NCBI GenBank assembly: GCA_015067975.1
Contig: SVLK01000010.1
Location: 1-49,785 of the forward strand
Length of the DNA stretch: 49,785 bases
Reading direction: 5' to 3'
Source of the DNA: Oscillospiraceae bacterium
GTDB lineage: Bacteria > Bacillota > Clostridia > Oscillospirales > Oscillospiraceae
Below are positions 1 through 49,785 of this stretch, piece by piece. The number at the start of each line of letters is the position of its first letter. The stretch's first letter is position 1. Position numbers and translations under genes: made by a program. The notes beneath the pieces were generated by a model. The model worked only from the letters and a program-made list of their open reading frames with translations. It did no database searches and was not told the origin of the DNA.

Positions 1-62
1 GCTTCATACAAACATTGTTGGACAATCCGTATTTTTTCTTCCGGCTCGATTTTTCTGGGCAT
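1..62 (-). CDS. Probable IS transposase, N-terminal fragment (cut by window edge)
   Basis: Only the first 20 codons lie in the window; the gene runs off the left edge. The readable start is MPRKIEPEEKIRIVQQC, which resembles the first helix of the helix-turn-helix DNA-binding module of IS3-like and related transposases. A GGAGGG ribosome binding site lies six to eight bases upstream of the ATG. The inverted repeat at 69-120 and the intergenic DNA beyond it fit the end of a mobile element. Family assignment from such a short stretch is weak; another small HTH protein is possible. Confidence 0.45.
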   Translation of the reverse strand, partial: MPRKIEPEEKIRIVQQCLYE

Positions 63-68
63 AACAAT

Positions 69-120
69 GCTCCCTCCATAATTGACAGTTTTATTTTTCA
101 CTGTCTCTTATAGAGGGAGC
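69..120. repeat. Imperfect 20-bp inverted repeat upstream of the transposase-like start
   Basis: Arms 69-88 and 101-120 match at 17 of 20 positions (GCTCCCTC..ATAA..GACAG) around a 12-base AT-rich loop. The repeat contains the ribosome binding site of the leftward gene. It could be a hairpin that shields the transposase start from read-through transcription, which is common in insertion elements, or part of the element end. The outer boundary of the element is not visible; a TG-starting end near 150 is a guess. Confidence 0.5.
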
Positions 121-180
121 ATATCAAAGACTCTTTCGGGGGTGTTGTCATGAAAAAGAAAAGCTATTTATGCTTTTGCA

Positions 181-260
181 GGCATATGCATCCGGCATAT
201 GCCATGTATATTAGTTTAGTTAAGATAAGTTAAGTTTAGTTAAGTTAAGTTTAGTTTAGT
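181..260. repeat. GGCATATGC palindromes and a ten-unit pentamer array
   Basis: Two copies of GGCATATGC (a near-palindrome) sit at 181-203. From 211 to 260 there are ten in-phase pentamers, each TTAGT or TAAGT except one TAAGA, and further ATGCAT-type palindromes follow to about 287. The stretch 121-295 has no credible ORF. It lies between the probable IS and the terminator of the Cys-Ala tail protein gene. Its function is unknown; it may be slipped-strand expansion debris or a protein-binding array. Confidence 0.6.
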
Positions 261-295
261 TGGCATCAGATGCATGCATATGCATAGGCTAATAC

Positions 296-330
296 CAAAG
301 AAAAGGGACGGCACACTTGCCGTCCCTTCG
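296..330 (-). terminator. Terminator of the radical SAM / Cys-Ala tail operon
   Basis: Stem GGGACGGC (305-312) pairs with GCCGTCCC (319-326). On the minus strand a T-rich run follows. It lies just downstream of the stop at 334. Confidence 0.8.
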
Positions 331-333
331 TTT

Positions 334-1455
334 TTACTGTTTTTGCAGCTGCTCGGTCAGTTTTTGATCAAGCTGCACGCTGCCGTAGAGATTTTTGGCG
401 CTGCAGCCGGCACGTCCGCCGCCGGCACAGGCACAGGCGCAGGCACAGGCGCAGCTGGAGGCACAGGCACAATGTCCGCCGCCGCCAAAGCCGCCGCCAC
501 CGCCGAAACCGCCGCGGCTGCCGCCACCAAAGCCGCCGCTGCGGGGAGGCGCTTTGGGTTTGGTGCGTGTTCCTACGCTGCCGGGCTTGGGTCGTCCGTC
601 CCGTCCGGCGGGATACCACAGCCCATGCCAGAGGACATAGTGGGTGCCGAAACCGCCGGCATAGCCGTCTGCTACCAGCGCAATGCGGATCACCACATAG
701 ATGATGACGATCAGAATGATAAAGAACGCACCTAAGGCGTCGGAATCGTCCTCATAGTAGGAGTCATCGTAATAGTAATCGTCGTCGTAGTAAAAATCGT
801 CTTGCGGCAGATTGTCGCGGCTCATCTCCCACAGAAGTTCCGTGGGCCAGTTGGGGTAAATGGCCGATACGTTGAGCTGCGCGCCATGTCCCAGATCGCG
901 ACCCACATAAACGGGAAAGCCATTGGCTTCGGTGTAGTCCTCCCAAAGTCCGTCGGTGGTGACGACGTGGAACTCCGGTGCGCCCAGCTCCTGCGGAGCA
1001 TTCCACATGAGCGACATGCACTGAATCCGTGCCTCGTCAAACCAGCCGGGTGTATAGTCGTAAACTACCGTGCCGTCACCCAAAGCGTACATGTACTCCT
1101 GCGTCCAGCGGTAGGAAAACTCGATCACTTCGCCATCGTCATATCCCCGGTCGAAGTAGATATACATGTAGCTGTTGTCATAAGAGAGAGAGTCGATATT
1201 GTCCGTCAGTGCTTCTACATCGCGGATGCTGCCGTTGGGAATGCCGATCTGCAGCCATTCCACCGGCCCTTGCTCCAGCACTTCCCACTGGAAAGACACC
1301 TCGATGTCCAGACTGCCGTCGGCAGCATGGGGCGTCACCACGACATCGTACTGCCGGATCAGATCCAGATCGCCGGCGTGGGCAGTGTCGGTAAAACCGA
1401 GGAGCAGGCACAGCGTCAGCGCTGCACTCAATACGAGCGTCAAACACCGCTTCAT
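334..1455 (-). CDS. Secreted, membrane-anchored DUF2207-like protein with Gly-rich, Cys-Ala repeat tail
   Basis: A 373-residue protein. Residues 1-27 form a signal peptide ending AHA. Residues 30-210 form a beta-rich extracytoplasmic domain resembling the N-terminal part of DUF2207 proteins. An Asp/Tyr-rich stretch (218-239) precedes one membrane helix (about 241-262). The C-terminus is a Gly-rich segment (307-327), then a tail with eight cysteines at 329, 331, 335, 337, 339, 341, 343 and 351, mostly alternating Cys-Ala, closed by GGGRAGC and a short acidic/Gln end. The start codon overlaps the stop of the upstream radical SAM gene (ATGA, 1452-1455), so the two are translationally coupled. 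I infer that the Cys-Ala tail is the substrate of that enzyme. The function of the protein is unknown. Confidence 0.85.
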   Translation of the reverse strand: MKRCLTLVLSAALTLCLLLGFTDTAHAGDLDLIRQYDVVVTPHAADGSLDIEVSFQWEVLEQGPVEWLQIGIPNGSIRDVEALTDNIDSLSYDNSYMYIYFDRGYDDGEVIEFSYRWTQEYMYALGDGTVVYDYTPGWFDEARIQCMSLMWNAPQELGAPEFHVVTTDGLWEDYTEANGFPVYVGRDLGHGAQLNVSAIYPNWPTELLWEMSRDNLPQDDFYYDDDYYYDDSYYEDDSDALGAFFIILIVIIYVVIRIALVADGYAGGFGTHYVLWHGLWYPAGRDGRPKPGSVGTRTKPKAPPRSGGFGGGSRGGFGGGGGFGGGGHCACASSCACACACACAGGGRAGCSAKNLYGSVQLDQKLTEQLQKQ

Positions 1456-2840
1456 GCGCCCTCACCTCCCGTATTTCCGGTGTGCAGCTGGCAGATGTGC
1501 TCCATTTTCGCACTTTCTGCGCGGATAGCGCGGCAGTGCTCGCTATCCCAAATGGTGTGCCAATCGTCGCGCAGCATGTGCCCCAGCGTCACGCCGCCCA
1601 ACCAGCTCTGACAGGGCACCACGGTGCCGTCGGGCGCCACCGCCATGTTGGACAGGCACGCACCGCAGCTGGGGATCAGCGTCAGTCCCAGTGTGCGCAG
1701 CGTATCTTCGTCCAGCCAGCCGGGACTGGTGAAGTCCAGTTCCATGCCCAGCTTCGCCGCCGTGGTAACGGCCTCGCGGAGGATGTCGGTGAGCTGTTGG
1801 GCGCTCAGGCGCGTGGCGCGACTGTCTTCGCCCAGTGCTTCACCGGAGGGGATCAACCCCGAGCAGGTGGCATAGCGTACACCCAGTGAGCGGGCAAAGC
1901 GCAGCGTTTGGGCATAATTCTCGTTCAAAGTGCAAAGCGGCGTGTTGACCGATACGATCAGTCCGGCCTCCACCGCATTGCGAATACCCTGCACCGTGTC
2001 CTCAAAGCCGGGCGCGCCCACCAATGCGTTGTGGGTATCGGCGTCGGCGCTGTACAGCGTGACCTGCACGCTGTCAAGGCTTGCCTCGTAAAGGTCGCGG
2101 CACAGCTGCTCTGTCAGCAGACGGCCGTTGGTGTTCAGCCGTGTAACAAACCATTGAGCCTCGCGCACCAGTTCCACCAGATCGCCGCGCATGGTAGGCT
2201 CGCCGCCGGTAAAGGTGACCTGCGGCACATTGGCCTGCTGCAGCTTCGCCAGCACTTCTTTCCACTGCGCTGTGGAAAGTTCTTCCGCTTCGGCCATGGG
2301 CTGCTGGGCGGCGTAGCAGTGCAGACATTTCTGGTTACAGTGCCATGCGCCGCCTTTGGTCATGGCGCTGACCATCAGATCCATGCGGTGGGGGGCTGTC
2401 ATATAGGGGGCATATTCGCCCAGCGTCAGCAGTTCGACATCCGCCTCCGGCTCTTCGCCGCGGGCAATGGTCAAAAGGGAGGAGAGCATCAGCTGCAGAT
2501 CGCCCTCCAGCACTTCAGCAGAGGTGCGGGGATAGACAAGGCGCGTGTTGGCCACGGTGGTCACGGTGATCATGGCCCAGTCCGATTCGGCCAGTTCCTG
2601 CCCGCTGTAGGCTTCCAGCTGATCCATAAAGTTGGAGAGGAGGATCGCCCAGGACAGGTTCAGCGGCACCAGCTGCGCGCCGTTGAGCAGCAGCAAAAAC
2701 GGCTGGCGGGGCGCGTCCGGCCGCGGTGGGATCAGGTGCATGCGCACTACGCCCGGACCGTGGGGATCCAGTGTGATGTGGCGCACGCAGGAGAGGTGTT
2801 TCTGGCGGAACTTTTCTTCCCGCCTTGTGATCAGTCGCAT
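1452..2840 (-). CDS. Radical SAM enzyme with SPASM-like C-terminus
   Basis: A 462-residue protein. The [4Fe-4S]-SAM motif CNQKCLHC gives Cys168, Cys172 and Cys175, and the SAM-binding GGEP lies at 212-215. The C-terminal part carries Cys392, Cys395, Cys410, Cys436 and Cys450, including a CGAC and a DGTVVPC element typical of SPASM or twitch auxiliary cluster domains that act on peptides. Residues 1-160 are a separate domain that could bind a leader or substrate (PqqD/RRE-like is only a guess). I chose the start at 2840, preceded by GGAGGT at good spacing; a longer reading to 2978 lacks this. It overlaps the downstream Cys-Ala tail gene by four bases, which suggests it modifies that protein, perhaps by thioether linkage. 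Confidence 0.88.
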   Translation of the reverse strand: MRLITRREEKFRQKHLSCVRHITLDPHGPGVVRMHLIPPRPDAPRQPFLLLLNGAQLVPLNLSWAILLSNFMDQLEAYSGQELAESDWAMITVTTVANTRLVYPRTSAEVLEGDLQLMLSSLLTIARGEEPEADVELLTLGEYAPYMTAPHRMDLMVSAMTKGGAWHCNQKCLHCYAAQQPMAEAEELSTAQWKEVLAKLQQANVPQVTFTGGEPTMRGDLVELVREAQWFVTRLNTNGRLLTEQLCRDLYEASLDSVQVTLYSADADTHNALVGAPGFEDTVQGIRNAVEAGLIVSVNTPLCTLNENYAQTLRFARSLGVRYATCSGLIPSGEALGEDSRATRLSAQQLTDILREAVTTAAKLGMELDFTSPGWLDEDTLRTLGLTLIPSCGACLSNMAVAPDGTVVPCQSWLGGVTLGHMLRDDWHTIWDSEHCRAIRAESAKMEHICQLHTGNTGGEGA

Positions 2841-2877
2841 GATGCACCTCCTCGCAGAGTAAAAATTTGGTGGAAAC

Positions 2878-2906
2878 AGTATAGCAGTTTGCGGCGAAAA
2901 AATCAA
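2878..2906 (-). promoter_or_regulatory. Sigma-A promoter of the radical SAM operon
   Basis: On the minus strand, TTGATT (2901-2906), a 17-base spacer, then TATACT (2878-2883), about 40 bases upstream of the start at 2840. Confidence 0.7.
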
Positions 2907-2942
2907 TGCAAGCCATGGCTGCACGTATTTTTGGCAAAATGC

Positions 2943-2974
2943 AAAAAAGGAGCCGCCCTGCCAAGCAGAGCGGC
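2943..2974 (-). terminator. Hairpin with minus-strand T run, no known gene upstream
   Basis: GCCGCCCTGC (2952-2961) pairs with GCAGAGCGGC (2965-2974) with one mismatch. On the minus strand it is followed by six T's. It sits upstream of the radical SAM promoter, so it would end some other leftward transcript from the 2975-3200 region. Confidence 0.5.
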
Positions 2975-3100
2975 CCAAGCGGGTGGGATATTGGAAAGCT
3001 TCCGATTATGATGATAAACCATGGTTTTCCTTTTGTAAATAGGAGGTTTTGTCGAAAAAGAAGAGGTTTTGTGTGATGAGGTCGAACAGCTCGAAAATCA

Positions 3101-3131
3101 AACATTTTTGTTGGTTTCCAACAAAAATGTT
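3101..3131. repeat. Perfect 14-bp inverted repeat upstream of the hpf promoter
   Basis: AACATTTTTGTTGG (3101-3114) and its exact complement (3118-3131) flank a TTT loop. It ends about ten bases before the hpf -35 region, so it may be an operator or a transcribed hairpin. There is no convincing gene in 2841-3246 apart from this repeat, the promoters and the hairpin at 2943-2974. Confidence 0.6.
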
Positions 3132-3141
3132 GATGCCCACT

Positions 3142-3169
3142 TTTCAAATCGTGGACAATCTGTTATAAT
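3142..3169 (+). promoter_or_regulatory. Promoter of hpf
   Basis: TATAAT at 3164-3169 with a weak -35 (TTTCAA, 3142-3147) at a 16-base spacing. Confidence 0.55.
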
Positions 3170-3246
3170 ATATCAAAGGATAAAGGGAAACCGCTCCCCG
3201 ACCCTTTTTCGCCCCGTTGACCGGACAGAGGAAAGGAGCAACCAAT

Positions 3247-3783
3247 ATGAAGTTCACATTTACTTGCAAGAAGATTTCCCTCAATAACTCCGTGAAGGAA
3301 TATGCCGAGAAGAAGATCAGTAAGCTGGATCGGTATTTCCAGGAGGATGCGGAAGCATTTGTGACCTTCGCCGTGGAGAAGAAGAACCGCTGTGTCGTGG
3401 AACTGACCATCCGCGCCGCCAACGGAACGCTCTTCCGTGCACAGGAAGAGGATCCCGACGGTGATATGCGCGGGGCCATCGATGCGGCCGTCAACTTCAT
3501 CGAGCGCCGTATTCGCAAGAATAAGACCCGTCTTGCCAAGAACCTGCGTCCTGACGCTGTGGAGACTGTGGTTCCTGAGTTCGAGGTGGCTGAAGAGGCC
3601 GATTACGAAGTGGTGCGCACCAAGCGCTTCGCCGTCAAGCCCATGAGCACCGAGGAGGCCATCTTGCAGATGAACCTGCTGGACCACGCTTTCTATGTGT
3701 TCCGCAGCATGGACACTAACGCTGTCAGCGTCGTCTACCGCCGCAACAATGGCGGCTATGGCCTGATCGAGACGGAGGAATAA
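3247..3783 (+). CDS. hpf: Ribosome hibernation promoting factor, long form
   Basis: A 178-residue protein that dimerises 70S ribosomes into inactive 100S particles in stationary phase or stress. The N-terminal S30AE/RaiA domain covers about residues 1-100 (MKFTFTCKKISLNNS, then KLDRYF). The C-terminal dimerisation domain has the family signature KRFAVKPMSTEEAILQMNLL followed by HAFYVF. The length fits the long form typical of Gram-positives. I chose the ATG at 3247 because an AAAGGAG site precedes it; an in-frame ATG at 3217 lies upstream of that site. The gene stands alone with its own promoter and terminator. Confidence 0.96.
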   Translation: MKFTFTCKKISLNNSVKEYAEKKISKLDRYFQEDAEAFVTFAVEKKNRCVVELTIRAANGTLFRAQEEDPDGDMRGAIDAAVNFIERRIRKNKTRLAKNLRPDAVETVVPEFEVAEEADYEVVRTKRFAVKPMSTEEAILQMNLLDHAFYVFRSMDTNAVSVVYRRNNGGYGLIETEE

Positions 3784-3796
3784 GCCTGATAAAAAA

Positions 3797-3830
3797 TCAA
3801 AGAGCTGTGCCGCAAGGCACAGCTCTTTTC
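3797..3830. terminator. Bidirectional terminator between hpf and the larA-like gene
   Basis: AGAGCTGTGCC (3801-3811), loop GCAA, GGCACAGCTCT (3816-3826), with T's on the plus side and A's on the minus side. It serves both converging transcripts. Confidence 0.9.
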
Positions 3831-3848
3831 GTGTTTATGGGAGATTGC

Positions 3849-5123
3849 TCAGCCTTCAAAACGGCTCTTGTCGATCCACAGACCCAGCGCGGGGTTGGGG
3901 ATGAAGTAGATCTCCTCGCCGTCGGGCATGGTGTTGTAGCCGTAGGAGAGCTTTTCGGGGTCGTAGCGGCGCGCCGTCTCGTCGTAATCCACAGCGCCGA
4001 AGCCTACGCCCTCCACTTCCTCGAGGGAAATGTGCTTCACCGCGTAGGTGATGGTAAAGCGGCCGTCGGAGGAGCCGTGGATCAGATGGGCAGCGGCGCC
4101 CATGTTCTGCTGCAGATCCTCGTTTTCCTTGAAATCCTGCAGGATCTGCAGTCGGCCGCGGTAGCCGTACTTGCGGATCAGGCCATCGATGGTCTCATCT
4201 TCGCCAAAACGCTCAATGCCGGGGGCCAGCACCAGCAGCTCACCGCCGTCGGCGATGGCCATGCGGGTGCGGTAAACCGACTTGTTGCCCAGCCACGTGG
4301 TGCGGAACTCCTTGGGATCCAGGTACACCACGCACTTTTTGATGCCGGTGGGCACATAGTCCATGTTCTTCTGCTGCGCCAGCGCCACGGCCTCTTCCAG
4401 CACACGGCGGGTATCACCGATGAACAGACCGTGGGTGCGGATATTGCCGCCGGGCGCGGTGGTCACGGTGAGGGCGAAGACGATGGGACGGTTGCCCAGA
4501 TACTCCTTGAGTGCGTAGTCGAAGATTTTGCGCACGGGAGTATGATCGCGGCCCATCATGCGCTCCATGCCGTACACGGCGCCTACCATGTGGCTCTTGT
4601 TGATCATGTCGCTGCCGCCGACGCCTACGAACAGGTTCTTGGCGTGGTTGGCCATGCCGATGACTTCGTGAGGCACCACTTGACCGACAGACAAAATCAG
4701 CTCGTAGCTGGGATCCATCACCAGGCGGTTGATCTCCACGCTGACAGGATCGCTCCACAGCCCCTCGGTGATATCGCTGACGAACTTGCCGCTGACCTCA
4801 CCCAGCCGCACCACATCGGTGCGCCAGTTATGGGGAATGAACTTCTCAAAGGGGATGTCGCCGAACATATCGGCGGCCTCTTCCTTCGTCACCGGTACAT
4901 GGGTGCCCAGTGCGGGGACAACATCCACCTCGCAGCCCATGTCGGTCAGCAGGTGGTAGTACACGTTGGTGATAAAACCGGCGTTGGAATGATAGCGGGT
5001 GTAGTCGGGAGGCAGCAGCAGCGCCTTCTTGGGCTGCTTGCCTTCCAGAGAACGGACGAGGGCAGCGCGGATTTCCTCCGCGCTGAGACCCTGCTCCGTT
5101 TGTGCGTGATAGAAAAGTTCCAT
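3849..5123 (-). CDS. LarA-family nickel-pincer 2-hydroxyacid epimerase, likely acting on a sugar acid
   Basis: A 424-residue member of the lactate racemase (LarA, DUF2088) superfamily, which uses a nickel-pincer nucleotide cofactor. The ligand and acid/base residues are all present: His75 (GTHVP), His152 (VPHEV), Lys162 (HAKNL) and His178 (KSHMV). The spacings His-10-Lys-16-His are the same as LarA His174, Lys184 and His200. It is the last gene of the leftward uxaC-kinase-gnd operon. I recall that characterised LarA homologues include a D-gluconate 2-epimerase. Gluconate and mannonate are C2 epimers, so I infer mannonate/gluconate interconversion here. I prefer the ATG at 5123, which has a GAGGAG site; the ATG at 5141 overlaps the gnd stop but has none. 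The cofactor genes larB, larC and larE are not in the window. Confidence 0.85.
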   Translation of the reverse strand: MELFYHAQTEQGLSAEEIRAALVRSLEGKQPKKALLLPPDYTRYHSNAGFITNVYYHLLTDMGCEVDVVPALGTHVPVTKEEAADMFGDIPFEKFIPHNWRTDVVRLGEVSGKFVSDITEGLWSDPVSVEINRLVMDPSYELILSVGQVVPHEVIGMANHAKNLFVGVGGSDMINKSHMVGAVYGMERMMGRDHTPVRKIFDYALKEYLGNRPIVFALTVTTAPGGNIRTHGLFIGDTRRVLEEAVALAQQKNMDYVPTGIKKCVVYLDPKEFRTTWLGNKSVYRTRMAIADGGELLVLAPGIERFGEDETIDGLIRKYGYRGRLQILQDFKENEDLQQNMGAAAHLIHGSSDGRFTITYAVKHISLEEVEGVGFGAVDYDETARRYDPEKLSYGYNTMPDGEEIYFIPNPALGLWIDKSRFEG

Positions 5124-5140
5124 CCTGCGCTCCTCTGCCA

Positions 5141-6592
5141 TCAGGCGTTGTAGGTGGAGGAGTGAGTGCTGCCGCCTTTACCGGTCCAGTTGGTGTGGAA
5201 GACCTGACCGCGGGGGCAGTCGGTGCGCTCGTAGGTGTGAGCACCGAAGTAGTCGCGCTGTGCCTGCAGCAAGTTGGCGGGCAGGCACTCGGTGGTGTAG
5301 CCGTCAAAGTAGTTGAGGGCGGAGGAGAATGCGGGCATGGGGATGCCTACCTTCACTGCGTAAGCGATGACTTCGCGCCATGCGGGCACCAGATTCTCGA
5401 TGACCTCGGCGAAGTAATCGTCCATCAGCAGGTTCAGCAGCTCGGGGTTCTTGTCGAAAGCTTCCTTGATCTTGCCCAGGAACACGCTGCGGATGATGCA
5501 GCCGCCGCGCCACATGAGGGCCAGACCGCCGTAGTTCAGGTTCCAGCCATAGGTCTTGGCAGCGCTGCGCATTACGGCGTAGCCCTGTGCGTAGGAGATG
5601 ATCTTGGAGGCATACAGCGCCTTGCGGATGCACTCGATGAAAGCTTCCTTGTCGCCCTCGAAAGCGGGGATGCTCTTGGGGAAGCGTTTGGCAGCGGCCA
5701 CGCGCTCCGTCTTCACGGCGCTCAGGCAGCGGGAGAACACGGCCTCGCCGATCAGGGTCAGGGAAACGCCCTCGTCCAGTGCGGAGATGACGGTCCACTT
5801 GCCCATGCCTTTCTGGCCGGCAGCGTCCAGAATGTAGTCCACGGTGGTCTCGCCCTTTTCGTCCTTGTAGCCCAGAATGTCGCGGGTGATCTCGATGAGG
5901 TAGCTGTCCAGCTCGCCCTCGTTCCACTCGGCGAACACCTTGTGCATTTCCTCGGCGGTCATGCCCAGACCGTCGCGCATCAGGTGATAGGCCTCGCAGA
6001 TCAGCTGCATATCACCGTACTCGATGCCGTTGTGTACCATCTTCACGAAGTGACCGGCGCCGTTCTCGCCCACCCAGTCGCAGCAGGGATCGCCGTTTTC
6101 CACCTTAGCGCAGATGCTCTGGAAGATGGGCTTGACGAAGGGCCATGCAGCGGGGGAGCCGCCGGGCATCAGGGAGGGGCCGTTCAGAGCGCCCTCTTCG
6201 CCGCCGGACACGCCGCAGCCAACGTACAGCAGGCCCTTGCTCTCCACATAAGCGGTGCGGCGGGCGGTGTCGGGGAAGTGGCTGTTGCCGCCGTCGATGA
6301 TGATATCACCGGGCTCGAGGTGCTGCAGCAGCGTTTCAATCAAGTTGTCCACGGCGTCGCCGGCCTTGACCATCATCATGACGCGGCGGGGCTTTTCCAG
6401 CTTGGAAACCAACTCTTCGATGGTGTAGGTGCCGATGATGTTCTTGCCCTTGGCGCGGCCTTCCACAAAATTGGTGACCTTGTCGCCGGTGCGGTTGTAT
6501 ACGGCTACGGTGAATCCCTTGGACTCCATGTTCATGACCAGGTTTTCACCCATAACTGCCAGGCCAATCAGGCCGATATCTGCCATTTTCAT
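5141..6592 (-). CDS. gnd: 6-phosphogluconate dehydrogenase, decarboxylating
   Basis: A 483-residue enzyme that oxidises 6-phosphogluconate to ribulose 5-phosphate and CO2 with NAD(P)+. The Rossmann motif GLAVMGENL lies near the N-terminus. The substrate signature HNGIEYGDMQ and the catalytic segment KMVHNGIE are intact, and the length matches the E. coli-type long enzyme. It lies inside a sugar-acid operon between a PfkB kinase and a LarA-like epimerase, which ties it to catabolism of gluconate made or imported there. Starts at 6592 (ATG), 6595 (GTG) and 6586 (ATG) are possible; an AAAGGAG site lies just upstream. Confidence 0.96.
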   Translation of the reverse strand: MKMADIGLIGLAVMGENLVMNMESKGFTVAVYNRTGDKVTNFVEGRAKGKNIIGTYTIEELVSKLEKPRRVMMMVKAGDAVDNLIETLLQHLEPGDIIIDGGNSHFPDTARRTAYVESKGLLYVGCGVSGGEEGALNGPSLMPGGSPAAWPFVKPIFQSICAKVENGDPCCDWVGENGAGHFVKMVHNGIEYGDMQLICEAYHLMRDGLGMTAEEMHKVFAEWNEGELDSYLIEITRDILGYKDEKGETTVDYILDAAGQKGMGKWTVISALDEGVSLTLIGEAVFSRCLSAVKTERVAAAKRFPKSIPAFEGDKEAFIECIRKALYASKIISYAQGYAVMRSAAKTYGWNLNYGGLALMWRGGCIIRSVFLGKIKEAFDKNPELLNLLMDDYFAEVIENLVPAWREVIAYAVKVGIPMPAFSSALNYFDGYTTECLPANLLQAQRDYFGAHTYERTDCPRGQVFHTNWTGKGGSTHSSTYNA

Positions 6593-6629
6593 CACTATAT
6601 TCTCCTTTTTTGTCAGTATATGAGAGATT

Positions 6630-7688
6630 TTAGCGCTTCACGCGGGCGTTGCCGCTCCAGATAGCCCAGACCTGCTCCTCGTCGGCAGGCTGCGCATAGT
6701 CGTTGAGCATGGTGGCAGCCATCACGCCGGTGGCCCAGCCAAAGTGCAGGCAGTCCTCTGCCTTCCAGTTCTTCAAAATGCCGTAGAGCAGACCGCCCAC
6801 AAAGCCGTCGCCGCCGCCGATGCGGTCCATGACCTGAATGGGACGGGGTTCAGCCACGTGCCACTGGCCGTCGCGCAGCAGGATAGCGCCCCACAGATGC
6901 TCGTTGGCGTTGATGACCTGACGCAGCGTGGTGGCGAAGGTAGTGGCGTTGGGATACTGCTCCTGCACGCGCAGGATCATCTCCTTGAAGGACTCGATCT
7001 TGCCGCTCAGGTCCTTGCCGCCGGCCTCGGGGCCCTTGACCTTCAGGCACAGCTGGAAGTCCTCTTCGTTGCCGATGAGGATATCGGACAGAGAAGCGAT
7101 TTCATGGAAGGCGGCGTGCAGCTCTTCCTCGCGGCCCTTCCAGAAGGAAGCGCGGTGGTTCAGGTCGAAGGAGATCTTGGTGCCGTAGGTCTTGGCGGCA
7201 CGGGCCAGCTCCACGCAGAAACGGCTGGTCTCGCTGCTCAGGGCGGCGATCAGGCCGCTCAGGTGCAGCACTTCCACGCCCTCTTCACCGAAGATGCGCT
7301 CCAGATCGAAGTCCTCCACCTTCAGCGTGCGGCCCACTTCGCCGGCGCGGTCGTTCTGTACGCGGGGTCCGCGCAGACCGAAACCGGAATCGGCGATGTT
7401 GAACTGGTGACGGTAACCCCAGGGATCGCCCTGCGGCACTTCCTTGCCCTCGTACTCCATGCCGCGGCTGCGCAGGTCGTTCTTGATGAACTGAGCGATA
7501 GGAGAGCCTTCCACAAAGGTGGTCAGCACCTTGACGGGCAGACCCAGAGCGGCGGAAACGGAAGCCACGTTGGTCTCGGCGCTGGTGGCCTGCATGTAGA
7601 ATTCGTGGCTGATGTGTACGGGCTGGCGGTTGATGGGGGTGATACGGACACCCATGCTGGTGGGCACCACAAGTGCGTAGCGTTTCAT
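6630..7688 (-). CDS. PfkB-family sugar (acid) kinase
   Basis: A 352-residue ribokinase/PfkB-fold kinase. The C-terminal signature RIGGGDGFVGGLLYG holds the catalytic Asp and the anion-hole glycines, and FDLNHRASFW lies in the core. It most resembles 2-keto-3-deoxygluconate kinases (KdgK), the usual call. However, its operon has gnd and a LarA-like epimerase and no dehydratase or aldolase, so gluconate, giving 6-phosphogluconate, is an equally plausible substrate. I chose the ATG at 7688 (AGAGGAG upstream); the longer reading starts inside uxaC. It lies 25 bases downstream of the uxaC stop. Confidence 0.85.
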   Translation of the reverse strand: MKRYALVVPTSMGVRITPINRQPVHISHEFYMQATSAETNVASVSAALGLPVKVLTTFVEGSPIAQFIKNDLRSRGMEYEGKEVPQGDPWGYRHQFNIADSGFGLRGPRVQNDRAGEVGRTLKVEDFDLERIFGEEGVEVLHLSGLIAALSSETSRFCVELARAAKTYGTKISFDLNHRASFWKGREEELHAAFHEIASLSDILIGNEEDFQLCLKVKGPEAGGKDLSGKIESFKEMILRVQEQYPNATTFATTLRQVINANEHLWGAILLRDGQWHVAEPRPIQVMDRIGGGDGFVGGLLYGILKNWKAEDCLHFGWATGVMAATMLNDYAQPADEEQVWAIWSGNARVKR

Positions 7689-7713
7689 AGTTATTTTCTC
7701 CTCTTTCATTCCG

Positions 7714-9135
7714 TTATTTGATCCATTTGTCAAAGCCAAAGTAGTTACGTGTGTTGTAGTAGCTGATGTTCTCCACCAGAGAACTCAGCAGCTCCCTATC
7801 CATGGGATATTCGCCGTTTTCCGCCATAGTGCCCAACAGGTTGCACAGGATCCGGCGGAAGTATTCGTGACGGGTGTAGCTGAGGAAGCTGCGGCTGTCG
7901 GTGAGCATACCCACAAAGGTGCCCACGGCGCCCAGCGCCATCAGATCGGTAAGTTGATGTTCCATGCCCTTCTTGTGGTCATTGAACCACCAGGCGCTGC
8001 CCATCTGCATGCGGCCGGGCACGCTGCTGTTGGTCTGGAACGAGCCCATAATGGTGGCCACCACAGCGTTGTCGGCAGGATTGAGGGAGTAGAGCACGGT
8101 GCGGGGCAGTGCGCCGTCCCGCTCCAGCAGGCTCAGGAGCCGTGCCAGCGTGGGTGCGGTGTCACCGGCATCGTTGATGGCATCGTAACCGGTGTCGGCG
8201 CCCAGCTTTTCAAACATGGTGGCAGAAGCGTTGCGTACGCAGCTGAAGTGCAGCTGCATGGCCCAGTCCTTCTCCACATAGGCCTTGGCACAGGTGCGCA
8301 GCACGGCGGTCTGGAACGCCTCGGACTCGGCCATGCTGATGGCCTCGCCGGCGCGTCCGCGCTGCAGGATATTGTTGAGCACTTCTTCCGAGGCGGTTCG
8401 GCAGACGATCTTATCCAGTCCGTGATCGCTGACGCGGCAGCCGGCAGCGTGGAAGAACTCGATGCGATTCAAAAGTGCCTGCCGCAGATCGTCCATAGAG
8501 GTGATGCTGATGCCGGCGGCCTTTTCCAGCTTTTCGATGTAGGCACCGAAGTCCGGCTTGTCGGGGCGGGAGGCCTTGTCGGGCCGGAAGGTAGGCAGCA
8601 CGGCGCTCTTAACAGAAGCGTCGGCGGCGATGGCCAGATGGTGGCGCAGATCATCCGCCGGATCGTCGGTGGTGCAGATCAGCTGCACGTTGCTCTTTTC
8701 CATCATGCCCCGGGCGGACATGTCCTCACGCTGCAGCGCAGCGTTGCAGGCGCGATAAACTTCGTCGGCATTTTTGGCGCTCAGCGGCTCATAGATGTCG
8801 AAGTAGCGCTGCAGCTCCAGATGCGTCCAGTGATACAGCGGGTTGCCGGCCAGCATCGGCAGCGTGGCGGCCCAGGCGCGGAACTTTTCCTCGTCGCTGC
8901 CATCGCCGGTGATCAGGCGTTCCGGAACGCCGCACGAGCGCATGGCGCGCCACTTATAGTGGTCACCACCCAGCCATACCTGCGTGATGGTCGAAAAATG
9001 CCGGTCTTCGGCGATCTCCGCCGGGTTGATATGGCAGTGATAGTCGATGATCGGCATGCGTGCAGCGTGCTGGTGATAGAGCGTGCGGGCCGTGTCATTG
9101 AGCAGCAGGAAATCCTTGTCCATAAACGGCTTCAT
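7714..9135 (-). CDS. uxaC: Glucuronate (uronate) isomerase
   Basis: A 473-residue member of the uronate isomerase family in the amidohydrolase superfamily. It converts D-glucuronate to D-fructuronate, and D-galacturonate to D-tagaturonate. The metal-site motif DYHCHI lies at residues 31-36, and GAVGTFVGMLTDSRSF and YTRHEYFRRILCN are the conserved C-terminal segments. The length is normal for the family. A GAGGTG site precedes the ATG. It is the first gene of the leftward operon and is divergent from the fructuronate-reductase-like gene, which uses its product. Confidence 0.97.
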   Translation of the reverse strand: MKPFMDKDFLLLNDTARTLYHQHAARMPIIDYHCHINPAEIAEDRHFSTITQVWLGGDHYKWRAMRSCGVPERLITGDGSDEEKFRAWAATLPMLAGNPLYHWTHLELQRYFDIYEPLSAKNADEVYRACNAALQREDMSARGMMEKSNVQLICTTDDPADDLRHHLAIAADASVKSAVLPTFRPDKASRPDKPDFGAYIEKLEKAAGISITSMDDLRQALLNRIEFFHAAGCRVSDHGLDKIVCRTASEEVLNNILQRGRAGEAISMAESEAFQTAVLRTCAKAYVEKDWAMQLHFSCVRNASATMFEKLGADTGYDAINDAGDTAPTLARLLSLLERDGALPRTVLYSLNPADNAVVATIMGSFQTNSSVPGRMQMGSAWWFNDHKKGMEHQLTDLMALGAVGTFVGMLTDSRSFLSYTRHEYFRRILCNLLGTMAENGEYPMDRELLSSLVENISYYNTRNYFGFDKWIK

Positions 9136-9196
9136 TGTGCTTCACCTCTTCATTTTGTTCGCAAAGCGGTGGGCATTTGCCCCCATTCTTGAGGCC

Positions 9197-9225
9197 AGTA
9201 TAGCACTGGTATATCAGAAAAGCAA
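9197..9225 (-). promoter_or_regulatory. Promoter of the uxaC operon with embedded operator-like palindrome
   Basis: On the minus strand, TTGCTT (9220-9225), a 17-base spacer and TATACT (9197-9202). The spacer holds CTGGTATATCAG (9206-9217). This is an imperfect palindrome that differs by one base in its core from the TGGTATACCA core of UxuR/ExuR-type operators of FCD-family GntR regulators. Confidence 0.65.
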
Positions 9226-9295
9226 TAGTATTTTTTAAAAATCTTAAAACCCTTGAAAATAAAGGAAAAAATAAAAATACAGGTGATATATTTCC

Positions 9296-9323
9296 TTGAC
9301 ATTTTGCGGCGGCGGGTATACTC
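9296..9323 (+). promoter_or_regulatory. Promoter of the uxuB-like gene and gntR, with operator-like -10
   Basis: TTGACA (9296-9301), a 15-base spacer and TATACT (9317-9322). The -10 lies inside GGGTATACTC (9314-9323), a second GGTATAC-type near-palindrome, so a repressor here would block RNA polymerase. Confidence 0.55.
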
Positions 9324-9390
9324 TGTAGATGAGTATGGAAGCGAGGCGGAAAAAGAACGCCGCCACACAAAAACAAAGGAGGACTCGTCT

Positions 9391-11007
9391 ATGAAACTCT
9401 CCAACGCATCTATCGCGGAAAATCGCGCATTGTTTGAAGCCAAGGGCTACGAAATGCCTCAGTTCGACCGCGAAGTCATGATAGCCAATACCGCCGCACG
9501 CCCTACGTGGGTACATTTCGGCGCCGGCAATATTTTCCGCGGCTTTTTGGCACCGCTGAGCCAGCAGATGCTCAACGAGGGCCTGACGGATACCGGTATT
9601 GTGGTGGCGGTGGGGTTTGACTCCTCGCTGCTGGACGCCGTTTATCGTCCCTATGATAATCTGGCTGTGGTGGCAACGCTGTGTGCCGACGGTGAGATCC
9701 GCAAGAAAGTGGTGGCCAGCATGGCCGATACCATCTGCATGGTCCACGGCGGCGAAGAGTGGGAGCGACTGCTGGATGCTTTCCGCAACCCCTCACTGCA
9801 GATGGCCAGCCTGACCATCACCGAGAAGGGCTATAACTATCTGGACGGCGAGGGCAATGTGCTGCCCAACGTACTGAAAGATATGGAGGCCGGTCCTGCC
9901 GGTGCTGTGGGCTATCTGGGCCGTATCACGGCGCTGTGCCACGCCCGCTTTGTGGCCGGCGGCGCGCCTATTGCGCTGGTGAGTATGGATAACTGCTCCC
10001 ACAATGGAACGCGTCTGGAAGCTGCCGTGCTGGCCATTGCCGAAGGCTGGCTGCAGCGTGGACTGTGTGAGAGCACCTTTGTGGCCTGGCTGCGCGACCG
10101 CAGCAAGATCGCCTTCCCCTGGAGCATGATCGATAAGATCACCCCCCGCCCCGACGAATCGGTGCAGCAGATGCTGGAAGCCGACGGACTGGAGGGCATG
10201 GAGCTGCATGTGACCCGCCACGGTTCTTACGCCGCCGCTTTCGTCAATACGGAAGAGGCTCAGTATCTGGTGATCGAGGACAAGTTCCCCAACGGCCGTC
10301 CTCCGCTGGAGAAGACCGGCGTCATCTTCACCAACGGTGAAACGGTGGATATGGTGGAGACCATGAAGGTCTGCACCTGCCTTAATCCCCTGCATACCGC
10401 CATGTCCGTGGTGGGCTGCCTGCTGGGCTTTAAGCGCATCAACGAGGAGATGAAGGATGCCGATCTGGCTGCGCTGGTCAACCGCGTTGGCTATGTGGAA
10501 GGCCTGCCCGTAGTGGTGGATCCCGGCGTTATCGATCCCAAGGCATTTATTGACGAGGTAATCGGCAAGCGTTTCCCCAACCCCTTCCTGCAGGATGATC
10601 CCCGCCGCATCGCCACCGATACATCCCAGAAGATCCCGGTGCGCTTCGGCAACACCATCCGCAAGTATGCTGCGCGCGACGATCTGGATGTGCGCGATTT
10701 GAAGTGCATCTCCTTCGTGCTGGCTGCGTGGTGCCGCTACCTGATGGCTATCGACGATACCGGTGCCGCCTTTACGCCCAGCGATGACCCCATGCTGCCG
10801 CAGCTCATGCCGCTGCTGGAAAAGGTGGAGCTGGGCAAGCCCTGCGACGTTCATGCAACGCTGCAGCCCATTTTGTCCAATGCCACCATCATGGGCAGCG
10901 ATTTGTATGAGATTGGTCTGGGCGAGCAGGTGGAGCAGTATTTCGCCAAGCTCATCACCGGCCCCGGTGCCGTGCGCGAGCAGCTGCATAAGGTAGTGAA
11001 CGAGTAA
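9391..11007 (+). CDS. uxuB: Fructuronate reductase-like mannitol dehydrogenase family protein
   Basis: A 538-residue long-chain polyol dehydrogenase. The NAD-binding motif HFGAGNIFRGF is near the N-terminus. The catalytic signature K-x5-N-x2-H is visible as KVCTCLNPLH. Family members reduce fructuronate to mannonate (UxuB) or tagaturonate to altronate (UxaB). The pairing with uxaC, and a downstream pathway that makes sense only from mannonate, favours UxuB, but substrate choice cannot be read directly. The ATG at 9391 follows AAAGGAGG at eight bases; the longer frame from 9253 contains the promoter. It forms an operon with the gntR gene 12 bases downstream. Confidence 0.88.
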   Translation: MKLSNASIAENRALFEAKGYEMPQFDREVMIANTAARPTWVHFGAGNIFRGFLAPLSQQMLNEGLTDTGIVVAVGFDSSLLDAVYRPYDNLAVVATLCADGEIRKKVVASMADTICMVHGGEEWERLLDAFRNPSLQMASLTITEKGYNYLDGEGNVLPNVLKDMEAGPAGAVGYLGRITALCHARFVAGGAPIALVSMDNCSHNGTRLEAAVLAIAEGWLQRGLCESTFVAWLRDRSKIAFPWSMIDKITPRPDESVQQMLEADGLEGMELHVTRHGSYAAAFVNTEEAQYLVIEDKFPNGRPPLEKTGVIFTNGETVDMVETMKVCTCLNPLHTAMSVVGCLLGFKRINEEMKDADLAALVNRVGYVEGLPVVVDPGVIDPKAFIDEVIGKRFPNPFLQDDPRRIATDTSQKIPVRFGNTIRKYAARDDLDVRDLKCISFVLAAWCRYLMAIDDTGAAFTPSDDPMLPQLMPLLEKVELGKPCDVHATLQPILSNATIMGSDLYEIGLGEQVEQYFAKLITGPGAVREQLHKVVNE

Positions 11008-11019
11008 GGGAGGTATCCC

Positions 11020-11715
11020 ATGACCCATTTAGCCATTCCACCCAAAAGAGAGGGTGAGAGCGGCCGGCAGTATGCCTACCGCGTGCTGTATTACGGCATC
11101 ATGTCGCTGCAGCTGCCGCCCAGCATGGTGCTCAGCGACAGTGAGCTGAGTCAGGCACTGCAGATCAGCCGTACGCCCATCCGCGAGGCCATTGTCTCGC
11201 TGCAGGAGGCCAAGCTGGTGGAGGTGTATCCCCAGCGCTCCAGCTGCGTGTCGCGAATCGATCTGGACGCCATTGAAGAGGGCGTATTTCTGCGTTATCA
11301 TACGGAGTGCGCCGTGTTCCGCGAAGCTGTCCATAAAGTGGACGGAGCTGCCGTGGGCCGGCTGCGCGCCAATCTGCTGGAGCAGCAGCGCTGCCTGGAA
11401 AGCGGCGACCTCTACGGCTATTTTGAAAGAGATAACGCTTTCCATAAGGAACTCTACCTCATGGCCGGTAAGCCGTGGGTGTGGGAAACGGTGTCACGCA
11501 TCGTGACCCACCATGACCGCGTGCGGCTGCTGCAGGCGCAGCTGGGCGACGAGCAGCTGTGGCAGGCCCACCGCGAGCATTGGGAGATACTGGATACGCT
11601 CATGTCCCGCAGCGAGAAGAACATGGATGAGTTCTTCCACGGCCATCTGACTGCCGGGTACCGCCATGCGCTGCCGGAACTGATCCGCCGCTTTCCCGAA
11701 TACTTTGTACTGTAA
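11020..11715 (+). CDS. GntR/FadR (FCD) family transcriptional regulator
   Basis: A 231-residue repressor-type protein. The N-terminal winged HTH (about residues 18-80) has the signature LQISRTPIREAIVSLQEAKLV, typical of GntR proteins. The C-terminal FCD all-helical domain has the Asp and His pattern DNAFHKELY, then histidines near ITHH and AHREHWEIL that bind a metal and the effector acid. Its place behind the uxuB-like gene and opposite uxaC makes it the likely sensor of a hexuronate, fructuronate or mannonate, binding the GGTATA sites at 9206 and 9314. A GGAGGT site precedes the ATG. Confidence 0.92.
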   Translation: MTHLAIPPKREGESGRQYAYRVLYYGIMSLQLPPSMVLSDSELSQALQISRTPIREAIVSLQEAKLVEVYPQRSSCVSRIDLDAIEEGVFLRYHTECAVFREAVHKVDGAAVGRLRANLLEQQRCLESGDLYGYFERDNAFHKELYLMAGKPWVWETVSRIVTHHDRVRLLQAQLGDEQLWQAHREHWEILDTLMSRSEKNMDEFFHGHLTAGYRHALPELIRRFPEYFVL

Positions 11716-11750
11716 AAAAAAACCGCAAACCTACGGGTTTGCGGTTTTTT
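11714..11750. terminator. Bidirectional terminator between gntR and the RND gene
   Basis: CCGCAAACC (11723-11731), loop TACG, GGTTTGCGG (11736-11744), with A9 on the left and T6 on the right. Confidence 0.92.
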
Positions 11751-11756
11751 GGCGCT

Positions 11757-14700
11757 TTAAATATCAAGAATCTTCAAATCCTCTTCGTCCACCACATGGA
11801 CGTCCTTGGTGGCCACCATGTCATACATGCACGGCACGACCAACAGCGTCATCAGCGTGGCATAGGTCAGACCGCCGATACATACCAAAGCCACCGGCTG
11901 CATAAAAGCCGTACCGGCATTTTTGGCAAAGGCCATCACGATCAGACCGAGGATCGTGGTGATGGAGGTCATCAAAATAGGACGCAAGCGGGTAATGCCT
12001 GCCTCGATGATCGCCTCGCGGCGGGGCGTTCCTTCGGCGCGCAGCTGGTTGATGTAGTCCACCAGCACAATGCCGTTGTTGACGATGATGCCCACCAGCA
12101 TTACAAAGCCGATCAGTGAAATGACACTGACTTCAATGCCGGCCAGCAGCAGCGCGATGAAGCCGCCGGTAAAGGCCAGGGGAATCGTAAACATGACGAT
12201 GAAAGGTTCGCGCAGTGACTGGAACTGTGCCACCATGATGAAATAAACCAACACGATGCCCAGCAGCAGCATCAGCATCAGCTGCCCCATGGCCTCCATG
12301 ATCATCTCGTTTTCGCCCTGGAAGGAGATCTTCACGCCTGCGGGCAACTCTACGTCAGCGACAGCCTTCTGTACAGCGGAGGTCACCAATGTTACATTGT
12401 GGCCTTCAGCGATGGCAGCCGACACCGTCACATAACGGCGCTGTTCGCTGTGCTTGATGCTGTTGAGGCTGACTGTCTCTTCAATGGTGGCAACTTCGGA
12501 GAGCTTGAAAGATTTGGCGTCTGTTTCCTCGCTCTCTTCGCCGGTGCTTTCTGCTTCGCCGCCCATCATGCTCATCATATTGCTCATGCCGCCGCCCATG
12601 GAAGAAGTGCCCATCATAGCACCCATGGAGCTGCCGCCCATGGCGGAGGACATGCTGGTGTCCACAGAAATTTCCAGATCCATCAGCGTATCGCGTGTCA
12701 GCCGCTGTCCCTCGGCCCCCTCAATGGAAACATCTACATCCATGCCGTCCAGCGTCATGTCGGAGCCGGTGGAGGAGGTAGTCAGGGCCTGTGCCACCTG
12801 CATGTAGATCTGTGCCACGGTCATACCCTTTTTCATGGCGGCGTTGCGGTCAATGGAAATGTGCAGTGCGTTGACGGCCTCTTCCAGACCATCGGATACC
12901 TCGGCAGTACCCTCCACCTCTGCCATTTTGGCGCTCAATGCCTTGGCGGCCTGCTGCAGCGCTTCCATGTCCTCACCATACACCTGCAGCGATACGCCGC
13001 TGCCTGTGAGCATGGTGGTCATGCTGTCCATCGCGCCGGAGGCAGTGACGGTGCAGTTCATGTCGGCGCACAGTTCTTCGATCTTTTTGCCTGCTGCGGC
13101 GCCGGATTGATCCTCCGGCACGATCACATAGGCGGTCACGTCATAAGAACCGCTGCCTCCCATAGAGCTCATCATGCCGCTGCTGTCAGCGGTCATGCTG
13201 GCGCCTACCGTTTCTACGTGTTCCACCGTAGCGGCGCGGCGCAACACTTCGTCGGCCATTTCCATGGCCTTTTCACGCTCTGTACCTTCCGGCATGGTGA
13301 TGGTCAGATTCACCGTGTTCATGTCGATCGATGGCATAAAGGTGAAGCCGCGGCCTAAGGCCAGCGCGGCAGAGCCGAGCAGCAGCACCACGGAAAGCAG
13401 CAGCACCACGGCTTTGTGCTCCAGTGACCATGCGACGGCTTTGCGGTAAGCAGGTGCCAGCCGGTCCAGAACGCTGGGTTTCTGGGGTTTTTCCTTGCGC
13501 AGCATACCCGATGCCATGGCGGGAACCAACGTCAGTGCCACGATCAGGCTGGCCATCAGCGAGTAAGTCATGGTCAGCGCCAGATCGGTAAAGAGCTGGC
13601 GAGTCAGACCTTCCACAAAGACAATGGGGACGAATACGCATACGGTAGTCAGCGTGGAGGCGGTGATCGCACCCATCACCTGTTGTGCGCCGGACACGGC
13701 GGCCTGAATCACATTGGCACCTTTATTGCGCAAGCGATAAATATTCTCAATGACGACAACCGAGTTATCCACCAGCATACCCACTGCCACGGCCAAGCCG
13801 CTCAGGGAGATCATGTTGATGGTCACGCCGGAGAAGTACATCAGTACAATGGCGAATACGAGGCTCACGGGGATGGAGCACAGCGTAATGACGGTGGGGC
13901 GCAGATCCCGCAGGAACAGCCACAAAATCACCACCGAGAACACGATGCCCCAGCCGAGGCTGGAGAGGATGGAGTTGATGATCAGGTAGATATAGTCGCC
14001 CTGATCCATCAGCGGAACAAAGCTCAGACCCTCATATTCTGCCTCCAGCTCTTCAAAACGCTCCTTGATATTGTTGGAAACCTCCGCCGTGGCGTGGGTG
14101 GATTGTTTGGTAAAGTTGGCAATTACGCCGTTTTCGCCGTTGAGTCGGGCGTAAATTTGATTGGAGTTGTCGGTGATGAACACATCCGCCACATCCTGCA
14201 TCCGGATGGGCTCTACGCCGTCTATTCCCAGATCGAAAAGGATCATCTCCTGCAGTGCCTGTTGGGTGTCGATGGTATCACCCACGGAAACCATGTAGCT
14301 GACGCCGTCCTGTTCCACATAACCGGCAGGCATGGAGAAGTTCTGTGCTGTCAGCAGCGCGGAGATGGTGGAAATATTCAGCGCTGCGCCCATGTCGGCC
14401 TGCTCCAGCGCAGTGTCACGGGAAGCCTCCAGCTGAGCGAGGCCGCTGTCGATTTCGCTCAGTGCCATCTGTAACTGTACGTTGGCGGTCATCAGCTGGG
14501 TGATGCCGTCCACCAGAGAAATGGCGCCGCTGCTGATCTCATCCACAATTTTGGTGGTATCCAGATTTTCCAGCGCGTCCAGCCGCTCCGCCAGATCCTC
14601 CAGCTCTTCACGGCTTTGCTCGATATCCTGCTCCAGATCCTCGGAGGAACTGTTCAGCGCGGAGATCTCCAACTCCACTGCTGCCAGATCTGCCTGCAGT

Positions 14701-15638
14701 CGGATATACTCCGGATCGGTTTCGATTGCAGCGATGCGCAGCGCCTTTTCTGCCTCGCTCAACGCGGGATCTTGTTCAATTTCCTCTATGTTTGCCTCGT
14801 AAACGGCCAGTTCTTCCTCCAACTCCGTCTGCCGCTCCTGCAGCTGCTGCAGCTTTGTCAGCCGCTCCGCCTCTGCATCGGCGGCGCCGCGCAGCTCCTC
14901 CAGCGCGCCTGCGATAGAATCCACTGCCTGCGCCACCGTTTCCTCGGTGGCATTGGCCATCGCAGCCTGTACCGCCTCAATCTGAGCGCGGGCATCGCGC
15001 AGCTGTCCTTCCGCATCGTCCAGCGCCTGAGAGATAGAGTCACTCAGCCGCTCCGTCAGATCGTCCAGCTTCTCCTGATTGAGCAGTACGTGCAGCTGCC
15101 GCTCCACAATACCGCTGACATCCACACTGGCTACGCCGCTGATACCGGCCAACTTGTCGTTCAGCGTGTCTTCCACAAATTCCGACAGTTCATGCACGTC
15201 TTTTCCTGCATAGGAAATGGCGGCCACCTGTACCGGCAGCATGGAAGGGTTGATCTCCAGCACATAGGGCGTACCTACTGTATCGTCCCAGCTGCTCTCC
15301 AGTGCAGAGATCTTTTGCTGGATATCCACACTGATGCTGTCCATGTTGACACCGTCCTCAAATTCCAGCGTCACCATAGACACACTGTTCTGTGAGGTAG
15401 AGGAAACGGACTTGATTTGATCCAGCGTCGCCATGGATTGTTCCATGGGGCGGGTGATGTCCGTTTCAATGGCTTCAGGGCTGGCACCGGGATCGCTGGT
15501 CACAATGATCACATAGGGAAAATCCATGTTGGGCAGCAGGTCCGGCGTCATTTTCAGATAGGCTACCACGCCCAGAATCAAAACGGCCAGCACCAACACA
15601 TACACAGTCAGCGGCTTTTTAGCGCTGAATTTTGGCAT
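11757..15638 (-). CDS. RND family efflux transporter with coiled-coil and Met-rich insertions
   Basis: A 1293-residue AcrB/SwrC-like hydrophobe/amphiphile pump, longer than the usual 1000-1050. It has membrane segments near residues 8-28, 550-710, 740-765 and 1115-1275, with the proton-relay Asp in VAVGMLVDNSV (about 618-628). The first extracellular loop carries an extra predicted coiled coil (about 185-365). The second large loop has a Met/Gly/Ser-rich insert (about 994-1027, eleven Met) followed by an acidic stretch. No fusion protein or outer-membrane channel is adjacent, as expected in a monoderm; the coiled coil may replace the adaptor. A GAAGGAG site precedes the start. Substrate unknown; lipid, peptide or metal export are possibilities. 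Confidence 0.92.
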   Translation of the reverse strand: MPKFSAKKPLTVYVLVLAVLILGVVAYLKMTPDLLPNMDFPYVIIVTSDPGASPEAIETDITRPMEQSMATLDQIKSVSSTSQNSVSMVTLEFEDGVNMDSISVDIQQKISALESSWDDTVGTPYVLEINPSMLPVQVAAISYAGKDVHELSEFVEDTLNDKLAGISGVASVDVSGIVERQLHVLLNQEKLDDLTERLSDSISQALDDAEGQLRDARAQIEAVQAAMANATEETVAQAVDSIAGALEELRGAADAEAERLTKLQQLQERQTELEEELAVYEANIEEIEQDPALSEAEKALRIAAIETDPEYIRLQADLAAVELEISALNSSSEDLEQDIEQSREELEDLAERLDALENLDTTKIVDEISSGAISLVDGITQLMTANVQLQMALSEIDSGLAQLEASRDTALEQADMGAALNISTISALLTAQNFSMPAGYVEQDGVSYMVSVGDTIDTQQALQEMILFDLGIDGVEPIRMQDVADVFITDNSNQIYARLNGENGVIANFTKQSTHATAEVSNNIKERFEELEAEYEGLSFVPLMDQGDYIYLIINSILSSLGWGIVFSVVILWLFLRDLRPTVITLCSIPVSLVFAIVLMYFSGVTINMISLSGLAVAVGMLVDNSVVVIENIYRLRNKGANVIQAAVSGAQQVMGAITASTLTTVCVFVPIVFVEGLTRQLFTDLALTMTYSLMASLIVALTLVPAMASGMLRKEKPQKPSVLDRLAPAYRKAVAWSLEHKAVVLLLSVVLLLGSAALALGRGFTFMPSIDMNTVNLTITMPEGTEREKAMEMADEVLRRAATVEHVETVGASMTADSSGMMSSMGGSGSYDVTAYVIVPEDQSGAAAGKKIEELCADMNCTVTASGAMDSMTTMLTGSGVSLQVYGEDMEALQQAAKALSAKMAEVEGTAEVSDGLEEAVNALHISIDRNAAMKKGMTVAQIYMQVAQALTTSSTGSDMTLDGMDVDVSIEGAEGQRLTRDTLMDLEISVDTSMSSAMGGSSMGAMMGTSSMGGGMSNMMSMMGGEAESTGEESEETDAKSFKLSEVATIEETVSLNSIKHSEQRRYVTVSAAIAEGHNVTLVTSAVQKAVADVELPAGVKISFQGENEMIMEAMGQLMLMLLLGIVLVYFIMVAQFQSLREPFIVMFTIPLAFTGGFIALLLAGIEVSVISLIGFVMLVGIIVNNGIVLVDYINQLRAEGTPRREAIIEAGITRLRPILMTSITTILGLIVMAFAKNAGTAFMQPVALVCIGGLTYATLMTLLVVPCMYDMVATKDVHVVDEEDLKILDI

Positions 15639-15698
15639 AAACTATCGCTCCTTCAGAAGAAATGCGGCATTTTCTGCGAAATACAATTTAACTTTGGT

Positions 15699-15727
15699 AT
15701 TCTAACACCCCTGCACCCAGATTTCAA
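15699..15727 (-). promoter_or_regulatory. Promoter of the RND pump gene
   Basis: On the minus strand, TTGAAA (15722-15727), a 17-base spacer and TAGAAT (15699-15704). Confidence 0.65.
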
Positions 15728-15759
15728 TGTCGCGGGAGAATTGTTCACGAAACTGTTAC

Positions 15760-15793
15760 AAAAAAGCGCCCCGAACCCATCGGGTCCGGGGCG
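15760..15793 (-). terminator. Terminator of the GntR/UTRA gene
   Basis: CGCCCCGAACCC (15767-15778) pairs with GGGTCCGGGGCG (15782-15793) around ATC; a T run follows on the minus strand. Confidence 0.88.
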
Positions 15794-15803
15794 AAAAAAG
15801 TGA

Positions 15804-16583
15804 TTATTCGTCGATGGTGCGCACAAAGGTCATGTTGCCCTTCTGCATATGTACATCCAGCCGCACGCGGTCACCGCGTATGTAGCTGCAGGTGTACTCG
15901 TAGATGCGGCCATCCTCGGTTCTGGTACGGCGCTGATGATAAAACGCGCACGAACCGATGTCAACTTTCAGCAAACGGGCGCGCTGCTCATCCAGCGTTA
16001 CCGTCTCGTAGGAATCGTCTGCGGCAAAGGGTGTGATGCCCACATGATACAGGAGGCTGTAAAAGCTGTGGGTCTGCACCATCTGCTTGGTCAGATTGGG
16101 ATAGATATATTGCGGATAGTAAGAGGTCTCCAGAATCAGCGGCTTTCCATCCACGTTACGAATACGGGTGAAGCAGTAGACCTGTGTGCCTTCCTTCAGA
16201 TCCATCTTGCGGCAGATCTCAGCAGAGGGGACGATCAGGTCAAAATCCACCAGTGTGGAAGAGGGAGTCTTGCCCATGGAGGAGACTTCCGTGGTGAAAG
16301 AGTACCGTACGCCGCGGCGATTGGTGGTGGGATCGGCAACAAAGGTACCTTTACCGCGCTTGCGCACGACGAGGCCCTCTTCCTCCAGCTCGCCGACTGC
16401 CTGACGTACCGTGTTACGGCTCACATCCAGCGCGCGGCACAGCTCCGCCTCGGAGGGCAGCAGAGCGCCCACGGCCAGCGTGCCGGAAGCGATCTGTCGC
16501 TTGATAATGCCAACAAGCTGAGTATACAGCGGAATATCGCTGCTGAGCGAAAGCTTGCTGCTCAAAATGGGATTGTATTCCAT
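15804..16583 (-). CDS. GntR/HutC-family regulator with UTRA domain
   Basis: A 259-residue regulator. The winged HTH occupies about residues 10-80 (IPLYTQLVGIIKRQI, then LPSEAELCRALDVSRNTVRQ). The UTRA ligand-binding domain covers about 95-245. Family members sense sugar phosphates, amino sugars, histidine-pathway compounds or fatty acids. No metabolic gene is adjacent: gap lies upstream with its own terminator and the RND pump downstream behind this gene's terminator. Its target is therefore unknown. The ATG at 16583 has an AAAGGA site; the upstream ATG at 16619 is unlikely. Confidence 0.9.
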   Translation of the reverse strand: MEYNPILSSKLSLSSDIPLYTQLVGIIKRQIASGTLAVGALLPSEAELCRALDVSRNTVRQAVGELEEEGLVVRKRGKGTFVADPTTNRRGVRYSFTTEVSSMGKTPSSTLVDFDLIVPSAEICRKMDLKEGTQVYCFTRIRNVDGKPLILETSYYPQYIYPNLTKQMVQTHSFYSLLYHVGITPFAADDSYETVTLDEQRARLLKVDIGSCAFYHQRRTRTEDGRIYEYTCSYIRGDRVRLDVHMQKGNMTFVRTIDE

Positions 16584-16753
16584 AAATGTGGGTTCCTTTC
16601 CCCAACCATAAGATTTCACTTTTCGATTATACCACAGGGAACTGGAAAATGGTAGATAAAATATGATGAAACAGCGGAAAAATCCACCAAAAACGGATAT
16701 TTAAGAAAACGATTTTCCAAATAGTGGTGAGAAGTCTTCCTGTTTTTTAATTT

Positions 16754-16800
16754 TCCGCAAGCCAACAGCGCCGCCTCGATAGGCGGCGCTGTCAGCGGAA
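16754..16800 (-). terminator. Long hairpin downstream of gap
   Basis: ACAGCGCCGCCT (16765-16776), loop CGAT, exact complement (16781-16792), extended by an outer TTCCGC/GCGGAA pair. The T run on the minus strand is poor, so termination strength is uncertain. Confidence 0.6.
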
Positions 16801-16849
16801 CAAAAAAGAAGGAAAACTTCGGAGAAAAGCGAATTGTATTCTCTACCGC

Positions 16850-17866
16850 TTACAGCAGGGTGGAGAAGTGCTTGATGGTGCGGACCATCTGAGAAACGTA
16901 GGAGTTCTCGTTGTCGTACCAGGAAACGACCTGCACCTGAGTCTTGCCATCGGGCAGAGCGCAGACCATGGTCTGGGTAGCATCGAACAGGGAGCCGAAG
17001 CGCATGCCGATGATGTCGGAGGAAACGATCTCATCCTCGTTGTAGCCGTAGGACTCGGTAGCAGCAGCCTTCATGGCAGCGTTGATCTCGTCAACGGTAA
17101 CAGCCTTGGAGCAGACAGCGTTCAGGATGGTGGTGGAACCGGTGGGGGTGGGGATACGCTGAGCAGCGCCGATCAGCTTGCCGTTCAGCTCGGGGATCAC
17201 CAGGCCGATGGCCTTGGCAGCACCGGTGGAGTTGGGAACGATGTTGATAGCGCCGGCGCGGGAACGACGCAGGTCACCCTTGCGCTGAGGACCGTCCAGG
17301 ATCATCTGATCGCCGGTGTAAGCGTGGATGGTGCACATAATGCCGGACTCGATGTTGGCCAGCTCGTGCAGGGCCTTAGCCATGGGAGCCAGGCAGTTGG
17401 TGGTGCAGGAAGCGGCGGAGATGATGTTGTCTTCCTTGGTCAGGGTCTCGTGGTTGACGTTGTAAACGATGGTGGGCAGGTCGTTGCCGGCGGGAGCGGA
17501 GATAACGACCTTCTTGGCGCCGGCATCGATGTGAGCCTGAGCCTTTGCCTTGGAGGTGTAGAAACCGGTGCACTCCAGAACCACGTCAACACCCAGCTCG
17601 CCCCAGGGCAGCTCGGCAGCGTTGGCCTTAGCATAGATGGTGATCTTCTTGCCATCGACAACGATGTTGTCCTCGCCGGCCTCGACAACGTGACCCTGAG
17701 CGGCGTAATTGCCCTGAGTGGAGTCATACTTCAGCAGGTGAGCCAGCATCTTGGGGGAGGTCAGGTCGTTGATAGCGACGACTTCGTAACCCTCAGCGCC
17801 GAACATCTGACGGAAAGCCAGACGACCGATACGGCCAAAACCGTTAATTGCAACTTTGATGCTCAT
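16850..17866 (-). CDS. gap: Glyceraldehyde-3-phosphate dehydrogenase
   Basis: A 338-residue type I phosphorylating GAPDH of glycolysis. The NAD-binding start [14 protein letters not shown] and the catalytic [12 protein letters not shown] with Cys154 are intact, followed by the conserved [13 protein letters not shown]. The Asp in AINDLTSP near residue 34 points to NAD preference. Codon choice is strongly biased, as in highly expressed genes. It is monocistronic: its own promoter lies at 17939-17966 and a hairpin lies downstream. The ribosome binding site GGAAGGAAG lies eight bases before the ATG. Confidence 0.98.
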
Positions 17867-17938
17867 AGTAAATTCTTCCTTCCTAATTTTGAATTGCGCT
17901 TAAAAAGCGAAACATCACAAATGTATGGTACGTTCAGT

Positions 17939-17966
17939 ATTATATGCCCATTTGTGAAAAAATCAA
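17939..17966 (-). promoter_or_regulatory. Promoter of gap
   Basis: On the minus strand, TTGATT (17961-17966), a 16-base spacer and TATAAT (17939-17944), leaving a roughly 65-base leader. Confidence 0.7.
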
Positions 17967-18014
17967 CCCTTTAATTCTAAAAATTTCAAAATTGCCGAAA
18001 ATAGACGAAAGTGC

Positions 18015-18043
18015 TTGTTTTTTGTCTTGTTTTTTGGTATAGT
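18015..18043 (+). promoter_or_regulatory. Promoter of the orphan kinase-like gene
   Basis: TTGTTT (18015-18020), a 17-base spacer and TATAGT (18038-18043). Confidence 0.5.
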
Positions 18044-18133
18044 TTGGACGGCGGCAGCAAAAGGGATGGCGGGATTTACCGCGCATATTATCCCTCGGTT
18101 TCCGCAAGTTTATGAAAGAGGAGGTGCCGCGCT

Positions 18134-18943
18134 GTGCATGATGAAAATGAAGTGAAACTGCTGAGCGAAATTTTACCCCACGTGGCTGCACAGCTGCGCG
18201 GCTCTCTGGGGAATATGCGTGCTGCGGTGGACCATCTGGTGCCGGAGCAGGAGGGCGGCGCCGGTGAGAAAGAGCTGGCCATTTTCCAGCAAAGCTATTA
18301 CCGGATGATGCGCCTGACCACCAATCTTGCCTCAGCGCCCATGTTGCTGGAAACAGAACTGTTTGCCACGAGAAATGTGGAGTGGGTGGCTTGGCTGGAT
18401 GAGCTGTGCCGACAGGCGCAGCCACTGGCGGAAGAGGCCGGTGTCACGCTGACGTTTTCCTGCCAGATGCGCGCCCATGTGGCGCTGGCGCATCCGGCAC
18501 ATATGGAGCGGCTGGTGTGGAACCTGCTGTCCAACGCCATGAAGTTTACCCCCCGCGGCGGCAGTGTGACAGTTACACTGCGCAGCAGCGGCAAGCAACT
18601 GTTGCTGAGCGTCAGCGATACCGGCTGCGGGATCAGCGAAGAGTTGCAGGAAACGGTATTTGACCGCTATCTCCATACCCGGCGCATGGACCCGCTGCCC
18701 CATGGACTGGGATTGGGCCTGCCGCTGTGCCGCCGCATTGCCGAAGGTCATGGAGGACGGCTGGTACTGCAATCGGCGGAGGGGAAGGGCACTACCGTGA
18801 CGGTGGCGCTGCCTGACAAACGCGGCAGTGAGGATACGCTGCGGGATATTCCCTATCACTATGCCGGCGGTTTCCAGAGCGTGCTGATGGAACTGTCGGA
18901 TGCGCTGCCGTATAAAGCGTTTCGCTCGCGGCATATTGATTAA
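18134..18943 (+). CDS. Soluble histidine-kinase-like ATPase lacking the usual phospho-acceptor His
   Basis: A 269-residue protein with no signal or membrane segment. The C-terminal HATPase_c domain is complete: N box LVWNLLSNAMKF, G1 VSDTGCGIS, and G2 GLGLGLPLCRRIAEGHGG. The N-terminal helical part resembles a HisKA hairpin, but AAQLRGSL stands where SHELRTPL is expected, so the phospho-accepting His is Ala; another His lies three residues earlier. No response regulator is adjacent. The GTG at 18134 is the start, with GAGGAGGT eight bases upstream. It may be an orphan kinase using the nearby His, or an ATP-binding scaffold. Confidence 0.8.
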   Translation: MHDENEVKLLSEILPHVAAQLRGSLGNMRAAVDHLVPEQEGGAGEKELAIFQQSYYRMMRLTTNLASAPMLLETELFATRNVEWVAWLDELCRQAQPLAEEAGVTLTFSCQMRAHVALAHPAHMERLVWNLLSNAMKFTPRGGSVTVTLRSSGKQLLLSVSDTGCGISEELQETVFDRYLHTRRMDPLPHGLGLGLPLCRRIAEGHGGRLVLQSAEGKGTTVTVALPDKRGSEDTLRDIPYHYAGGFQSVLMELSDALPYKAFRSRHID

Positions 18944-18951
18944 ATCAGTGA

Positions 18952-18981
18952 CGGCCTCGGCCATAGGCCGGGGCCGCTTTG
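18952..18981 (+). terminator. Terminator-like hairpin after the kinase-like gene
   Basis: CGGCCTCGGCC (18952-18962), loop ATA, GGCCGGGGCCG (18966-18976), then CTTTGTTT. Confidence 0.65.
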
Positions 18982-19018
18982 TTTGAAAACGGCCCGTAAC
19001 GGGAATAAGAGGGTTATG

Positions 19019-20053
19019 ATGGAAAAGAAGAAAGTGTTGGTGGCCATGTCCGGCGGCGTGGACAGCAGCGCCGCGGCGCTGCTGCTGCAGCGGCAGGGCT
19101 ACCATTGTGATGGCGCAATGCTGGATTTGCTGCCGCAGGGCAATGATACGACAGACGGCCGCGCAGTGGCAGAGCGTTTGGGTATGCAGTTCTATGTGCT
19201 GCCCTGCGCTGCACAGTTTCGCCGCGATGTGATGGACCGCTTTATCAGCGAGTACTGCGCCGGACGCACACCCAACCCCTGCATTGACTGCAACCGCTGC
19301 CTGAAGTTCGGCACATTTTTGGAGCGCGCACTGGAGATGGGCTATGACTATATTGCTACCGGTCACTATGCCCGCGTGGCAACGGAGGAAACCACCGGCC
19401 GGCGCGTATTGCTGCGCGGCTTGGACCGCAGCAAGGACCAGAGTTATATGCTCTGCCAACTGACACAGCGTCAGCTGCAGCATCTGCTGCTGCCGGTGGG
19501 CGACTACGAAAAGTCGGACGTCCGCGCTATCGCCCGTGAGGCGGGCCTGCGCAACGCCGACAAAGCAGATTCGCAGGATATCTGCTTCATCCCCGCTGGC
19601 GATTACACCGCCTTTTTGCGCGAAAACGGCGTGGAGTTGACAGAGGGCAATTTTGTCGATTGCACCGGCAAGGTGCTGGGACGGCACAAGGGGCTGCCCT
19701 GCTATACCATGGGACAGCGCAAAGGCTTAGGCGTCAGCGCCGGCAAGCATGTGTATGTGGTATCCAAGAATGCGGAAGATAATACAATTCTGCTGGGTGA
19801 TGAGGAAGACCTCTATACCGATACACTGACGGCCTGCCGCGTCAACTGGTGCAGCGGCCATGCACCGGCAGAACCGATTCGCTGCACTGCCAAAACAAGA
19901 TATAGCCAGACAGAGGCGGCAGCCACTGCGGAAGCGCTGCCGGAGGGGCGGCTGCGTCTGGTGTTTGATGAGATGCAAAGAGCTGTCACGGCCGGACAGG
20001 CCGTGGTGCTCTACAACGGCGATGAGGTGCTGGGCGGCGGCACAATTGAATAA
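19019..20053 (+). CDS. mnmA: tRNA-specific 2-thiouridylase
   Basis: A 344-residue enzyme that makes 2-thiouridine at the wobble position of tRNA for Lys, Glu and Gln. The ATP-binding PP-loop SGGVDSS lies at residues 11-17. The two catalytic cysteines are Cys88 (NPC) and Cys189 (DICF). The tRNA-binding segments TGHYARV and GQRKGLGVS are present. Additional cysteines at 91 and 94 follow the first catalytic one. The start is at 19016 or 19019 (adjacent ATGs) behind an AGAGG site. It stands between a hairpin and a strong terminator. Confidence 0.95.
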   Translation: MEKKKVLVAMSGGVDSSAAALLLQRQGYHCDGAMLDLLPQGNDTTDGRAVAERLGMQFYVLPCAAQFRRDVMDRFISEYCAGRTPNPCIDCNRCLKFGTFLERALEMGYDYIATGHYARVATEETTGRRVLLRGLDRSKDQSYMLCQLTQRQLQHLLLPVGDYEKSDVRAIAREAGLRNADKADSQDICFIPAGDYTAFLRENGVELTEGNFVDCTGKVLGRHKGLPCYTMGQRKGLGVSAGKHVYVVSKNAEDNTILLGDEEDLYTDTLTACRVNWCSGHAPAEPIRCTAKTRYSQTEAAATAEALPEGRLRLVFDEMQRAVTAGQAVVLYNGDEVLGGGTIE

Positions 20054-20056
20054 AAC

Positions 20057-20087
20057 AAAAGGAGGCATCCGGCGGATGCCTCCTTTT
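20057..20087. terminator. Bidirectional terminator after mnmA
   Basis: AAAAGGAGGCATCC (20057-20070) and GGATGCCTCCTTTT (20074-20087) around GGC. It also ends the leftward transcript from the membrane protein gene. Confidence 0.92.
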
Positions 20088-20163
20088 ATCGTTCACTGAT
20101 CTGCCATTCATCCTGATAGATCAAATCGTCGATGTCCTGCGGTTTTCTTACTTCCATTTGCAT
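20086..20163 (-). CDS. Possible 25-residue micro-ORF
   Basis: The frame reads MQMEVRKPQDIDDL and ends WQISER, with the stop touching the terminator stem. A GGGGGG ribosome binding site sits before the two ATG codons (20163 and 20157). It is acidic with no signal or membrane segment. It fills an otherwise empty gap of about 130 bases after the membrane protein gene and may be cotranscribed with it. It may also be chance. Confidence 0.35.
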   Translation of the reverse strand: MQMEVRKPQDIDDLIYQDEWQISER

Positions 20164-20218
20164 CCCCCCTTCGCTATACCGGACAGTATATGCGAAAAGA
20201 GGGGGAAAGATGCGCACT

Positions 20219-20764
20219 TTATGCACGCAGCAGAATTTTGCGCCACTTGGTGCGGTAGAGAGCGGTGAACTGCCGCAGTACGCGGTCACACAGCAGCCAC
20301 ACGATGCCGCCCAGAAGAATGTTCATCACCAACACGACCTGCCCTTCGGCAGCGTATTCCTGCGCCAACTCCTCCATGCCCAGCAGGCGCAGTAAGCCTG
20401 CGTACAGTATGGCAATGGCGGCGGCAAAGAGCGCCAGCTTCGCCAGATAATTCGGTATTTGAAGTTTTATACGTTCGTCGATCTTCCCGCGCAGCGCCGG
20501 ATAGTAACCCAGAAAAGCGAATAACAACGCCACTTCCTTATCCGGAGCGAGCAGAAGCCCCAGCAGTGCTACCGCCAGATAGAAAACCAGTGCCGTCCTT
20601 GTGCCGAACTCCTCCACCACGGGAATCAGGCACAGCATGGCCAGAATGGGGCAGCAAAAGGTGGCAAAGGGGATCATGCCGCCCAGACTCAGCAGCACCA
20701 CAGCCAGCGCGGCCAAAACACCGCACAAAGCCATGCGGCGGCTCTTTTTCATCGTCTGCTGCAT
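20219..20764 (-). CDS. Conserved polytopic membrane protein, unknown function
   Basis: A 181-residue protein with about five hydrophobic segments (residues 10-35, 40-65, 75-95, 105-130 and 140-165 roughly) and a positively charged start (MQQTMKKSRRMAL). The compact all-helical layout recalls the substrate-binding S subunits of ECF transporters and similar Clostridia membrane proteins, but I do not recognise a specific family. Its ATG begins two bases after the stop of the inositol-phosphatase-family gene, so the two are cotranscribed. Confidence 0.7.
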   Translation of the reverse strand: MQQTMKKSRRMALCGVLAALAVVLLSLGGMIPFATFCCPILAMLCLIPVVEEFGTRTALVFYLAVALLGLLLAPDKEVALLFAFLGYYPALRGKIDERIKLQIPNYLAKLALFAAAIAILYAGLLRLLGMEELAQEYAAEGQVVLVMNILLGGIVWLLCDRVLRQFTALYRTKWRKILLRA

Positions 20765-20766
20765 TC

Positions 20767-21531
20767 TTACATCTCCCGGATCACGTCCAGCAGACCGTGG
20801 CATATACCGTTGCTGGCAAAGATGGAGCAGTTTTGCGTCACGTCGATGGCAGAGCCGTCCATCTGCGTTACCTGTCCGCCGGCCTCGGTGAGGATCAGTG
20901 TACCGGCAGCGATATCCCACGGGCGCAGACGGCACTCGAAGAACACCTCTGCCCGGCCGCAGGCCAGATAGCAGAAATCCAGTGCGGCGGCACCGAAACG
21001 GCGGTAATCGGCACAGCGGTTATAGAGAGCTTTCATCATGTCAAAGTGGCGGTCGGTCAACTCCCGGTCATAGGCGGTGGAACCGCAGATCAGCAGCGCA
21101 TGAGCTGCGTCGTGATCTGTCACATGGATGGGCTTTGCGTTCAGCCAAGCGCCCTCGCCGCGCCGGGCAGAGAAGAGTTCGTCACGGTAGGGGTTGTAGA
21201 CCACGGCGTACTCCGTCTGTCCGTTTTTGGCCAGTGCCACAGAGATGTTGCTGTGTCCCATGCCGCGCACGAAGTTGGCTGTGCCGTCGATAGGGTCTAC
21301 GATAAAGCACCAGGGCTGAGTCAGCTGGGACTGCGCGCCCTCCTCGCCCAGAAAATCCGCCTCCGGCAAAAGACGCAGCAGTTCACGGCGCAGGAATTTC
21401 TGCACAGCTACATCATACTTGGTCACTACGTCGGCAGGATTGGTCTTTTCGGTAATGTCCTGTTCCACATCGTGGGCGCAGCGGATCAGCTCTCCGGCGT
21501 CGCGTACCACGCGAATGATTTTATCCAGCAT
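20767..21531 (-). CDS. Inositol monophosphatase family protein (SuhB/CysQ/FBPase-like)
   Basis: A 254-residue Mg2+-dependent, Li+-sensitive phosphatase fold. Metal ligands are visible in FLGEEGAQ and the signature DPIDGTANFVRGM; the second signature is RPWDIAAGTLILTEAGG. Family members act on inositol phosphates, PAP or fructose 1,6-bisphosphate; the substrate cannot be told from sequence alone. It follows the histidine kinase gene with an 18-base gap and an AAGGAG site, so it belongs to the two-component operon. Confidence 0.9.
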   Translation of the reverse strand: MLDKIIRVVRDAGELIRCAHDVEQDITEKTNPADVVTKYDVAVQKFLRRELLRLLPEADFLGEEGAQSQLTQPWCFIVDPIDGTANFVRGMGHSNISVALAKNGQTEYAVVYNPYRDELFSARRGEGAWLNAKPIHVTDHDAAHALLICGSTAYDRELTDRHFDMMKALYNRCADYRRFGAAALDFCYLACGRAEVFFECRLRPWDIAAGTLILTEAGGQVTQMDGSAIDVTQNCSIFASNGICHGLLDVIREM

Positions 21532-21548
21532 ATAAAACTCCTTTTCTC

Positions 21549-22754
21549 TCAGCGCTTAAGCGGCAAAGTGACGGTGAAGCGGGTAGAGCGCGCATCGCTC
21601 TGGCAGCGGATGGTACCGCCGTGAGATTTGACAATGGCCTGTGCGATGGACAGTCCCAAGCCAAAGCTTCCGTGGTCGCTGCGGCTGCCGTCTGCCCGGT
21701 AAAACCGATCAAACAGATGCGCCAGTTGCTCCGGCGGGATCGGCGCGCCGCCGTTTTCCGTTTCCAGAATCAGCTGCTTGTCTGTTCGGTGCAGCGCCAG
21801 CTGAATAGGGCAGCCCTCGCCGGCATATTTGATGGCGTTGTCCAGCAAAATGCCCAACAGCTGCTGCAGCTGCTGTGCATCACCGTGTAGCAGCACGTCT
21901 TTTTCAATGTGATAGTGCAGTGTATGCCCTGCCTCATATGCAACCGGCTCAAAACGCAGCGCTGCATCCATGACAAGATCGCTGAGATCCACCGATGCAA
22001 ACTGGGTGGTGCGCTGCGGGTTTTCGGCGCGGGACAAGGTGAGCATCTGCTCTACCAATGCCCGCATGCGGCGGGATTCGCTGCGGATGTTGTCCACATA
22101 AGGTTTTGCGGCACTGTCCTCCGGCGTATGCTCTTCCAAAAGATCGCCGGAAGCAAGGATCACCGTCAGCGGCGTTTTCAGTTCGTGGGAGGCGTCGGAT
22201 AAAAATCGCTGCTGCGCGTTCCACGCCTTTTCCACGGGACGGGTGATCAGCCCCGACAGCAGATAACAGCACACCAATAAAACTGCCAGCGCGGCAAAAC
22301 CGATGCCAAGGCAGGTGCGCACCAGTGCCCGCAGCGTCTGCTGCTCCAGCGTGCTGTCGGTAAAGGCGATGCGCAAAGAGAGCAATCCCGATTGCCGTAA
22401 ATAGCGCAGTCGATATTGCCGCAGCAGCCCGCTGTCTTCTGGCTGCGCGAGGCATGCGTTGACAATTTCGCTCAACGTGGCATCATCCAACCGATAATAG
22501 CTGCTGCCGTTGATACGCGCTGTGCCGTCGGCGTAAACTTCAGCCACAAAACAGGGCAGCGCGGCGGCATCCCCCTGTCCGGGGAGGAACCAATAGCTGC
22601 CGCCGCCCAACAGCGCGTCGTGCAGCTGCTGCTCGGTGCTGCGGCGCAGGTTCTCCTGTGCCGTAAAATAGATGCCGGCAAAGACGCAAAGCAAGATGGC
22701 GGAAACGAAGGCCATGGTGATACCGACCACTTTCCAGCGAAGACGACGGATCAT
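21549..22754 (-). CDS. Two-component sensor histidine kinase
   Basis: A 401-residue membrane kinase. Membrane helices at about 8-30 and 145-170 bracket a roughly 115-residue extracellular sensor. The phospho-acceptor is His190 in SDASHELKTPLT. The N box is LLDNAIKYA and the G2 box is FGLGLSIAQAIVKSHGG. It overlaps the upstream response regulator gene by four bases (ATGA, 22751-22754), so they form one system. Neighbouring genes do not reveal the signal; the DUF4340 lipoprotein gene upstream may be related. Confidence 0.95.
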   Translation of the reverse strand: MIRRLRWKVVGITMAFVSAILLCVFAGIYFTAQENLRRSTEQQLHDALLGGGSYWFLPGQGDAAALPCFVAEVYADGTARINGSSYYRLDDATLSEIVNACLAQPEDSGLLRQYRLRYLRQSGLLSLRIAFTDSTLEQQTLRALVRTCLGIGFAALAVLLVCCYLLSGLITRPVEKAWNAQQRFLSDASHELKTPLTVILASGDLLEEHTPEDSAAKPYVDNIRSESRRMRALVEQMLTLSRAENPQRTTQFASVDLSDLVMDAALRFEPVAYEAGHTLHYHIEKDVLLHGDAQQLQQLLGILLDNAIKYAGEGCPIQLALHRTDKQLILETENGGAPIPPEQLAHLFDRFYRADGSRSDHGSFGLGLSIAQAIVKSHGGTIRCQSDARSTRFTVTLPLKR

Positions 22755-23431
22755 TCCTCCACCTCCAGACAGTAGCCCACCATGCGGATGGTGCGGATCT
22801 TCACGGCAGAGTGCAAATGGGTCAGCTTACGCCGCAAAAAGGAGATGTACACTTCCACGTTGTTGTCCTCGGCGTCAGAGTCATAGCCCCAAACCTTCAG
22901 CAAAAGCTGTTCTTTGGTGACAATAATGCGAAAATTGCGCATCAAAAGTTCCATCAAATCGTATTCCTTGCGGCTTAGCCGCACGTTGCGGTCGGCACAG
23001 CTGAGCAGAAAACTGCCCGGATCCAAACGCAGATCGCCGCAGGCGATGGCGTCGTCGGTGCGTACTTCACTGCCGCTGCGGCGCAGCAGCAGCCGCACGC
23101 AGGCCAGCAGTTCCTGTACATCGAAGGGTTTGGTCAGATAGTAATCAGCACCGCTGTCCAGTCCCTTGACCCGGTCCGCCACATCCCCCAGCGCCGTCAG
23201 CATCAGCACCGGTATAGTATTTCCGCTGCCGCGCAGCTGCTGCAGCACAGAAAAACCGTCCAACCCGGGCAGCATGGCATCCAGTATGACCAGATCGTAA
23301 ATGCCACTCTCGATATGATCCAGTCCAACGGCGCCGTCGTGGCAGGTATCGGCAGTATAGCCCTGCCGACGCAGTAAATCGGCAATGGTGGCTGAGAGCC
23401 GCTGTTCATCTTCTACAATGAGAATTCGCAT
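22751..23431 (-). CDS. OmpR/PhoB-family response regulator
   Basis: A 226-residue regulator. The receiver domain (1-118) has the acidic pocket VEDEQ, the phospho-acceptor Asp51 (VILDAMLPG), and the conserved Thr (MLTAL) and Lys (LTKPF). The winged-helix output domain (about 128-224) has LSRKEYDLMELLM and VEVYISFLRRKL. It is the partner of the kinase just downstream. It has an AAAGGAG site, and its transcript either reads through the hairpin at 23470-23507 or starts close by. Confidence 0.95.
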   Translation of the reverse strand: MRILIVEDEQRLSATIADLLRRQGYTADTCHDGAVGLDHIESGIYDLVILDAMLPGLDGFSVLQQLRGSGNTIPVLMLTALGDVADRVKGLDSGADYYLTKPFDVQELLACVRLLLRRSGSEVRTDDAIACGDLRLDPGSFLLSCADRNVRLSRKEYDLMELLMRNFRIIVTKEQLLLKVWGYDSDAEDNNVEVYISFLRRKLTHLHSAVKIRTIRMVGYCLEVEE

Positions 23432-23469
23432 GGCAGGTCTCCTTTCTCAAGTTTTCTCTATTGTGTCCC

Positions 23470-23507
23470 AAAACCCCTCTGAAAGCAAGTGCTTCCAGAG
23501 GGGTTTT
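23470..23507 (-). terminator. Hairpin between the lipoprotein and response regulator genes
   Basis: AAAACCCCTCTG (23470-23481) pairs with CAGAGGGGTTTT (23496-23507), with a small inner stem. It is a terminator for the lipoprotein gene and possibly an attenuator for the operon below it. Confidence 0.8.
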
Positions 23508-23513
23508 CAAAAT

Positions 23514-24464
23514 TCAGTGGAGCATTTTACTGACACCGACCGTGATGTCGCCGCTCACGGCATAGATACTGGTGTCGCCGGCAATCATGGCGTGGTAGCC
23601 GCTGGCACGGGATGTGCCGATGTGCATTTTAAAGGAGGATTCTGCACCCATTGTGTTGAGAAAGCTTACCTCGACGCACATTTGCGCCGGATCCAATCCG
23701 CAGATGGCGGTGGCACCGGCGGTAGGCTTATAGTCTACACAGGCCAGCAACTGCAGATTTTCCAGCGCCGAAAGCAGTGGCTGGATCTTCTCTGTTACAT
23801 CGGTGGTGCCGGATTTCCATTTACCGTCGCTATCTCTATGCAGCTGTACGGACAGCTGCGGCTCCGTGTGGGTGGCAACGGTGATGGTAGTTATATGATC
23901 GGGTAACATAGCGCTCAGCTGAGGCAGTACGGCCATGTCATAAATGCTGCGGCTGACCTGTGCCGTCAGTGCGGCAGGCGCCAGATAGATATGATTTGTC
24001 TCGTCATCGGCGCGGCGCATGTAGTACTGGCCGTTATCGGTCAGGTTGCCCAGATAATAAACGGCCAATTGTCCCTGTTTGCCGGTCAGCTTAATATATT
24101 TGGTGGTGCTGTCCAGCCCATAGTCGCTCAGCTCACCGGTGAGGGGAACGGGAGTCAGCTGCAGCACCTCCTGTGCGGTGGCCAGCATTTCCAGCGCATA
24201 TGTCTCGTCCAACGGGAAACGGGGGTCATCTTTCCATACCCAATGATCATTTTCGTCGAGGATCAGGCGCAGCGTGACAGAGCCGTTGCAAAACTCCATG
24301 CCGTCGGAAGACTCCGGAGGGAGTTCCTGCTGATTTAATTGTGTTGTAGTATCGTCGGGGGTTTCGGGCAACTCCTCGTCGGACTTTTTACCGCAGCCCC
24401 ATAGACAGGCCAAACAAACTGTCGCGGTCAGCACCAGCGCCAACCACTTAACGGATCGGTTCAT
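23514..24464 (-). CDS. DUF4340-type lipoprotein
   Basis: A 316-residue predicted lipoprotein. The signal peptide ends at a lipobox around CLWGC (Cys24), followed by a Thr/Glu-rich linker to about residue 55. The rest is beta-rich with the repeated layout of DUF4340 domains, which are found in gliding and ABC-linked exported proteins and are of unknown function. It lies upstream of the two-component operon, separated by a hairpin. An AAGGAG site precedes the ATG. Confidence 0.75.
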   Translation of the reverse strand: MNRSVKWLALVLTATVCLACLWGCGKKSDEELPETPDDTTTQLNQQELPPESSDGMEFCNGSVTLRLILDENDHWVWKDDPRFPLDETYALEMLATAQEVLQLTPVPLTGELSDYGLDSTTKYIKLTGKQGQLAVYYLGNLTDNGQYYMRRADDETNHIYLAPAALTAQVSRSIYDMAVLPQLSAMLPDHITTITVATHTEPQLSVQLHRDSDGKWKSGTTDVTEKIQPLLSALENLQLLACVDYKPTAGATAICGLDPAQMCVEVSFLNTMGAESSFKMHIGTSRASGYHAMIAGDTSIYAVSGDITVGVSKMLH

Positions 24465-24594
24465 AAAACTGCTCCTTGTCGGTGATTTTTTAACAGTATA
24501 TCAATATTATCGACAAAAGAAAAGGAAAAACGAAGAAAATTTACAAATTTTGCGTTTAGGCTGATGCAAAAGCGACAGATTTGTTGTGAAACCG

Positions 24595-24603
24595 TGGTAT
24601 AAT
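24595..24603 (+). promoter_or_regulatory. Extended -10 promoter of the DUF3783 gene
   Basis: TGGTATAAT with no good -35, 25 bases before the start. Confidence 0.5.
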
Positions 24604-24628
24604 AAAGAAAAAACGAAGGAGATTTCCT

Positions 24629-24994
24629 ATGAACGCTACGGTTTTGATGTATCATATCGCACCGGAAAAGGAAGCAGCATTGCTTGCGTTGGGCGAAAAA
24701 TTGTCGCTGCGCATGGTGAAAGTTCCACCCCGACGCCACGGCTGTACCATCGCCCAAGTGCTGCGCGATGAGGGGGAAGATTGTCCCGCCAAGCCGCCAC
24801 TGAGCGAAGAGATGTTGGTAATGGACCTGCCCGGGGTGCTGCTGGACTTCTTTTTGCAGGGCATGCATCAGGCGGGCGTTAATGTATCGCTGAAAGCAGC
24901 GCTTACCCCCACCAACGTGTCGTGGGCGGCACCGGCGCTGCAGCAGGAACTGCAGCGGGAGCGGCAGGAATTTCTCCGCCGCGGCATGAGATAA
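24629..24994 (+). CDS. DUF3783 protein
   Basis: A 121-residue cytoplasmic protein. The family pattern is visible as EEMLVMDLPG in the middle and the LKAALTPTNVSW motif near residue 90, followed by a charged C-terminal helix. The function is unknown. It has its own promoter and an AAGGAG site and is monocistronic. Confidence 0.8.
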   Translation: MNATVLMYHIAPEKEAALLALGEKLSLRMVKVPPRRHGCTIAQVLRDEGEDCPAKPPLSEEMLVMDLPGVLLDFFLQGMHQAGVNVSLKAALTPTNVSWAAPALQQELQRERQEFLRRGMR

Positions 24995-24996
24995 GG

Positions 24997-25024
24997 AAAA
25001 AGGAGCGCCTAAGCGCTCCTTTTA
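24997..25024. terminator. Bidirectional terminator between DUF3783 and anti-sigma genes
   Basis: AGGAGCGC (25001-25008), loop CTAA, GCGCTCCT (25013-25020), flanked by A's and T's. Confidence 0.88.
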
Positions 25025-25039
25025 TATCTGTTGGGCAAT

Positions 25040-26125
25040 TTACAGCCGGAACGAGGCATCCTCCAGCCACATACCCATGACCGCGTCACAAGCGCACAGC
25101 TCCAGCAGAGCTTGCGGGGAACCGCTGACATAAACGCCGTCAAAGATGATTTCGTCGTTTTCCACCTGCTGGAGCAATCTCCGGTAGTCCTGATGGGGGT
25201 CAAATTTGCGTACAATCCGCTCGTTGTCAATGAGGAACTGCAGGCGACTGCTGAAATGCTGGCGGAAGGTATCCGCATCGGCCGTATCGGGATTGATCCA
25301 CAGCGCTGGATACTCCTTGCTGTTGATGGTGTCGCCCCAGCCGATTGCGATATTGTCAAAAGAGAGGAACAGTGTCCGGAAGGTACGGTTGCCCAGTATC
25401 GCTGCCGGAATGGTCAGAGAACTCTGCGGTGTACCGTCATCCCATTCTCGCTGAAACGCCACGACCTCCTCCAGTTTCATTTCCTCCTGAAAGCGCACAT
25501 AAGCCGTAACGCGAACGCTCTCATCCATGCGGTTCAGCGCTGTGACGGCATGGTCGCAGGTGTGGATCTCTGTCAGATATACGCCCGAAAACATTTCCCA
25601 GAACTCCCGGGAGTCCACGTTCAGCACGCCGCAGGTCAGCGTGAATTCCGGCAGACACAAATCGTGCTGACCGTAAAAAGAGCTGCTCAGTGTCTGGCGG
25701 CCGAACCCAGTGGTCTCTGCCCAGGTGCCCAGATAGCTGTACCCCGGCAGATAGAGACGGGTGATGGTGTCCATTAGCAGCTCGAATTCGGAGTTGTGGT
25801 ATTTCTCCGGATTGTCGTATTGCGGCGCGTCATATACCTGTGCGTTGATCAACGGCAGCAGCACAAACTGCAGCAGCGCCAGCAGGGCTAAGAAGCCTGC
25901 TACGACTGCCAGTGCGGTGCGGCGTGTGCGGCGGGTAATGGTGCGCTGTACGGTTTTGATGCTTTTGTCGTCTGCTTCCGGCGCTTCCGGCAGCGGCAGG
26001 GTGTCCGCCTCGGCCAGATATGCCTCAATCAGCCGCGCCTTTTCCAGTTCTTCTTCCACTGCCAGCCGTTCGTCCGGTGTGGCAGTGCCATCTTTATATC
26101 TTTGCAGCAATTCTTCAAACTTCAT
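25040..26125 (-). CDS. Membrane anti-sigma factor (Sigma_reg N/C type)
   Basis: A 361-residue protein. A cytoplasmic N-terminal helical region (1-62, starting MKFEELLQRYKDG) probably binds the sigma factor. One membrane helix spans about 70-92. A large extracytoplasmic domain follows, resembling the sigma factor regulator C-terminal family. It overlaps the 3' end of the sigma factor gene by 11 bases; the ATG at 26125 has a GGAGGA site inside the sigma gene, better than the ATG at 26131. It should hold the ECF sigma factor inactive until an envelope signal. Confidence 0.85.
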   Translation of the reverse strand: MKFEELLQRYKDGTATPDERLAVEEELEKARLIEAYLAEADTLPLPEAPEADDKSIKTVQRTITRRTRRTALAVVAGFLALLALLQFVLLPLINAQVYDAPQYDNPEKYHNSEFELLMDTITRLYLPGYSYLGTWAETTGFGRQTLSSSFYGQHDLCLPEFTLTCGVLNVDSREFWEMFSGVYLTEIHTCDHAVTALNRMDESVRVTAYVRFQEEMKLEEVVAFQREWDDGTPQSSLTIPAAILGNRTFRTLFLSFDNIAIGWGDTINSKEYPALWINPDTADADTFRQHFSSRLQFLIDNERIVRKFDPHQDYRRLLQQVENDEIIFDGVYVSGSPQALLELCACDAVMGMWLEDASFRL

Positions 26126-26606
26126 AGCCATCCTCCTCCATGATTTTGCGCATCTTTCCCCTTGCCCGGCGCAGCCGCTGCCGTACCGCCGCCGGGGAAA
26201 GCCCCAGCAGCGCCGCAAGTTCCGGTAAGGGACGGCCTGCGAAGTAATGCAGTACCACCAGTTCCCGGTCGGTGCGATCCAGCGCGCCGATGCTCCGCCA
26301 CAGTGCGGCGGATTCCTCCTTGCGCAGCAGCAAAAGTTCCGGTGTTTCTTCGTTGATTCCCTCCGGTACTGGTGCATCTGCCGTCCATTTGCGCCGCCGC
26401 GCATAGTCATAATACAGATTGCGGCACACTTTCATCAGCCAGTAAGGGAACGATGGCGCATCGTCCGGCAGCGACAGATACGCCTTGACAAAGGCATCAT
26501 GCACCAGTTCCTCTGCCAAAGACTGGTCGCGGCACAGGGACAGTATGTACAGCAGCGCTGCGCCGTAGTACTGCCGATACAGTTCGTCCAGGATATCGCT
26601 GTGCAT
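26115..26606 (-). CDS. ECF RNA polymerase sigma factor
   Basis: A 163-residue sigma-70 family protein with only regions 2 and 4. Region 2 spans about 8-75 (AEELVHDAFVKAYLSLP and FPYWLMKVCRNLYYDYARRR). Region 4 spans about 105-158 (DRTDRELVVLHYFAGR, then the HTH LGLSPAAVRQRLRRARGKM). It pairs with the membrane anti-sigma factor downstream. An AAAGGAGG site precedes the ATG. Target promoters cannot be read from the window, and no convincing autoregulatory ECF promoter stands out. Confidence 0.95.
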   Translation of the reverse strand: MHSDILDELYRQYYGAALLYILSLCRDQSLAEELVHDAFVKAYLSLPDDAPSFPYWLMKVCRNLYYDYARRRKWTADAPVPEGINEETPELLLLRKEESAALWRSIGALDRTDRELVVLHYFAGRPLPELAALLGLSPAAVRQRLRRARGKMRKIMEEDGYEV

Positions 26607-26655
26607 ACCATCCCTCCTTTCTGCCTATATAACGAATGAAACGGAAAAGTGTGAC

Positions 26656-26688
26656 AAAAACCTCCTCAAGCGGACTTGAGGAGGTTTT
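26656..26688 (-). terminator. Terminator of the glucokinase gene
   Basis: AAAACCTCCTCAAG pairs with CTTGAGGAGGTTTT around CGGA. Confidence 0.9.
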
Positions 26689-26697
26689 GGCTTGTTT

Positions 26698-27630
26698 TTA
26701 CAGAGCAGCTGCGCCGATGATACCGGCCTCGTTGCCCAAGGCGGCCGCCTTGATCACGGGGATGGCACCGTCCTTCTGACCGAAGCAATTGTTCATTACA
26801 TAGTCGCGCATGGGAGCCAAAATTCGCTCACCTTGCCGGCTGATGCCGCCACCCAGCAGGATCATCTCCGGAGCCAGCGCGTTGACAAGGTCGGTAAAGC
26901 CTGCCGCTACATACTGGCAGTACCGGTCGATGACGGCCTGCGCCGCGGCGTCCCCTTTGTCGGCGGCTTCAAATACGGCAAGGCCTGTGATCTGGTCGGG
27001 TGCAGTCCGTGCCAGCAACGAATCAGGATGCTCTGCTGCTGCCTGCCGTGCCTGACGGATCAGCGCTGTGGCGGAGGCGTACGTCTCCCAGCATCCGCGG
27101 CGGCCGCAGGTACACGGCTCACCGTCCAGCACCAGCAGCATGTGACCCAGTTCGGCGCCGGCGCTGCGCATACCGGCATAGATCTTGCCGTCAATGATAA
27201 TGCCGCCGCCCACGCCGGTGCCCAGCGTGATGAGCACCATGTTTTCGCAGCCGATGGCGGCGCCTGCCACCGTTTCAGCCAGTGCGGCACAGTTGGCGTC
27301 GTTGCTCAGTCGGACAGGGATGCCGAAGCGGCGCTGCAGTATGTCACAAACGGGCACGTCAAACCAGCCGAGGTTGTAAGCGCGGACGACTACGCCCCGC
27401 TCGCTGTCGCAGTTGCCGGGGGAGCCGATACCGATGCTTTCGCAGGCTTCTACGGCCACACCAGCCTTGGACAGCACGGCTTCTACGGCGTCGCCCATGT
27501 CGGCAATTACCTGTTCTGCCGGGCGGGATGCTCCGGTGGGGACGCTGTGGTGCGCCACGATCTCATACTTTTCATTTACCAGACCCACGGCGATGTTGGT
27601 GCCGCCCAGATCGATACCGATACGATACAT
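26698..27630 (-). CDS. glk: ROK-family glucokinase
   Basis: A 310-residue sugar kinase that makes glucose 6-phosphate or a related phosphosugar. The ATP-binding DLGGTNIAVG is at the N-terminus, the catalytic Asp lies in LSNDANCAA, and the ROK zinc-binding motif is CTCGRRGCWE preceded by ELGHM. LGTGVGGGI is the second glycine loop. Substrate is inferred from family resemblance to Gram-positive GlkA. Monocistronic, with TATAAT on the minus strand at 27669-27674. Confidence 0.9.
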   Translation of the reverse strand: MYRIGIDLGGTNIAVGLVNEKYEIVAHHSVPTGASRPAEQVIADMGDAVEAVLSKAGVAVEACESIGIGSPGNCDSERGVVVRAYNLGWFDVPVCDILQRRFGIPVRLSNDANCAALAETVAGAAIGCENMVLITLGTGVGGGIIIDGKIYAGMRSAGAELGHMLLVLDGEPCTCGRRGCWETYASATALIRQARQAAAEHPDSLLARTAPDQITGLAVFEAADKGDAAAQAVIDRYCQYVAAGFTDLVNALAPEMILLGGGISRQGERILAPMRDYVMNNCFGQKDGAIPVIKAAALGNEAGIIGAAAL

Positions 27631-27788
27631 ATACAGGCCTCTCTTTCAAGGGAAAATATTCTGCGTGTATTATAGCACTGTTGCCGTGCAAAGAAAACCC
27701 TTTTTCCTTATACGGTGCAGGAAAGCCTTGTATTTTTGCAAAAATATGTTAGTATCAGATCACTAAGAAAAAGGAGAAATTACGCTTT

Positions 27789-28409
27789 ATGGATATTTAT
27801 CTGCAGGGATTGACCATGGGCCTTGCCTATGTGGCCCCTATCGGTCTTCAGAATCTCTTTGTTATTAACACGGCGCTGACCCAGAAGCGCAGCCGCGTAT
27901 TTTTGACGGCGCTGATCGTCATCTTTTTTGATATCACCCTGGGTCTTGCCTGCTTTTTGGGCGTAGGAGCGCTGATGCAGGCGCTGCCTTGGCTGCAGAA
28001 GGTGATTCTTGCCGTGGGCAGCTTGATCGTTATCTGGATCGGCATTGGACTACTGCGTTCCAAAGCCCAAATGGATACCAGCACCAATGTGAACCTGCCC
28101 ATCTGGAAGGTGATTACCTCTGCCTGCGTGGTCACTTGGTTCAATCCGCAGGCCATCATCGACGGCACCATGATGTTGGGCGCGTTCCGCGCCAGCCTGC
28201 CTGCCGGTACGGACGCTTTCTTCATCGGCGGCTTTGCCTCGGCCAGCGTGACGTGGTTTTTGGGCATTTCGGCATTGATCTCCCTGTTCTCCGCCCGGTT
28301 TAATGATAAGATCCTCACTGTGATCAATAAAATTTGCGGCGCGGTGATCATCTTCTACGGCTGCAAGCTGCTGTGGAGTTTTGTGCAGCTGATGGGCTGG
28401 GTGGCTTAA
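27789..28409 (+). CDS. LysE/ArgO-family amino acid exporter
   Basis: A 206-residue membrane protein with six hydrophobic segments. The family start LTMGLAYVAPIGLQNLFVI and the TM4 motif TWFNPQAIIDG are clear. Members export lysine, arginine or other basic amino acids. truA begins 11 bases after its stop, so the two genes are probably cotranscribed. A promoter-like TTGTAT and TAGTAT pair lies near 27730-27757, and an AAAAGGAG site precedes the ATG. Confidence 0.9.
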   Translation: MDIYLQGLTMGLAYVAPIGLQNLFVINTALTQKRSRVFLTALIVIFFDITLGLACFLGVGALMQALPWLQKVILAVGSLIVIWIGIGLLRSKAQMDTSTNVNLPIWKVITSACVVTWFNPQAIIDGTMMLGAFRASLPAGTDAFFIGGFASASVTWFLGISALISLFSARFNDKILTVINKICGAVIIFYGCKLLWSFVQLMGWVA

Positions 28410-28420
28410 AAGAAATTGCT

Positions 28421-29158
28421 ATGGAAAAGAACTACAAACTGACCATTGCTTATGACGGCACCCGTTTCTTTGGGTGGGAGCGCCAGCCGGACAGGGAGAC
28501 GATTCAGGGAAAGCTGGAGGGCGTTCTGGAAAAGCTCAACGGCGCGCCGGTGGATGTGATCGGCGCGGGACGCACCGATGCCGGCGTCCATGCCCGTGCC
28601 ATGGTGGCCTCCGTGCGCATGGATGTAAAGGAGAACTGCGAGGAGATCCGGGACTACATGAACCGCTATCTGCCCGATGCCATCGCTGTGCGCGAGGTGA
28701 AAGAGGCGGGAGACCGCTTCCATGCTCGCTATAACGCCCTTGGAAAAACGTACCGCTATACCTGCTTTGACGGGCCGGTCAAGCCGGTGTTTGACCGCCG
28801 GTATGTCACCATGCTGGACTACCGCCCCGATGTGGAGAAAATGCGCGCTGCCGCGGCAATTTTGACTGGTGAGCACGATTTTCGCTCCTTCTGCGGCAAC
28901 CCCCGCATGAAGAAATCCACAGTGCGCATGGTGGATTCCATCGTCATTGAGCGCAATAAAGACCGCATTACTTTTACCTTCCACGGCACCGGCTTTTTGC
29001 AGAATATGGTGCGCATTTTGGTGGGCACGCTGCTGGAAGTGGGGCGTGGCTACTGGGACGTGGACTATGTGCAGACTATTTTGGACGCCAAGGATCGTAA
29101 ACAGGCAGGCCCTACCGCGCCGCCGGAAGGCCTGTGCCTGATGAAAGTAGACTACTAA
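28421..29158 (+). CDS. truA: tRNA pseudouridine synthase A
   Basis: A 245-residue enzyme that makes pseudouridine at positions 38-40 of tRNA anticodon stems. The catalytic Asp53 lies in GAGRTDAGVHA; the C-terminal FLQNMVRILVGTLLEVGRG is the other family signature. The ATG at 28421 was chosen to match the usual N-terminus (KLTIAYDGTRFFGWERQ); the frame extends into the exporter gene without a start signal. Its ribosome binding site is weak, which fits translational coupling to the exporter gene. Confidence 0.96.
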   Translation: MEKNYKLTIAYDGTRFFGWERQPDRETIQGKLEGVLEKLNGAPVDVIGAGRTDAGVHARAMVASVRMDVKENCEEIRDYMNRYLPDAIAVREVKEAGDRFHARYNALGKTYRYTCFDGPVKPVFDRRYVTMLDYRPDVEKMRAAAAILTGEHDFRSFCGNPRMKKSTVRMVDSIVIERNKDRITFTFHGTGFLQNMVRILVGTLLEVGRGYWDVDYVQTILDAKDRKQAGPTAPPEGLCLMKVDY

Positions 29159-29160
29159 AT

Positions 29161-29197
29161 AAAAAGTCGTTCTCCCTCGGGAGAACGACTTTTTATT
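29161..29197. terminator. Bidirectional terminator between truA and the cohesin gene
   Basis: AAAAAGTCGTTCTCCC and GGGAGAACGACTTTTT pair around TC. Confidence 0.93.
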
Positions 29198-30939
29198 TAC
29201 ATGTTGCGGATATCCTCCAGCAGATCGCTCAGCGACATGGTATTGACCACATCCTCGGCTTCTTTTTCTGCTGTCGTTTCCTCAGCGGCCTGTTCTTTGA
29301 TGCCTTCTTCCGCAGGGGTGTTTTCGATAAGACTTTCTTCCTCGGTGAGAGGTTCTTCCTCAGCGGGAGACTCTTCCGTAACAGGAACATCTTCCTCAGC
29401 GGGAGAGTCTGCAACGGGGGGATCTTCCTTGGTGAGCGTTTCCTCTGCGGAGGGAGCTGCTTCCTCTACAGGGAGGGTTTCCGCTGCAGGAGCTATTTCT
29501 TCAGCGCATTCCTGCGTGGAATCTTCTTCAACAGGGGCTGCTTCCTCAATAGAGGGTGCTTCCTCCATAAGAGTTTTTTCTTCTGCGGCATCATCCTCGG
29601 TCGGACTTGCGGTATCATCCGCAGCCAAACGCTCCAACAGGGGTGTTTCCTCTGTCGGCGCGGCAACGGCCAGCTCTCGCAGAGCCTTTCTGTGTCCACC
29701 GCGACGGCCAATGGCCCATGCGATGAGCCAGAGGATCACCAGCACCAGCAGCAGTGCTGCGCCGGCCACCCACCAGATCGAAACTTCGCCGATGTAGGGC
29801 AGCTCCACCAGTAAAGGCAGTTCCATCGTGGGAATTTCCGGCTCGGGCGGAGGTGTGGGTTCTACAGGATCGGCAGGTGTCAGCGTTTCAGTGACGGGCG
29901 GGATGATCTCCGGCAGTTCGCCGGCGAACAGGGGCATGCGGATCGCGTGCACCTTGTATTCCATCACGGTATCGTCTTCTGCCACACACTGCATGGTCAG
30001 CAGGTTTTCACCCTCTTTGAGCACGTTGCTGCCGATCTGCTGCACGCTCTTGGCCTTACTGTCCCGGGCTGTGCCGGACAGCTGCAGTTTGTCGGTCTCA
30101 TAGGGCAGATAGACCACATATTCTTTCACGTCGGGACTGAACGCGGGGCTCAGCGTACCGGCGGATACCTCCAGCGAGGACAGAGCCGCGTCGCTGCTGG
30201 GCACGTAGTTGGGGTCCTGCTCACGGGTGGCGTAGATGTAGTAGCGCTTGGTGGCGCCGTTTTCGGCGTAGACCGTCACGGTGACGGTGTTGGAGCCCAC
30301 CGACAGCCATGTGCCGGAAATCTCAGCCCATGCGCCGCCGTGCTCGGTGGAGTAGTCGATGCTCAGCTCGGACACGTCATAGGGGACAGTGATGCTGTAC
30401 TCGGTGGAGCCGTTGAAGCCCAGTTCCGCCTGCGAGCACCAAAGCCCGTCCAGATTGGCGTTGCCGGACAGGGGCGCGGCCACCGTGTTGCTCCACGAGG
30501 CGTAAAGACCGCTTTCCTCAGCACCGGTGGAGGCAGCACCGCTGACGCTGACGGACAGGTTTGCACCGGCTGCTGCGCCGCTGTTGACGGTGAAGTAAAG
30601 GATCAGCACCGTGGCGCTGCCGTTGATGGGACTGCTCTCGTCGGTGTTGTACATGGTGAAGTAATTGCCGGACTGGCTCATGCTCCAGTTGCTGCCCGTA
30701 TTATCGGCCATGCCGCCGAAAGTCAGAGCAGAAGAATCGTAATCCACAGAGCCTTCAATGCCCAGAATATTGCTGCCGCTGACAGTGAAGTACACTTCAA
30801 ACGAGTTACCGGCGCGCAGCGTAGAGGCGCTGGCGCTGAGCGACGCGTCGGCGGCGTGGGCCTGCACAGGCAGCAGAGAAACTACCAGCAGCAGAGCCAG
30901 CGTAAGGCAGGTGATCGTTTTTTTCATTCGTTTCATCAT
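29197..30939 (-). CDS. Membrane-anchored cohesin-domain protein with acidic cytoplasmic tail
   Basis: A 580-residue type I membrane protein. Order: signal peptide 1-29; a cohesin-like beta-sandwich about 31-155 (LRAGNSFEVYFTVSG, GIEGSVDYDSSALTF); two cadherin-like beta domains about 160-238 and 245-333 (LSSLEVSAGTLSPAFSPDV); a Pro-rich linker 335-375; a membrane helix about 388-411 followed by GRRGGHRK; then a 160-residue Glu/Pro/Ala-rich low-complexity tail ending in the helix-like LSDLLEDIRNM. It starts 16 bases after a dockerin-bearing protein gene, so the pair probably bind each other. The tail is unusual for a scaffoldin anchor and could contact cytoplasmic partners. Confidence 0.85.
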   Translation of the reverse strand: MMKRMKKTITCLTLALLLVVSLLPVQAHAADASLSASASTLRAGNSFEVYFTVSGSNILGIEGSVDYDSSALTFGGMADNTGSNWSMSQSGNYFTMYNTDESSPINGSATVLILYFTVNSGAAAGANLSVSVSGAASTGAEESGLYASWSNTVAAPLSGNANLDGLWCSQAELGFNGSTEYSITVPYDVSELSIDYSTEHGGAWAEISGTWLSVGSNTVTVTVYAENGATKRYYIYATREQDPNYVPSSDAALSSLEVSAGTLSPAFSPDVKEYVVYLPYETDKLQLSGTARDSKAKSVQQIGSNVLKEGENLLTMQCVAEDDTVMEYKVHAIRMPLFAGELPEIIPPVTETLTPADPVEPTPPPEPEIPTMELPLLVELPYIGEVSIWWVAGAALLLVLVILWLIAWAIGRRGGHRKALRELAVAAPTEETPLLERLAADDTASPTEDDAAEEKTLMEEAPSIEEAAPVEEDSTQECAEEIAPAAETLPVEEAAPSAEETLTKEDPPVADSPAEEDVPVTEESPAEEEPLTEEESLIENTPAEEGIKEQAAEETTAEKEAEDVVNTMSLSDLLEDIRNM

Positions 30940-30955
30940 GGTTTAAACGCTCCTT

Positions 30956-33388
30956 TTAGTTCGGAGTGACAGAGGTTTTCTTCAAAAGGTGGGAGTTGAT
31001 CTGTACCAGATCGGTGATGGTGATCTTTCCGTCAGCATTCACATCGGCAGCGCTGCCGTGAGCACCACCCAACTCGTTTTTCTTCAAGAGGTGAGAGTTG
31101 ATCTGCACCAGATCAGTGATGGTGATCTTTCCGTCGCCATTCACATCACCGGTGACCACGATGGTCAGCGATTGCTTGACCTCATCGCCCACCTTATATT
31201 CCACCGTCATGCCTGTGCCGACGATGTCGGTGGCGGTGGAGGTGCCGGCGTGGAGGGAGATATACTCCACAGGAACCAGATCTGCCAGTAAGTCGGCGGT
31301 GGAGGTGCCCAGCGGGATGGAGCGCAGAAACGCATCGCGGATCACAAACGAGCCAGTATCCATCTCCGGTAGAGCGACCAGCTCTTTCGCCTCATACAAG
31401 GCGGTAAAAGTGACATTTTCGCTGATAGTCATATCGGCGGTGTAACCCTCCCAGCCGGTGAAAACGTAGTAATACGTTTCATCCGAAGGACGGGTAGGCG
31501 TGTTGGGCGGTGCGGGAATAGCGCTGCCGCTGCGCAGTTCTCCGGCATAGACTGTGGAGCCGTCGAAGTTAACGAAGGTGTAGGTCAGTGCCGGTTCATA
31601 CTGGGCATAAACGGTTTGCGGGCCGGCGGTCATGATGGTGGCACTGTCCACCTGTGTGCCGCCCTCGGCAGCAGTGAACCAGCCGAGGAAAATGTAACCG
31701 GGCTTGGTGGCTGTGGGCAGCGTGCCGTAAGCCTGACCGGGCAGCAGGTCGCGGGAACTCTCTGTGCCGGTACCGCCGCAGGCGTCAAAGGTCAGCGGGT
31801 AATCGCCGTCGGACACATAGAAGTCGGACTCCAGATAGAACTGGTTGCCGGAGGGCGCGTCGGCCGTGGCGGTGAGCACCATCTTATAGGCACCTGCGCC
31901 TAGACGGCTGAAGGCCATGGGACTGTTCATGTTGGACAGGTCATAGCTCAGTGCGTTGATGCCGCTGGCTGTTACAGGGGAGAAGGCGTCTGAGCCGTTG
32001 CTGTTGAGCACGCGGGCGGTGACGGTGAGAATGGGATAGGAACAGCGCAGCGTACCGAGGAACTGATAGCTGGATTGCCCTACTTGCAGACCGTTAGCAT
32101 AGGAGGGGTAGGAAGCGCCGCTGAGCGTCCACGCACCGGTGGACTTATTCACCTGCCATGCAGCCGCTTCGGCAGCAGTCAGCACCGTGCCGCCGGCACT
32201 CATGCTGGTGGCGGAGAGATACAACTCCGTGGCTCGGTTTTTCGCTGTGTAGCGGCCGGTTTCGGTGTTCAGTTCCAGTTTCCACAATTGATTGTTGTCG
32301 GCGGTGGCTTCGTTCAGCGTAACACTGCCGTCGGCATTGCCGGTAAGGCGCAGGCCGCTGGTCACGCTGGTGATGGTATAGTAGCCACTGGCATAAAACA
32401 CCAAACGGAACTGATGACTGGTGGCGTTGGCGTCCGGCGCATTGAGTACCATGCCGCTGCCGGATACCAGCGCAGCCAACGAGGCGTTATCGCTGGGGGA
32501 AAACTGGTAAACACCTTCTACCAGAGGGGCGTCGGTGTAGCCGTAATCGGCCAGCATCTGCTGCGCCTTGGCGGGTTCGTTGATATGTAAGCGGCTGTAA
32601 ACGCCCAACTGCACATCGCTGCTGCTGCCCCAGAACCAGTCCATGGTCAAGCCGGAAATACCGTACTTTTCAGCGGTGGGGCCGGTCATCACGTTTTCGG
32701 TTTTTCCGTCGGGACGTGCAGTGTTGGGCGTGCGGGCCAGGCTGTTGGCCTGATAGATGGCGTGAATCAATTCTGCTTCCGGCTGATTGACGAACTTGCC
32801 CCCCAGTAGAGCCAGGGCCTCACCAAACAGCGTGGGGACGCTGCCCACGCCGATCTGTACACTGCGCGAATAGATGACGTTGCGCAGCGCGATGCTATAG
32901 TTACTAATGTCAAACTCGGGATAGTTTGCTTTCAACTCGGCAATGGCACCGTCATAATAGGTCTTGCGGGTGTAGGCATACTGCGCCTGCAGGAAAAAGC
33001 TGGGGTCTTCGCTGGCAATGGTCCGCCATGTGTCGTCGAAAGATGCACCGTAGGTTTCGCCGTCTGCCCAGTAGGAGGCGGCCAACCGGTCGCCCATACT
33101 CCGATAAACCGGGGCACTTTGGCACCAGGTGAAAAAGTTTTTGGGGATATTGTAGTTGCTGGCGAACTGGTACGCGCCGTACGACTTGCCGCCGGGATCG
33201 CCTTCGCCGGAGGAGATCCGTCCCGGGTCACCGGAGGCCTCGTATTTTTCGCTTAAGGAGCCCAGCATAGTGGCCTCGTAGTCATCGGCGGCGGTAGCGC
33301 CGGCCCGTAGGGCAAGCAGCCCTGCCAGCAGCGAAAATACCAGCGCCAGACACACAGCGGGCATCCAGAACTTATGTGTAAGCTTCAT
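30956..33388 (-). CDS. Secreted lysozyme-like protein with lectin-like, InlB-type repeats and dockerin
   Basis: An 810-residue secreted protein. After a signal peptide (about 1-33) comes a roughly 230-residue domain with SSGEGDPGGKSYGAYQF, a pattern I associate with lysozyme/chitosanase-fold and phage-type wall hydrolases. A ricin-like beta-trefoil region follows (about 310-410, LRLTGNADGSVTLNEA, NNQLWKLELN), then two beta-grasp InlB-type repeats (PGYIFLGWFT; VFTGWEGYTA). The C-terminus is a type I dockerin made of two nearly identical 22-residue calcium loops (DVNGDGKITITDLVQ). The next gene encodes a cohesin. The ATG at 33388 is chosen over 33400; both have weak ribosome sites. Enzyme activity is inferred. 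Confidence 0.82.
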   Translation of the reverse strand: MKLTHKFWMPAVCLALVFSLLAGLLALRAGATAADDYEATMLGSLSEKYEASGDPGRISSGEGDPGGKSYGAYQFASNYNIPKNFFTWCQSAPVYRSMGDRLAASYWADGETYGASFDDTWRTIASEDPSFFLQAQYAYTRKTYYDGAIAELKANYPEFDISNYSIALRNVIYSRSVQIGVGSVPTLFGEALALLGGKFVNQPEAELIHAIYQANSLARTPNTARPDGKTENVMTGPTAEKYGISGLTMDWFWGSSSDVQLGVYSRLHINEPAKAQQMLADYGYTDAPLVEGVYQFSPSDNASLAALVSGSGMVLNAPDANATSHQFRLVFYASGYYTITSVTSGLRLTGNADGSVTLNEATADNNQLWKLELNTETGRYTAKNRATELYLSATSMSAGGTVLTAAEAAAWQVNKSTGAWTLSGASYPSYANGLQVGQSSYQFLGTLRCSYPILTVTARVLNSNGSDAFSPVTASGINALSYDLSNMNSPMAFSRLGAGAYKMVLTATADAPSGNQFYLESDFYVSDGDYPLTFDACGGTGTESSRDLLPGQAYGTLPTATKPGYIFLGWFTAAEGGTQVDSATIMTAGPQTVYAQYEPALTYTFVNFDGSTVYAGELRSGSAIPAPPNTPTRPSDETYYYVFTGWEGYTADMTISENVTFTALYEAKELVALPEMDTGSFVIRDAFLRSIPLGTSTADLLADLVPVEYISLHAGTSTATDIVGTGMTVEYKVGDEVKQSLTIVVTGDVNGDGKITITDLVQINSHLLKKNELGGAHGSAADVNADGKITITDLVQINSHLLKKTSVTPN
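30980..31147 (-). repeat. Direct repeat encoding the duplicated dockerin loops
   Basis: Two 66-bp copies (30980-31045 and 31082-31147), 102 bases apart, differ at only a few mostly synonymous positions. The loops are more alike than in most dockerins, which suggests recent duplication or gene conversion. Confidence 0.8.
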
Positions 33389-33443
33389 AGCACCATCCAA
33401 TCTGATATGCGAACAATAGATTTACATAATTCCAATCAAAGAC

Positions 33444-33473
33444 AGTATATCACGCAAAAAACGCCTTTGTCCA
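33444..33473 (-). promoter_or_regulatory. Promoter of the dockerin/cohesin operon
   Basis: On the minus strand, TGGACA (33468-33473), an 18-base spacer and TATACT (33444-33449). The rightward DUF4015 gene has TATAAT at 33561-33566, so the 210-base gap is a divergent promoter region. Confidence 0.6.
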
Positions 33474-33598
33474 CATAAAAATGACGAAAACCCCAAAATA
33501 CAGGGAAATTTTTCGCATCGTAACCACAAGATTTAGGTGGAAATTTGTCGAAACTTCCCGTATAATAGTCCGCAGAGAAAATGCACCGAGGTGGTTTT

Positions 33599-35287
33599 AT
33601 GGAAGAAACAAGAACGAAAACGCGCGTGGAGCGAAAAAAGAAAAAGGTTTGGCCGTGGGTCGTAGCTGCTGTGGCGGTGGTTGCCGTAGCCGTGGTGGCC
33701 TGCGTGCTGTTGTGGCCCCGTCCGTTGGTAACGGCGCCGGGCTATATTGCTGCCGATCTGGAAAGGGCGGAGATCTACAACGAAGAGGGCGGCGTGGCCG
33801 GCACACCGGCGCGCGGCACACAGGTCACCTATGTGGTAGAGGAAGAGGACGAGGATTACCCCGGTCTGGTACGCCTTGTGATGGGCGAAGAGGAGTTTGC
33901 GTGGGTGAAGAAAGAGAATCTCGTCGATGATCCTTCTGCCGTGGTGACTACCCAAAAGATGTATGTCCGTACTGCCGTGAACCTGCTGGATCAAGCGGGC
34001 GAAGCCGCCGGCTATCTGGCCGATAAGGGACAGGAGCTGACGGTGACCGGCTTTGAACAGTTGGACGAGCAAGGTGTCGTGGGCCGCTATCAGGTGTCCA
34101 TGACAGTGGACGGCACCACCCACGAGGGCTATGTCCGTGCCGGCTATCTGTGCCGCACACAGGAAGAGGCGCTGAAGCAGTATGATGAGCAGACGTATCA
34201 GCTGCATGTGGAACGCGGTGACAGCTGGGGCGGCGGTGACGCGGCGGGATTGGACTACTTCCCCCGGGAAAAGGCGAAGTTTGCCGACAACGTGATGCCC
34301 ACAGAGGTGAAGTCGCTGTACCTGAACAACGAGTTTGTGGCCAATGTGGACACCTATCTGGATATCGCCAACAACTGCGGCATCAACGCGTTTGTCATTG
34401 ATATTCAGGATGGCGGCGCTATCGGCTATGCGTCCCCCACCATGCAAAAGTACTCCCCCTCCGCTTATGAGAGCGCCTACAACACGCGGGAAGAGTATCA
34501 GGCGGCGGTGAAGAAGATCAAGGATGCCGGCTATTACATCATCGGCCGCATTACGGCTTTCAACGATCCCAATCTGGCCATTGACCATCCCGAGTGCTTG
34601 ATCGCCAACCCCGACGGCAGCCCCAAGCGGATCGTGGGCATGTATTGGCCCAGCGTGTATAACCGTTGGGTATGGCAGTACAAGGTGGATCTGGCTCTGG
34701 AGGCGGTGGAGCTGATGGGCTTCAACGAGATTCAGTTTGACTATGTCCGCTTCCCCGACGGCACATGGGATTATGAGGACTGGGAGATCGACTACCGCAA
34801 TACATACGGCGAAAGTAAGGCGCAGGCGGTGCAGAGATTCCTGATGTACGCCGCCGATCGCATCCATGACGCGGGTGCATATCTGTCTGCCGACGTGTTC
34901 GGTGAGTGCGCCGAGGACTATGTGTGCGCTTACGGTCAGTATTGGCCGGCCATCAGCAATGTGGCGGATGTGATCTCTGCTATGCCCTATCCCGATCACT
35001 ACGCTCCCTATGGCGACTACCTGCCCTGGGAACATCCCTATGATACCCTGTATGCTTTCGGCGCCAAAGCGGCACAGCGCCAGACGGAGACAGCCTCCCC
35101 TGCCGTGGTGCGCACGTGGATTCAGGCTTATAGCGCCATCCGCGAGCCGTATACTTACTATGGCCCCAATGAGGTGGGCGCCCAGATCCGTGCACTGCGT
35201 GACACCGGCAACACCGGCGGTTACATGACATGGCACGGCGCGGCAGACATCGGCAAATACTATGCACTGATGCCTGCTTTCGACTAA
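33599..35287 (+). CDS. DUF4015 putative glycoside hydrolase, membrane-anchored
   Basis: A 562-residue protein. A basic N-terminus leads into one signal-anchor helix (about 18-39). Residues about 48-190 form two SH3-like segments, one around TPARGTQVTYVVEEE. From about 235 on is the TIM-barrel DUF4015 domain (GINAFVIDIQDGG, GYYIIGRITAFNDP, GFNEIQFDYVRFPDG, AYLSADVFGE), which belongs to a putative glycosidase clan. Acidic residues at barrel strand ends (FDYVRFPDG, SADVFGE) are candidate catalytic groups. It probably acts on the cell wall or an exopolysaccharide. GAGGTGG precedes the ATG at 33599. Confidence 0.88.
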   Translation: MEETRTKTRVERKKKKVWPWVVAAVAVVAVAVVACVLLWPRPLVTAPGYIAADLERAEIYNEEGGVAGTPARGTQVTYVVEEEDEDYPGLVRLVMGEEEFAWVKKENLVDDPSAVVTTQKMYVRTAVNLLDQAGEAAGYLADKGQELTVTGFEQLDEQGVVGRYQVSMTVDGTTHEGYVRAGYLCRTQEEALKQYDEQTYQLHVERGDSWGGGDAAGLDYFPREKAKFADNVMPTEVKSLYLNNEFVANVDTYLDIANNCGINAFVIDIQDGGAIGYASPTMQKYSPSAYESAYNTREEYQAAVKKIKDAGYYIIGRITAFNDPNLAIDHPECLIANPDGSPKRIVGMYWPSVYNRWVWQYKVDLALEAVELMGFNEIQFDYVRFPDGTWDYEDWEIDYRNTYGESKAQAVQRFLMYAADRIHDAGAYLSADVFGECAEDYVCAYGQYWPAISNVADVISAMPYPDHYAPYGDYLPWEHPYDTLYAFGAKAAQRQTETASPAVVRTWIQAYSAIREPYTYYGPNEVGAQIRALRDTGNTGGYMTWHGAADIGKYYALMPAFD

Positions 35288-35292
35288 GACTG

Positions 35293-35334
35293 AGCAAAAA
35301 AAGAAGACGCCCGCAGGCGTCTTCTTTTTTTGCT
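35293..35334. terminator. Bidirectional terminator after the DUF4015 gene
   Basis: A near-perfect 19-bp stem built on AAGAAGACGCC and its complement, loop CGCA, with A7 and T7 flanks. Confidence 0.94.
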
Positions 35335-36329
35335 TATTGTGCGGCAGTTTCGGCAAAACTGTTGTTCACCAGTTTGCCGAAATCCACCCATTGATCCCGC
35401 GTCAGCTCACCGGCGTGTTCCATCACCGTTTCCAGCCGTTCCAGTGCCTGCTGCTCCATCACAGGTGTTGTGTTCCATGCGTCGATCTGGCGATGGCGGG
35501 CAGTAACCTTTTCCAACAGGTCAATGGAGGTGTCGGGGAACTGGTCGGCAATGGCCTCGGCGACTTCGCGGTCGCTGTGCTCTGCGATCCATCGTTGGGC
35601 GCGGGCGATGGCGTTGGTGAAGCCCTGGATTACCTCGGGATACTCTGCCATGTAGCTTTGGGTGGCGAAATAGGCTGTATAGGGGATCTCGCCGCTTTCT
35701 TCGCCGATGGAGCAGAGGATGTGTCCTTTCCCTGCCAGTTCCACCTCGGTGGCGGTGGGTTCAAACAGCGCCACATAGTCGCCGTGACCGCCGGTGAAGG
35801 CACCGGCCATCATGTTGAACTGCACGGAGGTATCCACCACGGCGTCCGCATGGGGTGTGACGCCGTTTTGCGCCATCACATATTCCAGTGTCATTTCCGG
35901 CACGCCGCCCTTACGGCCGCCGATGATGGTTTTACCCCGCAGGTTTTCCCAGGAAAAATCCTCGTCGGTGCGCCCTACGAGAAACGAGCCGTCCCGCTTG
36001 GTCAGTTGGGCAAAGATCACAGGATAGTCATCTTTGCCCTGATTATAGACATAGATACAGCTTTCCGGACCGGCCAGACCGATGTCGGATTGGCCGGAGA
36101 CCACGGCGGTCATCACCTTGTCGGCACCGCCTCCGTTGGTCAGTTCTACCTCCAACCCTTCATCGGCGAAGAAACCCTGACTCATGGCCACGTACTGCGG
36201 CGCATAGAATACGGAATGGGTGACCTCGTTGAGGCGAACCACAGTGGTTTCACTTCCGCTGCCGCAGCCGCACAAAGCCAGCGGCAGCAGCAAAAGCGGC
36301 AGCAACAGACAGCAAAACAGTTTTTTCAC
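35334..36329 (-). CDS. ABC transporter substrate-binding lipoprotein (SsuA/NMT1 family)
   Basis: A 331-residue periplasmic-binding-type protein. The signal peptide ends at a lipobox near LALCGCG (Cys20 or Cys22). The body has the NMT1/THI5-like pattern: YAPQYVAMSQGFFADEG, VVSGQSDIGLAGPE, and LRGKTIIGGRKGG. Relatives bind sulfonates, nitrate, taurine or pyrimidine precursors of thiamine; no riboswitch upstream helps decide. The start is a GTG at 36329 that overlaps the permease stop by four bases. It is the third gene of an ATPase-permease-binding protein operon. Confidence 0.9.
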   Translation of the reverse strand: MKKLFCCLLLPLLLLPLALCGCGSGSETTVVRLNEVTHSVFYAPQYVAMSQGFFADEGLEVELTNGGGADKVMTAVVSGQSDIGLAGPESCIYVYNQGKDDYPVIFAQLTKRDGSFLVGRTDEDFSWENLRGKTIIGGRKGGVPEMTLEYVMAQNGVTPHADAVVDTSVQFNMMAGAFTGGHGDYVALFEPTATEVELAGKGHILCSIGEESGEIPYTAYFATQSYMAEYPEVIQGFTNAIARAQRWIAEHSDREVAEAIADQFPDTSIDLLEKVTARHRQIDAWNTTPVMEQQALERLETVMEHAGELTRDQWVDFGKLVNNSFAETAAQ

Positions 36330-37144
36330 GATTGTAACCCCCAAAAATGATGCAATATTTTTTCCGCCCGCAGCACCAGCCGGTACATGACCACGGCTGC
36401 GACGGCGAGAATCAGCACACTGGCCATCACCAGATCCATGTTGAACACCTGTGAGCCATAGACGATCAGATAGCCAAGCCCGGCGCGGGAGACGAGGAAC
36501 TCGCCCATGATCACGCCGACCCACGAAAGCCCCACATTGACTTTCAGCGTATTGAACAGCGTGGGATAGTTGGCCGGAAACACCAGCATCCACAGCACCT
36601 GCGAGCGGCTTGCGCCCAGAGAGCGCATCAGCCGGATCTTCTCGGCGTCGGTGGATAAAAAACCTACGTGCATATTCAATATGGTAACGATTAGGGAAAT
36701 GGCCAGCGTCATGACGATAATAGATCCGATGCCGGCGCCCATCCAGACAATGAAAATGGGGCCCAGTGCCGTTTTAGGCAATGCGTTAAGCACTACCAGA
36801 TACGGGTCAAGGATTTGTGAGAGCGTATCACTCCACCACATGCATACGGCCACCAGTGTGCCCAGCGCTGTGCCAAGAGTAAATCCGACCACTGTTTCCA
36901 GACACGAAGTGCCGATATGGACAAGCAGCTCTCCGCCGCGGCACAGCTGCACAAAGGTGAGCGCCATGCGGCTGGGGCTGGAGATCAAAAACCCGTCGCT
37001 CCAACCCAGACGGGTGGACAGTTCCCAGAAACCGAACAACGCGGCCAGCAACGCCAGTTGGCACCAGCGAATACGGCGTGTGTGGCGTTTGCGCTGCTGC
37101 AGCCACGCCAGATGGGCTGCGGAAGGGGTGGGGAGTTCATGCAT
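36326..37144 (-). CDS. ABC transporter permease (SsuC/TauC type)
   Basis: A 272-residue membrane protein with about six helices. The cytoplasmic EAA-type loop lies around MRSLGASRSQVLWMLVFPA, which contacts the ATPase, and is followed by LFNTLKVNVGLSWVGVIMGE. It overlaps the upstream ATPase gene by eight bases and the downstream binding-protein gene by four, so the three are tightly coupled. AAGGAG lies ten bases before the ATG. Confidence 0.93.
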   Translation of the reverse strand: MHELPTPSAAHLAWLQQRKRHTRRIRWCQLALLAALFGFWELSTRLGWSDGFLISSPSRMALTFVQLCRGGELLVHIGTSCLETVVGFTLGTALGTLVAVCMWWSDTLSQILDPYLVVLNALPKTALGPIFIVWMGAGIGSIIVMTLAISLIVTILNMHVGFLSTDAEKIRLMRSLGASRSQVLWMLVFPANYPTLFNTLKVNVGLSWVGVIMGEFLVSRAGLGYLIVYGSQVFNMDLVMASVLILAVAAVVMYRLVLRAEKILHHFWGLQS

Positions 37145-37895
37145 GAATGTCCAGCTCCTTCCAGATAGTATTGAAATGAATATGGAAAGTCGCCTCGTCG
37201 CGCCGCTGCAGCGGCGACAGCGAACGAAGTTCTTCCATGTCGTGGATGGATTTCACTACTGCCGGACGGTGGGAGAGAACGATGACGCGGTCAGACATGC
37301 TGATGGCCTCGGAAATGTCGTGGGTCACCAATAATGCAGTCTTTCCCTCGCGGCGCAAAATGGCATGGATATCCGCCGATACCGCCAGACGAGTCTGATA
37401 ATCCAGCGAAGAAAACGGTTCATCCAGCAGTAGGATCCGTGGCTCGGTGGCCAATGTGCGGATCAGGGCGCAGCGTTGGCGCATACCGCCGGAGAGCTGT
37501 GCCGGACGCTTGTGCATGAATTCGGAGAGTCCGTAACGCTCCAACAGTTCCCGCACATAGGCGCGCTTGGCGGGCGTATCCTGCTTTTGCACCCGCAGAC
37601 CCAGCGTTACGTTATCCCAGATCGTCTTCCACTCAAACAACTGATCCCGTTGAGGCATCAGTCCCACTTTGGCCGACGGAGCACTGACGTTTTCTCCGTC
37701 CACAATGACTTCGCCGCTGCTGAGCTGTTCCAGTCCGGCAACGGCGCCCAGTAATGTGGATTTTCCGCAGCCGGAAGGACCGACAATGCTGCAAAGCTCC
37801 CCCTCTTCCATGTCGAAGGAAACATCGCGCAGAGCCTCCACTTCGCCGTTGAGCGACTGATAGGTCAGCGCGGCGTTCCGGATTTGAATGATCAT
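37137..37895 (-). CDS. ABC transporter ATPase (SsuB/TauB type)
   Basis: A 252-residue ATP-binding subunit. Walker A is GPSGCGKST, the signature motif LSGGMRQRCALIRTLA, Walker B ILLLDEPFSSLD, and the switch His lies in LLVTHDISEA. The start at 37895 has AAGGAGG twelve bases upstream; the frame is open further left but without signals. First gene of the importer operon, divergent from the sigma-54 regulator. The leader has a small CGGAGA/TCTCCG hairpin but no riboswitch I recognise. Confidence 0.93.
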   Translation of the reverse strand: MIIQIRNAALTYQSLNGEVEALRDVSFDMEEGELCSIVGPSGCGKSTLLGAVAGLEQLSSGEVIVDGENVSAPSAKVGLMPQRDQLFEWKTIWDNVTLGLRVQKQDTPAKRAYVRELLERYGLSEFMHKRPAQLSGGMRQRCALIRTLATEPRILLLDEPFSSLDYQTRLAVSADIHAILRREGKTALLVTHDISEAISMSDRVIVLSHRPAVVKSIHDMEELRSLSPLQRRDEATFHIHFNTIWKELDIHA

Positions 37896-38047
37896 GCCTG
37901 TGTTATGCCTCCTTACCGGAGAAATCATCTCCGAGACTATGGTATGCGGCGCAGCGACAAAAGGGAACGGCAGGGATGAGCCTTGCAAAAGAGATAGCGA
38001 TAGGCTAAAATAAAAACGTATGTGAATTTTCTGCGAAGGAAAGGAAG

Positions 38048-39865
38048 ATGGCGATGGATATTCTGGAAAGCTTGCTGAACAGTTCCTCACACGCGATTTT
38101 TGCGCTGGACCGCGAAGGCATCGTGACCCATATCAACCGCCGGGCCAAGGAACACTTTGGCCTGTACAATCACAGCCAGCAGTCCCATGGAGCCGGTCGG
38201 CTGGAAAAGGGGGATCTGGTGATTCTGGCCACCACGGCGATGGGCGCCGACGATGGCGGATTGCAGCAGGAGGATCTGGAGGTGCTGGGCATCCGCGATA
38301 AAAAGATCCAGCCCGGTGATATGCTGGCGGCAGTGGGCGTATTTGACGATCCTGCCACGCGCCCTGTTTATAAGTTTCTTCGCCGTCGTGACGCCGGCGC
38401 GATGACGCTGGAAACCAATTGGGAAGGAATATCTATCCGCATCGCGGTGGATGGTAAAGAGGCTTCCGCCACGGTGGATGGAACGACCTATGCCATCAGC
38501 TACTTCATGTCCATCTGCCAGTGTGTGGTACTCAGTGCCAAGACGCGGAAAGTGAAGTTTTGGGAGGAAAAAGGTTATTCCGCCCGCAAGGAGGGCGCGG
38601 GAAATCTGCTGCGCGGTGCCACGTTTCAGGCCAAAAATCCCGATGGCGAAATCGATGTGGTGGGATACTATTTCCGCGAATTCTTCGAAGGTGACCGGTT
38701 TGAGCAGCATCTGCAGGATGTGCTGAGTGGTAAGGTGTCCCATTATGAGGACGAGGAATATGAGATCAACGGCTATGCCTTGGCGGCGTCCATTCTTCCG
38801 GTGGAAGAGACGGATGGCGTTGGGGGCGTCATTGTCAAATTCCGCCGCTTTGAAGACATCAAGACCACCATTCTGGAGCGCAACACTGCCATTTCTGTGG
38901 CGGAGCGCCGTTATCGCGAGGCGAAGCAGGGGGATGCAGCGGAGGAGAACGACTTTGCGACCCTATTTGGCAATTCTGCCGCCATGGCGGAGGTAAAGCG
39001 CTATGCTTACCGCCTGTCTCAGTTGGACTGTAATGTGCTTATCACCGGTGAGAGCGGTACGGGCAAGTCCTTTCTGGCACAGGCAATCGTAAAGCAGCAG
39101 CCCCGCCGTGGTCCATTCATTACGGTGGATTGCACCACGGTGACGCCCACACTCTTTGAAAGTGAGATGTTCGGCTATGTGGGCGGCGCATTTACCGGCG
39201 CAAATCCCAAGGGCAAGGCCGGCTTTTTTGAAGAAGCGGATGGCGGCACTATTTTCCTCGATGAAATTGGTGAGATACCGCTGAATATTCAGGCGAAGCT
39301 GCTGGGTGTGATCCAGAATAAGACACTGACTCGCGTTGGTTCCACCAAGACGGTGCCGGTGGATGTGCGCATTCTGGCTGCCACCAACCGCAACCTGCGC
39401 GAAGAAGTGACGGCGGGCCGCTTCCGTCAGGATCTTTACTACCGCCTCAGCGCCTTTTCGCTGGAGCTGCCGCCACTGCGCCAAAGTCAGGAGGACATCT
39501 ATTTCCTTATCAACAATTTGTTGGACAGCATCCGCAAAAAGTACGGTATGCCGGATAAATGTCTCAGCGGCGAGGCGTTCAGCCGGCTGTTGGCCTACGA
39601 TTGGCCGGGCAACATCCGTGAGCTGGAAAATGTACTGGAGAGTGCGGTGGCTCTGTCGGAATCGGACATTATTTATGCCGAGCATATCCGTCTGGAGAGC
39701 GAGCCGGTGCACATGACGCTGAAGGAACAGCTGAAAGCGGAAGAGAAACGGATCATCCAGCAGACCCTGAGCCGCTGTGATGGCAGCCGCGTGGCTGCTA
39801 TGGAGCAGCTGGGACTGTCAAAAACGGTATTTTACGGGAAACTGAAGGAGTACCGGCTGGGTTGA
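38048..39865 (+). CDS. Sigma-54-dependent enhancer-binding activator with PAS domain
   Basis: A 605-residue activator. A PAS-like domain starts at about residue 5 (ESLLNSSSHAIFALDREGIVTHINRRA), and a second PAS-like region precedes the AAA+ domain. The AAA+ core (about 305-535) has Walker A GESGTGKS at 334-341, the sigma-54 contact loop GAFTGA at 380-385, and GGTIFLDEIGEIP. A Fis-type HTH closes the protein (about 565-605). The ATG at 38054 is an equally good start. A perfect -24/-12 promoter lies 210 bases after its stop, ahead of dapF, so it very likely activates that operon; the signal is perhaps an amino acid. Confidence 0.95.
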   Translation: MAMDILESLLNSSSHAIFALDREGIVTHINRRAKEHFGLYNHSQQSHGAGRLEKGDLVILATTAMGADDGGLQQEDLEVLGIRDKKIQPGDMLAAVGVFDDPATRPVYKFLRRRDAGAMTLETNWEGISIRIAVDGKEASATVDGTTYAISYFMSICQCVVLSAKTRKVKFWEEKGYSARKEGAGNLLRGATFQAKNPDGEIDVVGYYFREFFEGDRFEQHLQDVLSGKVSHYEDEEYEINGYALAASILPVEETDGVGGVIVKFRRFEDIKTTILERNTAISVAERRYREAKQGDAAEENDFATLFGNSAAMAEVKRYAYRLSQLDCNVLITGESGTGKSFLAQAIVKQQPRRGPFITVDCTTVTPTLFESEMFGYVGGAFTGANPKGKAGFFEEADGGTIFLDEIGEIPLNIQAKLLGVIQNKTLTRVGSTKTVPVDVRILAATNRNLREEVTAGRFRQDLYYRLSAFSLELPPLRQSQEDIYFLINNLLDSIRKKYGMPDKCLSGEAFSRLLAYDWPGNIRELENVLESAVALSESDIIYAEHIRLESEPVHMTLKEQLKAEEKRIIQQTLSRCDGSRVAAMEQLGLSKTVFYGKLKEYRLG

Positions 39866-39906
39866 TTTCCGAAAAATAGAACGATAGTCCCAAAAACAGG
39901 AAATGA

Positions 39907-39924
39907 AGTTCTGAAAATAGAACT
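39907..39924 (+). promoter_or_regulatory. Candidate upstream activating sequence for the sigma-54 activator
   Basis: AGTTCT-GAAAAT-AGAACT is a perfect 6-6-6 inverted repeat about 150 bases before the -24 element. A half-site AATAGAAC lies at about 39876, and a looser nested repeat (GGCAG...AGAA/TTCT...CTGCC) spans about 39943-39972. This is the usual distance for enhancer-binding proteins. Confidence 0.55.
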
Positions 39925-40072
39925 GTTTGCGAAAAAATTATAGGCAGGACGAGAACTTATTCTTATTCTGCCGAAAAATGCAGGAATAAAACGATTTTTC
40001 CGTCGTTGGATTTGTCAAAAAAGAGGCAAGTTTTTTGTGACCTGTTCCAAAGTTTTACCAGAATGAAAGAAT

Positions 40073-40088
40073 TGGCACAAAAATTGCT
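40073..40088 (+). promoter_or_regulatory. Sigma-54 (-24/-12) promoter
   Basis: TGGCAC, five A's, TTGCT: an exact match to the TGGCAC-N5-TTGCW consensus, with GG and GC twelve bases apart. It lies 60 bases before dapF. Confidence 0.9.
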
Positions 40089-40147
40089 ATATACTAAAAA
40101 CGTACGAAACGGCAAACCCCGATTCGTCAAAAGGAGTGATCTTTCAA

Positions 40148-40987
40148 ATGAAGTTCTGGAAAATGAACGGAGCAGGCAACGATTTTGTCATCATCAACAA
40201 CATGAACGGTCAGATCAACCCCGAGAAGTACGGTGTGATCGCCAAAACGCTGTGCGAGCGCCACATGTCTATTGGTGCTGACGGCATGATGTTCGTGGAA
40301 AAGCCGCAGGGCGATGCGGATTACCGCATGGTATTTTATAACTCCGACGGCAATATGGGTGAGATGTGTGGCAACGGCGCCCGCTGCATCTGCCGTTTCG
40401 GCTACGAGACCGGCCTGGCCGGCGAAGTGCAGACGGTGGAGACGACGGCCGGTGTTGTGATCGGCTACCGCATGAGTGAACGGTTGTACAAAATCCGCCT
40501 GAACGATCCTTCTGTGCTGGAAGTGAACTATCCCGTGGAGCTGGATGGCACCATGCGGGAGTGCGCTTATGTGGAACTGGGCAATCCCGGTATTCCCCAC
40601 GCCGTTGTGCCTATCGTGGGCCTGGCTGACTTCCCTGAGCGCCTGCTGTTCGATATGGGCCGCAAGCTGCGCTATCACGAGGCGTTCCCCAAGGGCGCCA
40701 ACGTTAACTTCTATGAGATCACCGGCGAAGACGAGATCTTCGAGCGCACCTATGAGCGCTATGTGGAAGATTTCACCTATGCCTGCGGCACCGGCACCGG
40801 CTCTGTGGTCAGCGTGCTGACCCGTAAGGGCTTGGTCAGCGGCAAGAACGTGAAGGTCAATATGACCGGCGGCCAGCTGATCATCGATGTGGATCACGAA
40901 GGCGACCGGATCAGCAATATCTACCTCACCGGCCCCACCAACATGGTGTGCTGCGGCGAGGTCACCGATGAGGATCTGAACATTTAA
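40148..40987 (+). CDS. dapF: Diaminopimelate epimerase
   Basis: A 279-residue PLP-independent epimerase that interconverts LL- and meso-diaminopimelate. The family start is KMNGAGNDFVIINN, and the two catalytic cysteines are Cys74 (MCGNGARC) and Cys213 (YACGTGTGS). AAAGGAG lies eleven bases before the ATG at 40148; the ORF opens at 40136 but without signal. It is the first gene behind the sigma-54 promoter and is followed by an amino-acid/dicarboxylate symporter and lysA. That argues for regulated use of imported diaminopimelate, although ordinary lysine synthesis is not excluded. Confidence 0.94.
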   Translation: MKFWKMNGAGNDFVIINNMNGQINPEKYGVIAKTLCERHMSIGADGMMFVEKPQGDADYRMVFYNSDGNMGEMCGNGARCICRFGYETGLAGEVQTVETTAGVVIGYRMSERLYKIRLNDPSVLEVNYPVELDGTMRECAYVELGNPGIPHAVVPIVGLADFPERLLFDMGRKLRYHEAFPKGANVNFYEITGEDEIFERTYERYVEDFTYACGTGTGSVVSVLTRKGLVSGKNVKVNMTGGQLIIDVDHEGDRISNIYLTGPTNMVCCGEVTDEDLNI

Positions 40988-41062
40988 ACTGTATGTTAAG
41001 CAAAAACAGCTTTTCATAAATAAAAAATCAACCACAAAATCTGTTAGGAGGAGTTTCAATCT

Positions 41063-42313
41063 ATGGATAAGAAATCCGTCATGAAGAACTATGCGTTCCT
41101 GGCTATCCTGCTGGGCGCAATGGTTCTGGGCTGCATCGTCGGCTGGCTGGCCCCCGGCTTTGCTACCGCTATCAAGCCTCTGGGCACCGTGTTTATCAAC
41201 ATGATGTTCTGTGTGGTCGTTCCCCTGGTTTTTGCCTCTATCTCCACTTCCGTCGCCTGCACCAAGAGCCGTGCACGTGCCGGTAAGATCATGGGCACCA
41301 CCGTCGGTACCTTCGTGGTTACCGGTGCTATCGCCGCTGTCATTATGTTCGTGATCCTGAAGATCGTTCCCCCTGTTCTGGAGCCCTGGACTGACATCGC
41401 CGGCGAAGAGATGGGCGAGTATGCCTCCCTGTCTGACATGATCGTCAACTTCTTCACCGTCAGCGACTTCTCCGGTCTGCTGAGCCGTCGCGCTATGCTG
41501 CCCCTGATCGTGTTCTCCGTGCTGTTTGGCTTCTCTGCCAACCTGGCCGGCGGTCCCGAGGGCCCCATTGCCCAGTGGCTGAGCGCCCTGAGCGACGTGA
41601 TGATGAAGTTCGTCAAGCTCATTACCTACTACGCTCCCGTGGCTTTCTTTGCCATCTTCGCCGACCTGATGGCCACCTATGGTCCTCAGATGGCCGGTGC
41701 TTATGGCCGCGCTCTGGCAGTGTACTATCCCCTGTGCTTCGTGTACATCTTCACTGCATTCCCCCTGTTTGCCTGGTTCGGCGGCGGCAAGGGCGGCATC
41801 AAGACCATGTTTGCTCACATCACCCGCCCCGCTGTTGTCTCTCTGGGTACCTGCTCTTCCGTTGCTACCATCCCCACCAACCTGGACGCTGCTGCTGATA
41901 CCGGCATCTCCAAGGACGTTGCTGAAATGGTCTGCCCCCTGGGTGCTACCATGCACATGGACGGCTCCTGCTTCTCCTGCGTTCTGAAGATCATCTTCGT
42001 TTGGGGCGTGTTCGGCAAGCCCGTTGAGTGGACCTCCCTGCCTCTGATCGTTCTGGTCGCCGTTCTGTCCTCCGTGGGTATGTCCGGCGTGCCCGGCGGC
42101 GGCTACATCGGTGAGTACATCATCTGCTCCATCTTCTTCCCCACCCAGATCGAACTGGCCTTCCCCATCCTGGTTGCTATCGGCAACCTGGTCGATCCTC
42201 CCGCAACCATGATTAACTCCGCCGGCGACTATGTGGTTTGCTACATCGTCTCCCGCTTCGTGGACGGCAAGGATTGGCTGCAGAAGGCCCTGGCTGCCAA
42301 GAAGGAAGGCTAA
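41063..42313 (+). CDS. DAACS-family sodium:dicarboxylate/amino acid symporter
   Basis: A 416-residue transporter of the SDF/glutamate symporter family with the expected eight helices and two re-entrant loops. HP1 reads LGTCSSVATIPTNLDAA, HP2 MSGVPGGGYIGEY, and TM8 NLVDPPATMINSAGD. The Na+-binding TM7 motif, usually NMDGT, is HMDGS here, so the substrate may differ from glutamate. Its place between dapF and lysA suggests cystine, diaminopimelate or another amino acid. Codon use is extremely biased, as in an abundant protein. AGGAGG lies ten bases upstream. Confidence 0.92.
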   Translation: MDKKSVMKNYAFLAILLGAMVLGCIVGWLAPGFATAIKPLGTVFINMMFCVVVPLVFASISTSVACTKSRARAGKIMGTTVGTFVVTGAIAAVIMFVILKIVPPVLEPWTDIAGEEMGEYASLSDMIVNFFTVSDFSGLLSRRAMLPLIVFSVLFGFSANLAGGPEGPIAQWLSALSDVMMKFVKLITYYAPVAFFAIFADLMATYGPQMAGAYGRALAVYYPLCFVYIFTAFPLFAWFGGGKGGIKTMFAHITRPAVVSLGTCSSVATIPTNLDAAADTGISKDVAEMVCPLGATMHMDGSCFSCVLKIIFVWGVFGKPVEWTSLPLIVLVAVLSSVGMSGVPGGGYIGEYIICSIFFPTQIELAFPILVAIGNLVDPPATMINSAGDYVVCYIVSRFVDGKDWLQKALAAKKEG

Positions 42314-42363
42314 TTCCTACAGCAATATCCCTGCTCTTACTGCAAGAGTAATTTAAAAAATGG

Positions 42364-42404
42364 GGCGGGTGAGCCGCGGTGTGGTTGAGCCGCGGCTGCC
42401 CGCC
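42364..42404 (+). other. Strong GC-rich hairpin in the leader of lysA
   Basis: GGCGGG-TGA-GCCGCGG pairs with CCGCGGC-TG-CCCGCC around a ten-base loop. No T run follows, so it is not a standard terminator; it may stabilise the 3' end of the symporter mRNA or control lysA. The rest of the 231-base gap shows no gene. Confidence 0.6.
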
Positions 42405-42544
42405 ACCTTCTCAAACCAATGGCACATTTTTGTAAAGAGAATCCCGCAATATCCGCATTTTATATTTAAATTTGAGCATACAGAGCCGTCCTTGCTTGAC
42501 GACTCTTTCTATACACAGAACGAAGAGAAAGAAGGAAACTATCA

Positions 42545-43846
42545 ATGATCTGCGACAACATCACGATCGGCCAGAATGGCCATCTGTATTTCGCCGGCCA
42601 GGATACTGTAGAGCTGGCCAAGCAGTACGGCACTCCTTTGTACCTGATGGACGAGGATAAGATCCGCGAGAGCTGCCGCGTTTATACCGAGGCTTTCAAA
42701 AAGCACTTTGGCGAGAATGCCCGCCCCCTGTACGCCTCCAAGGCCAACTGCTTCAAGCGTATCTATGAGATCATGCGCGAAGAGAACATGGGCATTGACG
42801 TGGTGTCCTCCGGCGAGATGTATACGGCCATTCAGGCCGGCTATGACCTGAGCCACGCCTATTTCCACAGCAACAACAAGACTGATGCCGACATCGCTTA
42901 CGGCATGGATAACAACATCGGCTATTTCGTGGCTGATAACGTGGAAGAGATCAAGGCCATCGAGGCTGAGGCCGGTCGCCGCGGCATCAAGCAGAAGGTG
43001 CTGCTGCGCCTGACGCCCGGTATCGACCCCCATACCTATGAAGCCATTGCCACCGGTAAGGTGGACTCCAAGTTCGGCTCCGCCATCGAGACCGGCCAGG
43101 CCGAGGAAATCACGGTGTTCACGCTGGCTCAGTCCCATGTGGAGCTGATGGGTTTCCACTGCCACGTTGGTTCTCAGGTGTTCGGCGAGGATATCTTCGA
43201 GCGCGCTGCTGTGGTCATGCTGGAATTCGTGGCCGATATGAAGGCCAAGCACGGTTTCATGGCTCCTCAGCTGGATCTGGGCGGCGGCTATGGCGTGCGT
43301 TACGTGGAAGACGATCCCTATCTGGACGTGGATACCAAGGTGGGTCAGGTGGCTGCTGCCATTAAGGAAGCTTGCGAGCGACTGAACATCGAGATGCCCG
43401 AGATCCATATGGAGCCCGGCCGCAGCATCGTGGCCGCTGCCGGTATGACCCTGTATACCTGCGGCACCGTGAAGAAGATCCCCGGCTACAAGAACTACGT
43501 GTCCATCGACGGCGGTATGCCCGATAACCCCCGCTTCGCCCTGTATGGCTCCAAGTACACCTGCCTGGTGGCCAACAAGATGAACGAAGAGTGCGATTTC
43601 GTGGCTTCCATCGTGGGCCGTTGCTGCGAGAGCGGCGACATCATTCAGGAAGGCGTCAGCGTTCCTTCCAGCGTGGGCCGCGGTGATACCGTTGCCGTCT
43701 GCACCACCGGCGCTTACAACTACTCCATGGCCTCCAACTATAACCGCCTGCCTCGCGCTCCCATTGTCATGCTGCGCGGCGGCAACGAGAGCTATGTGGC
43801 CGTGCGCCGTGAGTCCTTCGCCGATTTGTGCATCAACGATCTGTAA
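42545..43846 (+). CDS. lysA: Diaminopimelate decarboxylase
   Basis: A 433-residue fold type III PLP enzyme that converts meso-diaminopimelate to lysine and CO2. The PLP-binding Lys is in YASKANCF, the glycine loop is LDLGGGYG, the specificity/active-site stretch is HCHVGSQ, and CESGDII carries the catalytic Cys from the partner subunit. GAAGGAAA precedes the ATG. With dapF it completes LL-diaminopimelate to lysine. A strong hairpin follows its stop, so the next gene depends on read-through or a hidden promoter. Confidence 0.93.
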   Translation: MICDNITIGQNGHLYFAGQDTVELAKQYGTPLYLMDEDKIRESCRVYTEAFKKHFGENARPLYASKANCFKRIYEIMREENMGIDVVSSGEMYTAIQAGYDLSHAYFHSNNKTDADIAYGMDNNIGYFVADNVEEIKAIEAEAGRRGIKQKVLLRLTPGIDPHTYEAIATGKVDSKFGSAIETGQAEEITVFTLAQSHVELMGFHCHVGSQVFGEDIFERAAVVMLEFVADMKAKHGFMAPQLDLGGGYGVRYVEDDPYLDVDTKVGQVAAAIKEACERLNIEMPEIHMEPGRSIVAAAGMTLYTCGTVKKIPGYKNYVSIDGGMPDNPRFALYGSKYTCLVANKMNEECDFVASIVGRCCESGDIIQEGVSVPSSVGRGDTVAVCTTGAYNYSMASNYNRLPRAPIVMLRGGNESYVAVRRESFADLCINDL

Positions 43847-43852
43847 GAAATC

Positions 43853-43890
43853 AAAAAAAGCGAGAGATATGGAGATATCTCTCGCTTTTT
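43853..43890 (+). terminator. Terminator after lysA
   Basis: AAAAAGCGAGAGATAT (43855-43870), loop GGAG, complement at 43875-43890 with T5. Only 23 bases separate it from the next start codon. Confidence 0.88.
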
Positions 43891-43912
43891 CAAAAAGAAA
43901 GGAGCAATCCCT

Positions 43913-44938
43913 ATGCCTTTTGGTATTAACAAGCTGAACCTGGTGGCACCTACCGCCATTGAATATCTGCCCGCGCTGTCCCGCGAGCTGGGCATCGAAC
44001 TGTATATCAAGCGCGATGATTTGACCTCCTGGGGTGCCGGCGGCAACAAGCTGCGCAAGCTGGAGTATCTGGTAGCGGACGCGCTGGCGCAGGGAGCTAC
44101 CATGCTGCTGACGGTGGGCGGCGCCCAGACCAACCATGGCCGATTGACGGCAGCTGTGGCCGCTAAATACGGCCTGAAATGTGCCATCGCCGCTATCGAT
44201 GAGTATCCCGGCGAGGTGTCCGCCAACATCCTGCTGGATCGCATCATGGGCTGCGACCTGATCCTTAAGAGTGATGACGGCCGCGATGAAAACCTGCAGT
44301 TTGAAGAGTTGTGCGCCCAGCTGATCGCCGAGTACGAAGCCAAGGGTGAAAAGGTGTACTACATCCCTATGGGCGGCAGCAATGCGTTGGGCGCGCTGGG
44401 CTACTATGACTGCGCTGTGGAACTGACGGAGCAGGCCGAAGCAATGGGTATCTCCGATGCCCGCGTCATCGATGCGGTGGGCTCGATGGGCACTTATATG
44501 GGTCTGTACTGCGGCTTGAAGAACGAGGGTTCTCCTCTGCGCCTGACCGGCATCGCCATTTCTCCCTTTGGCGACTATAAGGAAAAGCGCATCGTGAATT
44601 ATTTCAACGAGATGAAGGAAACGTTCGGTATGGAAATCGACGCTGTGCGTGAGAATTTCGACATCGTCAAAGACTATACCCGCGGTGCTTACAACAATGC
44701 CTGCGCCGAAGTGCGTGAAGCCATTTGCCTGATGGCCCAGAAGGAAGCTATTTTGCTGGATCCCTGCTATACCGGCAAGGCGTTTGCCGGTCTTGTGGAA
44801 ATGGTGAAAGAAGGCCGTATCGCCCAGGGCGAAAAGGTGATCTTCCTCCACACCGGCGGCTTCCCGGGTCTCTATACCCGCCATCACCGCGAAGCGTTCG
44901 AAGAAGAATTGCTGGGCGGCGTTCGTATTATCAAATAA
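43913..44938 (+). CDS. dcyD: D-cysteine desulfhydrase / ACC deaminase family PLP enzyme
   Basis: A 341-residue tryptophan-synthase-beta-fold enzyme. The PLP Lys lies in GGNKLRKLEYL, the AQTNHGR segment holds the substrate Ser/Asn region, and FLHTGGFPGLY is the conserved C-terminal phosphate-binding part. Relatives convert D-cysteine to pyruvate, H2S and ammonia, or deaminate aminocyclopropane carboxylate or other D-amino acids. I favour D-cysteine desulfhydrase by general resemblance. It follows lysA but lies behind a terminator, so it is likely a less abundant distal gene of the sigma-54 operon. AAAGGAG precedes the ATG. Confidence 0.8.
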   Translation: MPFGINKLNLVAPTAIEYLPALSRELGIELYIKRDDLTSWGAGGNKLRKLEYLVADALAQGATMLLTVGGAQTNHGRLTAAVAAKYGLKCAIAAIDEYPGEVSANILLDRIMGCDLILKSDDGRDENLQFEELCAQLIAEYEAKGEKVYYIPMGGSNALGALGYYDCAVELTEQAEAMGISDARVIDAVGSMGTYMGLYCGLKNEGSPLRLTGIAISPFGDYKEKRIVNYFNEMKETFGMEIDAVRENFDIVKDYTRGAYNNACAEVREAICLMAQKEAILLDPCYTGKAFAGLVEMVKEGRIAQGEKVIFLHTGGFPGLYTRHHREAFEEELLGGVRIIK

Positions 44939-44959
44939 GAGATTCTCTCCTAAAACAAT

Positions 44960-44998
44960 AAGAAAGAGTGGCGCTTCACGGAAGCGTCACTCTTTCGC
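44960..44998. terminator. Bidirectional terminator between the dcyD-like gene and the aldo/keto reductase gene
   Basis: GAAAGAGTGGCGCTTC and GAAGCGTCACTCTTTC pair with one mismatch around ACG. Confidence 0.85.
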
Positions 44999-45008
44999 TA
45001 TGCAGAAG

Positions 45009-46187
45009 TTATTTACCGCGCTTCGCTGCTTCTTCCCGCTCGCGGCATACGGCTTCCCAACTGGGCAGCGTTTCCAGAATGCGGGCCATATCGGAGAGCG
45101 CCGCGGGGATGTCGATGTTTTGTGGGCAAATGGCGGCACAGGCACCGCAGCCGATGCAGGCGGCCGGCCGCTTCTCCGGCGGCAGCGCTTCCACGCGCAT
45201 GCCCAGCAGGAACGAGGGCGTCACCTTCAGGTCGTTGTAAAATGCCAGCAATGTGGGGATGTCCAGCCCCTGGGGACAGCCGTCGCAGCAGTAGCGGCAG
45301 GCGGTACAGGGCACGGAATTGGACAGCTGCGCGGCGATGGTGCGCAGTGCTTCCTGTTCGGTTTCGCTGAGCGGGCGGGGCGCTTCGAAAGTCTTTACAT
45401 TGTCCACCATCTGCGCCATATTGGACATGCCGCTGAGCACCATGGTCACGCCTTCAATGCCTTGCAGCCAGCGGAAGCACCAGGCGGGGACAGACTCGTC
45501 ACTGCGCAGTGCAGTGAGTGTGGATCGCATTTCATCGTTTAAATTGGCCAGCTTACCGCCGCGGACAGGCTCCATCACCCAGATGGGAATGTTCCACTTG
45601 TTCAGCAAAGCGCACTTGGCGCGGGCGTCCTGCAGCGTCCAGTCCAGATAGTTTAGCTGGATCTGGCAGAACTCCATGTGCTCACCGCAGTAGTTGAGGA
45701 ACTTTTCCAGCACGGGAACGCTGCCATGGGTGGAAAAACCCAGATGCTTGATGCGGCCCAAGCGCTTTTGCTCCAGAAAATAGTCCAAAATGCCCCACTG
45801 GGGATCCATGTACGTGTCGATGGAACGCTCATATACGTTGTGCAGCAAATAGAAGTCGAAATACTCCACGCCGCACTTTTCCAGCTGCTCTTCAAAGATG
45901 GCAGCGGGGTCGTAGCTGCTGGCGATCTGGTGGCCGGGATACTTGGTGGCCAGATAGAAACTCTCGCGGGGATATTGGCTCAGCACGCGGCCGATGACCC
46001 GCTCGGAGTTGCCCTGATGGTAGGGATAGGCGGTGTCAAAATAGTTGATGCCATGTTCCATGGCGTAGGCGGTCATCTGTTCCACCTGCGCCTCATCGAT
46101 GGTGACGCCATCGGCAAGCAGAGGCAATCGCATGGTGCCAAACCCCAGCATGGACAGTTTAAGATCCTGAAACTGTTTGTAGATCAT
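45009..46187 (-). CDS. Aldo/keto reductase with C-terminal [4Fe-4S] ferredoxin-like domain
   Basis: A 392-residue protein. Residues 1-285 are an aldo/keto reductase barrel with the tetrad Asp and Tyr in FDTAYPYH, Lys in ATKYPG and His in YLLHN. From about 290 it has two cysteine clusters, CTACRYCCDGCP and CIGCGACAAICP, which should hold iron-sulphur clusters. Such fusions are common in anaerobes and their substrates are unknown. It follows the ATC-hydrolase-family gene by 18 bases and has an AAGGAGG site. Confidence 0.92.
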   Translation of the reverse strand: MIYKQFQDLKLSMLGFGTMRLPLLADGVTIDEAQVEQMTAYAMEHGINYFDTAYPYHQGNSERVIGRVLSQYPRESFYLATKYPGHQIASSYDPAAIFEEQLEKCGVEYFDFYLLHNVYERSIDTYMDPQWGILDYFLEQKRLGRIKHLGFSTHGSVPVLEKFLNYCGEHMEFCQIQLNYLDWTLQDARAKCALLNKWNIPIWVMEPVRGGKLANLNDEMRSTLTALRSDESVPAWCFRWLQGIEGVTMVLSGMSNMAQMVDNVKTFEAPRPLSETEQEALRTIAAQLSNSVPCTACRYCCDGCPQGLDIPTLLAFYNDLKVTPSFLLGMRVEALPPEKRPAACIGCGACAAICPQNIDIPAALSDMARILETLPSWEAVCREREEAAKRGK

Positions 46188-46205
46188 AGCGGATTCCTCC
46201 TTGCT

Positions 46206-46712
46206 TTATTTCTTCTCTCGTCGCACAAAACGGATCTGGCACACATCGTCACCGCGGGCGATGGTGGCGGGCAGATCCAGTTCGCACCCGAAACTCTCGG
46301 CGATGCCGCGGTCACCGCACATGGCATGGTCGCACATCAGCTGGATTTCCTCATCGCTGCAGCCTTGCTTCTGCCAAGCCTTCACCAGCGGGCAGTAATG
46401 GAAATCGATGTCCAGATTGTCATCGGTGCAGCGCTTAATGTCCATTTCGAACACCCACTGGGCGGCCTTGCTGAACAGGGTTTTCTTCAAGCCTTTCAAA
46501 GAGTCCCCGCCGCCGGCCTTTTGACGCAGATTGGCGCCTTGATATAAGCCGCAGCGCTTGATAGCGGCCGGTGCATACTCCTGCGGCGCCAGACCTTTTT
46601 TAGAGGCCTCGTCGCACAACAGATACATCCACAGCGCACGGTGTTCCAACTGTTCACGAATCGCTACGATCAGCGGATTACGGATTTTCGGCTCATTTTT
46701 AATGTTGCTCAT
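46206..46712 (-). CDS. L-2-amino-thiazoline-4-carboxylic acid hydrolase family protein
   Basis: A 168-residue cytoplasmic protein resembling the ATC hydrolase family, whose founding member opens a thiazoline ring to carbamoyl-cysteine. Conserved features visible are the His/Cys pattern DFHYCPLVKAW, MCDHAMCGDRGIAESFGC and the closing DDVCQIRFV. Many gut Firmicutes carry paralogues of unknown substrate. The ATG at 46712 has GGAGGG six bases upstream. Promoter on the minus strand: TTGGTT (46770-46775), 17 bases, TATAAT (46747-46752). Cotranscribed with the reductase. Confidence 0.8.
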   Translation of the reverse strand: MSNIKNEPKIRNPLIVAIREQLEHRALWMYLLCDEASKKGLAPQEYAPAAIKRCGLYQGANLRQKAGGGDSLKGLKKTLFSKAAQWVFEMDIKRCTDDNLDIDFHYCPLVKAWQKQGCSDEEIQLMCDHAMCGDRGIAESFGCELDLPATIARGDDVCQIRFVRREKK

Positions 46713-46746
46713 GACAAGCCCTCCCTGTATCGGTCGATATAGAACA

Positions 46747-46847
46747 ATTATATCACGTTTTTTAGAAGAAACCAAGAACTATGACGAACAAATGAAAGCA
46801 TTTTCGGCAGTTCGCGAATTGCCTTTTGTGCTGTGCTGTGTTACACT
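46747..46847. promoter_or_regulatory. Divergent promoters of the ATC-hydrolase and esterase operons
   Basis: Leftward: TTGGTT-N17-TATAAT (46775 to 46747). Rightward: TTGCCT (46819-46824), a 17-base spacer, TACACT (46842-46847). Confidence 0.65.
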
Positions 46848-46878
46848 ATTTACATACCATGAGCGAAAGAGAGTCATT

Positions 46879-47655
46879 ATGATCGTAAGTTGGGAAATTA
46901 CTATTCCGCCCCTGACCGGCGATGAACCCCGCCGGGCCTATGCGTGTTTGCCGGAGGGGTGGGAAGAAGATGATACGCGCCGCTATCCGGTGCTGTATAT
47001 GTTTGACGGACACAACGTCTTTTTTGACGAGGATGCCACCTATGGCCGCAGCTGGCGCATGGCGGAGTATATGGAGCAAACGCAGACGCCGCTGATCGTG
47101 GTGGGTATCGAGTGCAACCACAGCCCCGATGGCGGACGACTGTCGGAGTATTCTCCCTTCACGGTGTCGGAACCGGCGCTGAACGGCGGCCGTATTATTG
47201 GCCGCGGCCGCACTACTATGGAGTGGCTGGTAAACGAGTTCAAGCCCCTGATCGATGAAGTCCTGCCGACATTGCCGGATCGGGAGCATACCTTTATTGC
47301 CGGCAGTTCCATGGGCGGGCTGATGAGCCTGTACGCCGTGACGGAATATAACCACGTGTTCTCCCGCGCCGCTGCACTGAGCCCCTCCATCTGGTTTGCT
47401 ACCGAGCGGCTGGACCGGCTGCTGCGCACAGTACCGCTGGATCCCGACACGGTGATCTATATGGACTACGGCTCCAACGAGATGAAATTCCATCCCAACA
47501 TGAAAAAGCAGTTTTCCCGTGTGACTGCCCGGCTGCTGGAGCGGGACGTTCACCTGACGGCGCGCATCGTGCCCCACGGTGACCACTGTGAGGCCTGCTG
47601 GGAACAGCAGATCCCCTTTATGATGGAGACATTCTTTTACGATTTGGAAGAGTGA
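46879..47655 (+). CDS. Alpha/beta hydrolase, esterase family (Fes/esterase D-like)
   Basis: A 258-residue soluble hydrolase. The nucleophile Ser sits in IAGSSMGGLMSLYA (GxSxG), the oxyanion region in YPVLYMFDGHNVFF, and the catalytic His is probably in VPHGDHCEACWE. There is no signal peptide, so it acts in the cytoplasm. The ATG at 46879 is chosen because the longer frame runs through the divergent promoters and the neighbouring gene. Its stop overlaps the next frame (GTGA), and it forms an operon with a second esterase and an ATP-grasp enzyme. Confidence 0.88.
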   Translation: MIVSWEITIPPLTGDEPRRAYACLPEGWEEDDTRRYPVLYMFDGHNVFFDEDATYGRSWRMAEYMEQTQTPLIVVGIECNHSPDGGRLSEYSPFTVSEPALNGGRIIGRGRTTMEWLVNEFKPLIDEVLPTLPDREHTFIAGSSMGGLMSLYAVTEYNHVFSRAAALSPSIWFATERLDRLLRTVPLDPDTVIYMDYGSNEMKFHPNMKKQFSRVTARLLERDVHLTARIVPHGDHCEACWEQQIPFMMETFFYDLEE

Positions 47656-47666
47656 GGAAAAAAGCA

Positions 47667-48398
47667 TTGGAAAAACGATATTTCAGAGAATATAGCGCAG
47701 TGCTGGGCAGGGATATGGAGTGCAAGGTCTATGGACATGCCGGCAGACCGTTCCTGTTCGTTCCCTGTCAGGACGGCAGATTTTTCGACTTTGAAGACTT
47801 CCACATGGCGGAAGTGTTCGCTCCGTGGATCGATAACGGTGAGGTGATGGTCATCGCCATCGACACGCTGGATCAGGAGACTTGGTCCGGCCACGGTGAT
47901 GCCTATTGGCGTGTCCGCCGCCACGAGCAGTGGATGCACTATATCGTCGACGAGATGGTGCCTTTCATCCGCGGCATTTCCGGCCGCAATGATATTGTGG
48001 CTTTCGGCTGCAGTTTGGGTGCTACCCATGCGGTGAACCTGTATTTCCGCTTCCCCGATCACTTCACCGGTCTGCTGGCCCTCAGCGGCATCTACAATGC
48101 TGACTATGGCTTTGGCGGCTACCATGACGAAGTGGTGTATCAGAATTCCCCCGTCCACTATCTGGCGGGGCTCAGCGACGGCCACCCCTATATTGAAAAG
48201 TACAACCGGGGCCAGAGCATTATCTGCGTGGGCCAGGGCGACTGGGAACTGCCGGAAACCACGCGCCAGCTGGCAGACATTTTCCGCGCCAAGGGCATCA
48301 ATACCTGGGTGGATTTCTGGGGTTATGACGTGGCCCACGATTGGCCCTGGTGGTATAAACAGGTAGCGTATTTCCTGCCCAAACTGTTGGAAGACTGA
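47667..48398 (+). CDS. Second alpha/beta hydrolase, esterase family
   Basis: A 243-residue soluble protein starting (L/M)EKRYFREYSAVLGRDMECKV. The nucleophile elbow is FGCSLGATHAV (GxSxG), and acid and His candidates follow in GQGDWE and DVAHDWPWW. I prefer a TTG start at 47667 with GAGGA eight bases before it; relatives I know begin at this residue. A GTG at 47652 overlapping the previous stop is the alternative. Substrate unknown; the two esterases are different enough not to be simple duplicates. Confidence 0.85.
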   Translation: MEKRYFREYSAVLGRDMECKVYGHAGRPFLFVPCQDGRFFDFEDFHMAEVFAPWIDNGEVMVIAIDTLDQETWSGHGDAYWRVRRHEQWMHYIVDEMVPFIRGISGRNDIVAFGCSLGATHAVNLYFRFPDHFTGLLALSGIYNADYGFGGYHDEVVYQNSPVHYLAGLSDGHPYIEKYNRGQSIICVGQGDWELPETTRQLADIFRAKGINTWVDFWGYDVAHDWPWWYKQVAYFLPKLLED

Positions 48399-48436
48399 AA
48401 CAACAAACAATTTTACATAAAAAGGAGACAATACCC

Positions 48437-49633
48437 ATGAAAAACGTGGTTTTTATTTCCCCTAACTTCCCCACCAACTACTGGCAGTTCTGCCGTGAGC
48501 TGCGCAATAACGGCATGAACGTGCTGGGCATCGGCGATCAGCCCTACGATGAGCTGAATCCCGATCTGAAGGCCAGCCTGAACGAATACTACAAGGTCGG
48601 CAGTCTGGAAAACTATGACGAAGTCTATCGCGCTGTGGCGTTCTTCATCTTCAAGTACGGCCCTATCGACTGGCTGGAGTCCAACAATGAGTACTGGCTG
48701 GAAAAGGACGCCGCGCTGCGTACCGCGTTTCATATCACCAGCGGTTTCCAGACCGAGGATATGCCCCGCATCAAGTATAAGTCCAAGATGAAGAAGTATT
48801 ACCAGAAGGTGGGCATCCCCACCGCCCGCTACCATCTGGTCACCGACGATATCAAGAAGTGCCGTGCTTTCCTGAAGAAGGTTGGTTATCCCGTGGTGGT
48901 CAAGCCTGATAACGGTGTGGGCGCTGCCGCTACCTATAAGCTGAAGAGTGACGAGGATCTGGTGAACTTCATGGCCACCCGTCCCGCCGGCGTACCCTAT
49001 ATCATGGAGGAGTTCGTCAACGCTGAGGTCAACTCCTACGACGCTATCATCGACTCCAACGGCGAACCCATCTTTGAAACCGGCAATGTGACCCCTGACT
49101 CCGTGATGGATATTGTCAACAACAACGATAACTCCATCTACTATATCGTCAAGGATCTGGCCGACGATGTCCGCGAAGCCGGCCGCGCAACGGTGAAGAG
49201 CTTTGGCGTCAAGAGCCGCTTCGTCCACTTCGAGTTCTTCCGCCTGAAGGAAGACCATGAGGGTTTGGGCAAGAAGGGTCAGGTCATGGCGCTGGAAGTG
49301 AATATGCGTCCTTGCGGCGGCTTCACTCCCGACATGATCAACTATGCCTACAGCACCAACGTTTATAAGATCTGGGCTGACATGATTGCCTATGACTCCA
49401 GCCAGATGAGCGTGGGCGAGCATCAGTTCTGCGCCTTCGCCGGCCGCCGTGACGGCAAGGAATTTAAGCTGGACCACGAGACTCTCATGGCCAAGTATAG
49501 TGCCCATATGCGTATGGCAGACCGTATGCCCGATGCCCTCAGCGGTGCCATGGGCAACCAGATGTATGTGGCTACTTTCCCCACTCGTGAGGAGATGGAC
49601 GCCTTCTACGCCGACGCCCTTGCTTGCAACTAA
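48437..49633 (+). CDS. ATP-grasp enzyme (carboxylate-amine/thiol ligase type)
   Basis: A 398-residue cytoplasmic ligase-fold protein. A pre-ATP-grasp Rossmann-like part (1-110, VVFISPNFPTNYWQF) leads into the ATP-grasp domain: VVVKPDNGVGAAAT (glycine loop), IMEEFV (adenine-binding hinge), and MALEVNMRPCGGF with metal-binding Glu and Asn. Such enzymes join a carboxylate to an amine or thiol through an acyl phosphate. Context of two esterases suggests a small biosynthetic or modifying pathway. AAAAGGAG lies nine bases before the ATG, and codon use is strongly biased, so it is probably abundant. Confidence 0.9.
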   Translation: MKNVVFISPNFPTNYWQFCRELRNNGMNVLGIGDQPYDELNPDLKASLNEYYKVGSLENYDEVYRAVAFFIFKYGPIDWLESNNEYWLEKDAALRTAFHITSGFQTEDMPRIKYKSKMKKYYQKVGIPTARYHLVTDDIKKCRAFLKKVGYPVVVKPDNGVGAAATYKLKSDEDLVNFMATRPAGVPYIMEEFVNAEVNSYDAIIDSNGEPIFETGNVTPDSVMDIVNNNDNSIYYIVKDLADDVREAGRATVKSFGVKSRFVHFEFFRLKEDHEGLGKKGQVMALEVNMRPCGGFTPDMINYAYSTNVYKIWADMIAYDSSQMSVGEHQFCAFAGRRDGKEFKLDHETLMAKYSAHMRMADRMPDALSGAMGNQMYVATFPTREEMDAFYADALACN

Positions 49634-49707
49634 GCAAAGAGAAAAATCCCCGACCGACCTGAACTGCAACCCGTCAAGCGGACAATGAAAAAATATAAAG
49701 TTTTTCG

Positions 49708-49739
49708 CGACTGGCAACATCTGTTGCCAGTCGTTTTTT
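49708..49739 (+). terminator. Terminator of the esterase/ATP-grasp operon
   Basis: CGACTGGCAACA and TGTTGCCAGTCG around TC, then T6. Nothing recognisable follows to the window end. Confidence 0.92.
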
Positions 49740-49785
49740 ATGCAGCGAGAAATAGATTGTGCTTTTCGAAGGGCGTAAGAGCACC

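Follow-up and report, generated by a model that had tools for sequence, protein, structure and literature searches.

How is glucuronate degraded in a bacterium whose uronate genes adjoin a 6-phosphogluconate dehydrogenase gene and a LarA homologue, with neither a mannonate dehydratase (UxuA) nor a KDPG aldolase in the locus? The question is raised by one region of the window, i.e., the whole stretch of DNA analysed here (49,785 nucleotides, contig SVLK01000010.1 of the Oscillospiraceae assembly GCA_015067975.1). Open reading frame and family searches bore out the gene set, order, and strands described in an earlier note on this DNA (Table 1), and the gnd product scored 758 bits against TIGR00873, above the cut-off of 427. 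The four minus-strand genes overlap or almost touch their neighbours (1 base shared by larA and gnd, 34 bases between the PfkB gene and gnd) and a terminator-like repeat lies 3' of larA; thus, uxaC-PfkB-gnd-larA likely form a single operon. This repeat, a consensus match only in a region where 9 terminator-like sites were found versus 6.2 expected, likely closes the operon as a two-way terminator. No sigma-70-like match was found within the divergent intergenic region. The structure model of the PfkB open reading frame has a pLDDT below 50 over residues 1-16; judging from this model, the first ~16 residues are probably not translated, and the true start is probably an internal ATG at about 7709 or 7688.

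Table 1. Features of the uronate locus in the window, with the evidence for each.
Feature	Position	Strand	Evidence
Two-way terminator-like inverted repeat, T-rich tails on both sides	3799..3828		13-pair stem, seen on both strands
LarA homologue, group 18, putative nickel-dependent hexonate (mannonate/gluconate) C2 epimerase	3849..5141	-	PF09861, NF052594
gnd, decarboxylating 6-phosphogluconate dehydrogenase	5141..6595	-	TIGR00873, PF00393, PF03446
PfkB-family kinase, predicted gluconate or mannonate 6-kinase	6630..7739	-	PF00294, 70 bits
uxaC, glucuronate isomerase	7714..9135	-	PF02614, 658 bits; NF002794, 615 bits (cut-off 387)
Divergent intergenic region uxaC/reductase, presumed promoter region	9136..9390		Sequence
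Mannitol-dehydrogenase-family reductase, predicted fructuronate reductase (UxuB-like)	9391..11007 (ATG at 9391)	+	PF01232, PF08125
GntR/FCD transcriptional regulator	11020..11715	+	PF00392, PF07729

We propose that the operon probably leads from uronate to pentose phosphate through a nickel-cofactor epimerase, whichever the order of the two middle steps. UxaC would convert glucuronate to fructuronate, the divergent reductase would reduce fructuronate to D-mannonate, the LarA-type enzyme would invert C2 by means of the nickel-pincer nucleotide (NPN), and the PfkB kinase would phosphorylate, inversion and phosphorylation together yielding 6-phosphogluconate that Gnd would oxidize and decarboxylate to ribulose 5-phosphate. 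Gnd would regain the reducing equivalents that the reductase consumes, up to the type of cofactor, and the Entner-Doudoroff end would be bypassed by this uronate catabolic module. Observed here are the gene families, the conserved residues, the fold, the conserved gene set, and the lack of both UxuA and KDPG aldolase in the genome searched; the substrates we infer throughout.

By score, the LarA homologue belongs fully to group 18 of the LarA superfamily (NF052594, NPN_18_hexonate; 617 bits for a cut-off of 500, over residues 16-423), with 43 bits against PF09861. It keeps the cofactor and catalytic residues, as previously noted: R49, H81, H158, K168, H184, and K287 align with those of canonical LarA, and none of the six varies among 42 full-length sequences, a set that includes the window's own. 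The available parts of the literature name R75, H108, H174, K184, and H200 (PMC11770544) and, further, K298 (PMC7583248) as NPN-binding or catalytic residues. The signature of D-gluconate 2-epimerases (GntE), as given in the part of PMC11770544 at hand, is E, V, A, and H at the positions of F175, F176, W358, and T359. In the window's protein, E159 and V160 align to the F175/F176 positions and are invariant, as are A351 and H352, which match the A and H of 4nar and which we take as equivalent to W358/T359 in a stretch where the alignment with canonical LarA is poor. The substrate of group 18 is left as "a hexonate" in PMC7583248, and the available parts of that paper and of PMC11770544 contained no assay of any group 18 member.

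The conserved surroundings of this epimerase bear on its substrate. The loci named here are the best 80 of 571 relatives from a scan of a genome collection, neighbourhood meaning within 8 kb of the epimerase in loci many of which are cut by contig ends. By title, these 80 belong to Clostridia, other Bacillota, Spirochaetes, one Acholeplasmataceae, Kiritimatiellae, Victivallales, and Verrucomicrobia; many come from gut or rumen, and the full gene set is present in Bacillota and Spirochaetes. Near the epimerase in these 80 loci are found Gnd (59), PfkB (43), a reductase (38), UxaC (25), UxaE (tagaturonate epimerase; 12), KDPG aldolase (4), and an FGGY kinase (1). In the 43 loci having both, PfkB and Gnd lie less than 250 bases apart on one strand in 42, and the two genes and the epimerase share a strand in all of them; in 21 of the 43, at most 250 bases part Gnd from the epimerase. 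The closest relative among the matches listed (L079) has the same complete layout plus UxaE, with a GntR/FCD relative (54%) at the equivalent position. Pseudoflavonifractor sp. MSJ-30 (locus L130), a carrier amenable to cultivation, possesses the kinase, gnd, and epimerase genes together with one for a KDPG aldolase. Dozens of loci combine the kinase, Gnd, and epimerase genes with uronate genes, and this recurrence supports the route beyond what the earlier note offered; UxuA is near the epimerase in 3 of the best 80 of 571. A second set of 42 loci, from the window's order, shares contigs with the first and is kept apart, not summed; it has Gnd in 27 and PfkB in 16, but one or more of the four uronate genes looked for in only 8, a count that speaks against the proposed route.

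Could the epimerase act instead on another hexonate (e.g., altronate or gulonate), the glucuronate link being merely one use? The wording "a hexonate" for group 18 would accommodate this, as would the TIM-barrel protein, PHP protein, or dehydratase adjoining the epimerase in some loci. Among the 43 good-flank loci of the best 80 of 571, which have Gnd in 35, PfkB in 31, and any uronate gene in 24, the four uronate genes sought are all missing from 19. We nevertheless regard this alternative as improbable, given that UxaE, UxaC, and D-mannonate oxidoreductase repeatedly adjoin the epimerase and that the kinase and Gnd neighbours make 6-phosphogluconate the expected product. Against the route proposed here, Gnd is missing, in the stretch available, from 21 of the best 80 loci, 10 of which are Kiritimatiellae, Victivallales, or Verrucomicrobia by title (12 such loci in total); some loci of these groups have long stretches with one or two sampled neighbours without a uronate or pentose gene.

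The divergent gene had been described as fructuronate-reductase-like, and its family and divergent position agree with this, but it misses the curated cut-off: it passes the Pfam cut-offs for its family (PF01232, PF08125) and obtains 120 bits against fructuronate reductase NF011611 (cut-off 603) and 128 bits against the NCBIfam D-arabinitol dehydrogenase model (cut-off 600). Since these scores are far under the NCBIfam cut-offs, the name rests on context. In the best 80 of 571 loci, the reductase family occurs in 11 and an alternative short-chain dehydrogenase (SDR) in 26, never together, as expected for two enzymes of one step; both SDR copies scanned are above the cut-off of the NCBIfam D-mannonate oxidoreductase. 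From the context and this mutual exclusion, we infer a fructuronate reductase.

The PfkB kinase raises the possibility of an ordinary Ashwell/Entner-Doudoroff pathway, in which it would be a KDG kinase, a mannonate dehydratase would be encoded elsewhere, and gnd and larA would be present for another purpose. Its nearest solved structure is indeed the Thermotoga maritima KDG kinase 2afb (27% identity), and it shares the fold of the PfkB-family KDG kinases (2afb, 1v19); among NCBIfam models it scores highest (164 bits) against the kinase portion of a fusion with KDPG aldolase. The structure search cannot separate KDG from gluconate as the substrate, and the curated KDG kinase models of NCBIfam (96, 44, and 28 bits for cut-offs of 440, 400, and 400) are non-discriminating, because they score even the KDG-kinase-like genes of sister loci under their cut-offs. 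These sister loci speak against an ordinary pathway. In L081, L136, and L139, a KDG-kinase-like PfkB adjoins a KDPG aldolase (NF041633: 287, 431, and 329 bits, L081 and L139 being scanned in part), and a separate cassette PfkB adjoins gnd (168 and 174 bits for L081 and L136, the two scanned); together with L079, four loci thus have a cassette kinase coexisting with a separate KDG-kinase-like gene. Moreover, R110, H111, N129, E134, and G136 are conserved without exception in the 53 cassette kinases compared (50 distinct), which adjoin gnd, whereas the KDG-kinase-like sequences of L079 and L136 have other residues at these positions; the third non-cassette kinase compared, that of L141, is an exception and keeps the cassette residues at all five. 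As sister loci encode both kinases, we judged a KDG kinase identity unlikely. The usual gluconate kinases belong to the FGGY and P-loop families, and PfkB is neither; among the papers listed in a literature search, no title or abstract opening reports a PfkB gluconate kinase. We treat the enzyme as a presumptive gluconate or mannonate 6-kinase.

The genome content also argues against the ordinary pathway, which we hold to be a poor candidate. The earlier note had found neither UxuA nor KDPG aldolase in the locus; this is confirmed, and neither has a match in the 1.87 Mb of the window's genome searched (84% complete, locus included). The search covered UxuA and KDPG aldolase; enolase-family or IlvD-type dehydratases and DHDPS-type aldolases would be other candidates for the ordinary pathway. 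Two congeners (97% and 100% complete) both have UxuA and KDPG aldolase and are without the epimerase. Across 394 genomes of the window's order (43 epimerase carriers and 351 others), UxuA occurs in 11/43 carriers versus 194/351 others (P = 0.0003, Fisher's test, kinship ignored). Neither enzyme is found in 19 of the 43 carriers; KDPG aldolase occurs in 24, alone in 13 and with UxuA in 11, i.e., in all the UxuA carriers. We conclude that the epimerase route and the UxuA route in part replace each other; given the 11 carriers with UxuA and KDPG aldolase and the 24 with an aldolase, the two can also coexist.

As an idea, the uronate-to-pentose pathway is already known, having been proposed and partly tested in Thermotoga. 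According to the available part of PMC6978723, it was proposed for T. maritima by Rodionova et al. (2012). The pectin/galacturonate operon of that organism is aldH-pelB-gnd-uxaRED-gntEK, where gnd, uxaE, uxaD, gntE, and gntK lie together (PMC3750489, in part), and its GntE2 was assayed in PMC7583248 (in part), which also reports assays of GntE on mannonate. The present module, real and well conserved, is a variant of the gnd-uxaRED-gntEK scheme in which the kinase, the reductase, and the epimerase group (18, versus 20 in T. maritima) all differ. A PfkB enzyme stands in the stead of gntK, which we take to be of the FGGY type, and a mannitol-dehydrogenase-type reductase stands in that of uxaD, presumably an SDR. 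Furthermore, T. maritima keeps a parallel kdgAK-uxuBA operon, and it has LarC and LarE, recovered as a control in our profile searches, whereas the window's genome (84% complete) yielded neither pair (UxuA and KDPG aldolase; LarC and LarE). The route put forward in the earlier note is partly supported: it is the best-supported reading but not a new pathway, its two middle steps may run in either order, and no larBCE genes were found in the window's genome. New are the unusual kinase, the distribution of the set across gut bacteria, and the apparent inability of most carriers examined to make the nickel cofactor. The uronate pathway is little known, and these findings take it beyond a thermophile to numerous bacteria of gut and rumen; it would give a redox-neutral path, useful in engineering, from the uronates of pectin and glucuronoxylan to pentose phosphate.

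As to the middle steps, epimerisation before phosphorylation is somewhat favoured, because GntE enzymes act on free mannonate. In the reverse order, PfkB would act as a mannonate 6-kinase, followed by the LarA homologue as 6-phosphomannonate 2-epimerase, these being the two activities detected in Lactobacillus suebicus extracts; this we consider rather unlikely but worth weighing, as it would suit a kinase outside the usual gluconate kinase families. In the galacturonate route of L. suebicus, as described in the available part of PMC6978723, mannonate is phosphorylated and the phosphate then epimerised by enzymes whose genes are not known; extracts formed no gluconate from mannonate without ATP, and the paper, the sole one that a literature search listed for these activities, mentions neither LarA nor nickel. 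With the route proposed here it shares the redox-neutral passage from mannonate through 6-phosphogluconate to ribulose 5-phosphate, and the operon offers candidate genes for both activities. Three tested GntEs take free mannonate with a KM of 9 to 120 mM (PMC7583248 and PMC11770544, in part), values that lend weight to phosphorylation first, since the natural substrate may be something other than free mannonate; against this order, the tested GntEs do convert free D-mannonate to D-gluconate (PMC7583248, in part).

Where the epimerase would obtain its cofactor is a further question. The earlier note had counted an absence of larBCE against its route, and the window's genome (84% complete) yielded no larC, larE, or true larB above cut-off. 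In the 394 genomes of the order, LarC occurs in 12/43 carriers versus 94/351 others (P = 0.86) and LarE in 10/43 versus 81/351 (P = 1; both Fisher's test, kinship ignored). LarB, sought in the 43 carriers, is above cut-off in 10, the same ten genomes as LarE; NF033503 was matched at an E value of 0.001 in 36 carriers, but in 26 of them the scores of 22 to 48 bits fall short of the cut-off, the matches there presumably being PurE-type carboxylases. Incompleteness as the sole cause can be rejected: 11 of the 18 carriers at least 95% complete have neither LarC nor LarE, and the chance of at least 11 such losses is 1e-10 if each gene is lost independently at 5% and 1.6e-4 at 20%. An escape by loss of the cofactor residues is likewise rejected, all six being invariant. 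Nor is the lack peculiar to group 18: in 295 genomes of the order (taken to be G000-G294, lists read by hand), LarC occurs in 24/60 with a canonical LarA (PF09861, at least 120 bits) versus 57/235 others (P = 0.02, Fisher's test, kinship ignored), a weak link, and with only 24 of 60 having LarC, LarA genes without it are common in this order.

About three in four of the carriers sampled in the order thus keep the cofactor residues without the known cofactor genes. From the invariant residues and the missing larBCE, NPN or a precursor would either be shared between cells or be made by another synthesis. That many gut bacteria run the uronate route with a LarA-type epimerase served by neighbours' NPN or precursor, or by a synthesis other than LarB-LarE-LarC, is a tentative proposal to which we give a little less than an even chance; if true, gut communities would share NPN as a cofactor. 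The papers listed in a literature search held no case of LarA carriers without larBCE; the reverse case, larB, larE, and larC without larA, concerns about 15% of genomes according to the available part of PMC11796402. A concrete question is hence raised on the supply of a rare nickel cofactor to carriers without known synthesis genes. Group 18 itself is tied to NPN by one genome of the order (G284, locus L049), where the epimerase, LarB, and LarE lie in a row on one strand.

The clearest genetic tie between the group 18 LarA homologue, the putative hexonate C2 epimerase of the window, and synthesis of its nickel-pincer nucleotide cofactor comes from G284, a genome of the window's order, in which group 18 larA, larB, and larE lie consecutively on the same strand (locus L049, 5299-8293). 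The occurrence of canonical-type LarA without LarC is common in this order, being seen in 36 of the 60 genomes with a canonical LarA. The window's own genome carries a second LarA homologue (L001, G000:C38:169189-169776), whose best match is the malate racemase Mar2 (6d6z, 409 bits), and no LarB, LarC, or LarE to serve this protein either was found in this genome, which is 84% complete. Judged by eye, an FGGY kinase and a malic enzyme are the apparent neighbors of this second gene.

The window also contains two genes situated past the epimerase operon on its 3' side (see table).

Window genes located past the 3' end of the operon
Feature	Window position
Radical SAM/SPASM protein	1452-2978
Ribosome hibernation factor-like (S30AE) protein	3217-3783

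Elsewhere, the epimerase gene is found in other surroundings. Because a xylose-isomerase-like TIM barrel, forming a single protein cluster with PF01261 in both scanned members (L034 and L067), recurs near the epimerase in six loci of the window's order (L034, L044, L066, L067, L071, and L078), a different type of operon is suggested. In five loci (L035, L037, L039, L062, and L064), a PHP-domain protein, its domain scanned in L035, is encoded between gnd and the epimerase gene. In L048 (2110-6213), the epimerase gene has an IlvD/Edd-type dehydratase gene on one side and a zinc alcohol dehydrogenase gene on the other, an arrangement that may reflect dehydration instead of the Gnd route.

Cassette genes (PfkB kinase, gnd, and uronate genes) were sought near the epimerase in L103, L109, L111, L132, and L142, from Kiritimatiellae, Victivallales, and Verrucomicrobia, and none was found; the neighbors sampled there, one or two per locus, belong to non-cassette families, that of L132 being a phosphoribulokinase/uridine kinase domain protein. 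In L126 and L127, the epimerase is adjoined by a 46% relative of the SDR, the alternative reductase of other cassette loci.
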